Source of the DNA: Leeia oryzae DSM 17879 | GTDB taxonomy: Bacteria > Pseudomonadota > Gammaproteobacteria > Burkholderiales > Leeiaceae | Reading direction: 5' to 3' | Length of the DNA: 64,000 nucleotides | Assembly (NCBI RefSeq): GCF_000376945.1 | Contig: NZ_AQXU01000024.1 | Span: 124,001 to 188,000, forward strand | Shown here: one piece after another, positions 1 through 64,000 of the stretch | Layout of the letters: every line of letters starts with the position of its first letter | Position numbering within the stretch: the stretch's first letter is position 1 | Notes under the pieces: generated by a model | Told to the model about the DNA's origin: nothing | Database searches by the model: none | What the model saw: only the letters and a program-made list of their open reading frames with translations | Program-made: the position numbers and the translations under genes

Positions 1-563
1 CAGCGCATGGAGGTCGAGCGGCAACACTGACGATCCGGTTTTTACGACATGTGCACCAGCTAGATCAGCAGGCGTCGGTTGTCACCGCCAATCACCGCGG
101 TGATTGGCAAATGCCTGCTCAAGCGCCAATCACGACCTCTCAGACAGAACCATTACCCATGCAAAGCGAAACCAGCCAGGGAGAAGGGGATGTTTCTTTG
201 CCCGTTTATCCGTTGGCGGCGTTAGATAACTCGGCAGTAGTTAAGCAGAACCTCATGCTGGATCCTCCGGACTTGTCAGCGTTCAACCAGAGTGGTGATA
301 TCAAAGTGAAGCTGTTGGTGGATGAGTCAGGTAGCGTGGCGAGTACAGAAGTACTGGTATCTAGCTTGGGTAATCCACTGATGGAGCAGCAGGTTCTGAC
401 ATATTTGCAGACATTGCATCTGGAGCCGGGCAGAGTGTTGCAAAAGCCTGCCCGCTATTTTGTCATCATCAACCTGCACTATGATGCATTGCCAGCGCAT
501 GGCAATGCATCCAGTGACACTAGCCAAACACTAAAACAAGTCCCGCTCAGGCAAGTCCCTTAG
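1..563 (+). CDS. TonB-family C-terminal domain protein, 5' end outside window
   Basis: The frame is open from the left edge to a TAG at 561-563, so the true start is probably upstream. A GTG at 51 would give 170 residues but no membrane anchor, which TonB-type energy transducers normally have. After a Gln/Ser/Pro-rich spacer, the last ~100 residues resemble the TonB C-terminal fold: a Tyr-Pro start ([12 protein letters not shown]), a strand [18 protein letters not shown], and a helix leading to [19 protein letters not shown]. By family knowledge such domains contact outer-membrane receptors or act as periplasmic linkers. The substrate is unknown. Its last 17 bases overlap the convergent ispH gene. 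Confidence 0.55.
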
Positions 564-1476
564 GTAGATTGAAGATTACGTTTTCTTCTACCGTTTTCAG
601 GGTTTTTATCTCGCCCTCGGTCCATTGTTTCAGTTGTTCCACAACGCCTTCCACTAACACTTCAGGTGCTGAAGCGCCAGCGGTAATACCGATGCGGGTT
701 TTGCCCGCGACCCATGCCTGCTGAAGTTCGCTGGCATTATCCACCATATAGGACGGGATGCCGCTCTGCTGTGCTACTTCGCGCAGGCGGTTTGAGTTGG
801 AGCTGTTTTTGGAGCCAATCACGATAACAACATCACTCTGGGCGGCCAGCTGTTTGACGGCATCTTGCCGGTTCTGGGTGGCGTAGCAGATATCGTCTTT
901 TTTAGGGCCAACAATGGCCGGGAATTTCTCGCGCAGGGCGTTGATGACGATGCTGGCATCGTCTACAGACAGCGTCGTTTGCGTGACATACGCCAGTTTG
1001 TCAGGGGTGGTCACGGTTAGCCGTGCAACATCGTCCGGGGTTTCAACCAGATACATGCCACCATCGGTCTGGCCCATGGTGCCTTCAACTTCCGGATGGC
1101 CTTCATGGCCAATCATGATGATCTCGAAGCCCTGTGCGCGGAGTTTTTTGACTTCCAGATGCACTTTGGTGACCAAGGGGCAGGTGGCGTCAAAAATGGT
1201 CAACCCCATTTGCTCTGCTTCCTGGCGTACGGCTTGTGATACGCCATGGGCGCTGTAAATGAGCGTACTACCGCTGGGCACATCTTTCAGGTCGTCAATG
1301 AAGATGGCGCCTTTGGCTTTCAGGCTATCCACCACAAAACGGTTATGCACCACTTCATGCCGTACATAAATGGGCGCGCCGAATTTGGCCAGTGCCTGTT
1401 CAACGATGCTAATTGCCCTGTCTACGCCAGCGCAGAAGCCGCGTGGGCTGGCGAGCATGATCTGATGCGTGGTCAT
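547..1476 (-). CDS. ispH: 4-hydroxy-3-methylbut-2-enyl diphosphate reductase IspH
   Basis: A 309-residue protein of normal length for IspH/LytB, the iron-sulfur enzyme that makes IPP and DMAPP in the last step of the MEP pathway. The three cluster cysteines are visible: C15 in [13 protein letters not shown]99 in [12 protein letters not shown] and C197 in [13 protein letters not shown]. The catalytic-pocket motif [14 protein letters not shown] (E129 in the family's proton-relay position) is intact. The start codon overlaps the lspA stop (ATGA), so it is translationally coupled as the last gene of ribF-ileS-lspA-ispH. dxr and ispF of the same pathway lie elsewhere in this window. Confidence 0.97.
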
Positions 1477-1982
1477 GGTGTATTTCCGTGTTTGTCCGAT
1501 TTACTCAGAAAGCTGTCTAGTACCAATAGCATGGCGCCGCCAACAATGGCACAGTCAGCAATGTTGAATGCCGGCCAGTAATGCGTACCGATATGGAGTT
1601 GCAGAAAGTCGATGACCTTCCCGAGGCGCAGGCGGTCAATGACATTGCCTAATGCGCCGCCCATGATACCGGCAAGTGCCATGCAGAAGCGGCTTTGATG
1701 CTGGTGTCTCCACAGCGCAATGGCAATGATGACGCTAATGACCAGCGCCAGCGCCGAGAAAAACAGCATCTGCCAGCCACCGGCCTGCGCCAGGAAGCTA
1801 AAGGCTGCACCAGTATTGTAAACCAGCACCAGGTCAAAAAAACTGGTGTAACGAATCAGCTGATAATCATGCAGGTTCGACACAATGGTGATCTTGCTGA
1901 CTTGATCCAGCAAGATCACCAGTAAGGCAACTGCAAGCCAGCCAATGTACCGGCTGGCCGATCCGGCTCCTGTATTAGGCAT
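1473..1982 (-). CDS. lspA: Lipoprotein signal peptidase LspA
   Basis: Inner-membrane aspartyl protease that cleaves prolipoprotein signal peptides. I choose the ATG at 1982 (169 residues), eight bases inside the end of ileS and preceded by a GGAGAG ribosome site; a longer frame to 2057 would lie inside ileS. Family boxes are present: [37 protein letters not shown] and [11 protein letters not shown]. The likely catalytic pair is D116 and D143. Four hydrophobic segments fit the usual topology. It overlaps ileS upstream and ispH downstream, the common proteobacterial arrangement. Confidence 0.96.
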
Positions 1983-4770
1983 GCTGACGAGACTCTCCAG
2001 CACCGTGCAGGTTGCTGACGCAGCGGCCACACAGGTGGGCATGCGCTTCATTGGCACCTACATCAGCGCGATAATGCCAGCAGCGTTCGCACTTGGTGTA
2101 CTTGGTTGGCACAGCCTCGATGCGGGTTTCCCCGGCGGACTCTACGACGGTTGCTGCCGAGGTAATGAAGACGAATCGCAGATCATCCCCGATAGATTGC
2201 AGGGCGTTCAGTAAGTCACCATTGGTGTGGATGCTGACTTCTGCTTGCAGGGATGCGCCAATCTGGCCTTCTGTGCGCAGACCTTCCAGTACCTTGGTAA
2301 CCTGGCTGCGCAGGTCGCGGATCAGTGTCCATTGCGCCAGCAATGCATCTTTGTCTGCTACTGTCGGGAAGCTGTGATGCAGGTGTTCGAACACGCTGTC
2401 ATTGTGACCCAGCGTTACCCATACCTCTTCACAGGTAAAGCTCAGCACCGGTGCCAGCATGATGGTCAGGCTGTTGGTCAGGTGCCACAGCGCCGTTTGC
2501 GCTGAGCGGCGGGCATGTGAGCCTGCGGCAGAGGTATACAGGCGATCTTTCAGTACATCCAGATAGAAGCCGCCCAGATCTTCCGAGCACCAGGTGTTGA
2601 TAGAGGCCATTGCCTGGTGGAACGCATACCGGTCATAGTGTGGCAGGATGTTGTCGTTCTGCAACTGGCTGGCCAGCGCCAAGGCATAACGGTCCAGCGT
2701 CAGCATGTCTTCTACCTTGACGCCATCTTTCTGGATGTCAAAGTCGGTCAGGTTAGAGAGCAAGAAGCGCAAGGTATTGCGAATGCGGCGATAAGCCTCA
2801 GTCACCCGTTTCAGGATTTCATCCGAAATGGTCAGCTCACCAGAGTAGTCTGTAGATGCAACCCACAAGCGCAACACATCCGCACCCAGTGAGTCGATGA
2901 CTTTTTGCGGGACGATCACATTGCCAAGAGATTTGGACATTTTGCGGCCATGGCCATCTACCACAAAGCCGTGGGTCAGCAATTGCTTGTACGGCGCTTG
3001 GCCAAAAGTGGCACAACCGGTCAGCATGGAGGACATGAACCAGCCACGGTGCTGGTCTGAGCCTTCCAGATACAGGTCTGCCGGGTGTGCCAGTTCAGGA
3101 CGGGTTTTCAGTACCGCAAAGTGGGTAGAGCCCGAGTCAAACCATACGTCCAGTGTGTCTGGCAGTTTGGTGTATTTGGCAGCATCTTCACCCAGCAATT
3201 CTTTGCTGTCGATATTCCACCAGGCTTCAATCCCTTCTTGCTCGATGCGCTGGGCAACTTTTTCCAGCAGGCCCAACGAGTCTGGGTGTAATTCACCGGT
3301 CTCGTTGTGAGCAAAGAAGGTCATTGGTACCCCCCAGAAACGCTGGCGGGAAATACACCAGTCAGGGCGGTTTTTCTGCATGGCTTCCAGACGTGCACGA
3401 CCCCATGACGGGAAGAATTCTGTTGCATCTACTGCGGCCAAGGCTTTGTCGCGCAGGGTTTTTCCATCCGGCATCTCTTTGTCCATGGAGATGAACCACT
3501 GGCTGGTGGCGCGGAAAATGATTGGGGTTTTGTGGCGCCAGCAATGCGGGTAGCTATGCTTCAGCTTGGTATTGCACAACAGAGCTTGGCGTTCGGTCAG
3601 GATTTCTACGATCACCGGGTTGGCTTCCATCACGTTTTTGCCTTCTACAAAGGCAGTGCCGGTGAGGAAACGCCCATCACCACCGACCGGGTTGTCGATC
3701 GGCAAATGGTATTTCAGTCCAACAATGTAATCTTCCTGACCATGTGCTGGCGCGGTATGTACCAGGCCGGTACCGGCTTCCAGCGTGACGTGGTCGCCCA
3801 GAATCAGTGGAACAGTACGGTCCAGAAACGGATGCTGCAGGCGGATATTTTCCAGCGCCTTGCCGCTGGCCTGACCAACGACTTCTACCGATTCAAAACC
3901 GTAACGCTGGATGGCGGCTTCTGCCAGCTCTCGTACCAGAATCAGCAAACCAGCCGGGGTTTCAATCAGATCGTAGGTGAAGTCTGGATGTACGCTGACG
4001 GCCTGGTTGGCAGGCAAAGTCCATGGGGTGGTGGTCCAGATCACGGCATAAGCGGCTGCATCGCCAATGGATACACCAAAGGCTTGCTCCAGTTTGGCTT
4101 TGTCTGCATCTGTCACCCGGAAGGCAACGTCGATGGCAGGAGAAACACGGTCTTCGTATTCGACTTCTGCATCTGCCAGCGATGAACCGCAATCAACACA
4201 CCAGTGGACCGGCTTCTTGCCAGCTACCATGTAACCGTTCTGGTAGATTTTCCCAAGGGTGCGGACAATCTCGGCTTCGGTTTTGAAGTCCATGGTTTTG
4301 TACGGATTGTCCCAGTCACCCATTACGCCCAGGCGGATGAAGTCGGCTTTCTGGCGCGCAATTTGCGACTCGGCATATTCCCGGCACAGTTCCCGGAACT
4401 TGGCTTTAGGCAGCGCCTTGCCATGGGTCTGTTCGACTTTGTGTTCGATAGGCAGGCCGTGACAATCCCAGCCTGGCACGTAAGGCGCGTCAAAGCCAGC
4501 CAGTGTCTTGGATTTGACGATCATGTCTTTCAGGATTTTATTGACCGCATGACCAATATGAATGTCACCGTTGGCGTACGGAGGGCCATCATGCAGGATG
4601 AACTTAGGGCGGCCGGCACTGGCCTTGCGAATCCGCTGATAGCGTTGTTCATCAATCCATTGTTTCAGCATGCCAGGTTCACGTTTGGCGAGATCGCCAC
4701 GCATCGGGAACGTGGTATCTAGCAGGTTAAGAGTGCCTTTGTAGTCTGGCTTGTCACTGGCTTGCGTCAT
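1975..4770 (-). CDS. ileS: Isoleucyl-tRNA synthetase
   Basis: A 931-residue class I aminoacyl-tRNA synthetase that charges tRNA-Ile. The HIGH signature is in [16 protein letters not shown] (residues 64-79), and the KMSKS loop is in [13 protein letters not shown] in the second half. A CP1 editing insertion lies between them ([18 protein letters not shown]). The C-terminal zinc finger is complete ([12 protein letters not shown] ... [10 protein letters not shown]), marking the bacterial ileS1-type enzyme. The gene follows ribF after 83 bases and overlaps lspA by 8 bases. Length and motifs match the E. coli enzyme. Confidence 0.98.
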
Positions 4771-4853
4771 AATGGGTTAAATCCTGTTATGGATAAGATG
4801 CCAACATGATGTTGGACGTCTTTTCTTAAAAGCATGAATAAAATAAACAATTT

Positions 4854-5825
4854 TTAATAGGTTTTCAGGAGCGGGCTGGCATCTGCTGTCAGCAGGTGGG
4901 GGTGCTCATTGAAAAAGGTTCTGACCTGATCAACATCTTTGTGAATCTGGGCAATCAGGGTATCCAGATCCGGGTATTTTTCTTCCTGCCGCAGTTTCTT
5001 ATGGAAGCGGACGCCCACATGGGTGCCATACAGGTCACCGCTGTAATCCAGCAAAAAGACTTCCAGCGTCGGCAGTCCATTATTCATGACTGTCGGGCGG
5101 ACACCAAAGCTGGCGGCACCGGCAAGCGGTCTGTCCGCGATGCCATCTACAGACACGGCAAAAATGCCGGACAAGGGAGGACGGTTATGCTTGATCTGGA
5201 TGTTTGCCGTCGGAAAGCCGATGGTGCGGCCCAGCTTGTTGCCATGGACGACTTTGCCACTTACCCGGTAGGGGCGGTCCAGCATTTGGGCTGCAGTTTC
5301 GAGTTCGCCTTTTTCCAGCGCCAGACGAATATTGGTACTGGAGACTCTCAGGTTTTCCCAAGCCACTGTATGCATGGCATCCAGTTCAAATACCCCTTGA
5401 TCGGCGTACTGTGACAACAAGGCAAAGTTACCCAGGCGTTTAGCACCAAAACAGAAATCATCGCCAATCAACAGGTACCGGGTCTGGATTTGGGCCAGTA
5501 GTTGTTTCTCGACAAACTCGGTGGCACTTTGGCTGGCAAGGTTGGCCCGAAACGGATAGACATAGACCGTATCGATACCCATGGAGCGGAACAGCTCCAG
5601 TTTTTCTCGCAAAGACGTCAAACGGACGGGAGCCGCTTGCGGCGTAAAGAATTCTTTTGGATGAGGCTCAAAGGTTATGACGGATGTGCTCAACCCACGG
5701 GTGTGTGCTTCTTGCTTGAGACGACGAAGCAGGGCCTGGTGTCCGAGATGGATGCCATCAAAATTGCCGATCGTCACTGCGCAAGGCAAGCCTGGCGAAG
5801 CATGAAGTCCCCTGTGAACCCGCAT
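4854..5825 (-). CDS. ribF: Bifunctional riboflavin kinase / FAD synthetase RibF
   Basis: Converts riboflavin to FMN and then FAD. The N-terminal nucleotidyltransferase domain has GNFDGIHLGHQALL, followed by SVITFEPHPKEFF and LLIGDDFCFG. The C-terminal riboflavin kinase domain has VVHGNKLGRTIGFPTANI and FLLDYSGDLYG. I start at ATG 5825 (323 residues) because AAGAGG sits six bases upstream; a TTG at 5846 would add seven residues but lacks a ribosome site. It heads the ribF-ileS-lspA-ispH operon. Confidence 0.96.
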   Translation of the reverse strand: MRVHRGLHASPGLPCAVTIGNFDGIHLGHQALLRRLKQEAHTRGLSTSVITFEPHPKEFFTPQAAPVRLTSLREKLELFRSMGIDTVYVYPFRANLASQSATEFVEKQLLAQIQTRYLLIGDDFCFGAKRLGNFALLSQYADQGVFELDAMHTVAWENLRVSSTNIRLALEKGELETAAQMLDRPYRVSGKVVHGNKLGRTIGFPTANIQIKHNRPPLSGIFAVSVDGIADRPLAGAASFGVRPTVMNNGLPTLEVFLLDYSGDLYGTHVGVRFHKKLRQEEKYPDLDTLIAQIHKDVDQVRTFFNEHPHLLTADASPLLKTY

Positions 5826-5945
5826 AACTACCTCTTTGAAAAACAAGATTTTATCGGGGCTTGGGGAGTGGGTCTAGTCTCTTGAAGACGTAAATGCCGA
5901 ATTCGCCATCTTAGACACAGTTTTGAGGGGCGTTTTGCCTGAAAA

Positions 5946-6908
5946 TCAGGTTGATGAAGTAGGGGTGAAGGCTCGAACCTGATTGCGGCCGTTGTGTTTG
6001 GCTTCGTAGAGCGCCTGATCTGCCGAGTTAATCAGCTGTTCGTGATTTTTCATCTCGGACGTATATTCGGCGACACCCAGGCTGGCCCTGACGTCAATGG
6101 TCGATTGGCCGCTGGTGACGGGGGTGGCCGCAATTTGGGCTCGGATACGTTCTGCGAGTGTCATGGCACCATTCAAACCGGTGTCTGGCAGCAAAACCGC
6201 AAATTCTTCACCGCCGTATCTGGCGGCAACATCCTCCGTCCTGACAAGGCTTTTGATCACCTGGGCAACGGTTTTTAGGACGTCATCGCCTGCCAGATGG
6301 CCGTAGGTGTCATTGATTCGCTTGAAATGATCCAAGTCAAACAGGATCAGGGTCAGTGTTCCGCCATGTCTTTGTATGCGACCAAATTCGCTCTGGAAAC
6401 GCTGCTGCAGGTGGCGCCGGTTGTAGATGCCGGTCAAGCCGTCCGTGACGTTGCTTTCTTCCAGTTTCGCCAGTGCTTCTGTTAATTGCTGCTGGTAGAT
6501 GGCCGTATCCGTGACATCAAAAATGGTGACGGATACATACTCTACCAAACCGGTGTCGGGGTGTTTTAGCGGGGTGAAAACACAATTCTGACGCATGCAG
6601 TCTATGCCGCCTGTGATCGGCCGATTGTGCGAAAACCTGAATAGCCACGGGCGCTGCTCCCAAGAAGTAAATGCAAAATTCTTGAGTAGCAATACACTTT
6701 GCAGTTTCTTTTTCAGCCATTTTTCCGGTAGTTCGGGAAAGGCTTCAAACAGGTTTCTGCTCAGTAATTCACCTTCCAGGCGACCGCTGTGCTTTTGCAG
6801 GTAGGCATTCCACATCACGATGTTAAATGCCTGATCAACAATAAATACGCCTGCCTCTATGTTGTCGATAACGGCGGGAGCCAGTGCAGCGACAGAAATA
6901 TCTGTCAT
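5946..6908 (-). CDS. PAS-GGDEF diguanylate cyclase
   Basis: 320 residues. An N-terminal PAS-like sensor spans about residues 10-135 (NIEAGVFIVDQAFNIVMWN; closing VSVTIFDVTD), then a short linker and a GGDEF domain. The active-site loop is GGEEF at 232-236, and the product-inhibition I-site RTED (223-226) sits exactly five residues before it, so the enzyme should make c-di-GMP and be feedback regulated. No transmembrane segment is seen, so it is probably cytoplasmic. It is third in a compact operon: its ATG lies one base after the CheC stop, which suggests co-regulation with the receiver and phosphatase. Confidence 0.92.
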   Translation of the reverse strand: MTDISVAALAPAVIDNIEAGVFIVDQAFNIVMWNAYLQKHSGRLEGELLSRNLFEAFPELPEKWLKKKLQSVLLLKNFAFTSWEQRPWLFRFSHNRPITGGIDCMRQNCVFTPLKHPDTGLVEYVSVTIFDVTDTAIYQQQLTEALAKLEESNVTDGLTGIYNRRHLQQRFQSEFGRIQRHGGTLTLILFDLDHFKRINDTYGHLAGDDVLKTVAQVIKSLVRTEDVAARYGGEEFAVLLPDTGLNGAMTLAERIRAQIAATPVTSGQSTIDVRASLGVAEYTSEMKNHEQLINSADQALYEAKHNGRNQVRAFTPTSST

Positions 6909-6909
6909 G

Positions 6910-7524
6910 TCAGAGGGATTCCATAAAATCGTCTAGCGAAGTCTGCAGGGTGCTGATGGACTCTTCCGGCATGAGTTGTGTCAGGTGACAGGTGAAGTTT
7001 CTGGCCTCAAGGGCAAAGTTCACTTCTACCACCAATGCACAACGCCAAGTGAGCTGATCTGGCTGGAACAAGGATTGCACCGGTGTGCTTTTGGCCATCA
7101 TGGAAGGAGCCGAGAAGCTCATGCTTGCCCCGAGTAGTTCACCAATGCCGGTCAGACAGGCGCCGATCAGGACATTGGCTACATCAAGCAGCAGCTCGTC
7201 TTCTTGCGCCTCTGACAGATCACCTTCGTAACCCATCAGGTCGGCAATGTCTCCATGACTGTCTTTATGGAAAATGGCGATCGCCTCGCCTCTGAAACTA
7301 CCCAGAAAGGCTTGCCTGACAGCTGACACCTCAACGTGGTCCCCCAGAATCTTGCCGATAGTGTCGTTGATGTCGGCGACATCCACAACATTGATTCTTG
7401 GAACTGACAGGGTGACAAATGTGCCTAATAACTGGGCCAGTGAATTGCCGGCTTGCCCCATCGCAATGTTGGTGACTTCCTGCAATACGTCCTTTTGGTC
7501 CTGGGTAAGCAAGGAAATCGTCAT
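6910..7524 (-). CDS. cheC: CheC-family chemotaxis phosphatase
   Basis: 204 residues with two copies of the CheC/FliY/CheX phosphatase helix pattern (D/S-x3-E-x2-N-x22-P). The first is exact: D12, E16, N19, P42. The second has the same spacing with Asp in place of the catalytic Glu: E110, D114, N117, P140. By family knowledge these proteins dephosphorylate CheY-type receivers. Its natural partner is likely the receiver immediately upstream, whose stop overlaps this start by four bases, and the diguanylate cyclase follows after one base. CheC is mainly known from Firmicutes, Archaea and Thermotoga; here it sits beside flagellar genes in a betaproteobacterium. Confidence 0.85.
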   Translation of the reverse strand: MTISLLTQDQKDVLQEVTNIAMGQAGNSLAQLLGTFVTLSVPRINVVDVADINDTIGKILGDHVEVSAVRQAFLGSFRGEAIAIFHKDSHGDIADLMGYEGDLSEAQEDELLLDVANVLIGACLTGIGELLGASMSFSAPSMMAKSTPVQSLFQPDQLTWRCALVVEVNFALEARNFTCHLTQLMPEESISTLQTSLDDFMESL

Positions 7525-7889
7525 AACGTGACCCCGTATTGTTTCAGTACCTGCAACACGTCTTGTGCATTGACCGGTTTTTTCAGGAAGGCAATTGCCC
7601 CCAGCGCTTTGACCCGTTCCTGGGCGATGGGTTGAATATCCGCGGACACGACAATCACAAAGGTATTCATGCCTTCGGTTCGCAAGGCTTCCAGTACGCC
7701 AAAACCATCCAGTTCCGGCATGGTCAGGTCAAGAAACATGATTTCCGCTTTGCCTTCGCGGTATGCTTGCAGAGCCTCCAGGCCGTTGCCCGCCTGAGAA
7801 ATACTTACATCCCAGCCTTCAGGCAATGCCTTGATAAGCATCTTTCTGGCCATGGGAGAATCATCAACTACAAGTATGGGTGTCGTCAT
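7521..7889 (-). CDS. CheY-like single-domain response regulator
   Basis: 122 residues consisting of one receiver domain. The acidic pair D9/D10 (ILVVDDSP), phosphoacceptor D54 (IMFLDLTMPELDG), a switch Ser in VVSADIQ and conserved K104 (FLKKPV) are present. There is no output domain, so it must act by protein contact. It opens the receiver-CheC-diguanylate cyclase operon (ATGA overlap with cheC) and is divergent from fliL. The likely role is a phosphorylation-controlled switch reset by CheC, tied to c-di-GMP synthesis by operon membership. The cognate kinase is not in the window. Confidence 0.9.
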   Translation of the reverse strand: MTTPILVVDDSPMARKMLIKALPEGWDVSISQAGNGLEALQAYREGKAEIMFLDLTMPELDGFGVLEALRTEGMNTFVIVVSADIQPIAQERVKALGAIAFLKKPVNAQDVLQVLKQYGVTL

Positions 7890-8248
7890 GGATAGCGGTC
7901 TGATGTGTTGTTTTCGTTGTTATATTGCTATGTAATAAAGTAATGCGCGCGTGTATTGGATAAATTACATATTACATGGATAACGATTCTGTCAAAATGT
8001 CGTTTGTCAGGTCAGCAAAATTTATCCGCAAGTATAGGCTCGTATTTTTTAAAAATACAACCATGTCATGTTTGTTATTTGCGCATATCTGCGCAAATGA
8101 CTGTGTTCTTCTTACAAAGAACATCAAGAAGTGTTGGAAAAGTGTTGTTTTTTAATTAGAATTCGGTTATCAGTGAGCTTTGAAAAATACATTGTTGCGC
8201 CCGTATGTTATGGTATGGGCTAATTGGTCTTGGTAGTCAGAGGGTTGA
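7890..8248. promoter_or_regulatory. Divergent intergenic region between receiver operon and fliL, with candidate fliL promoter
   Basis: 359 AT-rich bases without a convincing gene. Upstream of fliL a sigma70-like pair is visible: TTGAAA at 8180-8185 and TATGTT at 8204-8209, with an 18-base spacer. The fliL ribosome site AGAGGG follows. I found no clear sigma54 (GG-N10-GC) or sigma28 pattern and no riboswitch. Minus-strand promoter elements for the receiver operon must also lie here but are not obvious. Confidence 0.4.
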
Positions 8249-8746
8249 ATGAAAAAAATTGTCATCATAGTCGTTGCGGTGCTTCTGGTTTTGGTAGGTG
8301 TAGGTGGCGGCGTATGGTTCTTTATGTCCAAGCAGCATCCGGCCAAAGCGGCGAGTGCTGAGGGCGAAGCAAAAGGCGATGCAGCAGAAGCGGACGCACC
8401 CGCAGACGAGGGTGAGAAGAAACCCCCTGTATTTGTAAAGATTGACCGGTTTGTCGTGAATGTGGATGGCGATCCCGAGCATCGTGGCGTGATGTCGGTT
8501 GAAATTCAGGCGGAAGTGGCGGATGCCAAGAAGGTAGAAGAAGTTGATGCCTTCAAGCCAAAAATCCAGAGTGAAATCATCATGCTGCTGGGAAGCCAGA
8601 AATATAGCGAGCTATCTACGCCTGAAGGCAAAACCAAGCTTCTGGAAGAAGTAAGAGACAAGGTGAACGAAGTCATTGGCGCAAAATCGCCAAAAACCGG
8701 GGTAAAGAGTATTGCATTTACTTCCCTGATTCTGGAAGACAGATAA
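8249..8746 (+). CDS. fliL: Flagellar basal body-associated protein FliL
   Basis: 165 residues. One N-terminal transmembrane helix (residues ~4-24, IVIIVVAVLLVLVGVGGGVW) is followed by an Ala/Glu/Lys-rich linker and the periplasmic FliL domain starting near PPVFVKIDRFVVNVDGD, ending SLILEDR. FliL surrounds the stator at the basal body and supports torque. It is first in fliLMNOPQR, with ribosome site AGAGGG before the ATG. Confidence 0.93.
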   Translation: MKKIVIIVVAVLLVLVGVGGGVWFFMSKQHPAKAASAEGEAKGDAAEADAPADEGEKKPPVFVKIDRFVVNVDGDPEHRGVMSVEIQAEVADAKKVEEVDAFKPKIQSEIIMLLGSQKYSELSTPEGKTKLLEEVRDKVNEVIGAKSPKTGVKSIAFTSLILEDR

Positions 8747-8795
8747 GCGTGTCTTTGCAGAGTCTCATCAGGATTGATACAGGTACGTAGAGGCC

Positions 8796-9797
8796 ATGGC
8801 TGACGATATTCTGTCACAAGAAGAGGTTGATGCGCTTCTCCGGGGGGTAACCGGAGAAGAGGACTCGTCTGAGGAAGTCTCTGACGCTGGTGGCGTGCGC
8901 CAGTATGATATTGGTCGTCAAGAACGTATTGTCCGTGGTCGGATGCCGACCTATGAGATCATCAATGAGCGGTTTGCGCGGTATTTCCGCATTGCCATCT
9001 TTAATTTCTTGCGGCGTAACGCCGAGATTTCTGTCGGACCCGTGCGGGTACTGAAATACAGCGAGTTCATCCGTAACCTGGTGGTGCCGACCAACCTGAA
9101 CCTGATACACATCAAGCCACTAAGAGGCACGGGCCTGTTCATTTTTGATCCGGACCTGGTGTTTCTGGTGGTGGATAACCTGTTTGGCGGCGATGGCCGG
9201 TTCCACATGCGGGTGGAGGGCCGTGATTTTACCCCAACTGAACAACGGGTCATTCAGCGGATGCTGCAATTGGTGTTTGAGGAATATGCAAAGGCCTGGT
9301 TGCCGGTGTATCCCGTCGAGTTCGAGTATGTGCGTTCGGAAATGAATACCCAGTTTGCCAACATTGCAACCCCGACGGAAGTGGTGGTCGCGGTGTCATT
9401 CAAGATTGAACTGGGCTCGGGTGGTGGTGATTTCCACGTCTGTTTGCCGTATTCGATGATCGAACCGATACGTGATTTGCTGTACAGCTCCATGCAGGCT
9501 GACAGGGCCGAGTCTGATGACCGCTGGGTGAAATTATTGTCTCATCAGGTGCAGGCGGCAGAGGTGGATCTGATTGCCAATCTCGGGTCCGCACCCGTGA
9601 CGCTGGGCCAGATTGTCAATCTGAAGGCTGGCGATGTGATTTCTCTTGATATTCCTGAAGCAATTGTTGCTGAAGTAGATGGTGTGCCAGTGTTAGAATG
9701 CCGCTACGGTATTCTGAACGGGCAGTATGCCTTAAAGGTAGAAAAAATACTGGCCGGCACAGACATCATGATGAATGCAGGGGAAGAAAATGGTTGA
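8796..9797 (+). CDS. fliM: Flagellar motor switch protein FliM
   Basis: 333 residues. The N-terminus carries the CheY-P docking peptide ILSQEEVDALLRGV (residues 5-18). The middle CheC-like domain contains LRGTGLFIFDPDLVFLVVDN and FGGDGR, and a C-terminal SpoA domain binds FliN. It forms the C-ring that sets rotation direction. The middle domain lacks phosphatase motifs, as expected for FliM. It overlaps fliN by eight bases. Family identification is unambiguous. Confidence 0.97.
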   Translation: MADDILSQEEVDALLRGVTGEEDSSEEVSDAGGVRQYDIGRQERIVRGRMPTYEIINERFARYFRIAIFNFLRRNAEISVGPVRVLKYSEFIRNLVVPTNLNLIHIKPLRGTGLFIFDPDLVFLVVDNLFGGDGRFHMRVEGRDFTPTEQRVIQRMLQLVFEEYAKAWLPVYPVEFEYVRSEMNTQFANIATPTEVVVAVSFKIELGSGGGDFHVCLPYSMIEPIRDLLYSSMQADRAESDDRWVKLLSHQVQAAEVDLIANLGSAPVTLGQIVNLKAGDVISLDIPEAIVAEVDGVPVLECRYGILNGQYALKVEKILAGTDIMMNAGEENG

Positions 9798-10224
9798 TTC
9801 AGACGATACTCAAGGTACTGAAGATTCCGGGATGGATGATTGGGCCGCTGCGCTGGCCGAGCAAGAGGCTTTTGATGCGGCTGCTGCACAAAAACCGGCT
9901 GAACCAGCGCCTGCAACGAACCTGTTTCCGCAGTTCAATGAGTCGGTAACAACGGGTACTCCCGGCAGTCTGGACATGATTCTGGATATTCCGGTGAGCC
10001 TGACGGTTGAACTGGGGCGCACCAAAATTGCGATTCGCAGCTTGTTGCAGCTGGCGCAAGGGTCTGTGGTAGAGCTGGATGGCCTGGCCGGTGAGCCCAT
10101 GGATGTATTGGTGAATGGCTGCCTGATTGCGCAGGGTGAAGTAGTAGTTGTTAACGACAAGTTTGGTATCCGTTTGACGGATATCATCACGCCGGCAGAA
10201 CGTATTCGCCGTCTTCACAAATAA
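9790..10224 (+). CDS. fliN: Flagellar motor switch protein FliN
   Basis: 144 residues from ATG 9790, which overlaps the end of fliM and has GGGGAAG upstream; an ATG at 9775 would add five residues. The acidic, Ala-rich N-terminal ~65 residues are variable. The C-terminal SpoA domain is typical: DIPVSLTVELGRTKIAI, GSVVELDGLAGEPMDVLVNG, VNDKFGIRLTDII. It is a C-ring component that also docks FliH and export cargo. Confidence 0.96.
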   Translation: MVDSDDTQGTEDSGMDDWAAALAEQEAFDAAAAQKPAEPAPATNLFPQFNESVTTGTPGSLDMILDIPVSLTVELGRTKIAIRSLLQLAQGSVVELDGLAGEPMDVLVNGCLIAQGEVVVVNDKFGIRLTDIITPAERIRRLHK

Positions 10225-10239
10225 GTGGCTAGCACTTTC

Positions 10240-10680
10240 ATGCGTGTGAATCGCCAATGGATGCTGCTGGCTGGCTTGACGCTGCCTGCTATCGTACTGG
10301 GAGGCAGTGCTTCTTCTGCTTCGCCACTCTCACTGGGGTATTTTTTCCAGGTCGCCCTTAGCCTCGGGTTTGTGTTGGTATTGGTCGTCGGCGCTGTCTG
10401 GGCCATGAAACGCTTGTCGGTGGGCATGCCGGGTACCCGTTCGCCCTTAAAACTCATTGGTGGCACTTTGCTGGGCGGCAAAGAGCGGGTGGTGGTGGTA
10501 GAGCTTGGCGATAAATGGCTGGTGCTGGGTGTGACGCCGCAATCCGTCAACCTGCTCACCGAATTACCTCGCCCTGCAGTGGATGAGCAACTTCCTTCGC
10601 AAGATGCACCTGCCAAATTTCAGCAATGGCTGCAACTCGCGCTAAAACGTAAGTTACCGAATGACCAAGTCAAGCCATAA
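10240..10680 (+). CDS. fliO: Flagellar biosynthetic protein FliO
   Basis: About 146 residues from ATG 10240; a GTG at 10225, directly after the fliN stop, is the alternative, and neither start has a strong ribosome site. An N-terminal signal-like segment is followed by a membrane helix ([20 protein letters not shown]) and a small cytoplasmic FliO domain ([34 protein letters not shown]). FliO is a chaperone for assembly of the FliP ring. Its position between fliN and fliP and the 20-base overlap with fliP support the call. Confidence 0.88.
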
Positions 10681-11416
10681 ACTTATTCTCGGATTGTTGG
10701 TGTTTCTTGCATTGGGGTTGGGGCCTGTCTGGGCCGCCAATACCTTGCCGGCATTTACCAGCCAGCCAACCCCTGGCGGCGGTACTGAATATACCTTGTC
10801 CATTCAGACGCTGCTGCTGCTTACCTCGCTGACTTTCCTACCGGCCGCCTTGCTGATGATGACGGCCTTTACCCGGATTGTGATTGTTCTGTCGCTGCTG
10901 AGACAGGCCATTGGTACGGTACAGGCACCCCCCAACCAGGTAGTGGTCGGTCTGGCGCTGTTTTTGACGTTTTTTGTGATGTCTCCAACGCTGGACCAGA
11001 TTTACCAGCAGGCATATGTGCCTTTTTCCCAGGACCAGATGACGTTTAACCAGGCGATTGATGCCGGTGCCAAACCTTTGAAGGCGTTCATGCTGAAGCA
11101 GACCCGGGAAAAAGACCTGGGATTGTTTATCGAACTGTCGAATAGTCCCAAGCCGAATGGCCCTGACGATATCAGCATGAAGGCGTTGATCCCGGCGTAT
11201 GTGACCAGTGAGCTGAAAACAGCTTTCCAGATTGGTTTTCTGGTGTATATCCCGTTCCTGATCATTGACATGGTGGTGGCGTCGGTGCTGATGTCGATGG
11301 GGATGATGATGATTTCGCCCGTGACGATTTCCCTGCCTTTCAAGTTGATGCTGTTTGTGCTGGTGGATGGATGGCCATTGCTGATTGGCTCGCTGGTGAA
11401 GAGTTTTTATGTATAG
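10661..11416 (+). CDS. fliP: Flagellar export gate protein FliP
   Basis: 251 residues. A cleavable signal peptide ([19 protein letters not shown]) precedes four membrane helices. The conserved block [21 protein letters not shown] and [21 protein letters not shown] are diagnostic. FliP forms the pentameric core of the type III export gate with FliQ and FliR. The start overlaps the end of fliO by 20 bases, indicating coupling. Confidence 0.97.
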
Positions 11417-11481
11417 TCATCACTGGATGTTACGATGGTAAGTCATGATGACGCAGTTATGCATTGCAAAGGGGTAAGTCA

Positions 11482-11751
11482 ATGACGCCCGAAATGGTGA
11501 TTACGCTGATTGAGCGCGCGTTGATGGTGTTGATCATGGTCGCTTCGCCCATGTTGCTGGCAGGGCTTGTCACCGGTCTGGTGGTGTCCATTTTCCAGGC
11601 GGCGACCCAGATCAACGAAATGACACTGACTTTTATCCCGAAGCTGATCGTTACCTTTCTGGTCATTGTGTTGGCGGGGCCGTGGATGCTGTCGGTGCTG
11701 ACGGACTATACCATCCGCCTGTTTACCGATATTCCTAACCTGATCGGTTAA
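11482..11751 (+). CDS. fliQ: Flagellar export gate protein FliQ
   Basis: 89 residues from ATG 11482, with AAAGGGG upstream; an in-frame start at 11464 would add six residues without support. Two transmembrane helices carry the family sequence MTPEMVITLIERALMV, LVTGLVVSIFQAATQINE and FIPKLIVTFLVI. It is an export gate subunit in the flagellar basal body. Confidence 0.96.
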   Translation: MTPEMVITLIERALMVLIMVASPMLLAGLVTGLVVSIFQAATQINEMTLTFIPKLIVTFLVIVLAGPWMLSVLTDYTIRLFTDIPNLIG

Positions 11752-11768
11752 GCCATGCGACCTGGCAT

Positions 11769-12563
11769 ATGATCAGTATTACCCAAGAACAGCTGTATTT
11801 TCTGATCAACCAGTTTTTCTGGCCGTTGGTGCGCATTCTGGCCTTCCTCGCCGTTGATCCGATCTTTTCTATCCGTACCATTCCCCGCCGTGTCACCATT
11901 GGGCTGGCCGTTGCCTTGACCGTAGTGGTTGCACCGTCTCTTGAAACCTTGCCGCTAGGGCAGCCAAGCGGGCCGTCTGCCTTGTTGTTGCTGATGCAGC
12001 AGATGGTGGTGGGGGTATCCATGGGGTTTGTCAGCCGCATGACCTTCACGGCGATCGAGATGGCGGGTAACTTGTCGGGCATGCAGATGGGGCTGTCATT
12101 TGCTGCCCAGATTGACCCGGTGCATGGTGCACAGACACCGGTGATTGGCCAGTTGATGAGCATTTTTGCGACGTTGCTGTTTTTGGCCATGAACGGGCAT
12201 CTGATGATGCTGGCGACGCTGGTGGAAAGTTTTCACGTGTTGCCGATCAGCCCATCCCCGGTGGCGGCAGGCGCCTTTTCGTCCATTGTGTATTACGCGG
12301 AAAAGATCTTCAGCCTTGGCATTGTGCTGGCGCTGCCAGTGGTTGCGACGCTGCTGATGACCAACCTGGTGATTGGCGTCATTGCAAGGGCATCACCACA
12401 GATGAACCTGTTTGCGGTGGGGTTCCCGATTACGCTGGTGGTTGGCTTTGCCGCCCTGTATTTTGCCTTGCCTGCCATGCCAGCGATTCTCGGTGGTGTA
12501 TTTGACCAGATGGTAAGGTTCGAGATGGAGTTGTTAAAAGCTTTCCGTCCGGTCGCCGGTTAA
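11769..12563 (+). CDS. fliR: Flagellar export gate protein FliR
   Basis: 264 residues and about six membrane helices. The FliR pattern includes FFWPLVRILAFLAVDPIF, FTAIEMAGNLSGMQMGLSFA and LPVVATLLMTNLVIGVIARA. It completes the FliP5Q4R1 gate and ends the fliLMNOPQR run. flhB and flhA do not follow; the next gene, astE, is convergent 12 bases away with no obvious terminator between them. Confidence 0.96.
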   Translation: MISITQEQLYFLINQFFWPLVRILAFLAVDPIFSIRTIPRRVTIGLAVALTVVVAPSLETLPLGQPSGPSALLLLMQQMVVGVSMGFVSRMTFTAIEMAGNLSGMQMGLSFAAQIDPVHGAQTPVIGQLMSIFATLLFLAMNGHLMMLATLVESFHVLPISPSPVAAGAFSSIVYYAEKIFSLGIVLALPVVATLLMTNLVIGVIARASPQMNLFAVGFPITLVVGFAALYFALPAMPAILGGVFDQMVRFEMELLKAFRPVAG

Positions 12564-12575
12564 ACAACTCCCCGT

Positions 12576-13616
12576 CTAACCGACGTGTTGTTCCAAACGG
12601 GTTTCTACGACCATCAGGCCTGCGCGCAGACCAGGCTTGACGGTTCTGTTCGGAAACACGATCCGCTCTTCTTCATGCTGAACCACATACTGGTAATTTT
12701 CGTCTTCTGCCAGTACGGTGCCTTTGGCAAACGGGGTGAAATTCTCCACATCATCGGCAATGTGCAGCTGGAAGTTATCCACTGTTCTGCGTTCGATTTC
12801 ACCTGCGATCTGAAATACATGCAACGGGTGAGCGACCTGGGCTGCGGCGTCACCGGTTATCAGTTCCTGCAACCCTTTGTGAATGCCTGCAAACTGGCTC
12901 AGGTCATTTTGGCCAAATGGCCTTACTTTGCCCAGTTCCAGTGTCAGTGACTTTGCCTGGAAGGCATTGCTGGTGAAGTAGCTAAAGGTACCGGCAGGTT
13001 TGGCGTTCAGGAGCACCGCGTCAATTTCTGCCCGTTGTAACCAGTCCACCGTACTTTGTGCCAGTAAAGGGCCTGGTTTGTAAGGTGCGACGGCAAAACG
13101 GGCGAAACGCGAACCCCGGATGGCAGTGTGAAGATCCAGATGCAAGCGCTCTACTGGATTGGTCGCTGGCGGGGCCTCTTCAAAGAACGTCTTCACCCAG
13201 TTTTCCAGCTGGGCAGCCCTTGGCGCCTCCCGGCTCTGGGTCATGGTGGCATGCTTGCCGGAAAATAGCCGGTTGAGGTCATCGTCGAGGTAGCGTTTGG
13301 CTGCCCGCATGGCTGGCAGGTTACCAAACAGGAACAGAATACGGTTCTGGGCTACCAGATTACCGGCAGCCAGATCCTGAATAAGCTGGTTGCAGACCTC
13401 AATGGGCGCAGTTTCATCTCCGTGAACACCACTCGAAATCACGATGTCGCGCTGGCGAAGCGACGGATTGGCCGGTTGCCAGACAAGGGCACCTTCGCCT
13501 ATCCAGTGCCAGCTTGCTCCGTTCGGCAGGGCGCCGCTGGACGGTTTGTCTGGCTGGTTGCCCGTTAGCGTGGCATTCAGGAAGTCTTTCAGAAAGTTGG
13601 GGGCGATTTGATGCAT
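12576..13616 (-). CDS. astE: Succinylglutamate desuccinylase AstE
   Basis: 346 residues from ATG 13616, which has CAGGG nine bases upstream; a frame to 13646 lacks a ribosome site. It is a zinc hydrolase of the AspA/AstE group that releases glutamate and succinate in the last step of the arginine succinyltransferase pathway. Zinc ligands H65 and E68 are in SSGVHGDETAPIE and H163 in RLHLDLHTAIRGS; LTLELGKVRPFGQND follows. Other ast genes are not in the window, so it stands alone here, convergent with fliR. Confidence 0.9.
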   Translation of the reverse strand: MHQIAPNFLKDFLNATLTGNQPDKPSSGALPNGASWHWIGEGALVWQPANPSLRQRDIVISSGVHGDETAPIEVCNQLIQDLAAGNLVAQNRILFLFGNLPAMRAAKRYLDDDLNRLFSGKHATMTQSREAPRAAQLENWVKTFFEEAPPATNPVERLHLDLHTAIRGSRFARFAVAPYKPGPLLAQSTVDWLQRAEIDAVLLNAKPAGTFSYFTSNAFQAKSLTLELGKVRPFGQNDLSQFAGIHKGLQELITGDAAAQVAHPLHVFQIAGEIERRTVDNFQLHIADDVENFTPFAKGTVLAEDENYQYVVQHEEERIVFPNRTVKPGLRAGLMVVETRLEQHVG

Positions 13617-13830
13617 GGCAAAACCCTGTAAGTGGCGTTTAGGCATTATGGTCGTTCATTGTATGGGGTTGTCAGCAAGGCTGGCGGCTGGTGCCGCATA
13701 ATTGACACTCCATGGCGCATCTGGGCGGCGTCTGGCCCGTTAAAAATGGTGCGGTACGGTTGTATGTTGCAGAAACGCTGGTTATGCTGTCCCGATACAG
13801 ATACGTATCGGCTGCGGATAGGGGAAACGG

Positions 13831-15744
13831 ATGAAAAGCTTGTCTAACGAGGTTCTGGCAGAGGTGGTGTCATTCCTGCGTGACCATGAACCTTTTCGGG
13901 CGATGAGTGCCAGCCATCTCGACCGTTTGCTGGAAACGGCAACGCTGGTGGATTATCCGCACGACAGTATTCTGATTTCGCCTGAGCAGGGTGACCGGGA
14001 TACGTTCTTTATCGTGTTGCAGGGTAGTGTGCTGGGCGAGCAGCCCTTGATGGGGCATAACACGGTAGAGCAAGAGCCGATCTGGTGGTTGACCGAAGGT
14101 GAATGCTTTCCGCTGGGGGCGTTGTTACTGCATCGGCCGGTGACCGGTGTGTATCGCGCCAATGCCAATACTCGCTGCCTTGAAGTGCCGGGGGCGGTTT
14201 TCCGCGAACTGGTCCAGTTGTCTGCTGTGTTCTCTGATTTTTGTACCCGCCGGCTGGCGAGCCTGCTGGAAGCTTCCAAACGCACGTTCCAGGCTGAGTT
14301 TGCGCACTCTGTGCGTGAGCAGGGTTCCATGCAGACTGCCCTAGGCCATATCCTGCGCCGGGCGCCGGTGCACTGTCTGCCCGATACCCCGATTTATCAG
14401 GTGATGCAGGCCATGGATCATGCCCGCATTGGATCGATGGTCATTACCGATGAGCATGAGCATCCGGTAGGGTTGTTTACCTTGCAGGATGTGCTGAACC
14501 GCGTGGCGGTGCCACAAACCGATCCGACCTTGCCGATTTCCATGGTGATGAGCCAGGGGCTGGTGACATTGCCGTCCCATGCCTCTGTGCTGGAGGCTAC
14601 TTTGACAATGGCCCGCCATGGTGTGCGGCACGTTCTGGTGGTGGAACAGGAGCGGCTGGTCGGCGTGGTATCTGAGCGTGATCTATTCGGGTTGCAGCGT
14701 ACCAGTCTTCGGCAGGTGGGGCAGTCAATCCGGTTGGCGACGACCGAATCTGAACTGTTGCAGGCCAGCAAGGACATCCGTCAGTTGTCTTTCAACATGC
14801 TGGCGCAGGGGGTGTCTGCCGAGCATTTGACGCAAATTGTATCCACACTGAATGATGTCCTGACCGAACAGGTATTGTCGATCTGCCTGCGGGATGCCGT
14901 ACCGGATGGCGTCAGTTATTGCTGGCTGGCATTTGGCAGTGAAGGGCGGATTGAACAGACCCTGGCGACGGATCAGGATAATGGACTGGTGTTTGTGGCA
15001 CCGGACGGTATGTCGGATGAGGCCGTCCGGCAGGCGTTATTGCCGGCTGCCGTCAAGGTAAACCAGATGCTGGCGGCGATTGGCTTCCCGCTGTGTTCAG
15101 GGAATGTCATGGCGGGAAATCCGGCCTGCTGTCTGAGCGTGATGGAATGGACCAACCGCTTCGCGACCTGGATACAGCAAGGCTCGCCTCAAGAGTTGCT
15201 CAATGCCAGCATTTATTTTGATTTCCGGGCCATTTATGGGAACCGCTCTCTCGCGGACAAGCTGCATGCCGGGTTAAAAGAGTTGCTGCACGATGCCCGG
15301 CTGTTTATTCAGGAAATGTCGCAAAATGCGCGCGGGTTCCGTCCTCCCCTGAGTTTTTTTGGCGAAATCTCGGTGCCGGACTCAGGGGCAGAGGCTGGCT
15401 TGCTGGACCTGAAAAAACAGGGGATTACGCCATTTGTGGATATTGCCCGCATCTTTGCTTTGAAGGCTGGTCTGACCGAAACCAATACGCCAGCCAGATT
15501 GCGGCTGGCAGGTGAAATTTGGGGGCTGGACACGCATGTGGTCGAAGCATGGATAGATGCTTTTCATTTTATCCAGATGCTGAGGGTGCGCTTGCACCAG
15601 CAGCAGCTCGGGCGTGGCGAGCCATTGTCCAACTGGCTCAGGCTGACAGACCTGAATGATCTGGATCGGCGGATTTTGAAGGAGTCATTCCGTCAGGCCC
15701 GGAAGTTGCAGAACCTCGCACAGAAGTACTTTCAAATTATCTGA
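13831..15744 (+). CDS. cNMP-binding / CBS pair / DUF294 nucleotidyltransferase-like signalling protein
   Basis: 637 residues with four parts. A cyclic-nucleotide-binding-like fold spans ~10-150 (ILISPEQGDRDTFFIVLQG). Two CBS motifs span ~175-295 (MVITDEHEHPVGLFTLQDVL and LVVEQERLVGVVSERDLF). A GlnD-like nucleotidyltransferase core has GSEGR at 369-373 and TDQDN at 380-384. A helical C-terminal DUF294_C region follows. Proteins of this plan are common in Beta- and Gammaproteobacteria, often near acetate permease and a DnaQ-like exonuclease; neither neighbour is here. The G-S and DxD-type residues are intact, so nucleotidyl transfer is possible, but substrate and ligand are unknown. Confidence 0.82.
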   Translation: MKSLSNEVLAEVVSFLRDHEPFRAMSASHLDRLLETATLVDYPHDSILISPEQGDRDTFFIVLQGSVLGEQPLMGHNTVEQEPIWWLTEGECFPLGALLLHRPVTGVYRANANTRCLEVPGAVFRELVQLSAVFSDFCTRRLASLLEASKRTFQAEFAHSVREQGSMQTALGHILRRAPVHCLPDTPIYQVMQAMDHARIGSMVITDEHEHPVGLFTLQDVLNRVAVPQTDPTLPISMVMSQGLVTLPSHASVLEATLTMARHGVRHVLVVEQERLVGVVSERDLFGLQRTSLRQVGQSIRLATTESELLQASKDIRQLSFNMLAQGVSAEHLTQIVSTLNDVLTEQVLSICLRDAVPDGVSYCWLAFGSEGRIEQTLATDQDNGLVFVAPDGMSDEAVRQALLPAAVKVNQMLAAIGFPLCSGNVMAGNPACCLSVMEWTNRFATWIQQGSPQELLNASIYFDFRAIYGNRSLADKLHAGLKELLHDARLFIQEMSQNARGFRPPLSFFGEISVPDSGAEAGLLDLKKQGITPFVDIARIFALKAGLTETNTPARLRLAGEIWGLDTHVVEAWIDAFHFIQMLRVRLHQQQLGRGEPLSNWLRLTDLNDLDRRILKESFRQARKLQNLAQKYFQII

Positions 15745-15967
15745 ACTTGCCTTTCAGTTTATTTCAGCAAGGTGGTCGGGTATTTCTGCAAGAATGCTCG
15801 AACTGCCTCCAGAGACCGCATTTACGCGCTGCCTGAGGAACCTTTTCCCGGCGGCGCATTCATAATGCATGAAACAACGCACTACAAGAGTCCTTGAGCA
15901 AGCAGATAGACTGTTCTTGTGGTGATAAAAGTGTAAATAGGTCTCAATCGTATTTAAAGGAAACATC

Positions 15968-16513
15968 ATGCAATTGGAAAAGTATCCGTTGCTATCACAA
16001 CTGTTGCACTGGCTGGTAGCCGGTTTGATGCTGGCAGCCTTTGGCTTGGGGATCACCATGACCGATCTGCCCATGTCACCGCAAAAATTTAGCTGGTATG
16101 CCTATCACAAGTGGATAGGGATTACCGTGTTGGCGCTGGTGCTGTTCCGTCTGTTGAACCGCTTGTTCAAAGGTGCGCCGGCTTCGCCGACTCACATGAA
16201 AACCTGGGAAAAGGGTGTTGCCCACCTGACACACTGGGCACTGTACGGACTGATGTTCGGCGTACCACTGGTGGGCTGGTTGTCGACCTCGGCACTCGGG
16301 TTTCCGGTGGTGTACCTGAAGCTATGGAAATTGCCTGACCTGGTAGGCAAGGACGAGATGCTGGGACAGAACCTGCAAGACCTGCACGGCGCGTTGGCGT
16401 GGACCATGCTCGTGCTGATCGGCTTACATATTCTGGCGGCGTTTAAACATCATTTCATCGATCGGGATGAGGTGCTGGGAAGAATGTTGCCTTGGTCAGT
16501 AAAACGGAGTTAA
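15968..16513 (+). CDS. Cytochrome b561 family protein
   Basis: 181 residues and four transmembrane helices. Candidate haem histidines are in LLHWLVAGLMLAAFGLG, YHKWIGITVLAL, LTHWALYGLMFGVPLVGWLS and LHGALAWTMLVLIGLHILAA. It is a di-haem inner-membrane electron carrier of the bacterial CybB/YodB type. The YceI gene follows after four bases. Pairing of cytochrome b561 with YceI lipocalin-like isoprenoid-binding proteins is a recurrent arrangement that suggests quinone-linked electron transfer. Confidence 0.88.
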   Translation: MQLEKYPLLSQLLHWLVAGLMLAAFGLGITMTDLPMSPQKFSWYAYHKWIGITVLALVLFRLLNRLFKGAPASPTHMKTWEKGVAHLTHWALYGLMFGVPLVGWLSTSALGFPVVYLKLWKLPDLVGKDEMLGQNLQDLHGALAWTMLVLIGLHILAAFKHHFIDRDEVLGRMLPWSVKRS

Positions 16514-16517
16514 TCAA

Positions 16518-17072
16518 TTGAAACAATTGAATAAAAAGTGGTTGTTGTCTGCCAGTTTGGCATTGCTGGCTGGCATGGCGTCTGCACAGTCTGTGGATTT
16601 GTCCAAAAGCCAGCTGGGCTTTACCTTCTCGCAAGAGGCCGTTCCGGTGGAAGGTAGCTTCAAGAAATTTGCTGCCACTGTGAGTTTTGACCCTGCCAAG
16701 CCGGCGGCCGGCAATGCAGATATCGCAATTGATTTGTTGTCTGTCTATGGCGGTAGCCCGGATGCGACGACCGAGCTTGCCAAACCCGTCTGGTTTGATA
16801 GTGCCAAGTCACCCAAGGCCCGCTTTGTGGCATCTGGCTTTAATGCGATTGCCGGTGGCAAGTTCCAGGCACCCGGCAAGCTGACGCTAAAGGGCAAGAC
16901 GCTGCCGGTGGTCGTGACTTTTACCGCCAAGCCTGCAGGTAAAGCCTTGTTGCTGGATGGAACGGCGGTGGTGAACCGTCTGCAATTTCTGGTGGGGGAC
17001 GGGGTCTGGAAAGATACGGATACCGTCGCCGATGCTGTGAATGTGAAGTTCCATTTGCTGGTGAACCCATAA
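16518..17072 (+). CDS. YceI-family periplasmic protein (first copy)
   Basis: 184 residues starting at a TTG (16518) with GGAG eight bases upstream. A signal peptide (LLSASLALLAGMASA, then QSVD) precedes a YceI lipocalin-like barrel: LGFTFSQEAVPVEGSFKKF, FDPAKPAAGNADIAIDL and WFDSAKSPKARFVASGF. By family knowledge YceI proteins bind long isoprenoids in the periplasm. It directly follows the cytochrome b561 gene and precedes a second YceI gene, so the three form one unit. Confidence 0.88.
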   Translation: MKQLNKKWLLSASLALLAGMASAQSVDLSKSQLGFTFSQEAVPVEGSFKKFAATVSFDPAKPAAGNADIAIDLLSVYGGSPDATTELAKPVWFDSAKSPKARFVASGFNAIAGGKFQAPGKLTLKGKTLPVVVTFTAKPAGKALLLDGTAVVNRLQFLVGDGVWKDTDTVADAVNVKFHLLVNP

Positions 17073-17145
17073 CGTTGTCTGGATTGTTGTTTGTCTGTTT
17101 ATGCTGACGGGTCTGTGCCCGCTTTACCTTGTTAAGGATATGTTC

Positions 17146-17709
17146 ATGAAGAAACTGTTTGCTGGTCTGGTTGTTGCTGCTTTGGGTTCTGCTGCATTTG
17201 CTGCGGATACCTACCAACTGGATGCTACCCATACCTACCCAAGCTTTGAAGTCAGTCACTTTGGTTACTCCATCACCCGTGGCCGTTTTGACAAAACTTC
17301 TGGCAGCATCAAGCTGGATCTGGCCGCTAAATCCGGTAGCCTGGATGCCGTTATCGATACGACCTCGTTGACCACTGGCTACGACAAGCGTGATGCCCAC
17401 CTGAAGAGCCCGGACTTCTTCAATGTGGAAAAATTCCCGACAGCGACCATCAAGGCGGACAAGTTTGTATTCCAGGGTGACAAGCTGGTCGCCGCAGAAG
17501 GCAATCTGACCATGCTGGGTGTGACCAAGCCGGTAAAACTGAATGTCGAGAACTTCAAATGCGCCATGCACCCAATGATGAAGAAGGATGTATGCGGTGC
17601 AGAAGTCTCTACCCAGATCAAGCGTTCTGATTTTGGCATGATGACCTTCCTGCCAGCCATTGGTGACGACATCAAGATCAGCGTACAGGTTGAAGCGGTA
17701 AAGTCATAA
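17146..17709 (+). CDS. YceI-family periplasmic protein (second copy)
   Basis: 187 residues from ATG 17146, with AAGGA eight bases upstream. The signal peptide ends near LGSAAFA before ADTYQLDATHTYPSFEVSHF. Barrel strands include ITRGRFDKTSGSIKLDLA, DVNMN-free family motifs such as HLKSPDFFNVEKFPTATI, and the C-terminal RSDFGMMTFLPAIGDDIKI. It is the closer match to E. coli YceI of the two copies. A factor-independent terminator follows at 17746, ending the cytochrome b561-YceI-YceI unit. Confidence 0.92.
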   Translation: MKKLFAGLVVAALGSAAFAADTYQLDATHTYPSFEVSHFGYSITRGRFDKTSGSIKLDLAAKSGSLDAVIDTTSLTTGYDKRDAHLKSPDFFNVEKFPTATIKADKFVFQGDKLVAAEGNLTMLGVTKPVKLNVENFKCAMHPMMKKDVCGAEVSTQIKRSDFGMMTFLPAIGDDIKISVQVEAVKS

Positions 17710-17745
17710 GCAGTAAAGCGATTCAGCGGATGTATTCTGCTGCAT

Positions 17746-17780
17746 GACAAAGGGCGCCTGGTGCGCCCTTTGTCATTTGT
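17746..17780 (+). terminator. Terminator after the YceI pair
   Basis: A 12-base-pair perfect stem, GACAAAGGGCGC (17746-17757) with GCGCCCTTTGTC (17763-17774), a five-base loop, then ATTTGTC. It lies 36 bases after the second YceI stop. Confidence 0.8.
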
Positions 17781-17874
17781 CTTTAAATCATACGGTACAT
17801 GAGGGATTCGTTTAAAATGCAGCCATGCGCGGGTAACCGGGGCAGAATGAATTTTTTGGAATAACCGTTAGGAA

Positions 17875-19335
17875 ATGACAGTGGTGAATTTGCTACTTAT
17901 CGTGATGACATCCATGGCAGCGCTTCTGGCTGCCGTTTGTTTTTTGACGCTACGGAAAATGCAGGCGCAACTGGCGGCGCTGCCAACGGCCGACGCCATG
18001 GAGCAACGTCACCGCGAGATGCTGATGGACATGCAGCAGGGACTGGCCTTGCAGGCGGAACGGGTGTCTGGTGCCTTGCAGGATGGCAGCGAGCGGCAGC
18101 AGCGTGGACAGCTGGATCTGGCAGAGCGTTTGCGCCAGATGGTGCAGGCCAGCGGGGAATCCTTGCGCCAGGCGGTGAGCCTGGAGCTGACTCAGACCCG
18201 GCAAGGGATGGACCAGCTGGCACGTTATCAGCAAGAGCGTTTGGCTATCGTGCAAAATGCCATGCAGCAATCCCTTGGGGATTTGACGCTGGACCTGCAG
18301 TCCAGACAAGACCGTTTGCGGGGCGAGTTACTGGAAAAACTGGCCTTGTCGCTGGCTGAGCAAGGGCAGCAATCCCAGGTGGCCTTGCAAAATACCATGA
18401 AGCTTGCAACCGAGGCCCTGACGGGGAATATCGAAAAACTGAACCAGATGGTCGCCGAACGACTTGAGCAGATTTCCGGCAAGGTGAATGAGCGCCTGGA
18501 AGAAGGCTTCAAGAAGACCAACGAGACCTTTGCCAGCGTGATGGTGCGCCTGGCCGTGATCGATGAAGCCCAGAAGAAAATCGACGGACTGACCACCAAT
18601 GTGATCAGCCTGCAGGAACTGCTGGGCGACAAGCGCTCGCGCGGGGCGTTTGGCGAAGTGCAGCTGGAGCATCTGGTGCGTAACCTGCTGCCGGAACAGG
18701 TCATCGAGTTTCAAGCAACGCTGTCGACCGGTGTACGGGTGGATTGCCTGCTGGATCTGCCGGCGCCAACTGGCAAGGTGGCGGTGGATGCCAAGTTTCC
18801 GCTGGAAAACTACCAGCGCATGTTTGATGCCACGGATGAATCAGAACGCAAGCTGGCGCGCACCCAGTTTGTGCGAGACATTAAAAAGCACATTGATGAC
18901 ATTTCTGGCAAATATATTATCCCGGGAGAAACCTCTGACGGTGCGGTCATGTTTGTGCCGGCAGAAGCGGTTTTTGCAGAGATTCATGCTTATCATGAAG
19001 ATGTGGTCAACTATGCCCAGCAAAAGCGGGTATGGATTGTATCGCCAACCACCTTGATGGCGGTACTGAATACCGCCCGTGCCGTGCTGCGGGATGCTCA
19101 GATGCGGGAACAGCTGCATGTCATGCAGAAAGAGCTGGTGAAGCTGGCAGAGGAGTTTTTGCGCTTTGACAAACGGATGAAGAATCTGGCGACCCACATC
19201 GAACAGGCGCACAAAGATGTGCAGGATGTGCACATTACCAGCCAGAAGATTACCCGCCGCTTTGCCGCCATCGAGCATGTGCAGCTGGATGAACTGGAAG
19301 ATGAAGCCCCTACGCTGGGCAGCAGTACGGATTAA
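17875..19335 (+). CDS. rmuC: DNA recombination protein RmuC
   Basis: 486 residues. One N-terminal transmembrane segment (VNLLLIVMTSMAALLAAVC) is followed by a long Gln/Glu-rich coiled coil (~25-230) and the RmuC nuclease-like domain: LLGDKRSRGAFGEVQLEHLV, VAVDAKFPLENYQRM, MFVPAEAVFAEIHAY and WIVSPTTLMAVLNTARAV. E. coli RmuC limits inversion at short inverted repeats; its biochemical activity is only predicted. It stands alone, convergent with the DedA gene. Confidence 0.92.
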   Translation: MTVVNLLLIVMTSMAALLAAVCFLTLRKMQAQLAALPTADAMEQRHREMLMDMQQGLALQAERVSGALQDGSERQQRGQLDLAERLRQMVQASGESLRQAVSLELTQTRQGMDQLARYQQERLAIVQNAMQQSLGDLTLDLQSRQDRLRGELLEKLALSLAEQGQQSQVALQNTMKLATEALTGNIEKLNQMVAERLEQISGKVNERLEEGFKKTNETFASVMVRLAVIDEAQKKIDGLTTNVISLQELLGDKRSRGAFGEVQLEHLVRNLLPEQVIEFQATLSTGVRVDCLLDLPAPTGKVAVDAKFPLENYQRMFDATDESERKLARTQFVRDIKKHIDDISGKYIIPGETSDGAVMFVPAEAVFAEIHAYHEDVVNYAQQKRVWIVSPTTLMAVLNTARAVLRDAQMREQLHVMQKELVKLAEEFLRFDKRMKNLATHIEQAHKDVQDVHITSQKITRRFAAIEHVQLDELEDEAPTLGSSTD

Positions 19336-19344
19336 ACGGGTAAA

Positions 19345-19989
19345 TTAGTGCGGGTGCTTGTCGGTATGCGGATGTTTCTTTTTGAACACATAGATACCGG
19401 CAATCACCAGTAACAGGCAAAGCAGGATCAGCAGAATGCCGCTTTGGCCTACGTGAATCCATTTCAGTAGCCATTCGCGCTTGTGTGCCCCGTAGTAGCC
19501 CAGGTAAACCCAGAACGGAGCGCTGATCAGGGCGGCAAAACCGTCCAGCAGCAAGAAACGCCAGAACGGGATTTTGCGGGTCATGCCGGCGGTCAGGAAA
19601 ATGGGAGAGCGTAAGCCGGGCAAAAAGCGGGCTACAAACAATACCCGTTTTCCGTAGCGGTGAAATTTGTCCTGCACGGCTTCGTAACGGGCTTCGGTCA
19701 GGAATTTGGCCACCAGCGGGAAGCAACGGACCCGTTCGCCAAACACACGCCCGGCAATAAACATGGTGGCATCTCCCACCAGCACACCTGCCAGTCCCAC
19801 CACGCACATGGTATCAACATCGGCATAGCCCAGACCGGCAATGACCCCCCCGGCGACCAGCGAAATATCTTCAGGAATGGGCACGCCAAAGCCACAGATA
19901 AGCAATACGGAAAACACCGCCGCATAAGCAAATACAGGGTTTTCATGCGCATGTGAAAATAAATTGACCAGCAGTTGCAGGTTATCCAT
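19345..19989 (-). CDS. DedA-family membrane protein
   Basis: 214 residues with about five hydrophobic segments. DedA signatures are FGVPIPEDISLVAGG and RFLPGLRSPIFLTAG, with GDATMFIAGRVFG between them. DedA/SNARE-associated proteins are inner-membrane transporters; some recycle undecaprenyl phosphate or phosphatidylethanolamine. The C-terminus ends in a short His/Lys-rich tail (KKKHPHTDKHPH), which is unusual and might bind metal, though that is only a guess from composition. Ten bases separate it from the convergent rmuC. Confidence 0.88.
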   Translation of the reverse strand: MDNLQLLVNLFSHAHENPVFAYAAVFSVLLICGFGVPIPEDISLVAGGVIAGLGYADVDTMCVVGLAGVLVGDATMFIAGRVFGERVRCFPLVAKFLTEARYEAVQDKFHRYGKRVLFVARFLPGLRSPIFLTAGMTRKIPFWRFLLLDGFAALISAPFWVYLGYYGAHKREWLLKWIHVGQSGILLILLCLLLVIAGIYVFKKKHPHTDKHPH

Positions 19990-20130
19990 GTGCCTCTAGT
20001 GTCTAGCGTTTGTGCAATTGGAGCGGGCATCTTACCCTAAATTGCAAGATTCATGACGATTTCCAGGTATAGCGTGTGTGGCCACCTGCTGCCCGGCTTG
20101 TTGCGATGAAACCTGTTTTTAGGAACGCGC

Positions 20131-20136
20131 TATAAT
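20131..20136 (+). promoter_or_regulatory. Candidate -10 element for the alanine racemase-like gene
   Basis: TATAAT forty bases ahead of the ATG at 20176; no good -35 at the normal distance. It suggests the lysine-less racemase is expressed from its own promoter. Confidence 0.35.
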
Positions 20137-20175
20137 ACCACAGCCTCTTTCATGCCGGATTTATCAGGATAGACC

Positions 20176-21246
20176 ATGACACGTCCTATTGCTGCTGTTA
20201 TTGACCGTGGTGCGTTGTTGCATAACCTGCAACTGATACGCGCCAGGACGGCGGGCAGCCGTTTGATGGCTGTACTGGCGGGCAATGCCTACGGACATGG
20301 TCTGCAAGAGGTTGCCTCGGTACTGTCGGAGGTTGATGCGATTGGTGTGATCCGGCTTGAGGATGCCGTGGCGCTGCGCTACCAAGGGCTGAAATGCCCG
20401 ATTGTCTTGCTGGAAGGGATTCACGCCGAACAGGATCTGGACATCGTGGCCGAGCATCAGCTGGGGATGGTGATTCACCGCCAGCAGCAATTGCAATGGC
20501 TGCTGGCTGCATGGCTTTCCGTCAGGATCGACGTCTGGGTCAATCTCAATACCGGCTTGAATCAATTCGGCTTTTCTGCGGATGAACTGCCACACGTCAT
20601 GGCGGGCCTTGCCAAAGCCAACCAGGCGGGACGCATTGTGTTGATGTCGGAACTGGCGACAGCCAACGAGGAAGATGGCTGCCTGATGCAGCAATCGGTC
20701 TTCGAAATGGAGATTGCGCCCTATGCCAGTCCAGCCAGCCTCGCCAACTCGGATGCCGTTCTGTTGCATGACGGTATGTCGCATGCCTGGGTGCGCGTCG
20801 GCAAAGCACTACTCGGCCTCGGTAGCGTGGCCAGAGCGGATGAGGGCGCTTTGCGGCCGGTCATGTCACTACAGAGCCAGGTGGTTGCAGAACGGATGAT
20901 TGCGGCTGGCGAGCCCGTGGGGTACGGCGCCACGTTTCATGCCGATCACGATATGCGCATCGGTATAGTTGCGTGCGGTTATGCGGATGGCTACCCGGCG
21001 CAGTTGCCAATCGGTACGCCGGTGTTCGTGAATGGTCACCGTACCCGTTTGCTGGGACGGGTGGCGATGCATACCTTGATGATTGATCTGACTGGCTTTC
21101 CAGATTGTCAGGTAGGGGCCAGCGTTGAACTGTGGGGCGAAGGTGTTCCATTAACTGCGTTGGCCAGCATCTTGGACCTGCCTGCTGCTACGGTGGCAAC
21201 CCAAGTGCCTGCCACCGTTCCCCGTGTATTACGTTCAGTGGGCTAG
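20176..21246 (+). CDS. alr: Alanine racemase homologue lacking the catalytic lysine
   Basis: 356 residues aligning end to end with alanine racemase (barrel domain, then beta domain), with an intact frame. Compared by eye with E. coli Alr, several active-site residues have changed. The PLP-binding lysine of VVKANAYGHG is Ala35 in AVLAGNAYGHG. The Arg of the DTGMHRLG motif is Gln130 (NTGLNQFG). The His of SHFARADE is Glu159 (SELATANE). The Asp of RVAMDM is His299 (RVAMHT). The second catalytic base Tyr250 (VGYGATF) and Arg207 remain. Without the lysine, PLP-dependent racemisation should fail, so this is probably a pseudoenzyme or has another role. It is convergent with a small exported protein four bases away. 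Confidence 0.85.
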   Translation: MTRPIAAVIDRGALLHNLQLIRARTAGSRLMAVLAGNAYGHGLQEVASVLSEVDAIGVIRLEDAVALRYQGLKCPIVLLEGIHAEQDLDIVAEHQLGMVIHRQQQLQWLLAAWLSVRIDVWVNLNTGLNQFGFSADELPHVMAGLAKANQAGRIVLMSELATANEEDGCLMQQSVFEMEIAPYASPASLANSDAVLLHDGMSHAWVRVGKALLGLGSVARADEGALRPVMSLQSQVVAERMIAAGEPVGYGATFHADHDMRIGIVACGYADGYPAQLPIGTPVFVNGHRTRLLGRVAMHTLMIDLTGFPDCQVGASVELWGEGVPLTALASILDLPAATVATQVPATVPRVLRSVG

Positions 21247-21250
21247 GGGT

Positions 21251-21712
21251 TTACTTGACCGCCAGCTTGTCGGCGCACTGGTTCAGCAGTTTTTCAATTG
21301 AGGTAAAGCCTGCAGCAGGGCCTGTTTGCTCAACATACAGTGCGTAGGTACCCATACGCTCTTCGTGATCCAGTTCCACCACGTAGCCCTGAAATTTCTT
21401 GCCCTTGGCAAATCCGGTTACCCCTTGCACGGTAAACCGTTCGCCAGCCTTAAAAGGGCGCACTTTGGGCTGCCCCACAAAATCAGGCGCTTTGCCTTCT
21501 GCCGGCATCTTGTTCACGCTCCCCAGATAGCAAGCGGTGTAGTCGGTTTGTTGTAACAGGGTAAAAGACAGGTTTTGCTGGATGGTCATTGGTGTTTTGA
21601 CCACCAGCTGCGTCTTGGCAGGCATGTCGATCACGTTTTGCTGCATGTTCAATGCATTGACTGCCAGCGGGCTAAACAAAGCGATGATCAGAGTGCGGGT
21701 AAGTGCCTTCAT
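21251..21712 (-). CDS. Small exported protein of unknown function
   Basis: 153 residues with a signal peptide (LIIALFSPLAVNA then LNMQQ). The mature part is soluble, beta-rich in appearance, with two Cys (YTACYLGS and LLNQCADKL) that could pair in the periplasm. I do not recognise a family. It ends four bases from the end of the racemase-like gene and lies downstream of the MocR gene on the same strand with a 45-base gap, so it may share transcription with that regulator. Confidence 0.6.
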   Translation of the reverse strand: MKALTRTLIIALFSPLAVNALNMQQNVIDMPAKTQLVVKTPMTIQQNLSFTLLQQTDYTACYLGSVNKMPAEGKAPDFVGQPKVRPFKAGERFTVQGVTGFAKGKKFQGYVVELDHEERMGTYALYVEQTGPAAGFTSIEKLLNQCADKLAVK

Positions 21713-21757
21713 GTAAAAACCTGTTATCCGGTGAAGGGTGGCTAAAAAGGGTGTCTG

Positions 21758-23194
21758 TTAACACGTGGAAAAGCAGTGTTTCATTGTAGCACTTGTTTGC
21801 AGCAGTCCAAGCTGTTCGTACAGCGATGGATGCTGGGCGTGCGCAATATTGAAGCGCAAATACTGGTTGGCGTTGGGTGATGTACTCATCAGGTTGCCGG
21901 GTGCCAGCACGATATGCGACCCCAGCGCCCGTGCTGCCAGATCCGGCGCCTGAATGCCGTCAGGTAATTTGCACCACAAGAACATGCCGCCTTCCGGCTC
22001 TGCATGGATTTGCCAGCCCAGACGGTTTACCCGTGGCCTGGCATACGCCATGGCGCTGCCGAGCTTGCTCCTGAGTTTTTCCACATGTTTGCGGTAATAG
22101 CCTTCCGTTAATAACTGGTACACCACCTGCTCGACAGCTTCTGACGAGGTAATCCCGGTCAACAGTTTCAAGTCAGCCAGTTCAGAGACCAAGTCTTTAT
22201 GCGCAGTCAGAAACCCCACACGGAAGTTGGCAGACAGCGTTTTGGAGAAACTACCGACATAGATAACCCGCTGCAGCTGGTCGAGGGCAGCCAGTCGCTG
22301 GGTGGGGATGGGTTGCAGGTCCCGGTAAATGTCGTCTTCCACAATATGGAAGTCGTGCAGATGAGCGAGTTGCAGCAGCTTGAAGGCGATGCCTGGCGCA
22401 ATACTGGTACCCAGCGGATTATGCAAGACGCTGTTGGTCAGGTAGAGCCGTGGCTTGTGCTGCTGGATGACCTGTTCCATGATGGCCAGATCCGGCCCCT
22501 GGGCGTTGCGCGGCACCGGAATGATGTTGACCCGATGGATTTTCAGGTTGCCCCTGAAATTGAAATAGCTGGGGTCGTCAATCATCACGCTATCGCCGCT
22601 ACGCAGGAAGTAGCGCAAGATCAGGTCAATTGCAGGCATGGCGCCGCTGGTCAGCAGGATTTGTGACGGACGGGTATCAATGTCGATTTCTGCCAGTCGT
22701 TGCTGCAGTTGTTGCCGCAGCGGCAAGTAGCCGGCCGGCAGCCCATAACTGGTCGGGCGCAAAATGGGGGAGCGCGACAGTGTACGCATGGCCCTGCGGG
22801 TATCTTCCGTCATTAGCCACTCGGTTGGCAGCCAGCCACAGCCCGGTTTTTGCATGTCGTTGTCTTGTAGCAGCATTTGCCGCATTAACCAGACGGTATC
22901 AATGGCCCGGTCGATGGGCGTATCCGCTTCCACGATAGACGGAATACTGGCTTTGCCTGCCACAAAAAATCCGGCGCCGCGCCGGGATTCCAGATGCCCT
23001 TTAGCCACCATGCGATCGTAGGCCTCTACCACGGTAAATTTGCTCACCGACAAGGCCTGTGCCATTTGGCGAATGGACGGGAGACGGGTGCCCGGCAGCC
23101 AGATGCGGTGATCAATGTTGCGCACAATCTGCTCGACAATCTGCTCGACCAGCGGCGTGTTTCGATTGTGCTCGACAACGGGCAATGCTTGCAT
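21758..23194 (-). CDS. MocR/PdxR-type transcriptional regulator (GntR wHTH + aminotransferase fold)
   Basis: 478 residues. An N-terminal GntR winged helix (~12-80: WLPGTRLPSIRQMAQALSVS, FTVVEAYDRMVAKGHLESRR) is joined to a class I aminotransferase-like domain. The PLP lysine is in VGSFSKTLSANFRVGFL. MocR proteins use PLP or aminated PLP as effector and usually regulate a divergent gene. Here the divergent gene is the phzF-like gene 123 bases away, with an inverted repeat between them. The ribosome site AGGA precedes the ATG. The target metabolite is unknown. Confidence 0.9.
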   Translation of the reverse strand: MQALPVVEHNRNTPLVEQIVEQIVRNIDHRIWLPGTRLPSIRQMAQALSVSKFTVVEAYDRMVAKGHLESRRGAGFFVAGKASIPSIVEADTPIDRAIDTVWLMRQMLLQDNDMQKPGCGWLPTEWLMTEDTRRAMRTLSRSPILRPTSYGLPAGYLPLRQQLQQRLAEIDIDTRPSQILLTSGAMPAIDLILRYFLRSGDSVMIDDPSYFNFRGNLKIHRVNIIPVPRNAQGPDLAIMEQVIQQHKPRLYLTNSVLHNPLGTSIAPGIAFKLLQLAHLHDFHIVEDDIYRDLQPIPTQRLAALDQLQRVIYVGSFSKTLSANFRVGFLTAHKDLVSELADLKLLTGITSSEAVEQVVYQLLTEGYYRKHVEKLRSKLGSAMAYARPRVNRLGWQIHAEPEGGMFLWCKLPDGIQAPDLAARALGSHIVLAPGNLMSTSPNANQYLRFNIAHAQHPSLYEQLGLLQTSATMKHCFSTC

Positions 23195-23215
23195 GGTGTT
23201 TTCCTACTTTACCGG

Positions 23216-23246
23216 TACAGTTAGGGTTAATTGTATGGTAACTGTA
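23216..23246. promoter_or_regulatory. Inverted repeat, candidate MocR operator
   Basis: TACAGTTA (23216-23223) and TAACTGTA (23239-23246) form a perfect 8-base inverted repeat with a 15-base spacer, placing the arms about two helical turns apart. It lies 22 bases from the MocR start and 72 bases from the phzF-like start. A related element TAACTGTTA occurs at 25150-25158 upstream of ltaE. Assignment to MocR is inferred from position. Confidence 0.5.
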
Positions 23247-23317
23247 TCTGCTTGGCGAGAAGTGTGTGGCATACGATGCAATCATTCTCTTGTCATCCAT
23301 TCATCCGGAGTGAGTTC

Positions 23318-24232
23318 ATGGAACCTGTATTCTTTACCTATGATGTGTTTACCCAAACGGTTTTTGGCGGCAACCCGCTGGCCGTGTTTCCGGATGGCAG
23401 CGACATCGTGGACGCCAAGAAGCAGCAAATTGCCAGAGAATTCAATTTGTCCGAGACGGTGTTTATCGAGCCAGCATTTGACCACACACATGCGGCGCGT
23501 TTGCGCATCTTCACGCCAGCCAAAGAGCTGCCGTTTGCCGGTCATCCTACGATTGGTGCTGCATTGCATCTGGCATGGTCAGGGGCATTGGGCACGTTGC
23601 AGGATGGCGATGTACGGATATTCGAAGAGCTGGCCGGTACTGTTGCAGTCCGGTTCGGAGTGGAAGATGGTGCAGTTAAAACCGCTCGGTTGATGGCACC
23701 ACAATCCCCGCGTTTTATCGAATCTACCCATACAAACGATTTCTTGTCAGATCTGACCGGAGTACCGGCTGCAGACATTGGTCTGGCAGACTTTCGTCCT
23801 GCCTACGTGACGTGTGGTACGGACTATCTGTTATTGCCGTTGGCCAATGTGACGGCCCTGGAGAAATTCTGGATGCGGGCCGATTTGTACCCGCAAGCGA
23901 TGGCGTCTGCCAAAGCGTCGGGTGTGGATTTGAACGGTCTGTTTGCCTTTACACAGCATGACGGACATTGGCAGGCGCGTATGCTCTGGAACGATATGGG
24001 CATTGCCGAAGATCCAGCCACGGGAAGTGCTGCGGTATGCTTGGCCGGTTATCTGGCCAGACATGCATCAGCGTCCAACGGGCATTGGCAGTATTCACTG
24101 TTACAGGGCGTGGAAATGGGGCGCCCCAGCCAATTGTCCATCGAGGCCAGCAAAGAGGCCGGGGTGGTGACGCGCTGTTATGTGGGCGGGAGTGCCGTGC
24201 TGATCAGCAAGGGGACATATTTATGTCTATAG
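23318..24232 (+). CDS. PhzF-family isomerase/epimerase-like protein
   Basis: 304 residues from ATG 23318 with CGGAG upstream. PhzF fold features are FTQTVFGGNPLAVF, catalytic Glu46 in FNLSETVFIEP, and FAGHPTIGAALHL in the first half, with a second-half counterpart EDPATGSAAVCLAGYLA. PhzF itself isomerises dihydro-hydroxyanthranilate in phenazine synthesis, but most homologues have unknown substrates, and there are no other phz genes here. It is divergent from MocR and overlaps the EamA transporter by 10 bases. Confidence 0.88.
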   Translation: MEPVFFTYDVFTQTVFGGNPLAVFPDGSDIVDAKKQQIAREFNLSETVFIEPAFDHTHAARLRIFTPAKELPFAGHPTIGAALHLAWSGALGTLQDGDVRIFEELAGTVAVRFGVEDGAVKTARLMAPQSPRFIESTHTNDFLSDLTGVPAADIGLADFRPAYVTCGTDYLLLPLANVTALEKFWMRADLYPQAMASAKASGVDLNGLFAFTQHDGHWQARMLWNDMGIAEDPATGSAAVCLAGYLARHASASNGHWQYSLLQGVEMGRPSQLSIEASKEAGVVTRCYVGGSAVLISKGTYLCL

Positions 24233-25122
24233 CAGGCAGTGGCAAGCCTTCTTCTCGCCAGGTCTGGCAAGGCATGGCGTGGGGACTGCTGGGTGTCGTC
24301 GGGTTTGCCGGCTCTTTTCCCTCGGCCAAATTTGCCGTCATGACGCTGGACCCCTGGTTTATCGCGCTTGGACGGGCGGTGGTGGCAGGGGGCTTGTCCG
24401 CGTTGTTACTGTTGTGGTTCAAGGCAACGCCACCCAAAGGGAGAGCGCAATGGCGCGATCTGGCCTTTGCCGTCGCTGGCGTGGTGGTTGGCTTTCCGGT
24501 GCTCTCCACCTTGTCGCTCAAGCACATCCCGGTTGCGTATGCGTCAATTGTGTCCGGTGCTTTGCCGCTGATGACGGCCGTGGTGGCGTCGGTTTTTGCC
24601 GGAGAACGTCATCGTCCCGCCTTCTGGCTGTGGTCATTGCTGGGGTGTGCGCTGGTCGTCGGGTTTGCCGTCTGGCGATCGCTGGGCATACAAGCCACCG
24701 TCTCTGATCATATCGGCTTTGTGCTGATCTTCTCTGCTGTCATTGTCTGTGCCTTTGGCTACGTGGCGGGCGCAAGGCTGGCACGTGCCGTGGGCAGCTG
24801 GCAATCCATCTGCTGGTCATTGGTGGTCAGCGCACCCTTCCTGCTGGTGCCGGTCTGGCTCTTTCGGCCGACCCATGACATTCCGTTACACAGCTGGCTC
24901 GGATTTGGCTATCAGTCGCTGATCAGCATGTTTCTTGGTTTTTTTGCCTGGTATCGCGGTCTGGCATTAGGGGGCATTGCCCGGGTGGGGCAGGTGCAGT
25001 TGTTGCAACCGTTTATCAGTTTGCTGCTGGCCGCATGGCTGCTCGGCGAGGTCATTTCTGTGTGGATGTGGTTTGTCGCCGTCGGGGTGGTGGCCTGTGT
25101 CTGGATGGGCCGTCGAAGCTGA
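24223..25122 (+). CDS. EamA-family (DMT) transporter
   Basis: 299 residues from ATG 24223, inside the end of the phzF-like gene with AAGGGGA upstream; a longer frame to 23968 lies within that gene. Ten hydrophobic segments in two EamA repeats: first ~20-145 (WGLLGVVGFAGSFPSAKFA), second ~160-295 (QSLISMFLGFFAWYRGLALG). Such proteins export amino acids or metabolites. The overlap with a MocR-controlled gene suggests export of the compound the PhzF-like enzyme acts on, or of an amino acid. Confidence 0.88.
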   Translation: MSIAGSGKPSSRQVWQGMAWGLLGVVGFAGSFPSAKFAVMTLDPWFIALGRAVVAGGLSALLLLWFKATPPKGRAQWRDLAFAVAGVVVGFPVLSTLSLKHIPVAYASIVSGALPLMTAVVASVFAGERHRPAFWLWSLLGCALVVGFAVWRSLGIQATVSDHIGFVLIFSAVIVCAFGYVAGARLARAVGSWQSICWSLVVSAPFLLVPVWLFRPTHDIPLHSWLGFGYQSLISMFLGFFAWYRGLALGGIARVGQVQLLQPFISLLLAAWLLGEVISVWMWFVAVGVVACVWMGRRS

Positions 25123-25244
25123 CACTTATCTGTATTGGTTCATGGCATGTAACTGTTACTGTCTGCTGTGTGGATCTGCATAGTAGAATGTTCCTCACGA
25201 TCAGTTTGTTCATGCAAGTGACCCATTAAAACAGGAGAGTGTCG

Positions 25245-26294
25245 ATGTACCCAACCCAGCAGAGTGATTCTGGCGATTTGAACGTCGTGGCTGACTTCCG
25301 TAGTGATACCGTCACGCGTCCTACCCCTGAAATCCGCGCACTCATGGCAACCGCCCCGGTGGGGGATGACGTGTTTGGGGACGATCCCTCCATTAACCAC
25401 CTGGAGTCATTTGCGGCAGAAATGATGGGTTTTGAAGCGGCCTTGTTCGCACCCAGCGGCACCCAAACCAACCTGATCGGCCTCATGACGCACTGCCAGC
25501 GGGGAGATGAATATATCGTCGGTCAGGAGGCACATACCTACAAATATGAAGGGGGTGGCGCAGCCGTACTGGGTAGTATCCAGCCGCAACCCCTGAATAA
25601 CCAGCCGGATGGCTCGATTGCCATCAAAGACATTTTGGCCGCCATCAAACCCGATGATTGCCATTTTGCCAAAACACGCCTGTTGGCACTGGAAAACACC
25701 ATTGGCGGACGCGTACTGCCAATGTCTTATGTCAAAGAGGCGACAGACGCCGTCAAGCAACGGGGTCTGGCCACCCATCTGGATGGCGCCCGTCTGTTTA
25801 ATGCCGCCGTGGCGCTGGGCGTGGAACCTCACCACATTGCCCGTTCTTTTGATTCGGCTTCTATCTGTTTGTCCAAGGGGCTGGGGGCACCAGTCGGCTC
25901 GCTGCTGCTTGGCAACAAAGACTTTATCAAGGCTGCCCGACGTTATCGGAAGATGCTCGGTGGTGGTATGCGTCAGGCGGGTGTGCTGGCGGTGGCTGGT
26001 GAATATGTGCTCAAGCATCACGTCGAGCGTCTGGCGGAAGACCACTATCACGCCAAGCGCCTGGCCGAAGGGCTGGCGTCCACCGGCGTGCTGAAAGTCA
26101 CCGAGCCGCAAACCAACATCCTGTTTGTCGAGGTGCCTCAAGAGATTGCCACCGAGTTCGCTGCATACTTGCAGCAGCAACGCATTCTGGTCACAGGAAC
26201 CACCCTGCAGCGCTGGGTTACCCACCTGGACGTTACCCGCTCGCATGTGGATGAATCCATCCGGATTGTCCGCCGCTTTTTTGAAGGCGCCTGA
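25245..26294 (+). CDS. ltaE: Low-specificity L-threonine aldolase
   Basis: 349 residues from ATG 25245, with AGGAG seven bases upstream; a GTG at 25239 is too close to that site. A PLP fold-type I enzyme splitting L-threonine/allo-threonine into glycine and acetaldehyde. Motifs: [54 protein letters not shown] and the PLP lysine in [13 protein letters not shown]. Another PLP enzyme next to a PLP-sensing MocR regulator suggests a shared amino-acid theme. The upstream region holds a TAACTGTTA element resembling the MocR inverted repeat. Confidence 0.93.
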
Positions 26295-26337
26295 GTTTGT
26301 GATAGTGTTGCAAAAAAATGGCTCAACAGGAATGAAC

Positions 26338-26919
26338 ATGTCTCAAACTCTGATTCAACAACATCTGACCGAAGCAGTAGCGCTACTGGAGAAGGTGCTC
26401 AACGACCAAAGCTTTCTGCAAAGTATCGAGGCTGCCGGCAAGGTATTGGTGGATGCATTCAAGACCGGAAATAAGGTCATTTCTTGCGGTAATGGCGGCT
26501 CGCACTGCGATGCAATGCATTTTGCCGAAGAACTCAGTGGCCGCTATCGCGACAACCGCCCTGCGCTACCGGCTATGGCTATTTCGGATGTCTCTCACAT
26601 TACCTGTGTCGGTAACGATTACGGCTTTGACCACATCTTTTCACGGCATGTCGAGGCTTTCGGGCGACCTGGAGATGTGTTGTTGGCCATTTCTACCAGC
26701 GGCAATTCAAAGAACGTGATTCGTGCCATTGAAGCCGCCAAATCCAAAGGCATGCGTGTCATTGCCATGCTGGGTAAAGATGGCGGACAGATCAAAGGAA
26801 CGGCCGATGTAGAAATTATCGTGCCGCACTTCGGGTTTGCAGACCGGACTCAGGAAATCCACATCAAAGTGATTCATACACTGATTCATCTGGTCGAAGT
26901 GGGTATGGCATACGCCTGA
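26338..26919 (+). CDS. gmhA: Sedoheptulose-7-phosphate isomerase GmhA
   Basis: 193 residues from ATG 26338, with AGGA six bases upstream. Makes D-glycero-D-manno-heptose 7-phosphate for the LPS inner core. The SIS domain closely follows E. coli Gmh[53 protein letters not shown] and [15 protein letters not shown]. These favour GmhA over the paralogue DiaA, which lacks the isomerase residues. The rest of the heptose pathway is not nearby. Confidence 0.93.
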
Positions 26920-26972
26920 TTGCGCGCGTCGCCTTCTGGCAAGACTCAACATCATCTAAGGAAGCAATCATC

Positions 26973-27848
26973 ATGACGTTAATTGCAGGTTATGCCGGTC
27001 TGGGGATCATGGGGCGGCCAATGGCTGCCAATCTGAAAGCGGCGGGTATTCCTTTGGCGGTCTTCGCCAGAAAGGCAGCATCAGCCCAATCCCTGGTTGA
27101 TAGTGGCGCTACTTACCATGCAACAGCGGCTTCACTTGCCGCCAATTGTGATGTCCTGTTCATTAATGTCTCGGATACCCCCGATGTAGAGGCGGTATTG
27201 TTTGGCCCTGGAGGCGTGGTAGAGGGCGCACGGCCTGGTCTGGTAGTTGTGGACATGGGCACCACGTCACCATCTGCAACACGTCAGTTTGCCGAGCGTC
27301 TGGCGCAGCAAAAGATCGACATGCTCGATGCGCCGGTATCCGGTGGCGAGATTGGCGCCATCCAGGGGACGCTGACGATCATGGTAGGCGGCAAGCCGGC
27401 CGTGTTCGAAAAAGTAAAACCCCTGTTTGAAGCCATGGGCAAAACCATCACCTACGTAGGCGACCATGGTGCGGGGCAGGTGGCCAAAGCCTGTAACCAG
27501 ATTGTGGTGGGCGGGACCATTGTGGCAGTGGCAGAAGCACTGCTGTTTGCCGAGCAGCAAGGGGTGGATGGCGCCAAGGTTCGGGAGGCGCTGCTGGGTG
27601 GCTTTGCGCAAAGCCGGATTCTGGATGTGCACGGCCAGCGCATGCTGGATGACAATTTCAAACCGGGTTTCAAGGCCAAGCTGCATCAAAAAGACATGCG
27701 CATCGTGCTCGAAGAAGCACTGGCCAGCAACCTGGCTTTGCCGGGTGCGGCACAGGTGCTGCAGTACCTGAATGCCCTGGTGGGGAGTGGTGAAGGCGAG
27801 CTTGATTCTGCCGCCATGTTCCACATTCTCAAAAAAATGTCGCACTGA
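26973..27848 (+). CDS. NAD(P)-dependent 3-hydroxyacid dehydrogenase (GarR/GlxR-like)
   Basis: 291 residues. The N-terminal Rossmann motif is AGLGIMGRPMAANL, followed by LVVVDMGTTSPSATRQFA, the substrate loop DAPVSGGEIGAIQGTL and the catalytic-lysine region GAGQVAKACNQIVV. This matches the beta-hydroxyacid dehydrogenase family; the nearest characterised group is 2-hydroxy-3-oxopropionate (tartronate semialdehyde) reductase, with 3-hydroxyisobutyrate dehydrogenase as alternative. No glyoxylate carboligase gene is nearby, so the substrate is inferred from sequence only. Confidence 0.85.
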   Translation: MTLIAGYAGLGIMGRPMAANLKAAGIPLAVFARKAASAQSLVDSGATYHATAASLAANCDVLFINVSDTPDVEAVLFGPGGVVEGARPGLVVVDMGTTSPSATRQFAERLAQQKIDMLDAPVSGGEIGAIQGTLTIMVGGKPAVFEKVKPLFEAMGKTITYVGDHGAGQVAKACNQIVVGGTIVAVAEALLFAEQQGVDGAKVREALLGGFAQSRILDVHGQRMLDDNFKPGFKAKLHQKDMRIVLEEALASNLALPGAAQVLQYLNALVGSGEGELDSAAMFHILKKMSH

Positions 27849-27874
27849 CAGTGGGTTTACGCCATCAGACGGGA

Positions 27875-27904
27875 TTGATCATAGGTGGCGTTTTGTGCTA
27901 ATAT
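27875..27904 (+). promoter_or_regulatory. Candidate rpsB-tsf promoter
   Basis: TTGATC (27875-27880), 18-base spacer, TAATAT (27899-27904), with TG one base before the -10 (extended -10). It lies upstream of the S2 leader structure and just after the dehydrogenase gene. Confidence 0.55.
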
Positions 27905-27960
27905 CTTCGGTTAGCTTAGTCCGTTTTTGGATTGAGTAATTTCACCTGTCCGCAATTTAA

Positions 27961-28014
27961 GGGTGCATCAGCCATGGCTGGTGTGTAGTTGTTGCGGGCA
28001 GCAGTGTATAACCC
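27961..28014 (+). promoter_or_regulatory. Putative rpsB (S2) leader structure
   Basis: An outer helix GGGT (27961-27964) with ACCC (28011-28014) encloses a hairpin CATCAGC/GCTGGTG (27966-27972 with 27977-27983, one G-U pair). It ends just before the rpsB ribosome site GGAG. The rpsB-tsf operon of E. coli is autoregulated by S2 through its leader; position and shape suggest the same here. Not compared with a covariance model. Confidence 0.45.
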
Positions 28015-28030
28015 TGAGATGGAGCAAATA

Positions 28031-28765
28031 ATGTCAGTATCTATGCGCGATATGCTGGAAGCCGGTGTTCACTTCGGTCACCAAACCCGCTTCTGGAACC
28101 CAAAGATGGCCCCGTTCATTTTCGGTCATCGTAACAAAATCCATATTATCAACCTTGAGAAAACCGTTCCGTTGTTCAACGACGCGCTCAAGTTTGTTCG
28201 CACCCTGTCTGCCAATGGCGGCAAAGTCCTGTTCGTTGGTACCAAGCGCCAGGCTCGCGAAATCGTTGCTGAAGAAGCAACTCGCGCAGGTGCTCCATTT
28301 GTTGACCAGCGCTGGTTGGGTGGCATGCTGACCAACTTCAAAACCGTTAAGCAATCCATCAAACGCCTGCAAGAAATGCAAGTGATTGTTGAAAACGGTT
28401 CTGACAAGTACAACAAGAAAGAACTGCTGGATCTGCAACGCGAATACGAAAAACTGGAAAAAAGCCTGGGTGGTATCAAAGACATGGGCGGCTTGCCAGA
28501 TGCGATTTTCGTGATCGACGTTGGCTACCAGAAAGGTGCTATCGTTGAAGCCAAAAAACTGGGTATCCCGGTAATTGGTGTTGTTGACTCTAACAACTCT
28601 CCAGACGGTGTTGATTACATTGTTCCAGGTAACGATGACTCAAGCCGTGCAATCCGTCTGTACGCTCGTGGCGTTGCTGATGCGATTCTGGAAGGCCGTA
28701 ACCAAGTGATCAAAGAACTGGTTGCCGGTCAGCAAGATGACGTAGTAGAAGTGGCTGCTGAATAA
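28031..28765 (+). CDS. rpsB: 30S ribosomal protein S2
   Basis: 244 residues from ATG 28031 with GGAG six bases upstream. Typical S2: [60 protein letters not shown] and [18 protein letters not shown]. It starts the rpsB-tsf-pyrH-frr cluster. Codon use (few rare codons) fits high expression. Confidence 0.98.
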
Positions 28766-28787
28766 TTATTTGACGCCAGTTCAAACA

Positions 28788-28812
28788 CAAAGGGGCGAAA
28801 GCCCCTTTGTTG
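28788..28812 (+). terminator. Attenuator/terminator between rpsB and tsf
   Basis: Perfect nine-base stem CAAAGGGGC/GCCCCTTTG closed by a GAAA tetraloop (28788-28809), followed by only a short T stretch. A weak terminator here would lower tsf relative to rpsB transcription, as known in E. coli. Confidence 0.65.
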
Positions 28813-28912
28813 TATGTAGCGTCAAAAATTCACAGAATTGCAAACCATGACCCGCATCATGAGGGGTCTGTGGTCTGACAAACAGATTGTAAATTGATCA
28901 GGAAGATGAAAA

Positions 28913-29791
28913 ATGGCTGAAATTACCGCAAAAATGGTTGCCGAACTGCGCGAACTGACCGGTCTTGGCATGATGGAATGTAAAAAAGCCTTGGTTGAAA
29001 CCGAAGGCGACGTAAAAAAAGCAGAAGAAGTGCTGCGTATCAAGTCTGGCGCGAAAGCCGGCAAAATGGCAGGCCGTGTGGCTGCTGAAGGTATCATCGT
29101 TCACCACGTGACTGCCGATGGCAAACTGGGTGCGCTGGTTGAAGTGAACTGTGAAACCGACTTTGTTGCAAAAGACGAAACTTTTGTTGCAATGGCAAAA
29201 GCTGCTGCCAAGGCCGTTGCTGATGCAAATCCAGCTGATGTAGAAGCCCTGAGCGCGGTGAAAACCGAGTCTGGCGATTCTATCGAAGACGTGCGCAAAG
29301 CAGCTATCGCCAAACTGGGCGAGAACATGACCATCCGCCGTTTTGTGCGTTACGCAACAGAAGGCAAAATCGCCACTTACCTGCACGGCAGCAAAATCGG
29401 TGTGATCGTTGATCTGTCCGGTGGTGACGAGCAGCTTGGTAAAGACATTGCCATGCACATTGCTGCCAGCAAGCCAGTGTGTGTTTCCAAAGAGCAGGTT
29501 TCAGCAGAGCTGTTGGACAACGAGCGTAAAATCTACACTGCGCAAGCCGCTGAATCTGGCAAGCCAGCTGACATCGTTGCAAAAATGGTTGAAGGCCGTA
29601 TCAACAAATACCTGGCCGAAATCACACTGGTTGGCCAGCCATTTGTTAAGAATCCGGATGTTACCGTTGAGAAACTTCTGGCGCAGAACAGTGCCAAAGT
29701 TAACGCATTCACCATGTTTGTTGTAGGTGAAGGTATTGAAAAAGCAGTGGTTGACTACGCTGCCGAAGTTGCTGCTGCTGCCAAGGTTTAA
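28913..29791 (+). CDS. tsf: Elongation factor Ts
   Basis: 292 residues. Nucleotide exchange factor for EF-Tu. The UBA-like N-terminus ([20 protein letters not shown]) and the core motif [16 protein letters not shown] (the EF-Tu-contacting TDFV) are intact. AGGAAG precedes the ATG. It lies between rpsB and pyrH as in most proteobacteria. Confidence 0.98.
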
Positions 29792-29936
29792 TTGACCTGA
29801 AGGTCGCTCAAGGCCTTGTTTAATAGCTTTGCAGTTGTCTGTGCTGACACAAACGGCGCAGGCAACTGTCGGGCTGTCAGTCTGAAAAAGATATGCTAAA
29901 TTCAAATACACCCGACAAACTTACGCGAGGTCAACT

Positions 29937-30656
29937 ATGAGCCAAACCCCTGCTTATCAACGAATCCTGCTGAAATTGTCTGGTGAAGCCCTGATGGGTA
30001 GCGATAGCTATGGCATTAATCGTGCCACTATCGAGCAAATGGTGCTGGAAGTCAAAGAAGTCGTTGAGATGGGTGTTCAGGTGGCTATCGTGATCGGTGG
30101 CGGCAACATCTTCCGTGGTGTGGCGCCTGCTGCAGCCGGTATGGATCGCGCGACAGCGGATTACATGGGTATGCTGGCAACCGTCATGAATGCACTGGCG
30201 TTGCAAGATGCCTTGAAACACATTGGCGTTGTCAGTCGCGTGCAATCTGCACTGACCATGCAGCAGGTTGCAGAGCCTTATATCCGTGGCAAGGCCATGC
30301 GTTATCTGGAAGAAGGCAAGGTAGTCATTTTTGCTGCCGGTACCGGTAACCCGTTTTTTACGACTGATACCGCAGCGGCGCTGCGCGGCATGGAAATCGG
30401 TGCAAACATCGTGTTGAAAGCCACCAAGGTGGATGGTGTTTACACAGATGATCCAAAAACCAATCCGGACGCGACCCGCTATGAGCACTTGACGTTCGAT
30501 GAGGCCATTGCCAAGAATCTGAAAGTGATGGATGCGACTGCACTAACGTTGTGTCGCGACCAGAAAATGCCACTCTCCGTATTTAGTATTTTCAAGCAAG
30601 GCGCGCTGAAACGTGTTGTCAGTGGCGCTAATGAAGGTACTTTGGTTCACGTATAA
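29937..30656 (+). CDS. pyrH: UMP kinase PyrH
   Basis: 239 residues. Amino-acid-kinase fold enzyme making UDP from UMP. ATP- and UMP-site motifs: [43 protein letters not shown] and [14 protein letters not shown]. It lies between tsf and frr with a 25-base gap to frr. Confidence 0.98.
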
Positions 30657-30681
30657 ATCAAATCGGTGCAAGGAGTTTCCG

Positions 30682-31239
30682 ATGATTGCTGACGTAAAAA
30701 AGAACGCAGAACAGAAAATGCAGAAGTCACTGGAGTCGCTAAAGGCAGACTTCGGTAAGGTCCGGACCGGTCGTGCACACACAGGCCTGCTGGACCATGT
30801 GATGGTTGACTATTATGGTACGCCTACTGCCGTGCCTCAGGTAGCAAGCGTGACCCTGGTTGATGCTCGCACGCTGGGCGTTTCTCCTTGGGAGAAAAAG
30901 CTGATGGGGCAAATCGAAAAAGCGATTCGCGATTCGGATCTGGGCCTTAACCCGGCTTCCAGTGGCGACCTGATTCGCGTGCCAATGCCTGCCTTGACTG
31001 AGGAACGCCGCAAGGACCTGACCAAGGTAGTGCGTAGCGAAGCCGAGAATGCGCGGGTTTCCATCCGTAACATTCGTCGTGACGCGAACGACCAGCTGAA
31101 GAAACTGATCAAGGACAAGGCAATTTCTGAGGACGACGAACGTCGTGCCCAGGATGATGTCCAGAAGCTGACTGATAAGCATATTGCCGAAGTCGACAAG
31201 ATGCTCCAAGCCAAAGAAGCGGAACTGATGGCTGTTTAA
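30682..31239 (+). CDS. frr: Ribosome recycling factor
   Basis: 185 residues from ATG 30682, with AAGGAG upstream; a longer frame to 30613 lies inside pyrH. Frees ribosomes after termination with EF-G. Motifs: [40 protein letters not shown] and [14 protein letters not shown] terminator follows, closing rpsB-tsf-pyrH-frr. Confidence 0.98.
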
Positions 31240-31264
31240 GCCTGTTGTTCAACTGCCTTTGACC

Positions 31265-31305
31265 ATCGCCGCTGCAAGTCATATTGCAGCGGCGATTTAT
31301 TTTAG
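31265..31305 (+). terminator. Terminator after frr
   Basis: 13-base perfect stem ATCGCCGCTGCAA (31265-31277) with TTGCAGCGGCGAT (31284-31296), a six-base loop, then TTATTTTAG. Confidence 0.82.
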
Positions 31306-31328
31306 TCGCCTAAGCGGGACACTCCCCC

Positions 31329-31334
31329 TATAAT
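31329..31334 (+). promoter_or_regulatory. Candidate -10 element for the uppS operon
   Basis: Perfect TATAAT between the frr terminator and uppS; no good -35 at 16-18 bases. It probably drives the uppS-cdsA-dxr-rseP-bamA run. Confidence 0.4.
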
Positions 31335-31434
31335 CGCAGATAAATCCATTGGCGAGATGATGTCCGCTAACGGATGTGTGGTGCCGATGTACAGGCCGCC
31401 AAGCGCTGCCTTCTAATTTTTGCAGGGATACTGC

Positions 31435-32187
31435 ATGTTTGTAAGCTCGACAGAACTCGTACCAGATGCCCAAAGCGTGCCGACGCATATTGCCATCATC
31501 ATGGATGGCAACGGGCGCTGGGCAAAAAAACGCTTTTTGCCACGCGTTGCCGGGCATGTTAAAGGGGTGGATGTTGTACGGGATATCGTCAAAGCCTGTA
31601 TTGAACAAGGTGTGAAATACCTGACCCTGTTTGCTTTCTCCAGCGAGAACTGGCGCAGGCCTCAGGAAGAGGTTTCTCTCCTGATGCAACTGTTTGTGAA
31701 AGCGCTTAACGGCGAGGTTTCAAGGCTGCACAAGCATGGCGTCAGTTTGAAAGTCATCGGTGATTTGTCACGATTTTCGAGCGAATTACAGGCGTTGATC
31801 CAGAATGCTGAGCAATTGACTGCCAATAACACACAATTGACGCTGACGATTGCAGCTAATTATGGCGGACGCTGGGATATCCTGAATGCGACCCAGCGTA
31901 TGCTCAAAGCCAGGCCGGAGCTGGTAGCCGGTTTTACGGAGTCGGATCTGGCCGAACACCTGTCCATGGCCTATGCGCCAGAGCCTGACCTGTTCATCCG
32001 GACTGGTGGCGAAGAGCGGATCAGTAACTTTCTACTATGGCAATTGGCGTATTCCGAGCTGTATTTCACGGCTGAACTCTGGCCGGACTTTGATGCGAAC
32101 TCTCTGCAGAAAGCCATTGATTCTTATCGCAGCCGGGAACGACGGTTTGGCCGAACCAGCGAACAGCTGCAATCCACAAAAGCATAA
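31435..32187 (+). CDS. uppS: Undecaprenyl diphosphate synthase
   Basis: 250 residues from ATG 31435 (AGGGA upstream). cis-Prenyltransferase that makes the C55 lipid carrier for cell-wall and LPS synthesis. Signatures: [15 protein letters not shown] (catalytic Asp), [11 protein letters not shown], and [20 protein letters not shown]. It is separated from cdsA by two bases. Confidence 0.97.
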
Positions 32188-32189
32188 AC

Positions 32190-33014
32190 ATGTTAAAAAC
32201 CCGCCTCCTTACCGCTCTGTTTTTAATCCCGCTGGTGTTTCTTGCCTTGTTCAAAGCCAGCCCCTACGCATGGCAAGGCATCATGGCTGGTGTCGTGTTG
32301 CTGGCTGCATGGGAGTGGTCACGGCTGGCCAAGTTCTCGCCACTGATCAAGGTGCTGTTCATCGGACTTACCGCGGTCGCCGGGGTTGGCGTCTATATCG
32401 GCTGGCACATGGCGGCTTTCAGGGCTATCTGGATCGTGTTTACGCTGGGTTTCTGGTTTGTGCTGGTGCCGCTATGGTTGTGGAAAAAAGCCAAAATAGA
32501 CCAGCCAGTGGTGATGTGGCTGGCCGGTTGGCTGGTGCTGCTACCCTTTTGGCTGGGTATGGAAATCTGGCGTAATCACGCACCTTCCATTCCCTCTGGT
32601 GCCCGTTTATTGCTGGCCATCATGATGCTGGTGTGGGTGGCTGATACGGCAGCATACTTTGCGGGCAAGGCATTTGGCAAACATAAGCTTGCCCCTGCCA
32701 TCAGCCCGGGGAAAACCTGGGAAGGCGCAGTCGGTGCGGCTGTGGGTGTACTGATATACGCCTACGCCATGAGTTTTACGCACTGGCTGCTGCCGCTAGG
32801 ATTATCGTTGCCAGCCTTGTTATTGCTGGGCGTGGTCATGACACCCCTGTCCATCATTGGTGATCTGTATGAGTCCTGGCTAAAGCGTTGTGCAGGCGTC
32901 AAGGACAGTAGCCAGTTGCTGCCTGGCCATGGCGGTATATTAGACCGGATTGACGCGCTGATGGCAGTCGTTTCGGTCAGTCTTGTCTTGTTTGAGTTGT
33001 CCCGGAGTATTTGA
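32190..33014 (+). CDS. cdsA: Phosphatidate cytidylyltransferase CdsA
   Basis: 274 residues and about seven hydrophobic segments. Makes CDP-diacylglycerol. Signature region: [18 protein letters not shown], then [20 protein letters not shown] and [15 protein letters not shown] at the C-terminus. Its last base is the first base of the dxr start codon. Confidence 0.97.
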
Positions 33015-34213
33015 TGCGCCAGATTACCGTTCTGGGAGCTACAGGTTCCATTGGCTTGTCCACGCTGGATGTGGTGAAACGACATCCAGAGCGATTCTCT
33101 GTGTTTGCGCTATCCGCAAACAGCCAGATCGAAAAACTGTTTGAATTGTGCCTGGTGCATAAGCCCACGTTTGCCGTGGTGGCCTCGGCACCCTATGCTT
33201 CCCGGCTGCAAGACATGCTGCGCGATGCACAGCTTCATACTGAAGTGCTCTACGGCCCGGCTGCACTGGATCAGGTGGCGTCAGACCCTGCCGTCGATAC
33301 CGTGATGGCTGCCATCGTCGGCGCTGCGGGTCTGTCATCCAGTCTGGCGGCAGCAAAGGCGGGCAAGCGTGTTTTGTTGGCCAACAAGGAAACGCTGGTG
33401 GCTGGCGGTGCACTCTTCATGGATGCGGTGGCGGCTTCCGGTGCCATTCTGCTACCCATTGATTCAGAACATAACGCTATATACCAATGCTTGCCGACGG
33501 TGTATCGGGAGAAGCACCCTGTCCATAATGGTCTGAATACCGCAGGCATTCAGCGGCTGCTCTTGACAGCATCCGGTGGCCCATTCCGCGATGCGCCGCT
33601 GGCCTCACTGAAAGATGTGACCCCCGAGCAGGCATGCGCACATCCCAACTGGTCCATGGGTCGCAAGATTTCTGTCGACTCAGCCACCATGATGAATAAA
33701 GGCCTGGAAGTGATTGAGGCGCACTGGCTATTTGCAGCGCCAGCCGCCCAGATTGATGTGGTGATTCATCCGCAGAGTATCATTCACTCCATGGTGGAGT
33801 ATGTGGATGGGTCTGTCCTGGCGCAGTTGGGTAGTCCGGATATGCGTACGCCGATTGCCTATGCGCTGGACTACCCGGAGCGGATTGCATCCGGTGCCAA
33901 CCGTCTGGACTTTACGACCATGAAATCCCTGACCTTTACGCCGCCTGATCTGGCTCGTTTTCCGTGTCTGAGACTGGCTTTTGAGGCCTTACGTCAGCAC
34001 GGTGCCGCCCCCGCCATTCTGAATGCCGCGAATGAAGTGGCAGTTGCTGCATTTCTAGAGCGAAAACTGCGATTTACAGCCATCGCAGAGTTGGTGGAAT
34101 CCGTATTGGCGCGCATGACAGCGACAGCGCCAGCATCGCTGGATGACGTGCTGGCAATTGATGCAGAGGCCCGACAAACGGCGGTGCAACTTATCCCTGC
34201 TTTGGCGACCTAA
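33014..34213 (+). CDS. dxr: 1-deoxy-D-xylulose 5-phosphate reductoisomerase
   Basis: 399 residues from ATG 33014 with CCCGGAG upstream. Second step of the MEP isoprenoid pathway. NADPH site [29 protein letters not shown]; metal-binding [33 protein letters not shown]. ispH and ispF of the same pathway are also in this window at separate loci. Confidence 0.98.
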
Positions 34214-34244
34214 CAATGACGCTTACGACAAAGGGCTCACATTC

Positions 34245-35597
34245 ATGGTAACTGTGCTGGCTTTTCTGCTGACACTCACCGTGCTGATCGCCGTACACGA
34301 GTTTGGTCACTTTTGGGTAGCCAAGCGCAATGGCGTCAAAGTGCTACGATTTGCCATCGGCTTTGGCAAACCCTTCTGGACCCGACGTTTTGGTGCCGAC
34401 CAGACCGAATTTGCCATCTGCATGCTACCACTGGGCGGCTATGTGAAAATGCTGGATGAGCGCGAAGCACCGGTTGAAGCATCGGAAGTACACCGGGCGT
34501 TTAATCGCCAATCTGTCTGGGTGCGGATGAAAGTGGTCCTGGCGGGGCCATTTGCCAATTTCCTGCTGGCGATTGTGCTATACACGATCGTCATGATGGT
34601 GGGTGTCAGCGATGTGGCGGCCAGACTCGGCGATGTAGCGCAAGGTTCATTTGCCAGTAGGGCCGGTTTCAAGGCGGATGATCTGATTACCGCTGTCGAA
34701 GGTGCCCCCGTTCGAAGCTGGGAAGATTGGCGTTCCGAAGTGCTGGATAAAGTCGTTGATCGCAAGGATGTGTCCGTGATGGTCATGACCAGAGGCGATG
34801 TGGCTGTCGAGCGGATCTTGCCATTATCCGCCATGGCCGAGACTGCGCTTGATGACCATTTTTTTGACCGTCTGGGTTTTTCGCCCTTGCACTTTAATCG
34901 CACTCTGGCGGGTTTGGTCCGCGGAGATGTCGCTGATAAGGCAGGGCTGAAAACAGGGGATGAAATCCTCGCTCTGAATGATATTCCGGCAGAAAGTGGT
35001 GCTGACCTGATTCAGCAGATTCGCAATTCGCCCGGCAAACCGCTGAAAGTCACCTATCAACGCGATCAGACTGTACATTCTGTTGTTCTGGTGCCACGTA
35101 CCGTAGGCACTGGCTTACAAGCCGTGGGGCGCATTGGCGTCGCTCCTTCCGTGGACGAAGAAAGTATCCAGAGCCGGCAAATAACGGTCAGGCTCGGGTT
35201 GCCAGATGCCGTGGTGGCTTCTCTGGATAAAACATGGCGGTTATCCCGCCTCAGTATTGTCATGATGTGGAAAATGCTGATCGGGCAAGCATCACTGGAT
35301 AATCTGGGCGGGACGCTGACCATTGCCAAAGTGGCGGGTCAGGCGGCTTCATACGGGATTATTCCTTTTATTGAATTCCTGTGTTTTGTCAGTATTGGCT
35401 TGGGTGTGCTCAACCTGTTGCCCATCCCTGTGTTAGATGGTGGCCATTTCATGTATTATGTGGCAGAACTGTTTAAAGGAAGTCCGGTTTCTGTCAGAAC
35501 CCAGGAAATCGGTCAGTATATTGGTGGCGCTTTGTTGCTCTCATTAATGACATTCGCTCTGTATAACGATATTCAACGCCTATTTTTGAACGCATGA
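34245..35597 (+). CDS. rseP: RseP site-2 zinc metalloprotease
   Basis: 450 residues from ATG 34245 (AAGGG ten bases upstream); a longer frame to 34143 lies in dxr. Intramembrane protease that cleaves anti-sigma-E factors and remnant signal peptides. The HEFGH zinc site is at residues ~18-22, two PDZ-like domains follow (RLGDVAQGSFASRAGFKADD and ADKAGLKTGDEILALND), and the LDG motif is in LLPIPVLDGGHFMYY. The stop overlaps bamA (ATGA), the conserved stress-response/outer-membrane arrangement. Confidence 0.97.
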   Translation: MVTVLAFLLTLTVLIAVHEFGHFWVAKRNGVKVLRFAIGFGKPFWTRRFGADQTEFAICMLPLGGYVKMLDEREAPVEASEVHRAFNRQSVWVRMKVVLAGPFANFLLAIVLYTIVMMVGVSDVAARLGDVAQGSFASRAGFKADDLITAVEGAPVRSWEDWRSEVLDKVVDRKDVSVMVMTRGDVAVERILPLSAMAETALDDHFFDRLGFSPLHFNRTLAGLVRGDVADKAGLKTGDEILALNDIPAESGADLIQQIRNSPGKPLKVTYQRDQTVHSVVLVPRTVGTGLQAVGRIGVAPSVDEESIQSRQITVRLGLPDAVVASLDKTWRLSRLSIVMMWKMLIGQASLDNLGGTLTIAKVAGQAASYGIIPFIEFLCFVSIGLGVLNLLPIPVLDGGHFMYYVAELFKGSPVSVRTQEIGQYIGGALLLSLMTFALYNDIQRLFLNA

Positions 35598-37891
35598 TCA
35601 AACAGAAAACCATTGCTGTTGTATTAGCCACGCTCTTCTCCGCCTCCGTCTGGGCAGCCGAGCCTTTTGTGATCAAAGATATCCGCATCGAGGGTATTCA
35701 ACGTACCGAGCCTGGAACGGTATTCAGTTACCTGCCAGTGAAAGTCGGCGAGTCTTTCGATGATGACAAGGCCACGGCGACAGTCAAATCCTTATACAGC
35801 ACCGGCTTCTTTAAGGATGTCCGCCTGGAAATTGATAACGATGTACTGATTGTGCAGGTAGAAGAGCGCCCGGCCGTCGGTGACATCAAGATCAATGGCG
35901 CCAAGGAATTCAGCGCAGACCAGTTGAAAAAAGCCATGAAAGAAGCAGGTCTGGCGGAGTCTCGCATTTATGACAAGGCCTTGGTGGATCAGGCAGTTCA
36001 GGAGTTGAAGCGCCAATACTCCAATAAAGGCAAATACGGGGTCGAAATCAAGGCGACGGTCTCTCCAATGGAGAGAAACCGGGTAGCGATCAGCTTTGAC
36101 ATTTCTGAGGGTGTGGTTGCCCGCATCAAGGAAATCAGTATCGTTGGTGCCCATGACTTCAGTGAAAGCGACGTCATTGACCAGATGCAGTTGTCTACTG
36201 GCGGCTGGATGACGTGGCTATCCAAAAACGACCAGTACTCCAAGCAAAAACTGGAAGCGGACATCGAGTCCATCCGTTCCTTTTACCAGAACCAGGGTTA
36301 TCTGGAGTTCAACGTCAACTCCACCCAATTGAATATCTCTCCTAACAAAGAGGATATTTACATCACGCTGAACATCAGCGAAGGCAAGAAATACAACGTA
36401 TCGGATATCAAACTGGCGGGCGACATGCTGGTGCCGGAAGCAGAGCTGAAGTCACTGATCAAGCTGCAGCCAGGCGAAGTTTTTTCGCGTGAGAAACTGG
36501 TGGAAAGTACCAATGCCATTGCTGACCGCCTTGCGAACGACGGTTATGCATTTGCCAGCGTCAACGCCGTACCGGAACTGAACCGTGAGAAACAGACGGC
36601 TTCATTTACCTTCTTTGTCGATCCTGGTCGCCGCGTATATGTGCGCCGTATCAATGTGGTAGGCAACACCCGTACCAAGGACGAAGTCATTCGCCGTGAA
36701 ATGAGGCAAATGGAAGGCGCCTGGTACGATGGCCAGAAAATCAAACGTTCACGTGACCGCGTGGATTTGCTCGGGTACTTCTCTGAAGTGACGGTTGATA
36801 ATCCTGCTGTACCAGGCACCACCGATCAGGTGGATGTGAACATGAATGTAGTGGAGAAGCCAACCAATAACATTCAGATGAGTGTAGGCTATGGCCAGTC
36901 TGATGGGGTTCTGCTGGGTGCTTCCATTACCCAAAACAACATTTTCGGTACCGGAAAATATCTGTCTGCGTCGATTGATACCAGCAAGAGTACCCGTACC
37001 TTGGCCCTGTCGTTTACTGATCCTTACTTCACACCTGATGGTGTAAGTCTTGGTTATGACATTTATCACAAGACCAATAAGCCGGACAAACTGGATACCG
37101 GTAAATACTACACCTCCAGCAGTGGTTTGGGCGCTCGTCTGGGTGTGCCAATTTCTGAAGAGGATACTGTCAACTTCGGGTTGACCTATGACCAAACGTC
37201 GTTGACGAGTGATCAAAGTACCGGTTCGCCAGTTGCCAATGCCTTTATCACCAAGTTTGGTGACAAAATCAGAACCGTGTCGGCAACCGCCTCTTGGGCA
37301 CGGGATTTGCGTGACAGTGCAACAGCACCGACCACGGGTAGCTACCAGTATGTCTCTGGTGAGCTGGCTTCCGGGGATGTTAAATACTACAAACTGGGTT
37401 ACCAGTACCAGCATTTCTTCCCGCTGAGCAGAGATTATACCTTGATGCTCAATGGCGAGATTTCCATGGGTAATGGATTGGGTGGTAATGATTTACCGTT
37501 CTATCGCAACTATTATGCCGGCGGTATCGGTTCTGTCCGAGGTTATCAAGGTAGTTCTCTGGGGCCAAGAGATTCGACCGATGCTTCCATCGGTGGTAAC
37601 AAACGCCTGGTATTGAATGCAGAGATGTTCTTCCCGTTTCCGGGCATGAAACATGATAAAACTTTGCGTTTGAGCACATTCCTGGATGCAGGTAATGTAT
37701 TTGGACCTGGTGATGTGAGTGGGCTTGGCTCGGACAAATTCAGTTTGTCTAACTTGCGCTATTCTGCGGGTGTGGCATTATCATGGATATCACCTATCGG
37801 ACCACTGAAGTTCAGTATTGCCCAGCCGCTGCATGCCAAGCAGGGCGACAAGAAAGAACGCTTCCAGTTCCAGATTGGTACCACCTTCTGA
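35594..37891 (+). CDS. bamA: Outer-membrane assembly factor BamA
   Basis: 765 residues. The signal peptide ends near FSASVWA. Five POTRA domains span ~24-425 (first: FVIKDIRIEGIQRTEPGTVF), then the 16-strand barrel. The lock motif appears as VRGY (in GSVRGYQGSSLGPRD) where many species have VRGF, a common variant. The C-terminus ends FQFQIGTTF with the terminal Phe that serves as barrel signal. Inserts beta-barrel proteins into the outer membrane. Confidence 0.98.
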   Translation: MIKQKTIAVVLATLFSASVWAAEPFVIKDIRIEGIQRTEPGTVFSYLPVKVGESFDDDKATATVKSLYSTGFFKDVRLEIDNDVLIVQVEERPAVGDIKINGAKEFSADQLKKAMKEAGLAESRIYDKALVDQAVQELKRQYSNKGKYGVEIKATVSPMERNRVAISFDISEGVVARIKEISIVGAHDFSESDVIDQMQLSTGGWMTWLSKNDQYSKQKLEADIESIRSFYQNQGYLEFNVNSTQLNISPNKEDIYITLNISEGKKYNVSDIKLAGDMLVPEAELKSLIKLQPGEVFSREKLVESTNAIADRLANDGYAFASVNAVPELNREKQTASFTFFVDPGRRVYVRRINVVGNTRTKDEVIRREMRQMEGAWYDGQKIKRSRDRVDLLGYFSEVTVDNPAVPGTTDQVDVNMNVVEKPTNNIQMSVGYGQSDGVLLGASITQNNIFGTGKYLSASIDTSKSTRTLALSFTDPYFTPDGVSLGYDIYHKTNKPDKLDTGKYYTSSSGLGARLGVPISEEDTVNFGLTYDQTSLTSDQSTGSPVANAFITKFGDKIRTVSATASWARDLRDSATAPTTGSYQYVSGELASGDVKYYKLGYQYQHFFPLSRDYTLMLNGEISMGNGLGGNDLPFYRNYYAGGIGSVRGYQGSSLGPRDSTDASIGGNKRLVLNAEMFFPFPGMKHDKTLRLSTFLDAGNVFGPGDVSGLGSDKFSLSNLRYSAGVALSWISPIGPLKFSIAQPLHAKQGDKKERFQFQIGTTF

Positions 37892-37955
37892 CATGGTGGG
37901 AGCGGCGGCATCGCCGGGTGTAAAGATAGATAAGTTAAGTGGATTGGAGATTAAG

Positions 37956-38459
37956 TTGATCAAGATGTTGCGTTCGTTGGCGATTGCGGTTGCGGTCATT
38001 GCAACAGGTGCTTCTGCTGCAGAGTTGAAGATTGGTGTGGTAAATACTGACCGTTTGTTCCAGCAATCGGCCCCGGCACAAAAAATTAACAAACGTTTAC
38101 AAGACGAATTCTCCAAGAAAGATGCAAACTTGCAGCAGATGCGTCAGCAGCTGAAAGACTTGCAAAATGATCTGGAAAAAAATGATGCAACCCTGTCAGA
38201 TTCTGACAAAGCAAAGAAACAGGCTCAGATCCGTGATCTAAACACGCGCTATCAGCGTTCTGAGCGGGAGTTCCGTGAAGATCTGAATACTCGTCAGGGT
38301 GAGGAAATGGCCAAGTTGCAAGAATTGGCCATTAAAGCGGTGCGGCAATTGGCTGAAACCGAAAAATTTGATCTGATTTTGCAGGGTCAGGACTTGGCTT
38401 ATGTCAGTCCGCGTGTGGATGTCACTGACAAGATTCTGAAACTGATGGGTGACAAGTAA
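37956..38459 (+). CDS. skp: Periplasmic chaperone Skp/OmpH
   Basis: 167 residues. I choose TTG 37956 because GGAG is six bases upstream; the next ATG (37965) is 15 bases from it. A signal peptide (LAIAVAVIATGASA, then AELK) is followed by a coiled-coil-rich chaperone: KIGVVNTDRLFQQSAPAQK, DNDLEK-type helices and a C-terminal YVSPRVDVTDKILKLM. It delivers unfolded outer-membrane proteins to BamA, encoded 64 bases upstream. A terminator separates it from lpxD. Confidence 0.94.
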   Translation: MIKMLRSLAIAVAVIATGASAAELKIGVVNTDRLFQQSAPAQKINKRLQDEFSKKDANLQQMRQQLKDLQNDLEKNDATLSDSDKAKKQAQIRDLNTRYQRSEREFREDLNTRQGEEMAKLQELAIKAVRQLAETEKFDLILQGQDLAYVSPRVDVTDKILKLMGDK

Positions 38460-38519
38460 TCTGTGCCACTCGTTAGGCTGGCCGGTGAAGACCGGCGGAT
38501 GATGGTGTGATTCATGGAA

Positions 38520-38547
38520 AATAATGCCCTTCGGGGCATTATTTTTT
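38520..38547 (+). terminator. Terminator between skp and lpxD
   Basis: Ten-base perfect stem AATAATGCCC/GGGCATTATT with a TTCG loop and a TTTT run. The lpxD ribosome site GGGGAG begins right after it. Confidence 0.85.
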
Positions 38548-38557
38548 GGGGAGTAGT

Positions 38558-39577
38558 ATGCGGCTGTCTGAACTTGTAGAAAAACTGGGTGGCGAACTGA
38601 GAGGCCCGGATCTGGAGATTAGCCAGGTAGCACCACTGGATACCGCAGGGCAACAGCATCTGAGCTTTCTGGCCAACAGGAAATACGCCAGCCAGCTGAA
38701 AGAAACCAAGGCAGGCGCCGTCTTGTTACCGCTAGACTTGGCAGATGCGTTTAGCGGTAGTCGCATTCTGACGGCAAATCCGTATCTATATTTTGCCAGA
38801 GCCTCCCAACTGATCAATCCGTTACCCAAGGTAATGGCAGGCATCCATCCGTCTGCCTATGTGTCTCCATCTGCGGTTGTCGACGCATCGGCAGAAATCG
38901 GTCCGTTTGTCTATGTGGCGGATTTTGCGACAATTGGCCCAGGCGTTGTACTGGGGTCACATGTTCATGTCGGTGAGCGTGCCTCAGTGGGGGCGGATAC
39001 CCGTTTGATGCCGCACGTGACCTTGTCCTATGGTTGTTCGATTGGTGAACGGGGTATCGTCCATGCTGGTGTGGTGATTGGTGCAGATGGCTTTGGCATC
39101 GCGAATGATCAGGGCACTTGGGTCAAGATCCCGCAAATTGGACGGGTTGTGATTGGCAATGATGTGGAAATCGGTGCCAATACCACGATTGATCGTGGTG
39201 CGATGGCGGATACGGTGATTGAAGACGGGGTAAAGCTGGATAATCAGATCCAGATTGCGCATAACGTGATTGTTGGTGCACATACGGCCATGGCCGGTTG
39301 TGTTGGTGTGGCAGGTAGTGCGAAAATTGGCAAGCACTGTACGGTGGGCGGTGGTGCCATTATTTTGGGGCATCTTTCCATTGCGGACCATGTGAATGTG
39401 TCCGCCGGGACCCTGATTACTAAAACCATACGTCAGCCAGGTACGTATACGGGGGTGTTCCCGTTTGATGAACACGATGCATGGTTAAAGCATGCTGCAC
39501 AGCTCAAGCAATTTGGCCGCACGGCCGCCAGGCTCGCAGCATTGGAATTACAGATGAACGAACAGGACAAGTCTTAA
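38558..39577 (+). CDS. lpxD: UDP-3-O-acylglucosamine N-acyltransferase LpxD
   Basis: 339 residues from ATG 38558 with GGGGAG six bases upstream. Third step of lipid A synthesis. An N-terminal uridine-binding domain ([13 protein letters not shown]) is followed by left-handed beta-helix hexapeptide repeats (~100-290). The catalytic His is probably in [15 protein letters not shown]. First of lpxD-fabZ-lpxA-lpxB-rnhB. Confidence 0.97.
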
Positions 39578-39578
39578 T

Positions 39579-40034
39579 ATGGCAACAATGGATATTCATG
39601 ATATTTTGAAACATCTTCCGCATCGTTACCCGTTTCTGCTAGTAGACCGGGTACTGGAAGTCGAGCCGGGGAAAAACATTGTTGCCTTGAAAAACGTGAC
39701 AATCAATGAGCCGTTTTTCCCGGGGCATTTCCCGCATCATCCGGTCATGCCTGGGGTATTGATTCTGGAGGCGCTGGCACAAGCTGCTGCGATCCTGTCA
39801 TTCAAGACCATGGGTACGCTGCCGGATGATAACTCTGTCTATTATTTTGCCGGTATCGACGGGGCACGTTTTAAACGTCCGGTCTCTGCTGGTGACCAAC
39901 TGCACTTGTGCGTAGAGATCGTTGCGCAGAAGCGGGGCATCTGGAAGTTCAAGGCAGAGGCCCGTGTGGATGGCCAGGTAGCGACCGAGGCTGATCTTAC
40001 TTGCGCCGTGCGCCAGCTGGAAAAGTCTGAGTAA
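39579..40034 (+). CDS. fabZ: 3-hydroxyacyl-ACP dehydratase FabZ
   Basis: 151 residues; a start three codons later (ATG 39588, MDIHDIL) is also possible. Hot-dog fold enzyme of fatty-acid elongation competing with LpxA for 3-hydroxyacyl-ACP. The active-site block [20 protein letters not shown] contains the catalytic His and Glu. It follows lpxD after one base. Confidence 0.97.
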
Positions 40035-40043
40035 AGGAAGTCT

Positions 40044-40823
40044 ATGACCGTCTCCATTCATGAAACGGCGATTGTTCATCCTAAAGCCAGACTGGGTACC
40101 AATGTCAGCGTGGGGCCATACTCGATTATCGGCGAGCATGTAGAAATTGGTGATGATTGCCAAGTTGGCCCTCATGTCGTGATCGAGGGTCATACCACGA
40201 TCGGCGCCAGAAACCGGTTTTATCAGTTCAGTTCGATTGGTGCCAATCCGCAAGACAAAAAATATGCGGGCGAGCCAACCAGACTGGAGATTGGTAGCGA
40301 CAATACCATCCGTGAGTTCTGTACCTTCAATACCGGTACGGCGCAAGACGGTGGGCTGACCAAGGTGGGTAACCATAACTGGATCATGGCGTATGTGCAT
40401 ATTGCCCATGATTGTCTGGTCGGTGACAGGACGATTTTTGCCAACAATGCCCAGCTTGCCGGTCATGTGCATGTCGGGGACTGGGTGATTCTCGGCGGTT
40501 TTACCGTCGTTCACCAGTTTGTACAGATTGGCGCCCACAGCATGACGGCGATGGGGACGATCCTGTTCCAGGATGTGCCAGCTTTTGTCATGGCGTCTGG
40601 CAATCCGTCTGCTGCGCATGGCATCAATGCCGAAGGTTTGAAGCGCAGGGGGTTTTCGGCAGAAGATATCCAGATGATTCGTCGTGCCTATAAGACCCTG
40701 TACAAATCCGGCAAGACATTTGCGGAAGCAAAAGTCGAGATTGCGGCCATGGCGTCGGAAAGCCAGGCAATTGGTTTATTGAGCCAGTCGTTGGAAAATG
40801 CAACGCGTGGCATTGTCCGTTAA
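40044..40823 (+). CDS. lpxA: UDP-N-acetylglucosamine acyltransferase LpxA
   Basis: 259 residues. First step of lipid A synthesis. Hexapeptide-repeat beta-helix from residue ~5 (IHETAIVHPKARLGTNVSVG) with the catalytic His region AYVHIAHDCLVGD, then a helical C-terminal domain (NAEGLKRRGFSAEDIQMIR). AAAGGAAG precedes the ATG. Confidence 0.98.
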   Translation: MTVSIHETAIVHPKARLGTNVSVGPYSIIGEHVEIGDDCQVGPHVVIEGHTTIGARNRFYQFSSIGANPQDKKYAGEPTRLEIGSDNTIREFCTFNTGTAQDGGLTKVGNHNWIMAYVHIAHDCLVGDRTIFANNAQLAGHVHVGDWVILGGFTVVHQFVQIGAHSMTAMGTILFQDVPAFVMASGNPSAAHGINAEGLKRRGFSAEDIQMIRRAYKTLYKSGKTFAEAKVEIAAMASESQAIGLLSQSLENATRGIVR

Positions 40824-40917
40824 CGGTGTTTGATTCGTCACACTTATAACAGCAGACACAAGAAATTCATGCCAGTGAATCATGTCTGTATATCTAGTCA
40901 GAAAAGGGAGGTGGTAA

Positions 40918-42075
40918 ATGGTCGATACACGGCCTTTTACCATTGCAATGGTAGCAGGAGAAGCATCGGGTGATTCTTTGGGGGCGCATCTGATCAGTGC
41001 CCTGAAAGCACATCTGCCGAATGCCCGTTTTGTGGGTATTGGTGGCCCGAAGATGATTCGCGAGGGATTTGAAACCTGGTGGCCGCAAGAGAAATTGGCG
41101 GTCATGGGCTATGTCGAAGTCCTGAAACACTATCGTGAAATTGTCGGTATTCGTAAAGCGCTCAAACAGCGTCTGCTGGATCTGAAACCGGATGTTTTTA
41201 TCGGTATTGATGCACCGGGTTTTAATCTGGATCTGGAACTGGACCTGAAGCGCAGGCATATTCGCACGATTCATTATGTCAGCCCCTCCATCTGGGCATG
41301 GAAGGCCAAGCGCATTCATAAAATCAAGCGTGCGGTTGATCATGTGCTGGCGTTGTTTCCGTTTGAACCTGAGCTTTACAAGGCCGAGCAGATTCCCGTG
41401 ACGTATGTCGGTCATCCGCTGGCTGATATCTTTCCAATGACGCCGCCCAAACAGGAAATGCGCGAGCAGATGCGCATTGCACAGGCTCGTCCGGTATTTG
41501 CCTTGTTGCCGGGTAGTCGTCAGAGCGAAGTCCGTCAGCATGCGACATTGTTTGTGCGTACGGCTCGCAAAATTACCGAGTCCGTGCCGGATGCATTGTT
41601 TCTGGTGCCGTTAATGACGCGAGAAACTCGCGAAATCTTCGAAAAAGCGTGCTATACAGAAGGTGCCGGTGAGCTAGACATCACGCTGATGTACGGGCAC
41701 GCACCAGAAGCCATGACCGTGGCTGATGTGGTATTGGTTGCCAGTGGTACTGCCACTCTCGAAGCTGCGTTGTTGAAGCGTCCGATGGTGATTACTTACA
41801 AAATGTCGGCAATTACCTGGTGGCTGATGACCCGGAAAATGTACCTGCCGTATGTCGGTTTGCCCAACATTCTGAACAAGGCATTTGTGGTGCCAGAAAT
41901 TCTGCAAAAGCAAGCAACACCAGACCGGCTGGCTGAGGCCGTGGTGAGTGCGTACAAGGACAAGGATGGGCAGAAAGCCCTGGTGGCCAAATTCACCAGC
42001 ATGCATCAGCTTTTGAAGCAGAATACTTCGCTCCGTGCAGCTGAAGCCGTATTGCATGTACTAGGAGCAGAATGA
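40918..42075 (+). CDS. lpxB: Lipid A disaccharide synthase LpxB
   Basis: 385 residues with a very strong GGGAGG ribosome site. GT-B/GT19 glycosyltransferase condensing UDP-diacylglucosamine with lipid X. Motifs: [54 protein letters not shown] and [21 protein letters not shown] 94-base gap separates it from lpxA, and the stop overlaps rnhB by four bases. Confidence 0.98.
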
Positions 42076-42689
42076 TGGTGGACGCATGGCCTGATGGCCA
42101 TTGCGGGGTGGATGAGGCTGGCCGTGGCCCACTGGCCGGTCCGGTGTATGCTGCCGCGGTAATGCTGGACCCCGAAAAGCCGATTATCGGTTTGGCGGAC
42201 TCCAAGAAATTGAGTGAAAAGCAGCGTAACCTGCTGGCGCAGGAGATTCGTGAAAAGGCCCTGGCCTATTGCGTCACATTTGCGACGGAAGCAGAAATTG
42301 ACCGCCTGAACATATTGCATGCAACCATGCTGGCCATGCAGCGTGCGGTCGCTGGGCTGAGCCAGCTGCCCCGGATTGCCTTGATCGATGGTAACCGGAC
42401 ACCCAAAATGCTGGTGCCAGCCAAGGCCATCGTCAAGGGGGATGCACTGGTGCCCGCCATTTCGGCGGCGTCCATTCTGGCAAAAACGGCACGGGATGCC
42501 GTGATGGTGGAGATGCATGAGCAGTATCCGCAGTATGGTTTTGATCAGCACAAAGGCTACCCGACGGCAGCCCATTTGGCGGCCATTGCCCGGTTTGGGG
42601 TGTTACCGGTGCACAGAAAATCTTTTGCGCCGGTCAGAAATGCACTGAATCAGTCGCAACCTGCGCAAAACCTGCTGGATTTTCAGTAG
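42072..42689 (+). CDS. rnhB: Ribonuclease HII
   Basis: 205 residues. Removes RNA from DNA-RNA hybrids and single misincorporated ribonucleotides. Catalytic residues lie in [18 protein letters not shown] (DE), [12 protein letters not shown] and [15 protein letters not shown]. It is coupled to lpxB. In many relatives dnaE follows; here the next genes are motAB. Confidence 0.97.
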
Positions 42690-42777
42690 GGAAGTGTCTT
42701 TACTGAGCATATCGGCAAGCGATAATGTCGTGGCATAATGAAATAAAGTACCGGAAAGCTTTTAAAGGAAAACAACG

Positions 42778-43635
42778 ATGTTTGTGATCATCGGTTATGT
42801 TGTCATGTTTGGTGCCATTTTTGGTGCCTATGCTTCGCATGGCGGGCATTTGGGGGCTTTGTGGCAACCGTCGGAAGTGGTGATGATTTTTGGTGGCGGC
42901 CTGGGCGCGATGGTGGTCGGGTTTGGCGGCAAACCCCTGAAAGCCACGCTGAAAGCATTGCCATCGGTCTTCAAGGGCAGTCCGTTCAACAAGGCATTCT
43001 ATATGGACTTGTTTGCGGTTCTGTTCGAACTGCTGACCAAGGTGCGTAAAGAAGGCTTGATGTCTATCGAAGGGGACGTGGAAGAGCCTGAAAAAAGCCC
43101 GATTTTCAGCAAATACCCCAAGATTCTGCATGATCATCATCTGATTGATTTCATCACCGATTATTTGCGCCTGATGGTGGGGGGCAACCTGAACGCGTTT
43201 GAAATTGAAAACCTGATGGATAACGAAATTGAAACCCATCATCACGAGGGTGCCATCCCGAGCGGAGCCATTGCGAAACTCGGTGATGCGTTGCCTGCAT
43301 TCGGTATTGTGGCTGCGGTGATGGGGGTGGTGCATACCATGGGCTCGTTGCAGCTACCACCACCTGAGCTGGGTGAACTGATTGGCGCGGCCCTGGTGGG
43401 TACCTTCATGGGTATTTTGCTGGCCTACGGGATGGTGGGGCCTTTGTCTACCGTACTGGAATTCAAGGCGGATGAGTCCACCAAAGTTTATCAGACCGTC
43501 AAGGTGACTCTGCTGGCCAGCCTGAACGGTTATGCGCCACAGATTGCGGTGGAGTTCGGACGCAAGGTACTGTATTCCACCGAGCGCCCATCCTTTAAAG
43601 AGCTGGAAGATTTTGTGAAACAGAAGAAGCAGTAA
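42778..43635 (+). CDS. motA: Flagellar stator protein MotA
   Basis: 285 residues, four membrane helices (VIIGYVVMFGAIFGAYASHG; ALPAFGIVAAVMGVVHTMG; IGAALVGTFMGILLAYGMVG) and a large cytoplasmic loop (~60-165) that contacts FliG. Proton-channel stator with MotB. AAAGGA precedes the ATG. The conserved Pro in the third/fourth helix region and the charged loop are present. Followed by motB after 52 bases. Confidence 0.96.
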   Translation: MFVIIGYVVMFGAIFGAYASHGGHLGALWQPSEVVMIFGGGLGAMVVGFGGKPLKATLKALPSVFKGSPFNKAFYMDLFAVLFELLTKVRKEGLMSIEGDVEEPEKSPIFSKYPKILHDHHLIDFITDYLRLMVGGNLNAFEIENLMDNEIETHHHEGAIPSGAIAKLGDALPAFGIVAAVMGVVHTMGSLQLPPPELGELIGAALVGTFMGILLAYGMVGPLSTVLEFKADESTKVYQTVKVTLLASLNGYAPQIAVEFGRKVLYSTERPSFKELEDFVKQKKQ

Positions 43636-43687
43636 TGGCTTTGTGTACTGAAACCACTAACATGCTTTATCTGTTGAAAGTTGCAAG

Positions 43688-44587
43688 ATGAGTGATGATT
43701 CCCAACGTCCGATAGTCGTCAAGAAAATCAACAAAGGTCACGGTGGCCACCATGGGGGCGCCTGGAAAATCGCGTATGCTGACTTTGTTACTGCGATGAT
43801 GGCGTTTTTCTTGTTGATGTGGCTGTTGGGTTCAGTCTCCAAGGGCAAGCTGTCGGGTATTTCGGATTACTTTAATACGCCGCTGAAAGTTGCCCTGATG
43901 GGCGGGGATAGTACGGGGAATGCCAGTAGCGTGATTCCCGGTGGTGGCCAGGACTTGCAGCGTGTATCCGGCGAAATTGCCCATGGACAAAATTCGGATC
44001 CGGTAGCAGACAAGAAAGCACGTCAGCAGGCAGAGAAATTGAAATTCGAGGCCCTGAAACAAAGTATTCAGGCCGCAATTGATAAAAACCCGGAATTATC
44101 CCAGTTTAAAAATCAGCTGTTGATAGACATGACCCCAGAGGGGTTGCGTATCCAGCTGGTGGACGAAAAAAACCGGCCAATGTTTGATACGGGCAGTGCC
44201 AAATTGCAGCCTTATTCGGTGCAGTTGCTGCATGATCTGGGTAGCCTGCTCAATGAGGTGCCAAACAAGATCAGCCTTTCCGGCCATACGGATACGCTCC
44301 AGTATGTGGGGGGCGACAAAGGCTACAGCAACTGGGAGCTTTCTGCAGATCGTGCCAATACTTCTCGGCGCGAGATGGTGGTAGGGGGCTTGCAGGAAGG
44401 CAAGGTACTGAGGGTCGTCGGTCTGGGGCCAGCGGTGCCACTGGATAGCGAGCATCCGGATGCGCCGATTAACCGGCGGATCAGCATCATTGTACTGAAT
44501 GAAGAAACAACCGCCTCGATTATCAAGAATAGTGGCAAGACCGACCCAGGCGGAGAGGCTTTGCTTGAACAGGCTGCTTCAAAGTAA
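43688..44587 (+). CDS. motB: Flagellar stator protein MotB
   Basis: 299 residues. A basic His/Gly-rich N-terminus precedes one membrane helix with the essential proton-binding D32 (WKIAYADFVTAMMAFFLLMW). A plug/linker region follows, then a C-terminal OmpA-like peptidoglycan-binding domain (ISLSGHTDTLQYVGG, WELSADRANTSRREM, DAPINRRISIIVL). Confidence 0.96.
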   Translation: MSDDSQRPIVVKKINKGHGGHHGGAWKIAYADFVTAMMAFFLLMWLLGSVSKGKLSGISDYFNTPLKVALMGGDSTGNASSVIPGGGQDLQRVSGEIAHGQNSDPVADKKARQQAEKLKFEALKQSIQAAIDKNPELSQFKNQLLIDMTPEGLRIQLVDEKNRPMFDTGSAKLQPYSVQLLHDLGSLLNEVPNKISLSGHTDTLQYVGGDKGYSNWELSADRANTSRREMVVGGLQEGKVLRVVGLGPAVPLDSEHPDAPINRRISIIVLNEETTASIIKNSGKTDPGGEALLEQAASK

Positions 44588-44621
44588 GCATGTTGTCTGA
44601 CATGCATATGTGTTGTTTTAC

Positions 44622-45404
44622 ATGACCAGCAAGCTGCGCTTTGTTCGTTTGACATTCAGCTTTCTGCTGGTGGTCTTGAGTGGCTGGATGGCGACTTCGC
44701 TGGTATTGTCCTTGGGGCAATTTGGGTCACCCTGGTTACGGTTGGCCTTTGCCATTGCCTGTTACTCAGGTGTTGTCTGGTGGCTGTCTGCCATCTGTTT
44801 GCATAACCGGGTCTGGCGCTCTGCTGCATTGCTGTTTTATCCCGTTACCTTGCTGGCGGTTGCGGCGAATGTGCCCGTCTGGCTGCCATTGGTTGCGTTG
44901 TTGTTGTTGATATTGGCTGGCGGACAGGCATGGAGAGGGCGCGTTCCTTTGTTTCTGAGCCATGCTGCAGTGCTTGATGCGTTGAACCAGATTTTGCCGG
45001 AGACGCCCCGTCTGGTATTTGCCGAGCTGGGGAGTGGTACAGGAACGGTGCTTGCGCATATTTGCAGCAGACGACCGGATTGGCAGCTTCATGGCTATGA
45101 ACTGGCCTGGTTGCCATACAGCTATTCCTGGTGGAGGTTCCGCCGTCAGAAGCGTGTGACCTTGCACCGGCAGGACTTCATGGCGACAGACTGGTCTGGC
45201 TTTGACGTGGTTTATGCATTTCTTTCTCCACTGGTGATGGAGGATGTCTGGCAAAAGGCGATGCAGGAAATGAAACCAGGCAGTCTATTGATCAGTAATT
45301 CGTTTGACGTGGCAGAGCACCCTGCAGATATCATGCTGGATACCGGCAAGCACCGTCAGGCGCGTGTGCTGGTCTGGAAAATGAAGGCTAAAGAAGAGGC
45401 TTAA
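44622..45404 (+). CDS. Membrane-anchored class I SAM-dependent methyltransferase-like protein
   Basis: About 260 residues from ATG 44622; a TTG at 44610 is possible and neither has a clear ribosome site. Three or four hydrophobic segments occupy residues ~8-100. A Rossmann methyltransferase-like domain follows, with SAM motif I FAELGSGTGTVLAHI, an acidic position after HGYELAWLPYS, RQDFMATDWSGFDVVYAF, and KPGSLLISNSF. The target is unknown. It sits five bases before an HDOD gene and right after motAB, so it may belong to a motility or signalling transcript. Confidence 0.7.
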   Translation: MTSKLRFVRLTFSFLLVVLSGWMATSLVLSLGQFGSPWLRLAFAIACYSGVVWWLSAICLHNRVWRSAALLFYPVTLLAVAANVPVWLPLVALLLLILAGGQAWRGRVPLFLSHAAVLDALNQILPETPRLVFAELGSGTGTVLAHICSRRPDWQLHGYELAWLPYSYSWWRFRRQKRVTLHRQDFMATDWSGFDVVYAFLSPLVMEDVWQKAMQEMKPGSLLISNSFDVAEHPADIMLDTGKHRQARVLVWKMKAKEEA

Positions 45405-45409
45405 TCAAG

Positions 45410-46858
45410 GTGACAACTGAATTCACGGTTGATCAATTTCCCGCAGCAGCACCTTATCTGAAGGGGTGGCAGACCCTGCCATGGCCAGCCAGACTGTCGA
45501 CCCTCGAGCAGTTGCGATCTGCCAAAACCCAAACCTCCATGACGACCGCCCGGCTGGCGTCAATTATCCGGCACGACCCCTTTTTGACTGCGCAATTGCT
45601 GGGTTATGTGAATAGCGCACCCAGAGGCAACTTTGCCAGTGATGTTACCACCATAGAGCATGCCTTGATGCTGGTGGGTATCGAGCCATTCTTTGAACGG
45701 TTTGGCCGCCGTATGCCGGTTGAACGCCTGCTAGAGAAAGAACCTGTTCGCTTGTCGCTCATGCAGCAGCGTTTGGCCATTTGTGAATACGCAGGCATGG
45801 TTGCCGAAGAGTTGGCCAATATCCGCCATGACAGTAAAGCCGAGGAAATCGGGATTGCTGCGTTGTTACACGACCTGGCTGAACCGCTGTTACTGCTGAC
45901 GCACCCTCAGCTCATGACGGACCTGAAAGAGTTTGCCTTGAGCAACCGGATGTGGTTTGACCCGGTGCAGCAACAGGCACGGTTTGGTGTTACTTATGGC
46001 GCCATGCGTATATTGCTGGCAAAGCAGTGCGGTTTGCCCAGCCTGTTTACCGACCTGATGACGCAGGAAGAAAGCGAACATCCACGGGTATTGACTGTCC
46101 AGTTTGCCGTGAAGTGGGCACATTGGCTATGGCATGGCTGGTGGTCGGAAGAGTTGCATCAGGCTTTGCATGCGCTGGCGGCCGTCTTCATGAAGCCTGC
46201 TGATCTGATCTGGCAACGCCTGATACAACTCACCCTTAGACTGGCACATCAGGATAACTGGAAGAACATGCCAAGTCCGGCGTGCTGGCTACCGATGCTG
46301 CCGGGTGACTGGCCATTGCCTAAAGCAGCACCCAAAGCTCATGCATGGCCGGATGTGGCGATGGTCGACAAGGTGATCAAGCAGCTGCAGCAGAAAGATG
46401 AAGATCTGGATGTCGGACAGGTAATGACCATTTTGTTCCGTGGCGTCCGATTGGGGGCTGGTCTGGACCGGGTGGCTTTTTTAGTGCAACCCAAGGGCGA
46501 ATTGCTGCTCAAGCCCCGTTTTGTCGTGGGCATACCGGAAGAGCACCCGATGCATTCGCTCCAGACCGACCTGAACGCCCCCCATTTGTTTACCCGTCTG
46601 TCTTCCAAAACCCAGGGGGTTTGGTACGGACAGCATAATCGTGCCACCATGCAAAGTCTGTTACCGCATGTGGTTGCCACCGAACCGGATCGTGACTGGG
46701 TTGCCATGTCATTATGGGTGCATGGGCATCCCTTGGGGATCCTGTATGCCGATGGCGGCAAGCATCGCTCCCAGCTGGAAGAGCCAACGTATCTGGCATT
46801 CAAGCAACTGGCCCTGGCTGCAATTACAGCGCTGGAACATTCCGCAAAGCTTAGGTAA
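45410..46858 (+). CDS. HDOD-domain signalling protein
   Basis: 482 residues, GTG start. The HDOD domain covers ~20-270: TLPWPARLSTLEQLRSA, SIIRHDPFLTAQLLGYVNSA, TTIEHALMLVG, EEIGIAALLHDLAEPLLLL. The C-terminal ~150 residues look GAF-like (LFRGVRLGAGLDRVAFLV, WVAMSLWVHGHPLGILYADG). HDOD proteins are linked to motility, biofilm and c-di-GMP responses in Proteobacteria; an HD pair is visible but the metal site of true HD-GYP phosphodiesterases is not. Between the methyltransferase-like gene and a SpoU methylase. Confidence 0.82.
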   Translation: MTTEFTVDQFPAAAPYLKGWQTLPWPARLSTLEQLRSAKTQTSMTTARLASIIRHDPFLTAQLLGYVNSAPRGNFASDVTTIEHALMLVGIEPFFERFGRRMPVERLLEKEPVRLSLMQQRLAICEYAGMVAEELANIRHDSKAEEIGIAALLHDLAEPLLLLTHPQLMTDLKEFALSNRMWFDPVQQQARFGVTYGAMRILLAKQCGLPSLFTDLMTQEESEHPRVLTVQFAVKWAHWLWHGWWSEELHQALHALAAVFMKPADLIWQRLIQLTLRLAHQDNWKNMPSPACWLPMLPGDWPLPKAAPKAHAWPDVAMVDKVIKQLQQKDEDLDVGQVMTILFRGVRLGAGLDRVAFLVQPKGELLLKPRFVVGIPEEHPMHSLQTDLNAPHLFTRLSSKTQGVWYGQHNRATMQSLLPHVVATEPDRDWVAMSLWVHGHPLGILYADGGKHRSQLEEPTYLAFKQLALAAITALEHSAKLR

Positions 46859-46869
46859 CCCATCAGATC

Positions 46870-47670
46870 ATGTCGTTTGTCTTAATTCAATCTGCTGCCA
46901 ATACGAGATTCAAGCATCTGAAAAAACTGGCCACGAGCCGGCGTGAACGTCTTGAGTCCGGCCAAACCCTGCTGGATGGCATTCATCTGTTGCAAAGTGC
47001 ATTGGCACATGGCTTACCGCTTGCGGAACTGATCGTTAGTGAGTCTGGCCTGTTAAAGCCGGAAATCAGTGCTTTTGTCTCTTTGCATGATGACATGCCG
47101 GGTGTCATCCTCTCTGATGCGCTGTTTGCGCAACTGACTGAGTTGCCTTCCCCGACCGGGGTGATGGCCCTGTTTGCCATACCTGGGGAGCAAGCGGTGG
47201 ATGTATTGCATGCACCCGTATCCAATGTCTTGTTGCTGGACGGAGTGCAGGACCCTGGCAATGTCGGGTCTATTCTGCGTACGGCCGCTGCTGCGGGCGT
47301 ATCTCATGTGATGATGTCTGATGCCTGCGCAGACGCCTGGTCGCCCAAGGTGTTGCGAGCAGGGATGGGGGCGCATTTTGGATTGTCTCTCCTGACGAAG
47401 GTTGACCTGATTGCTTACGTGGCCTCCTTGCCGGCATCTGTGTTGTCCGTAACAACGGCGCTGGATGCCACGCATAGCCTGTATGACCTTGACCTGCGCC
47501 AGCCGGTTGTCTGGGTGATGGGGAGCGAAGGACAAGGGGTGCGCAAGGATCTACAGGCGAGTTGTAATACGGCGATCCGGATTCCGATGGCGGGCATGAC
47601 GGAATCTTTGAATGTTGCCGCTGCAACCGCGATTTGTCTGTTTGAGCAGCATCGGCAAAATCTGGTGTGA
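46870..47670 (+). CDS. SpoU/TrmH-family RNA 2'-O-methyltransferase
   Basis: 266 residues. An N-terminal substrate-binding region (NTRFKHLKKLATSRRERLES) is followed by a SPOUT knot: VLLLDGVQDPGNVGSILRTA, VWVMGSEGQGVRKDL and IPMAGMTESLNVAAATAICL. These are the three SpoU motifs. It methylates rRNA or tRNA; the family layout resembles RlmB/TsnR-type enzymes, but the target cannot be told from sequence. Starts 11 bases after the HDOD gene and ends at a strong shared terminator. Confidence 0.9.
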   Translation: MSFVLIQSAANTRFKHLKKLATSRRERLESGQTLLDGIHLLQSALAHGLPLAELIVSESGLLKPEISAFVSLHDDMPGVILSDALFAQLTELPSPTGVMALFAIPGEQAVDVLHAPVSNVLLLDGVQDPGNVGSILRTAAAAGVSHVMMSDACADAWSPKVLRAGMGAHFGLSLLTKVDLIAYVASLPASVLSVTTALDATHSLYDLDLRQPVVWVMGSEGQGVRKDLQASCNTAIRIPMAGMTESLNVAAATAICLFEQHRQNLV

Positions 47671-47710
47671 ATTAAGCTGAAAAGTGTTGTGCCAGTGAAA
47701 TGGTGGGCCA

Positions 47711-47760
47711 TTTAGCACAATAAAAAACCGGGTCGAAACCCGGTTTTTTATTGTGCTAAA
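47711..47760. terminator. Bidirectional terminator between SpoU methylase and guaB
   Basis: A 50-base perfect palindrome: 23-base arms around CGAA. The inner part ACCGGGT/ACCCGGT is flanked by A6 and T6, so it should terminate both converging transcripts; the outer TTTAGCACAAT/ATTGTGCTAAA extends it well beyond the usual stem. Confidence 0.92.
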
Positions 47761-47773
47761 CACTAGCAGTGGA

Positions 47774-49369
<1,596 letters not shown>

Positions 49370-49418
49370 TCATCGCTTCGTAGTAATATGACGTAAAAGG
49401 CTTGTAGAAAGTGTTGTC

Positions 49419-49898
49419 ATGATAAAAGTGCTATTTGTGTGCATGGGAAACATCTGCCGAAGCCCGACCGCCGAAGGTGTGTTTCGTGATGTCCTGACAA
49501 AAGCCGGGATGGATGCTCACGTGCAGGTGGATTCGGCGGGTACGCACGCTTATCACGTGGGGGAGGGGCCTGATGCGCGTTCTCAGGAAGCGGCGCAAAA
49601 GCGCGGTATAGACCTGTCGGGTATTCGTGCCAGACAATTGCAGGAAGAGGATTTCTTTCGGTTTGATTACATTCTGGTCATGGATCAGCGAAACCTGAGG
49701 GATCTGCGGCAGATTGCACCCTTGAACCTGGCGGACAAAGCCGAGCTGTTGCTGAATTTCAGCAGCAACTATAGTGGCCAGGAAGTGCCCGATCCGTATT
49801 ACGGCGGGGAGTCCGGATTTGAGCAGGTGCTGGACCGCATAGAAGATGCGGCACAAGGGTTATTGCTGCATCTGCAGATGCAGGTTGATAAAAATTAA
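49419..49898 (+). CDS. Low-molecular-weight protein tyrosine phosphatase
   Basis: 159 residues. The CX5R loop is VCMGNICRSPTAEG (C8, R14), and the general acid D125 is in VPDPYYGG. Family members dephosphorylate tyrosine in bacterial kinases or act in arsenate reduction; the Wzb/Etp-like role needs a BY-kinase partner, and none is nearby. Divergent from guaB. The DPYYGG motif points to a eukaryote-like LMW-PTP subgroup common in Betaproteobacteria. Confidence 0.93.
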   Translation: MIKVLFVCMGNICRSPTAEGVFRDVLTKAGMDAHVQVDSAGTHAYHVGEGPDARSQEAAQKRGIDLSGIRARQLQEEDFFRFDYILVMDQRNLRDLRQIAPLNLADKAELLLNFSSNYSGQEVPDPYYGGESGFEQVLDRIEDAAQGLLLHLQMQVDKN

Positions 49899-49968
49899 AT
49901 GCGCTTCCCGCTGTCTTTAGTATACTGGTTTATATGAATAACCGGATTTAGTGTAGGGTAAATAGCGT

Positions 49969-50343
49969 ATGAAACATCAGGATATTTCTGTTCTGATTAT
50001 TGATGATGATGCCATCCTGCGTTCTTTGATGGGCAGCTTGCTGCGGCAAGAGGGGTATCAGGTTGTCGGTGACGCGTCATCCGCTGAATCTGGCATGCGC
50101 ATGTTCGAACAATACCAGCCCAAAGCGGTGTTGCTGGATATCAATCTGCCGGGCATGGATGGCTTGACCATGCTATCCGAGTTGCGCAGGGAGAGTGAAA
50201 GTGTGAAGGTCATCATGGTGAGCGGGGATGCAACGCTGGATCGGGTCAGAAGTGCATTGTCATCTGGCGCCAGCGGATTTGTTGTCAAACCGATTAATGC
50301 AAACAAGCTACTGTCTGCCATTGAGTTTGCATTTAAAGAATAA
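49969..50343 (+). CDS. Single-domain response regulator
   Basis: 124 residues, one receiver domain: acidic D12/D13 ([13 protein letters not shown]), phosphoacceptor D57 ([14 protein letters not shown]), Ser in VSGDATLD and K107 (GFVVKPIN). No output domain and no kinase nearby. A TATACT-like -10 is visible about 45 bases upstream. It lies 92 bases before ispF; a functional link is not evident. Confidence 0.9.
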
Positions 50344-50435
50344 ATAGAGCACAGACTAACAAAGCGGCTTCGAGCCCGGACGGGCCTCGTCTGATGAGGG
50401 GCTTGGCAAGGCGGCTGCGGACCAGGGAGAGCTTG

Positions 50436-50924
50436 ATGAAGCATTGTCCATTCAGGGTAGGTCAGGGGTTTGACGTACATGCGCTGGTACATGATCGTCC
50501 ATTGATTATTGGTGGCGTCACCATCCCTTTTGAGAAAGGGCTGGCTGGTCATTCGGATGCTGACGTCCTGCTGCACGCGATTACCGATGCTTTACTGGGG
50601 GCTGCCGGGCTTGGCGATATCGGCAGGCATTTTCCGGATACCGATGTCAGTTATCTGGGGGCTGACAGCCGTGTGTTGCTGCGCCATGTGGTAGGGCTGG
50701 TGCAGGCCGGTGGCTGGCAGGTGGCCAATATTGATGCCACCATTATTGCGCAAGCACCCAAAATGGCGCCGCACATTCCGGGCATGGTGGAGCTGATTGC
50801 GCTGGACGTGGGGATTTCGCCAAAAGCGGTCAACATCAAGGCCAAAACGACCGAGCGTCTGGGTTTTACCGGCCGGGGAGAAGGGATTGCAGCAGATGCG
50901 GTATGCCTGCTGTGGTCTGAATAA
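50436..50924 (+). CDS. ispF: 2-C-methyl-D-erythritol 2,4-cyclodiphosphate synthase
   Basis: 162 residues from ATG 50436 (GGGAG upstream). Fifth MEP-pathway step. Metal ligands D13 and H15 are in GQGFDVHAL and H47 in [16 protein letters not shown]; the family signature and C-terminal [19 protein letters not shown] are complete. ispD usually precedes or is fused to it but is absent here; a receiver gene occupies that place. Confidence 0.97.
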
Positions 50925-51057
50925 ACCCGAGATTCGCCGGCAGATAACCGTTTGTCAGTTGCCTGCCGGCGCTGCTTTATTTTTGTTTTAAACAGGTATA
51001 AATTTGTACCAAGCGAACGTGTTTTCGCTGTTCGGTTTTCATGTAATTTGATGTGAA

Positions 51058-51170
51058 AATGGCAAACCCGTCGTAAGGCGGCGACGCAAAGCTTCCGGTC
51101 TTGTAGCTGTTAAATGATGACTGCTTTTTTGAGTGAGTCGTGATTTGATGTGACAAGATAGCGGGGCCAC
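51058..51170 (+). ncRNA. c-di-GMP-I (GEMM-I) riboswitch-like aptamer
   Basis: The conserved core is readable. TGGCAAACC (51060-51068) leads into a hairpin CCGTC-GTAA-GGCGG (51068-51081) with a GNRA tetraloop, followed by GACGCAAAGC (51083-51092), then TTCCGG. The second helix closes by TCTTGT (51099-51104) with ACAAGA (51153-51158), followed by TAGCGGGG (51159-51166), matching the family's 3' segment. TGGC/GCCA (51060-51063 with 51166-51169) can form the closing helix. The second arm is much longer than in the Vibrio Vc2 aptamer. It lies in the 357-base leader of the DUF1631 gene, 112 bases before its ATG. Confidence 0.82.
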
Positions 51171-51221
51171 TCTCATCGTTATCGATGCGTCATCTGCCAT
51201 TCTCACTTGTATTACGCTAAA

Positions 51222-51258
51222 AATATGCGTCTGCCCTTGTACAGGGTGCGGCCATATT
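51222..51258 (+). promoter_or_regulatory. Hairpin in DUF1631 leader, possible expression platform
   Basis: AATATG/CATATT outer stem and CCCT/AGGG inner stem, between the aptamer and the ribosome site AAGG (51270-51273). There is no T run after it, so if it acts as a switch, translation control is more likely than termination. Speculative. Confidence 0.3.
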
Positions 51259-51281
51259 AGAATGGTATTAAGGTGATGTAA

Positions 51282-53564
51282 ATGGCAATCTCCGTTGCGG
51301 GAAATGTCGTGTCAATTTCAGACTACCATCAACGCAGGACGTTAAGCGCTGATGAGTCTCGACGTCTGCTCCTCTCATGTCGCGATATTGCGCTGGATCG
51401 CCTGTGTTCTGCTTTGGCCGGGATGTTCGACAAGCTTGAACCCGCCTTGTATGAACTCGCCAGCAAGGCCGGCAATCCGGATAAATCTGGTCAATACCTT
51501 AGCGCCAAGACGCTGGCGAACAAGCATCGTGCCAGTCTGGAGTCGCAATTCAAGCAGCAGATGACCAAAGCGTTTGATGGCGCCATGCAAAAAGCCAGAA
51601 AGCAGGCTGGCGAGGTCGGTTTGATGAGCTTTGACACCCTTGAACTTGCACTGGTAGATACCTCTGATTTTGAGCAAACCCTTGCCTTGCAGCAAATTGC
51701 AGGCAAGTGGCGCAGTGAATGCAAAGATGAACTGGCTGCGCTGGAGCTGCGCATCAACCTGTTGCTAAAAGGCCAGGAAGACAGTCAGGAAGTACCTGTG
51801 TCGCCCCGGCAGATCTGCGAAGCATTTGACAGTGCATGCCGTTCGCTGGATGCCAGTCTGAATGTTCGTCTGATCATTCTTGCGCAGTTTGAACAAGCCA
51901 TGCTGGAGGAAGTAAAGCGTCTGTATGGACGTCTGAATACCATGCTGGTTGCCAGCGATGTCTTGCCAAAGATTTCCATGGGGGTCAGGCGTGCATCTGC
52001 CGCCCAGCCAATCAAAGCGTATGGCAGTGGTGGTTCTGCCTCTTCAGAGGGTGAGAGGGGTTTTCAGCGGCAGGGTGGCGGCATGGCTTCAGAGGCCGAT
52101 GCTGTCAAAATGATGCCCGTTACCGAAGACGAAGCCTCGATGCTTGGGTTGATGCGTCAATTGGTCAACCATGGGCAGTTCCCTGCTTCTAATATCCCTG
52201 GCGCAGCCGTGATTCCGGTATTGAGCCGTTTGCAACAAGGGGAAGTGCCAGAGAAGGTTCGCCCCGGGTCTGTCATGAACTGGGCAAATGTGGGTAGTTT
52301 GGGGACGGAAAATACCCTGCGATTGTTGAAACAGGACTTGCTGGAAGGGCAGGTATCCCAGGTTGAGTCTTTAACCATTGATATCGTCGCCATGCTGTTT
52401 GACTATGTTTTCGATGCCCCGAATATTCCGGGGGACCTGAAAGCGTTGATCGGGCGTCTGCAGATTCCTGTCCTGAAAGCCGCGTTGCTGGACAGCAAGT
52501 TTTTCTCTCGCAAGAATCATCCCGTTCGTCGATTGCTGGATTTGCTGGCCCAAGTGTCCATTGGCTGGCAGGCCACCCATGACAACAGTGCGCTGTTGTC
52601 GCTGGTGGATAATGTAGTCCATACCATCCTGACGGATTTTACCGACGATATCGTCATTTTCGAGGCGCAAGAATTGCGTTTGATCGCGTATCAGCAGGAG
52701 GAGTCTGCGCGTGCGGCGCGCGAGGCTGAACGCTCTGCCAATGCCATCTTGCTGAAAGAGCAACTGGAAGTCGCACGGGGCGAGGCCATGTCGCTGGTTG
52801 AGGCCCGTCTGCAAAAGCATGGTGTGCCACAGGCTGTTCGAGATTATCTGGCCCGTTACTGGGTTAGCGCCTTGCTGGATGCTTGTAATGAAGGCGGCCT
52901 GAATTCTGATGCCTGGAAAGCGACCATCGGGATGATGGATGATCTGATCTGGTCATGCGAGCCCAAGATGACAACCGAAGACCGGATGCGTCTGGTTGAG
53001 CTGCTGCAACCCATGCTGCGCAAGATTGAAGACGTGATGCTGGCCCATGGTGCCACAGAAGCAGAAAAAGAAGCTTTCCTTGCCGATATGGTGAGATGCC
53101 ATTCCACCGCCATCCGGATGGGGGTCAAACAGGATACGCAAGGGATGGTCATCCGCCAGCCAGTGTCCCTGATGGAAATCTCTGTACCGGTGCTGGACGA
53201 CGTGATTCCTGAAGATTTTGCTCCTGTGCTCATCAAGGAGAATGCGCCGACTGCGACCGTGCCGGAAGAACTGGCCAGCAAAGCAGCCGAAAAATGGACG
53301 GCGGCCGGGTTGAAGCGCGGCGAATGGGTGGAGGTTGACTTGGGGCAGGGCGTCCAGCAGATGAAACTGGCCTGGATCAGTCCCTACAAAGGCATGTACC
53401 TGTTTACCAACCGGATGGGCGGAAACGCTATTTCTGTGTCGCAAATCGTGTTGATGGAGTACCTGGCCGATGGCACGGTAAGGCGTCTGGAGGGCGATTC
53501 ATTCTCCGAACGCGCAGTGAGCGACGTGATGGTGCGGCTGGAAAGAGAAGAGCGCCTGCATTAA
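51282..53564 (+). CDS. DUF1631 family protein
   Basis: 760 residues, cytoplasmic, largely helical, without catalytic motifs I can recognise. The N-terminus (MAISVAGNVVSISDYHQRR) and the long helical body match DUF1631 proteins of Beta/Gammaproteobacteria. The C-terminal ~100 residues (GEWVEVDLGQGVQQMKLAWI, GMYLFTNRMGGNAISVS) form a small beta domain that resembles a degenerate PilZ-like fold, but the c-di-GMP-binding RxxxR...D/NxSxxG pattern is not evident. The c-di-GMP-I-type leader upstream argues for a role in c-di-GMP-controlled behaviour. A strong bidirectional terminator follows. Confidence 0.82.
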   Translation: MAISVAGNVVSISDYHQRRTLSADESRRLLLSCRDIALDRLCSALAGMFDKLEPALYELASKAGNPDKSGQYLSAKTLANKHRASLESQFKQQMTKAFDGAMQKARKQAGEVGLMSFDTLELALVDTSDFEQTLALQQIAGKWRSECKDELAALELRINLLLKGQEDSQEVPVSPRQICEAFDSACRSLDASLNVRLIILAQFEQAMLEEVKRLYGRLNTMLVASDVLPKISMGVRRASAAQPIKAYGSGGSASSEGERGFQRQGGGMASEADAVKMMPVTEDEASMLGLMRQLVNHGQFPASNIPGAAVIPVLSRLQQGEVPEKVRPGSVMNWANVGSLGTENTLRLLKQDLLEGQVSQVESLTIDIVAMLFDYVFDAPNIPGDLKALIGRLQIPVLKAALLDSKFFSRKNHPVRRLLDLLAQVSIGWQATHDNSALLSLVDNVVHTILTDFTDDIVIFEAQELRLIAYQQEESARAAREAERSANAILLKEQLEVARGEAMSLVEARLQKHGVPQAVRDYLARYWVSALLDACNEGGLNSDAWKATIGMMDDLIWSCEPKMTTEDRMRLVELLQPMLRKIEDVMLAHGATEAEKEAFLADMVRCHSTAIRMGVKQDTQGMVIRQPVSLMEISVPVLDDVIPEDFAPVLIKENAPTATVPEELASKAAEKWTAAGLKRGEWVEVDLGQGVQQMKLAWISPYKGMYLFTNRMGGNAISVSQIVLMEYLADGTVRRLEGDSFSERAVSDVMVRLEREERLH

Positions 53565-53583
53565 TCGCTTGTCAGGTAATGAC

Positions 53584-53625
53584 CAATAAAAAAACCAGCA
53601 ATTTGCGTTGCTGGTTTTTTTATTG
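53584..53625. terminator. Bidirectional terminator between DUF1631 and aroG
   Basis: 18-base perfect arms (CAATAAAAAAACCAGCAA and its complement) around a six-base loop; A7 and T7 tracts serve both converging genes. Confidence 0.9.
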
Positions 53626-53647
53626 TGTCCGCGATGGCGGGCCGGGT

Positions 53648-55009
53648 TTAGTCTACCTGGCTGCGTTTCAGGCGGCGCTGCCGCACGCCCTCTGCCAGAG
53701 TTGCCAGCAGGGACTCGCTGTCCTCCCAGCCAATGCAGGCATCGGTCACGCTTTGACCATAGGTCAGCGGGTGGCCTGGTTTCAGATCCTGACGTCCTTC
53801 GCACAAGTGGCTTTCTACCATCACCCCGAAAATGCGGTCGTCGCCATTGCTGATCTGGCCTGCAACATCCTGACAGACTTCCATCTGCTTCTGATATTGC
53901 TTGCTGCTGTTAGCGTGGGAGAAGTCGATCATCACCTTTTGCGCCAGGCCGGATGTACTTAACTGCTGGCAGGCAGCATCAATGCTGGCCGCATCATAGT
54001 TAGGCGTTTTGCCGCCGCGCAGGATGACGTGACAGTCCTCATTGCCCAAGGTAGAGACGATGGCAGAATGCCCTGCCTTGGTCACAGACAGGAAGTGGTG
54101 CGGTGCATTGGCGGCCTTGATGGCATCCACGGCAATGCGCAAGTTGCCGTCGGTACCATTTTTAAAGCCTACCGGGCAAGACAGACCGCTGGCCAGCTCG
54201 CGATGCACCTGGCTTTCTGTCGTCCGCGCACCAATGGCACCCCAGCTGATCAGGTCAGACAGGTATTGCGGGGTAATCATGTCCAGATATTCGGTAGATG
54301 CTGGCATGCCGGCATCGTTGATGTCCAGCAACAGCTTGCGGGCAAGACGGATGCCTTCGTTAATGCGATAGCTGCCGTCCAGCATCGGGTCATTGATCAG
54401 ACCTTTCCAGCCAACGGTGGTACGCGGTTTCTCAAAATACACCCGCATCACGATCAGCAAGTCCTGGCTGTATTTTTCTTTCTGCGCAACCAGACGGGTG
54501 GCGTATTCCATGGCTGCATCGTAGTCATGAATCGAGCAAGGGCCGATGATGACCAGCAGACGGTCGTCTGCACCGTGCAGGATGCGGTGAATATCTTGCC
54601 GGGTTTCATGGGTAATGTTGGCCGCATGGTCAGAAATCGGGTATTCGCGCAGCACATGCGAAGGGGGTGCCAGCTCCTTGATCTCTTTAATCCGGGTATC
54701 GTCTGTTTTCACGGTAGATTTTGAGTGCGTCATGTGGTTGCTTCCCGTCAATGTATATGGTGCGTGGTTATCAGCCAGATCATGCAGCCGGTCCATCCAG
54801 AATGGGGCCAGATTGCAGGCCTGTTCGATTTTTCTGGATAACTCATCCCCCAGGTTGCGTCTGCCTGTGGGCGTATCATTTAGCAGGCGGGAAACATAAG
54901 ACGCCTGGTTAATGCCGGCCGCTTTGGCAAAGTCAACCTGACGACCGTTATAACGGTGCGTGATCAGGTAATGAAGATTGTTTCTTCTGATGTCATGGAT
55001 ACTAGGCAT
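53648..55009 (-). CDS. aroG: DAHP synthase (AroG type) with N-terminal Cro/CI-type helix-turn-helix domain
   Basis: One uninterrupted 453-residue frame. Residues ~1-85 form an XRE/CI-like DNA-binding domain: IHDIRRNNLHYLITHRY, HTH region RQVDFAKAAGINQASYVSRL, then RKIEQACNLAPFWMDRLHD. From M93 it is a class I DAHP synthase, first enzyme of the shikimate pathway: LLVIIGPCSIHDYDAAMEYA, RVYFEKPRTTVGWKG, NDPMLDGSYRINEGI, GARTTESQVHRELASGL and MVESHLCEGRQDL. M93 (54733) has GGGAAG seven bases upstream, so a 361-residue free enzyme could be made as well. Two TTACC-N5-GGTAA dyads lie upstream. A regulator-enzyme fusion is unusual; read-through of an ancestral separate regulator is the alternative origin. 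Confidence 0.88.
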   Translation of the reverse strand: MPSIHDIRRNNLHYLITHRYNGRQVDFAKAAGINQASYVSRLLNDTPTGRRNLGDELSRKIEQACNLAPFWMDRLHDLADNHAPYTLTGSNHMTHSKSTVKTDDTRIKEIKELAPPSHVLREYPISDHAANITHETRQDIHRILHGADDRLLVIIGPCSIHDYDAAMEYATRLVAQKEKYSQDLLIVMRVYFEKPRTTVGWKGLINDPMLDGSYRINEGIRLARKLLLDINDAGMPASTEYLDMITPQYLSDLISWGAIGARTTESQVHRELASGLSCPVGFKNGTDGNLRIAVDAIKAANAPHHFLSVTKAGHSAIVSTLGNEDCHVILRGGKTPNYDAASIDAACQQLSTSGLAQKVMIDFSHANSSKQYQKQMEVCQDVAGQISNGDDRIFGVMVESHLCEGRQDLKPGHPLTYGQSVTDACIGWEDSESLLATLAEGVRQRRLKRSQVD

Positions 55010-55029
55010 GGAATGATTAAATCATAAAT

Positions 55030-55044
55030 TTACCTGTTTGGTAA
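55030..55044. promoter_or_regulatory. Operator-like dyad 1 upstream of HTH-aroG
   Basis: TTACC-TGTTT-GGTAA. On the minus strand its TTACCA could serve as -35 with TTTAAT (55021-55016) 17 bases downstream, which would put transcription start at or near the ATG, so a bound protein would block the promoter and the mRNA might be nearly leaderless. Confidence 0.5.
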
Positions 55045-55070
55045 TCTTTTTTGAAAGAGAATTTTTGCAG

Positions 55071-55113
55071 TACATCCATAAAAATTACCATTAAGGTAAT
55101 TTTTATGGATGTA
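55071..55113. promoter_or_regulatory. Operator-like long palindrome upstream of HTH-aroG
   Basis: Perfect 19-base arms (TACATCCATAAAAATTACC and complement) around ATTAA. The core TTACC-N5-GGTAA (55085-55099) repeats dyad 1, with centres 55 bases apart, about five helical turns. No T run follows on the minus strand, so it looks like an operator more than a terminator. Confidence 0.55.
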
Positions 55114-55145
55114 AAAAAGCCACCCTGTGCAAATCGGGTGGCTTT
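55114..55145 (-). terminator. Terminator after hemN
   Basis: Stem AAAGCCACCC (55116-55125) with GGGTGGCTTT (55136-55145), ten-base loop; on the minus strand it ends in a T6 run. It lies 18 bases after the hemN stop. Confidence 0.85.
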
Positions 55146-55162
55146 GTCAGGTAATGAATTGG

Positions 55163-56599
55163 TCAGATAACTTTAGAATAGCGGGCTTCCGCCTGCTTTT
55201 CTCTCAGGTGCTGGTCAAAGACCATGGCGATATTCCTGACCAGTAACCGCCCCTTGGGCAGAATCTGCACCAGTTCATCCGAGATGTTCAATAAACCATC
55301 CTGCTGGTAGGCCAGTAGCTGCGGCTGCTCAGCCACAAAGTAATCCCGGTAGTGGATGCCGAACGTCTTTTCCAGTGCCGGAATATTCAGCTGGAATTCA
55401 CACATCAGCTGCTGAATGATATGTCGGCGGATTTCATCATCCGGGGTCAGTTCAATACCGCGGAACAATGGCATGACACCTTCGTCCAGGGCGGCATAAT
55501 AGGCTTCCGTTGTGCGTACGTTCTGGCTGTAGCTGGTACCCACCTTGCTGATGGCCGATACGCCCAGTGACAGCAGGTCAATATCGTCGTGGGTGGAGTA
55601 ACCCTGGAAGTTGCGATGCAACGTACCGGCACGCTGGGCAATGGCGAGTTCATCGTCCGGCAGGGCAAAGTGATCCATCCCGATATACACATAACCGGCA
55701 TCAGTCAGTTTCTGGATGGCCAGGCTCAGAATATCCAGTTTGGTATCCGGGCTTGGCAGATCATCATCATTGATGCGGCGCTGTGGTTTGAACAGATGCG
55801 GCAGGTGCGCATAGTTATAGATAGACAAACGGTCCGGACGGGCAGCAATCACCTTGTCCAGTGTCACAGAAAAGCCTGCTACCGTCTGGTGTGGCAGGCC
55901 GTAAATCAGGTCGATGGAAATGGACTTGAAACCGTACTTTCTGGCGGCGGCCAGCGTGCCCAGTGTTTCTTCTTCACTCTGCACGCGGTTCACGGCTTTT
56001 TGGACGACCGGGTCAAAATCCTGCACACCCAGGCTCATGCGGTTAAAACCAAGGGCACGCAACAGGGCGATGGTATGTTCCTGTACTTTGCGCGGGTCTA
56101 TCTCAATAGAAAACTCACCTTCATCGTCCGGTGCAAACTCAAACGTCTGGCGCAGCTTGCCGATCAGTCTGGCCAATTGTTCGTCAGACAAAAAGGTGGG
56201 TGTGCCGCCACCAAAGTGGAGCTGCTCGATCCGGGCATGCGAGGCAAACAACGGCGCTTGCAGGTCGATTTCTTTTTCCAGGTAATCCAGATAGATGTCG
56301 GCCTTGCTCTTGTCTTTGGTAATGATCTTGTTACAGGCACAGTAATAGCAGATGGTATTGCAGAAAGGGATATGCACATACAGGGACAAAGGCCGCTTTA
56401 CGTTCGTCCCGAAATGCCGGATGGCTTGTTCGCGGAAGTTACTTTCAAAAAAGCGGTCATGAAAACGGTCTGCGGTCGGGTAAGACGTATAGCGAGGTCC
56501 ATTCCCCGCCAGGCGCTCGATCAGTTCTTTGTCAAAACTGACGCCTTGGACATCAAAGCGGGAAGAAGAAAGTGTGTGTGCAGCTGCAGGCGAATTCAT
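55163..56599 (-). CDS. hemN: Oxygen-independent coproporphyrinogen III dehydrogenase HemN
   Basis: 478 residues, full length for HemN. Radical-SAM enzyme of anaerobic haem synthesis. The cluster motif CX3CX2C is in HIPFCNTICYYCACNKII; the early block NGPRYTSYPTADRFHDRF and C-terminal HemN region (LACEFQ-like LMCEFQLNIPALEKTFG) support true HemN over HemW. An FNR-type site and -10 upstream (56632-56673) fit induction by low oxygen. It ends at its own terminator before the HTH-aroG operators. Confidence 0.96.
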   Translation of the reverse strand: MNSPAAAHTLSSSRFDVQGVSFDKELIERLAGNGPRYTSYPTADRFHDRFFESNFREQAIRHFGTNVKRPLSLYVHIPFCNTICYYCACNKIITKDKSKADIYLDYLEKEIDLQAPLFASHARIEQLHFGGGTPTFLSDEQLARLIGKLRQTFEFAPDDEGEFSIEIDPRKVQEHTIALLRALGFNRMSLGVQDFDPVVQKAVNRVQSEEETLGTLAAARKYGFKSISIDLIYGLPHQTVAGFSVTLDKVIAARPDRLSIYNYAHLPHLFKPQRRINDDDLPSPDTKLDILSLAIQKLTDAGYVYIGMDHFALPDDELAIAQRAGTLHRNFQGYSTHDDIDLLSLGVSAISKVGTSYSQNVRTTEAYYAALDEGVMPLFRGIELTPDDEIRRHIIQQLMCEFQLNIPALEKTFGIHYRDYFVAEQPQLLAYQQDGLLNISDELVQILPKGRLLVRNIAMVFDQHLREKQAEARYSKVI

Positions 56600-56631
56600 G
56601 ATTGTTTGCCGGTAAGATTTGACATGTGCCG

Positions 56632-56673
56632 ATCATAGCGTGTAGGTGCGACGATTAACTTGACGCGCATCAA
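56632..56673 (-). promoter_or_regulatory. FNR/ANR-type promoter of hemN
   Basis: TTGAC-GCGC-ATCAA (56660-56673) matches the FNR consensus TTGAT-N4-ATCAA in nine of ten positions. A minus-strand -10 TATGAT lies at 56637-56632. With transcription starting near 56625 the box is centred at about -41.5, the class II activator position. It lies 60 bases before the hemN ATG. Confidence 0.75.
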
Positions 56674-56711
56674 CTGTGACCGGGTTTGCTTGGATAAAAT
56701 CCGGCAGCAAA

Positions 56712-56945
56712 AACACAAAAGCCCTACCGGCATGATGCACGGTAGGGCTCTGTGTTGTCTCGACTCTCTTTTATTCAGTCCCGGCGGTTAAGACCACTCT
56801 GTCGGACTGTTCTCCTTTGCTAGCTTGCTTTCTGGCTACAGCGCTCGCGGCGTTTTTGGCTCGACCTTGCTGTAGCGAAACTGCGTCTTAAGCAGATGTC
56901 GCTATTCTCCGTATTATTTCGTTAGCGTCAATAGGTGGGGCTTTT
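56712..56945 (-). ncRNA. Unidentified structured RNA upstream of hemN
   Basis: About 230 non-coding bases, read on the minus strand because that strand ends in a terminator: AGCCCTACCG/CGGTAGGGCT (56720-56749) then TTTTGTGTTTTT. Before it are hairpin A, TAGCGA/TCGCTA with inner CTGC/GCAG (56904-56873); helix B, CTACAGC/GCTGTAG (56875-56836), which overlaps A by three bases; and hairpin C, CAGTCC/GGACTG with inner GTGGT/ACCGC (about 56809-56775). The loop of A (TTAAGAC, 56891-56885) is perfectly complementary to GTCTTAA at the tip of C (56794-56788), allowing a seven-base kissing contact. It matches no RNA I know (not tmRNA, 4.5S or RNase P). Both ends are approximate. Confidence 0.5.
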
Positions 56946-57346
56946 TTTACATTACGTAAACGTAAACGTAACATATGAATTTCCGATAATGGAAAACAAG
57001 CAATCATGCGGGTTGTAGCGGCAGTTAACAAAACCTGACTAAACGGTCAATGGTGGCTCGTGCAGGCTCTGCCTTGTCTGAGGTCAAAAAAGAGGAAAAA
57101 ATGCCCAGGGAACCATAAAAAAACCATATAAAAAACAATCGCTTATATTTGTGCGCTGCATCAAAAATAATGGTGGGCAAAAAAACATGCAAAAAACTGA
57201 ACTTTTTTTAAATTTTTTTATCTTTGAGCCGATATATACCATGAAAGGGACATCGTCCTTGCAAAGGTACCTAGCCTGCGTTAAGCACTGGCAGAAAAAC
57301 CAGCGACAAGTTTCTGTGGTTGTCATCTCCTTGTCATACTGGTTTG
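56946..57346. other. AT-rich intergenic region with A-tracts
   Basis: No convincing gene. Contains three tandem CGTAAA units (56955-56971) and many phased A and T tracts (57106-57230), suggesting intrinsically bent DNA. An open frame on the minus strand here has implausible composition and crosses the RNA downstream. Confidence 0.4.
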
Positions 57347-57502
57347 CTTTAATGTGAAACGTGCAACAAGCTAATGCAGCTACACCGCTCCGGGTCGGGG
57401 GAGCGGAAAGAATACCCGACACCAATACGAGAGACCTGGTTTTGTTCCGTTGCAAGGCCAGGTCCGGTCAGCGCCCGTCACGGTTGACGGGCGTTTGCTT
57501 TT
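57347..57502 (+). ncRNA. Unidentified RNA with pseudoknot and terminator upstream of tRNA-Gly
   Basis: Non-coding and strongly structured. CCGCTCC (57385-57391) pairs with GGAGCGG (57400-57406); its loop GTCGGG (57394-57399) can pair with CCCGAC (57415-57420), making an H-type pseudoknot. ACCTGG/CCAGGT forms a following hairpin, then the terminator CGCCCGTCA-CGGT-TGACGGGCG (57472-57493) with TTTGCTTTTG. A possible extended -10, TGTCATACT (57332-57340), lies just upstream. The boundaries are estimates, and I do not recognise the family. Confidence 0.45.
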
Positions 57503-57568
57503 GAAGCTGAGCATGATCTGCGGTAGCGAGATTTCATCTGTCGACCGTCAAGTTTCTGCCGGCATGGC

Positions 57569-57597
57569 TTCCGGTCTGCAGAAATCCTGCGTATAAT
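57569..57597 (+). promoter_or_regulatory. Candidate tRNA-Gly promoter
   Basis: Perfect TATAAT (57592-57597) 14 bases before the tRNA, with a weak -35 (TTCCGG, 57569-57574) 17 bases upstream. Confidence 0.55.
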
Positions 57598-57611
57598 GCA
57601 TAGCTCTCAAC

Positions 57612-57685
57612 GCGGGCGTCGTATAATGGTAATACCTCAGCTTCCCAAGCTGATGCCGTGAGTTCGATTCTCATCGCCCGCTCCA
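57612..57685 (+). tRNA. tRNA-Gly (anticodon CCC)
   Basis: Complete cloverleaf: acceptor GCGGGCG/CGCCCGC, anticodon stem TCAGC/GCTGA with loop TTCCCAA (anticodon CCC, reads GGG), T arm GTGAG-TTCGATT-CTCAT, discriminator T and encoded CCA. A terminator follows. Confidence 0.95.
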
Positions 57686-57718
57686 ACCGAATTTCGTCAG
57701 GTCAATGATCTGATAAAC

Positions 57719-57749
57719 AAAAAGCCAACCGGAGACGGTTGGCTTTTTG
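57719..57749 (+). terminator. Terminator after tRNA-Gly
   Basis: AAAAAGCCAACCG / CGGTTGGCTTTTT with a GAGA loop. Confidence 0.9.
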
Positions 57750-57970
57750 TTTTTCTGCCTGGCATGAAATTATGTGAGTATTTGTTTTTATGAGCTGGCT
57801 AGAATAGTCACACTGTCCGAGTTACGCATGTGTCTGGATTTGACCCAAAGCCGCTGGTTGTCAGGATTGAGGGGGGCGGGCCGCATTCCTTTTGATTTAA
57901 GTGGATGGAAATTTTCCAGCATGGCATCTGCATTCGCGTCACCGTAAATTTAGACCGAAGCTCTTGATCG

Positions 57971-58396
57971 TTACCCACGCTTAGGTATGCGTGCTGTCCA
58001 CGCATCCCAATATTTTTTACTTGCGATTACTAGTTCATCGAACGAGATCTCTTCGCCTGTATCCAAGTAGAGTGAAACCGCTCCGTAGGACATTGTAAGG
58101 GTACCCATCACACAGTTCACCACCACGGGATGTTCACCCTTTCCAACGCCTAGAATTTCGGGTGACAACGCGACTATCGCATCAATATTCTCAATCAATG
58201 ATGAATCATATTCCTGATATGTGAACCGCGTGCAATCTGACAAGTTGACTCTGAACCCAGTACCTTCGCCGGGAAATTGTTGACGCAAATATCGGACTGA
58301 AATTTCAACTGAAACTTCCCCTGGAACCGTTCCTGTTATGACTTCAATACCCCCATCATGCAATAGTGCCCAAAACCCAACGTCCATATTGTTCAT
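57971..58396 (-). CDS. Hypothetical protein, possibly immunity-type
   Basis: 141 residues, soluble and acidic, with AGGGA five bases before the ATG. It starts MNNMDVGFWALLHDGGIEV and ends in a segment rich in aromatic and acidic residues (DTGEEISFDELVIASKKYWD). I recognise no family. Size, acidity, isolated position beside a tRNA and lower GC than its surroundings resemble orphan immunity proteins of polymorphic toxins, but no toxin gene is visible, so this is only a suggestion. Confidence 0.5.
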   Translation of the reverse strand: MNNMDVGFWALLHDGGIEVITGTVPGEVSVEISVRYLRQQFPGEGTGFRVNLSDCTRFTYQEYDSSLIENIDAIVALSPEILGVGKGEHPVVVNCVMGTLTMSYGAVSLYLDTGEEISFDELVIASKKYWDAWTARIPKRG

Positions 58397-58411
58397 ATTT
58401 ATCCCTGCCTA

Positions 58412-58555
58412 TTAGTTACTATGCACGAGTCTGCCGCTGTTCAACAGCAACCATCTTAGCGCAATGACATAATTATCGGTGTTGGCAATCATATCTGATC
58501 CTTGAACGTCTTCATCAAGCAGCCTACTGATGTCAGTATCACCAGATAGCTTCAT
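58412..58555 (-). CDS. Small ORF or gene remnant
   Basis: 47 codons on the minus strand, ending 16 bases before the 141-residue gene. The composition looks protein-like (SRLLDEDVQGSDMIANTDNY, then VIALRWLLLNSGRL). No ribosome site is visible, and a stop lies five codons upstream. It could be the end of a decayed gene. The ~150 bases on its other side (58556-58713) hold nothing I can assign. Confidence 0.3.
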   Translation of the reverse strand: MKLSGDTDISRLLDEDVQGSDMIANTDNYVIALRWLLLNSGRLVHSN

Positions 58556-58713
58556 TATTTTTGAACGACTTTACCGTTTCTCTCATGGGCAGGAGGGATG
58601 AACCTGTGTAATAATTGAGCAGGGGATTTTGTGGTCCTGCGTCGCTGGTTTGCAGCGGCTTGCGGGAGAGGTTTTGTGCTTTACTTTAACTCGTCAACAG
58701 AAAGAATGATCTT

Positions 58714-59910
58714 ATGTTCCAGCATGTAGATGCCTACGCCGGTGACCCGATTTTGACGTTGGTAGAAACGTTTAACAAAGATACCCGCCCTTTCAAGGTG
58801 AACCTGGGTATTGGCCTGTATTACGATGAAAACGGCAAAATTCCTTTGCTGAACTGTGTAAAAGTGGCTGAGCAGCGCCGTGTGGCAGCAGAGCAGCCGC
58901 GTCCTTACCTGCCAATGGAAGGTTTTGGCCCATACCGCGAAGCGGTGCAGCGTTTGCTGTTTGGTGCCGACCATAAAGTGCTGGCAGAAAAACGTGTAGC
59001 GACCGTGCAGACCATTGGTGGTTCTGGCGCGCTGAAAGTAGGCGCTGATTTCATCAAGCGCTACTTCCCTGCGAGCGAAATGTGGGTGAGCGACCCGACC
59101 TGGGATAACCACCGTTCGATTTTTGAAGGGGCAGGCGTTAAGGTAAATGCTTACCCGTACTACGACAATGCTACTGGAAAAGTACGCTTTGACGACATGA
59201 TTGCTTGCTTCAAGTCGCTGCCTAAGCAAACCGTGGTGTTGCTGCACCCATGCTGCCATAACCCGACCGGTGTGGACCTGAGCAAAGAGCAGTGGCAAGA
59301 AGTGATCAAGGTGGTGAAAGCCCAAGAACTGATCGCCTTCATGGACATTGCTTACCAGGGCTTTGGTGAAAGCCTGGATGACGATGCGTATGCAATCCGT
59401 GCCATGGCCGATGCCGGCGTGAGCTACTTTGTCAGCAACTCGTTTGCCAAGAACCTGTCTCTGTACAGCGAGCGTTGCGGTGGCCTGTCTGTGGTGTGTG
59501 CGTCTGAAGAAGAAGCCAACCGTGTACTGGGTCAGCTGAAGTTTACCATCCGCCGTAACTACTCCAGCCCGCCTGCGCATGGTGGCCAAGTGACCGCAAC
59601 CGTGATGAATGATGCAGAACTGTACGCTGACTGGGTAAAAGAAGTGGCCAATATGCGTGACCGCATCAAGTCTATGCGCAAGGCACTGTTTGACGTACTG
59701 ACTGCTGCGATCCCTGGCCGTGATTTCTCTTACTTCATGACCCAGCGTGGCATGTTCAGCTACACCGGTTTGTCTCCAGAGCAAGTGGACCGCCTGCGTG
59801 AAGAGTTTGGCGTGTACATGGTACGTTCTGGCCGCGTGTGTGTGGCGGGTCTGAACCACAGCAACATCGAGTATGTTGCCAAATCAATGGCGACTGTACT
59901 GGCAAGCTAA
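58714..59910 (+). CDS. tyrB: Aromatic amino acid aminotransferase (TyrB/AspC type)
   Basis: 398 residues, fold-type I PLP aminotransferase of the Iα group. Motifs: [63 protein letters not shown] lysine in [16 protein letters not shown], and substrate Arg in [12 protein letters not shown]. Aspartate versus aromatic preference cannot be fixed from motifs; the sequence leans to TyrB. It could complete the aromatic pathway begun by the nearby DAHP synthase. Confidence 0.9.
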
Positions 59911-59930
59911 GCTGCGCTTGTCTTTGCCTT

Positions 59931-59965
59931 AAAAAAATACCCCGGTTGATCCGGGGTATTTTTTT
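59931..59965 (+). terminator. Terminator after tyrB
   Basis: AAAAAAATACCCCGG / CCGGGGTATTTTTTT, five-base loop, perfect 15-base arms. Confidence 0.93.
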
Positions 59966-60146
59966 GATTTTTTAGCGGCCGGTTTGAACTTTATCCACAT
60001 TCAGACCAGACTAATACTGGTATAGTTGGAATGCATAAGCTGGGTTGCCGTAACAGGACTCTGGCTGGATTGGCTGCGTGATGACCGGGAACTAACCGGT
60101 TGGTTTGTCTTCAAATTTGTCTTCAATCTGTTTGGGCGGGTGAACG

Positions 60147-62558
60147 ATGCAATTGCTGAAAAAAGTGGGTCTGGGTGTCGCTGGGGTTGCCGGGGTGGCG
60201 GTGATTGGTGCAACCGGTTTTCTGCTGACCTTTAACCCGAATGATTACAAGCCCCAGTTGGTGGATTGGGTTAAAACCAACAAGCAGCGGACGCTGGCCA
60301 TTAATGGCAACATCAGCCTGACGGTGTACCCGCAAATCGGCCTGAAAGTGTCGGATGTTACTTTATCTGAACATGCCAGCAGCGAGCAGTTTGCCAAGGT
60401 GGGCGAATTGCAGGTGGGTGTGCAGCTGATGCCGCTATTCAGCAAAAAAGTCATTGTGGATTCGGTAGACATCAGCGGTTTGCAGGTGTCCGTCAAACGG
60501 GACAAGCAAGGCCAGTTTAACTTTGCCGACTTCATGGAAAAGAGCGCCACACCTGAGCAGGGTGGCAGCAAAGTTGAACTGAAAGTGGCCAAGGTGGCGT
60601 TGAAAGACAGCGCTGTGAGCTGGCACGACGCAATGACGGACCGTGCCCTGACGCTGGATAAGCTCAATGTGCTGGCGACGGATATTGATCCGGAGCGTGG
60701 TGCTACCCTGAAGGCTGATGGCCAGCTGGCGACAGGGCCGCTGGCACAGCCAACTGCTCAGGCAGAGGGCGCGTTTACGGTGGCGACTGCGGTGACCATG
60801 GATAAGGCGACCGGGCAGATTGACGCGAAGCAGCTGGTGACGACGTTTGAAGGGGCAGCTGCCGGACAGCAAGGATTGAAAGCCGGTTTTGACGGCAATG
60901 TGACGGTACTGAAAGACCAGGTGAGTGTGCAGCCACTCAAGCTGACCGTGAACCAGACTGCCAAGGAGCAGCAGGTGGCGGCGGTGATTGGCGCAGAGCA
61001 GTTTGCTCTGGTGGGTGGTTTGGTCAAGGCGCAAAAGCTGGCGGTGAATGCCGATTTGGCCCAAGGGGGTAACAAGGTCAAGCTGGATGTACAAGTGCCC
61101 GCGGTGGCGGTGGAGCAGGGCAAGGTCAATGCAGGTAACGTAGTGCTGTCAGCCGACTTGAACGGCAACGGCAACACGGCCAGCATCAAGGGCCAACTGA
61201 ATGGGGTGGCGCTGGCAGGCAACCTGCTGACTGTTAAACAGCTGAGCAGCAAGATTCACGGGCAGTTTGGTGACAAACAGGTGAATACCACGGTTGCCAG
61301 TCCGCTACAGGTGAATCTGGCTGACCAGCACGTGCAGTTGTCTGCCTTGAAAACCCAGGGGCAGATTCAGCTCAAAGGCATGCCGGCCAGTGTCTGGCAG
61401 CTGGCGGGTTCTGTGGATGCCGCCATCAAAGCCCAAGTCGTGAGCGCCCGGCTGAACGGCAAACTGGATGCGTCTAATCTGTCTTTGCAGGCGGATGTAA
61501 AACAGTTTGCCAACCCGACTTTCAAGGCCAAACTGGATCTGGATGCGCTGGATGTGGACCGCTATGTGGCCAAGGCACCAGCCAGTACCGCAACCACTAC
61601 AGCGCCGGTCGATGGCAATGCGGCACTGATTCCGGATTTACCGATCTTCCATAAACTGAGTGGGGTGGCGGATGTGCATATCGGGCATCTGCACCGTGCG
61701 CCGTGGGACGTGAACGATGTCACCGTGCATTTTGAAGCGCAGCCTGGCCAATGGCATGTAGACCCGGTGGCCGGCAAGTTATTGCAGGGACAGGTCAAAG
61801 CGGCGGTGAATGCCAAATGGGGTGCAACGCCCGTGATTACCGTGGCGCCCCAGGTGGATGGCCTGGCACTGGGGGAGTTGTTGAAGGTGTTGTCCGGGGA
61901 TGACAAGATCTCGGGCAAGACCGATGTCAGCGGGCAATTGAGTTTTTCCGGCCGTACGCTGAATGCCATCAAGCAGTCGCTGGGTGGGAATGTGAAGGTG
62001 AAGGTCAGCAATGGGGCCATCAAGGGTATCAGCATGATTGATACTGTGCAGAAGGCCCAGACCTCGATTAACACCCTGCGGGAAAAAGCCAAGTCTGGGG
62101 CCAGCGCCACGGCCAAAACCGAGTTTTCGGATTTGAATGCATCATTCCAGATTGCCAACGGTATTGCCAAAAACTCGGATTTATCCATGGTGGCACCGCT
62201 GTTGAAAGCCAGCGGCAAAGGGCAGTTCAATATTCCGGCCAGCGGCATTGATTACAACGTGCTGGCAGGGGTGGAGTACAAGAAAGATGCCGGTTCGCTT
62301 GGCGGCATCAATGTACCGGTGCATGTGGGCGGCACATTTACCCAGCCAGTGTTCACGGTAGATTATGCCTCTGTTGCCAAACAGATTTTGCAGAACCAGC
62401 TGAATGTGGATACCAAGGCAGCCCAGGAAAAAGCCAAGGCGGCGCTGGCGGCTCAGCAAGACAAACTGAAACAGGATGTCCAGGCCCAGAAAGACCAGTT
62501 GAAGACCCAGAGCCAGGATCAATTGAAAAACAAACTGAAAGGTTTGTTTGGAAAATGA
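60147..62558 (+). CDS. AsmA-family protein
   Basis: 803 residues. One N-terminal membrane helix (VGLGVAGVAGVAVIGATGFL), then a long periplasmic beta-rich region typical of AsmA bridge-like lipid-transfer proteins: YPQIGLKVSDVTLSEHASS near the start and the C-terminal AsmA domain (ISGKTDVSGQLSFSGRTL, GGNVKVKVSNGAIKGISMID). A Lys/Gln/Ala-rich coiled tail closes it. Family members move phospholipid between membranes. Transcribed alone and ended by a bidirectional terminator. Confidence 0.9.
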   Translation: MQLLKKVGLGVAGVAGVAVIGATGFLLTFNPNDYKPQLVDWVKTNKQRTLAINGNISLTVYPQIGLKVSDVTLSEHASSEQFAKVGELQVGVQLMPLFSKKVIVDSVDISGLQVSVKRDKQGQFNFADFMEKSATPEQGGSKVELKVAKVALKDSAVSWHDAMTDRALTLDKLNVLATDIDPERGATLKADGQLATGPLAQPTAQAEGAFTVATAVTMDKATGQIDAKQLVTTFEGAAAGQQGLKAGFDGNVTVLKDQVSVQPLKLTVNQTAKEQQVAAVIGAEQFALVGGLVKAQKLAVNADLAQGGNKVKLDVQVPAVAVEQGKVNAGNVVLSADLNGNGNTASIKGQLNGVALAGNLLTVKQLSSKIHGQFGDKQVNTTVASPLQVNLADQHVQLSALKTQGQIQLKGMPASVWQLAGSVDAAIKAQVVSARLNGKLDASNLSLQADVKQFANPTFKAKLDLDALDVDRYVAKAPASTATTTAPVDGNAALIPDLPIFHKLSGVADVHIGHLHRAPWDVNDVTVHFEAQPGQWHVDPVAGKLLQGQVKAAVNAKWGATPVITVAPQVDGLALGELLKVLSGDDKISGKTDVSGQLSFSGRTLNAIKQSLGGNVKVKVSNGAIKGISMIDTVQKAQTSINTLREKAKSGASATAKTEFSDLNASFQIANGIAKNSDLSMVAPLLKASGKGQFNIPASGIDYNVLAGVEYKKDAGSLGGINVPVHVGGTFTQPVFTVDYASVAKQILQNQLNVDTKAAQEKAKAALAAQQDKLKQDVQAQKDQLKTQSQDQLKNKLKGLFGK

Positions 62559-62587
62559 CCGTTTGAACGGACGGTTGTTGCAGAAAC

Positions 62588-62620
62588 AAAAAATGCCGCG
62601 TGATCAACGCGGCATTTTTT
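62588..62620. terminator. Bidirectional terminator between asmA-like gene and marR
   Basis: AAAAAATGCCGCG / CGCGGCATTTTTT with a seven-base loop; serves both converging genes. Confidence 0.9.
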
Positions 62621-62656
62621 ATGCGGTCAGCTGTTGGCCGTTGACCTGCGGTGGGA

Positions 62657-63193
62657 TCAGACCGCGTTTGCGGCGGCACTTTCTTTCAGGTGCAGGGCCT
62701 GATCGTGCGCAGCCAGGCGCAGTTTGCCCATCAGGGTTTGCAAGGTTTGGCGTTCTGCTTCGCTGAGCACCGCAAACAGACTGGCAATGCGGGCATAGTG
62801 AGGCGGCAGCAAGGTGTCCATCAGCTGTTTGCCGGCGTCGGTCAGGTTGATCATGGCGCTGCGGCGGTCGGTCGGGATGTCGATCCGTTCGACCAGGCCA
62901 TCACGGGCCAGACGGTCTACAATCCCGGTCATGGTCGGTGGTGATACGGCCACCCCTTGTGCCAGGCGGGAGGGGGTCAGGCCATCCGGATGGCGTTTGA
63001 GCAGCAGCAGAACAAAGAATTTGGTCTGCGATACACCGTACTCGGCCAGGAATTCGTCAAAAGCGGTCAGTTCATCACTGGCGGTTCGCAGCATAGTCAG
63101 CCAGCTTTCCAGCGCACTGATGTCCAGGTCCGGGTAGCTGCTGGCAAAACGCAGCATGGTGTCGTGACTGGGTAGTTCTCTGAGGTCAAACAT
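62657..63193 (-). CDS. MarR-family transcriptional regulator
   Basis: 178 residues. Winged helix: GVSQTKFFVLLLLKRHPDGL, TPSRLAQGVAVSPPTMTGIV (recognition helix), DRLARDGLVERIDIPTDRRS (wing). Helical dimerisation ends on both sides. No divergent target gene is adjacent, and the ligand and targets are unknown. Confidence 0.9.
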   Translation of the reverse strand: MFDLRELPSHDTMLRFASSYPDLDISALESWLTMLRTASDELTAFDEFLAEYGVSQTKFFVLLLLKRHPDGLTPSRLAQGVAVSPPTMTGIVDRLARDGLVERIDIPTDRRSAMINLTDAGKQLMDTLLPPHYARIASLFAVLSEAERQTLQTLMGKLRLAAHDQALHLKESAAANAV

Positions 63194-63297
63194 GGTGATA
63201 GTGTCTTCTTGTTAATATCGAGCGAAATGTGGCTGAGAAGGCCGGGAATGTCAATCTTCGCTTTGCAATGTGATGTTGCAAAAAACGAAATCTGGGT

Positions 63298-63534
63298 TCA
63301 GCCACGATGTAATCGGTTGTTGAGCTGGTCGATTACATGCGACCAGTCTGCATCATCCAGTATTTCTTCTTTTAAAAACTGGGCTTGTGCCGGCAGCCAG
63401 AAAGCGGCTTCACTGAGCGGTGTGTCTGCCGGAATGGGGGAGTGGGTGCTGATAAACGTTTCAATTGAAGCGGTATCGGATGCAAGCCCCAGTTGCTGAA
63501 ACAGGTTTTCCAGCGTGTGTAATCCTGATTCCAT
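63298..63534 (-). CDS. DUF2789 family protein
   Basis: 78 residues. Pattern HTLENLFQQLGLASDTASIE, then FWLPAQAQFLKEEILDDADW and VIDQLNNRL, matches the small DUF2789 family of Gamma/Betaproteobacteria, whose function is unknown. It lies in a quiet stretch between marR and hutG. Confidence 0.78.
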   Translation of the reverse strand: MESGLHTLENLFQQLGLASDTASIETFISTHSPIPADTPLSEAAFWLPAQAQFLKEEILDDADWSHVIDQLNNRLHRG

Positions 63535-63701
63535 GGTTAACCTCCTGTCGCTGATGTGTGCGTTGCAGGTGTGGCCACAATGAGCCAGTCAGTTGTATAG
63601 CTTACCTGTAATGGCGGCTAAACAAAACACTTATTATGCCAGCTAAGCAATTCAGTAGGGGGCTTGGTCAAACCTTGGCCCGGGGTATCAGGCCAAGGTG
63701 C

Positions 63702-64000
63702 TCAGGCGAGTTGTTGCAGGCAGGTCGTCAGCAGGTCCTGAATGACGGGCTGTACCTGACTGGCTTTCTCGTCCAGATACGGGTAGGGGCGTGATTCTTG
63801 CATGTAGGTGGCTTGCGAGAGTTCCAGCTGGATGCTGTGGATGTCTTCATCTGGCTTGCCATAAGCGCGGGTAATCTGCCCGCCCTTGAAGCGGCCATTG
63901 AGCACCCCGGTATAAGCCGGGTAGCGAGACACCACGTCCAGCAGGGCTTCTCCAAGCCCGGGCTTGCAGGTATTGCCGTTGAGGGTGCCAAAGTTGAAGT
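63702..64000 (-). CDS. hutG: N-formylglutamate amidohydrolase HutG, 3' part
   Basis: Open to the right edge, so only the C-terminal ~99 residues are present. FNFGTLNGNTCKPGLGEALL, then YTGVLNGRFKGGQITRAYG and DIHSIQLELSQATYM are characteristic of N-formylglutamate deformylase, the last step of one histidine-degradation route. The rest of the gene and other hut genes lie beyond the window. Confidence 0.88.
   Translation of the reverse strand, partial: FNFGTLNGNTCKPGLGEALLDVVSRYPAYTGVLNGRFKGGQITRAYGKPDEDIHSIQLELSQATYMQESRPYPYLDEKASQVQPVIQDLLTTCLQQLA

Follow-up and report, generated by a model that had tools for sequence, protein, structure and literature searches.

A phage repressor-type DNA-binding head on an AroG-type DAHP synthase of Leeia oryzae, with paired putative operators at its own promoter

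DAHP synthase controls entry into aromatic biosynthesis, and in the regulation known so far its allosteric and transcriptional control are separate. In a 64,000-nucleotide stretch of the Leeia oryzae genome (hereafter the window), a gene on the minus strand raises the question of whether these two layers can be joined in a single protein. We address (i) whether a helix-turn-helix (HTH) domain and a DAHP synthase truly share one frame; (ii) where such a head could have come from and whether the palindromic dyads upstream belong to it; and (iii) whether similar heads are found on other enzymes.

The first-pass annotation of the locus had claimed a single frame that joins an HTH to an AroG-type enzyme, and this holds: the open reading frame (53648-55009, minus strand) begins with the ATG at 55009, ends with the stop at 53648 and comprises 453 codons without an internal stop, and the 453-residue fusion is kept in two congeners (G001, 79% identity; G002, 86%). 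The HTH occupies residues 1 to about 73 (54791-55009, minus strand), residues 74-92 (54734-54790, minus strand) form a variable linker that is open and in frame in all three species, and the AroG-type DAHP synthase part extends from an internal ATG (54731-54733) to the stop (53648-54733, minus strand). Residues 100-446 match the NCBIfam AroG model NF006723 at 620.4 bits (cut-off 568), a full-length match above cut-off that places the enzyme part within the AroG equivalog, and E. coli AroG (PDB 1n8f, residues 4-349) aligns to it ungapped with an offset of +97. DAHP_synth_1 was the only Pfam family above cut-off in the fusion; in particular, the scan found no C-terminal S24 peptidase domain above cut-off. 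All five E. coli AroG positions named as feedback-resistance positions in a passage of PMC11843938 (76, 146, 150, 175 and 180) are identical in the fusion; in the passage used, AroF and AroG have each other's inhibitors when compared with a second passage in that paper. Judged by its sequence, the enzyme part is a type I-alpha AroG DAHP synthase with predicted activity and predicted feedback control by phenylalanine. Further residues that we take to belong to the phenylalanine site (6, 7, 151, 179, 209, 211 and 221, E. coli numbering) are likewise identical, and the equivalents of C61, H268, E302 and D326, presumably the metal ligands of AroG, are present.

The internal ATG had been described as having a good ribosome site. 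The ATG is indeed in frame and is conserved in all three species of the genus, but its Shine-Dalgarno sequence, GGGAAG here and, by eye, GGGA and GGA in the congeners, is only moderate, so that the description was somewhat generous. Dual starts, yielding fused and free forms of the enzyme, are possible. A second DAHP synthase, without a head, is encoded elsewhere in the same genome (C18, 48% identity); control of the fused one therefore need not starve the cell.

The N-terminus is matched by the PHROGs family phrog_5736, annotated as 'transcriptional regulator' (E 1.2e-12), and by PDB 5d50, 'Repressor' (E 5.4e-7, improving to 7.6e-11 with a ten-sequence profile, A3). Consistent with this, an AlphaFold model of residues 1-92, built with viral relatives, reached a pLDDT of 78, and Foldseek returned 5d50 as its top match (E 3.2e-4, TM 0.71). 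Pfam HTH_3 (PF01381) scored 13.7 bits in the fusion, below its gathering cut-off of 23, and the HTH alone gave no match in NCBIfam. A model of the whole fusion, folded without an alignment, had a pLDDT of 37.7 and was set aside. On the strength of sequence matches, the predicted fold and a low nonsynonymous divergence (see below), the N-terminus is a phage CI/Rep-type repressor HTH. We take 5d50 to be the Rep repressor of the Salmonella temperate phage SPC32H; a part of PMC9986798 names 5d4z for SPC32H Rep. A single-sequence search of the window's own genome returned no other HTH match better than E 0.07.

Our sample of the genus consists of the window species and two other genomes (G001 and G002), and the fusion is full-length and free of stops in all three. 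GC content of the three genes ranges from 46 to 62%, and pS across all regions and species pairs lies between 0.585 and 0.87, that is, synonymous sites are at or near saturation. Against a pS of 0.68-0.86, pN of the HTH is 0.15-0.27; the corresponding pN values are 0.35-0.59 for the linker and 0.05-0.10 for the enzyme. Outside the genus the picture differs. AroG-like matches were obtained in 44 of 60 genomes searched, but only the three genus members match from residue 1; in other genera no match starts before residue 56, and some of those that start earliest contain a stop. A search with the HTH profile of 1.5 kb on either side of 27 AroG loci from other genera (L006-L032), taking frames of 40 residues or more, found no such HTH, fused or separate, and over loci L001-L047 the profile detected nothing beyond the three fusions and a single repressor, in G002. 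The check on relatives proposed in the first-pass annotation thus has a divided outcome: the HTH is fused in all three species of the genus but absent at the 27 AroG loci elsewhere. Since AroG relatives outside the genus lack it, the fusion looks genus-specific on these sequence comparisons. The G002 repressor (C6; L035/L092) is an S24 repressor with a related HTH, possibly a cross-talk partner or a relative of the donor.

Two TTACC-N5-GGTAA dyads had been noted upstream of the gene, and both are exact. The putative proximal operator O1 (55030-55044) overlaps the likely -35 box, the putative distal operator O2 (55085-55099) lies 55 bp upstream of it, and each is conserved in all three species. 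These are the only exact copies in the window; with one mismatch allowed, four sites were found versus 0.95 expected, a number reached in one of 100 shuffles. Two perfect dyads precede the gene in every species of the genus, with a spacing of 55 bp here and 56 bp in both congeners, and their half-sites are invariant, with spacers and flanks changed. In the 170 bp upstream of the three genes there are six sites, where shuffled sequence averages 0.01 sites of at least 9/10 per set of three. Genome-wide, exact sites number 8, 5 and 10 in the three genomes and reversed-pattern controls are higher (14, 7 and 23), so we rejected the idea that the exact dyad marks a regulon across the genome. Two exact sites close together occur only at the fusion promoter in each genome. 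Because the totals are below the controls and the close pair is found only here, the pair looks, as far as site counts can tell, dedicated to its own gene. The six other exact sites in the window's genome are inside open frames (four of at least 328 residues, two of 104 and 106), and one exact site of G002 lies outside any frame of 80 residues (L059).

With the combined profile A3, HTH relatives were detected in 29 viral contigs; scans of genome contigs with the HTH, and of viral contigs with the AroG-type HTH alone, confirmed no relative. Pfam Peptidase_S24 is present in all eight HTH relatives scanned, from viral contigs and cellular genomes, the remaining relatives being called S24 by eye or by frame length. 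To compare their operators, we took 102 HTH starts that differ within their first 60 residues, together with the 170 bp upstream of each, and applied the pattern TTA[CGT]C-Nx-G[ACG]TAA. Genes of the KSFGEKK type have N4 dyads in six of nine cases and N5 dyads in none, and all six are exactly TTACC-N4-GGTAA. Conversely, RNLGD-type genes have N5 dyads in 11 of 16 cases and N4 dyads in none; the dyads of these 11 S24 genes read TTAGC or TTATC, never TTACC. The 36 genes in neither class include six with N4 and two with N5. The AroG heads are of the RNLG type and have N5 dyads in three of three cases, with TTACC half-sites; TTACC-N5-GGTAA thus joins the half-site of one subtype to the spacer of the other, a combination not seen before a phage repressor. 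Spacer length tracks HTH subtype (N5 with RNLGD-type, N4 with KSFGEKK-type), a correlation that is not an independent trial, because the subtypes were drawn up with the sequences already in view and the genes are related to one another.

The positions of the dyads relative to the start are also similar. Most N5 genes have them at -34 and at -83 or -84 (L169 at -40 and -90), the exact N4 dyads lie at -67 to -75, several with weaker sites near -34, and the HTH-AroG dyads are found at -35 and at -90 to -92. The S24 relatives of the HTH are therefore preceded, at comparable distances, by same-class dyads (TTACC-N4 or TTAGC/TTATC-N5), and since, in addition, spacer length follows subtype, the gene looks like an aroG with a captured head. 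The simplest reading is that a phage repressor head, comprising promoter, operators and HTH, was joined to aroG; its exact donor was not found among the relatives compared.

By eye, the proximal dyad supplies a likely -35 hexamer, TTACCA (55039-55044, minus strand), which is separated by a 17-bp spacer from a probable -10 hexamer, TTTAAT (55016-55021, minus strand), with TGA before it and six bases between it and the ATG. In G001 the -10 hexamer is TGTAAT, at 18 bp; the six-base gap to the ATG and the overlap of the proximal dyad with the likely -35 region are common to all three species. A strict consensus scan found no promoter upstream of the fusion; TTTAAT lacks the usual A at position 2, which such a scan demands. 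Using -10 scoring weights that were not fitted, we determined that a six-base gap gives the best mean score for the three AroG genes and likewise for the nine N4-type relatives, six of which have GATAAT or GACAAT six bases before the start, but only the second best score, after a gap of 16, for the 16 N5-type relatives. A gap this short suggests that the fusion mRNA may be leaderless, as lambda cI mRNA is.

O2 forms the inner portion of a long hairpin (55072-55112, minus strand; arms of 18 bp), which is probably terminator-like and stands behind hemN. The outer arms differ between the species and still pair (z -9.3, -8.3 and -7.3), and the invariant core matches the proximal dyad. As O2 lies within this hairpin, part of the conservation of the distal dyad may stem from the terminator. 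A GC-rich hairpin with a T-run (about 55119-55142) was observed in the window species, and none was seen in the promoter stretches of the congeners. The sequence TCAGGTAATGA, which contains the GGTAA half-site, has three exact copies around and inside the gene, at 53572, 54964 and 55147; with one mismatch allowed there are four matches, a number reached in none of 100 shuffles, and the congener loci, L004 and L005, have no copy. In 12 loci (three of the genus and nine HTH-RibBA), no Rfam family reached its gathering score, and hence no known riboswitch was seen upstream.

A related head occurs on a second enzyme, RibBA, the first enzyme of riboflavin (vitamin B2) synthesis. Among 399 genomes of the order, 21 matched the HTH profile: three with AroG fusions, seven with in-frame RibBA fusions, one with an HTH linked to RibBA out of frame, and ten further genomes with S24-like or short proteins. 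In a Neisseria-like family, 55 of 83 genomes have some HTH match; a related HTH is in frame with RibBA in 37 of the 83 (L094-L123, L152-L161), out of frame in two and on an S24 repressor in one (L151). A further four genomes of the family, from another genus (L147-L150), have RibBA in frame behind a phage-type HTH that is more distant (MNRIDQL...). None of these four genes has TTACC dyads upstream, which suggests a separate fusion event; their heads are likely, from sequence, an independent fusion, and in the Neisseria-like family RibBA apparently captured a head twice, with different heads. The two HTH-RibBA fusions that were scanned contain Pfam DHBP_synthase and GTP_cyclohydro2 and exceed the cut-off of the equivalog NF010626; the others were called RibBA from motifs common to the translations. 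Several HTH-RibBA loci have the uptake-type word GCCGTCTGAA upstream, which we take to suggest Neisseria or relatives. One such HTH, from a cellular HTH-RibBA gene, is also encoded, unchanged, on viral contig L171.

Of 34 distinct RibBA promoters (including two from out-of-frame loci), 32 contain an N4 site of at least 8/10 and 22 contain two or more, versus a mean of 0.07 promoters with two N4 sites after shuffling. At a threshold of at least 9/10, N4 sites were found in 16 of the 34 and N5 sites in none. Dyads exact to the pattern are present in three promoters, the others being imperfect, and N5 sites at 8/10, found in 22 of 34, coincide for the most part, among the matches listed, with N4 sites extended by one base. 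In L076, the likely promoter reads TTGCCT, 17 bp, TACAAT, and the proximal site lies across its -35 box. We examined 46 HTH-RibBA and HTH-AroG loci, of which 39 could be parsed, 37 in frame and two not; the in-frame linkers have 11 different lengths, ranging from 39 to 75 nt, and the seven unparsed loci have continuous frames. In the two HTH-RibBA genomes with the head out of frame the enzyme remains, and the fused form is thus dispensable there.

Wider searches for enzyme fusions covered the class and the phylum. In 369 genomes of the class, all 23 HTH matches were S24-like or short by eye, except the window's own fusion, and in 398 genomes of the phylum, where frame length was the sole criterion, the frames longer than 400 residues were those of the AroG fusions of the window and G001 and of the RibBA fusion of G045. 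A 393-residue frame in G132, considered as a candidate enzyme fusion, was rejected; by eye it resembles an S24 repressor whose frame stays open further upstream. With regard to the usual regulators, TrpR (PF01371) was not found in the window's genome, and the TyrR-type HTH PF18024 has four matches there, three of them over cut-off, so that a TyrR-like protein may be encoded.

The proposal that the enzyme represses its own gene gains comparative support from the conserved operators, the same-class operators of phage repressors and the similar plan of the RibBA loci. With a probability of roughly 0.7, we suggest that a phage CI-type head replaces a separate repressor and that the fused enzyme negatively autoregulates its own promoter. 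The HTH would bind the two TTACC-N5-GGTAA operators, and, as the proximal one covers the -35 region, the bound head would block transcription. AroG enzymes are tetramers, and the oligomeric AroG part could for this reason stand in for the C-terminal oligomerisation domain of a phage repressor; in PMC9638917, the SPC32H Rep repressor is described as tetrameric when it binds DNA. Phenylalanine bound at the AroG feedback site might alter the head, as co-repressor or inducer. Conservation of the five feedback-resistance positions makes such sensing plausible, and Asp6 and Asp7, presumably residues of the phenylalanine site, stand only about ten residues behind the internal Met and could relay an effect to the head; we put this step at slightly under even odds. 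More tentative still is the generalisation that the phage lysogeny head (repressor promoter, twin operators and HTH) serves bacteria as a portable cassette for autoregulation, attached on more than one occasion to committed biosynthetic enzymes, in which the enzyme oligomer replaces the C-terminal domain and the allosteric ligand sets DNA binding.

The spacing of the two dyads, 55-56 bp, is no whole number of helical turns, which counts against self-repression. Instead of repressing, the HTH could activate through the distal site, as at a lambda PRM-type promoter, or both sites could loop to tune output; phage relatives do have multi-site operator regions that include distal sites, and an AroG tetramer would allow a bivalent head. 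The proximal dyad, however, overlaps the likely -35 in all three species, a position for repression, and we regard activation or looping as unlikely. A different concern is that the HTH might be a read-through relic, with free AroG made from the internal ATG doing the work and the fused form being non-regulatory. Such a relic would fit the conserved internal ATG with its moderate Shine-Dalgarno sequence, as well as the two HTH-RibBA genomes that keep the enzyme frame open with the head out of frame, but it sits poorly with an HTH that is constrained at near-saturated synonymous divergence, with linkers of 11 lengths that stay in frame and with the conservation of the operators; it is, in our view, quite unlikely.

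Finally, the dyads might serve another regulator, for example a separate phage-type repressor, with the fusion HTH acting elsewhere or in folding or assembly of the enzyme. G002 does encode such an S24 repressor with a related HTH, and the exact TTACC-N5-GGTAA dyad was not seen before any RNLGD-type phage repressor. Yet the window's genome offers no second HTH match better than the E value given above, paired sites are confined to the fusion promoter in all three genomes, and the spacer length of a dyad goes with the HTH subtype encoded downstream of it, which together make this assignment very unlikely.

If the fused enzyme does repress its own promoter, control by allostery and by transcription would be joined in a single protein that apparently targets its own promoter, and feedback inhibition and gene repression would be read out by one molecule. 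It would show an enzyme becoming a transcription factor in a single fusion, the related RibBA head would point to a general route from phage repressors to metabolic regulators, and the system offers a switch that can be tested for a response to phenylalanine or flavins. For annotation, the start sites called for RibBA in Neisseria-like genomes may conceal a DNA-binding head. Among the matches listed, the titles and abstract beginnings of the open-access literature contained no description of a phage-repressor head on a DAHP synthase or RibBA.

How does the fusion relate to known systems? Its HTH has its closest solved structure in the 5d50 Rep repressor, and its gene shares the class and approximate position of its dyads with S24 phage repressors; these proteins have a C-terminal oligomerisation or S24 domain where the fusion has a metabolic enzyme. 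Within the AroG/AroF/AroH group, the enzyme part is an AroG equivalog with feedback-site residues. Some DAHP synthases are fused to chorismate mutase or ACT domains, which act on catalysis, and we know of no extra domain of a DAHP synthase that binds DNA. HTH-RibBA resembles HTH-AroG in having a related N-terminal HTH, in frame, with TTACC-type dyads upstream, but differs in enzyme and pathway, in its N4 rather than N5 dyads, mostly imperfect, and in a likely -10 hexamer about 31 bases before the HTH start rather than six.

Enzymes that repress genes of their own pathway are already known: PMC6978683 names PutA and BirA as enzymes that are also direct transcriptional repressors, each in one protein. 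PutA is like the fusion in that a pathway enzyme is itself the direct repressor, in its case of its own put operon. It is catabolic and binds DNA through an N-terminal ribbon-helix-helix domain, whereas in the fusion the enzyme opens a biosynthetic pathway and the head is a phage-repressor HTH. BirA similarly unites biotin ligase and bio operon repressor; its HTH head is of another kind, and its control is by end product. In the trigger-enzyme sense, the fusion likewise has a DNA-binding domain and an enzyme on one conserved chain, in all three species of the genus; BirA, however, regulates the bio operon and not chiefly its own gene, whereas it is the fusion's own gene that carries the putative operators.
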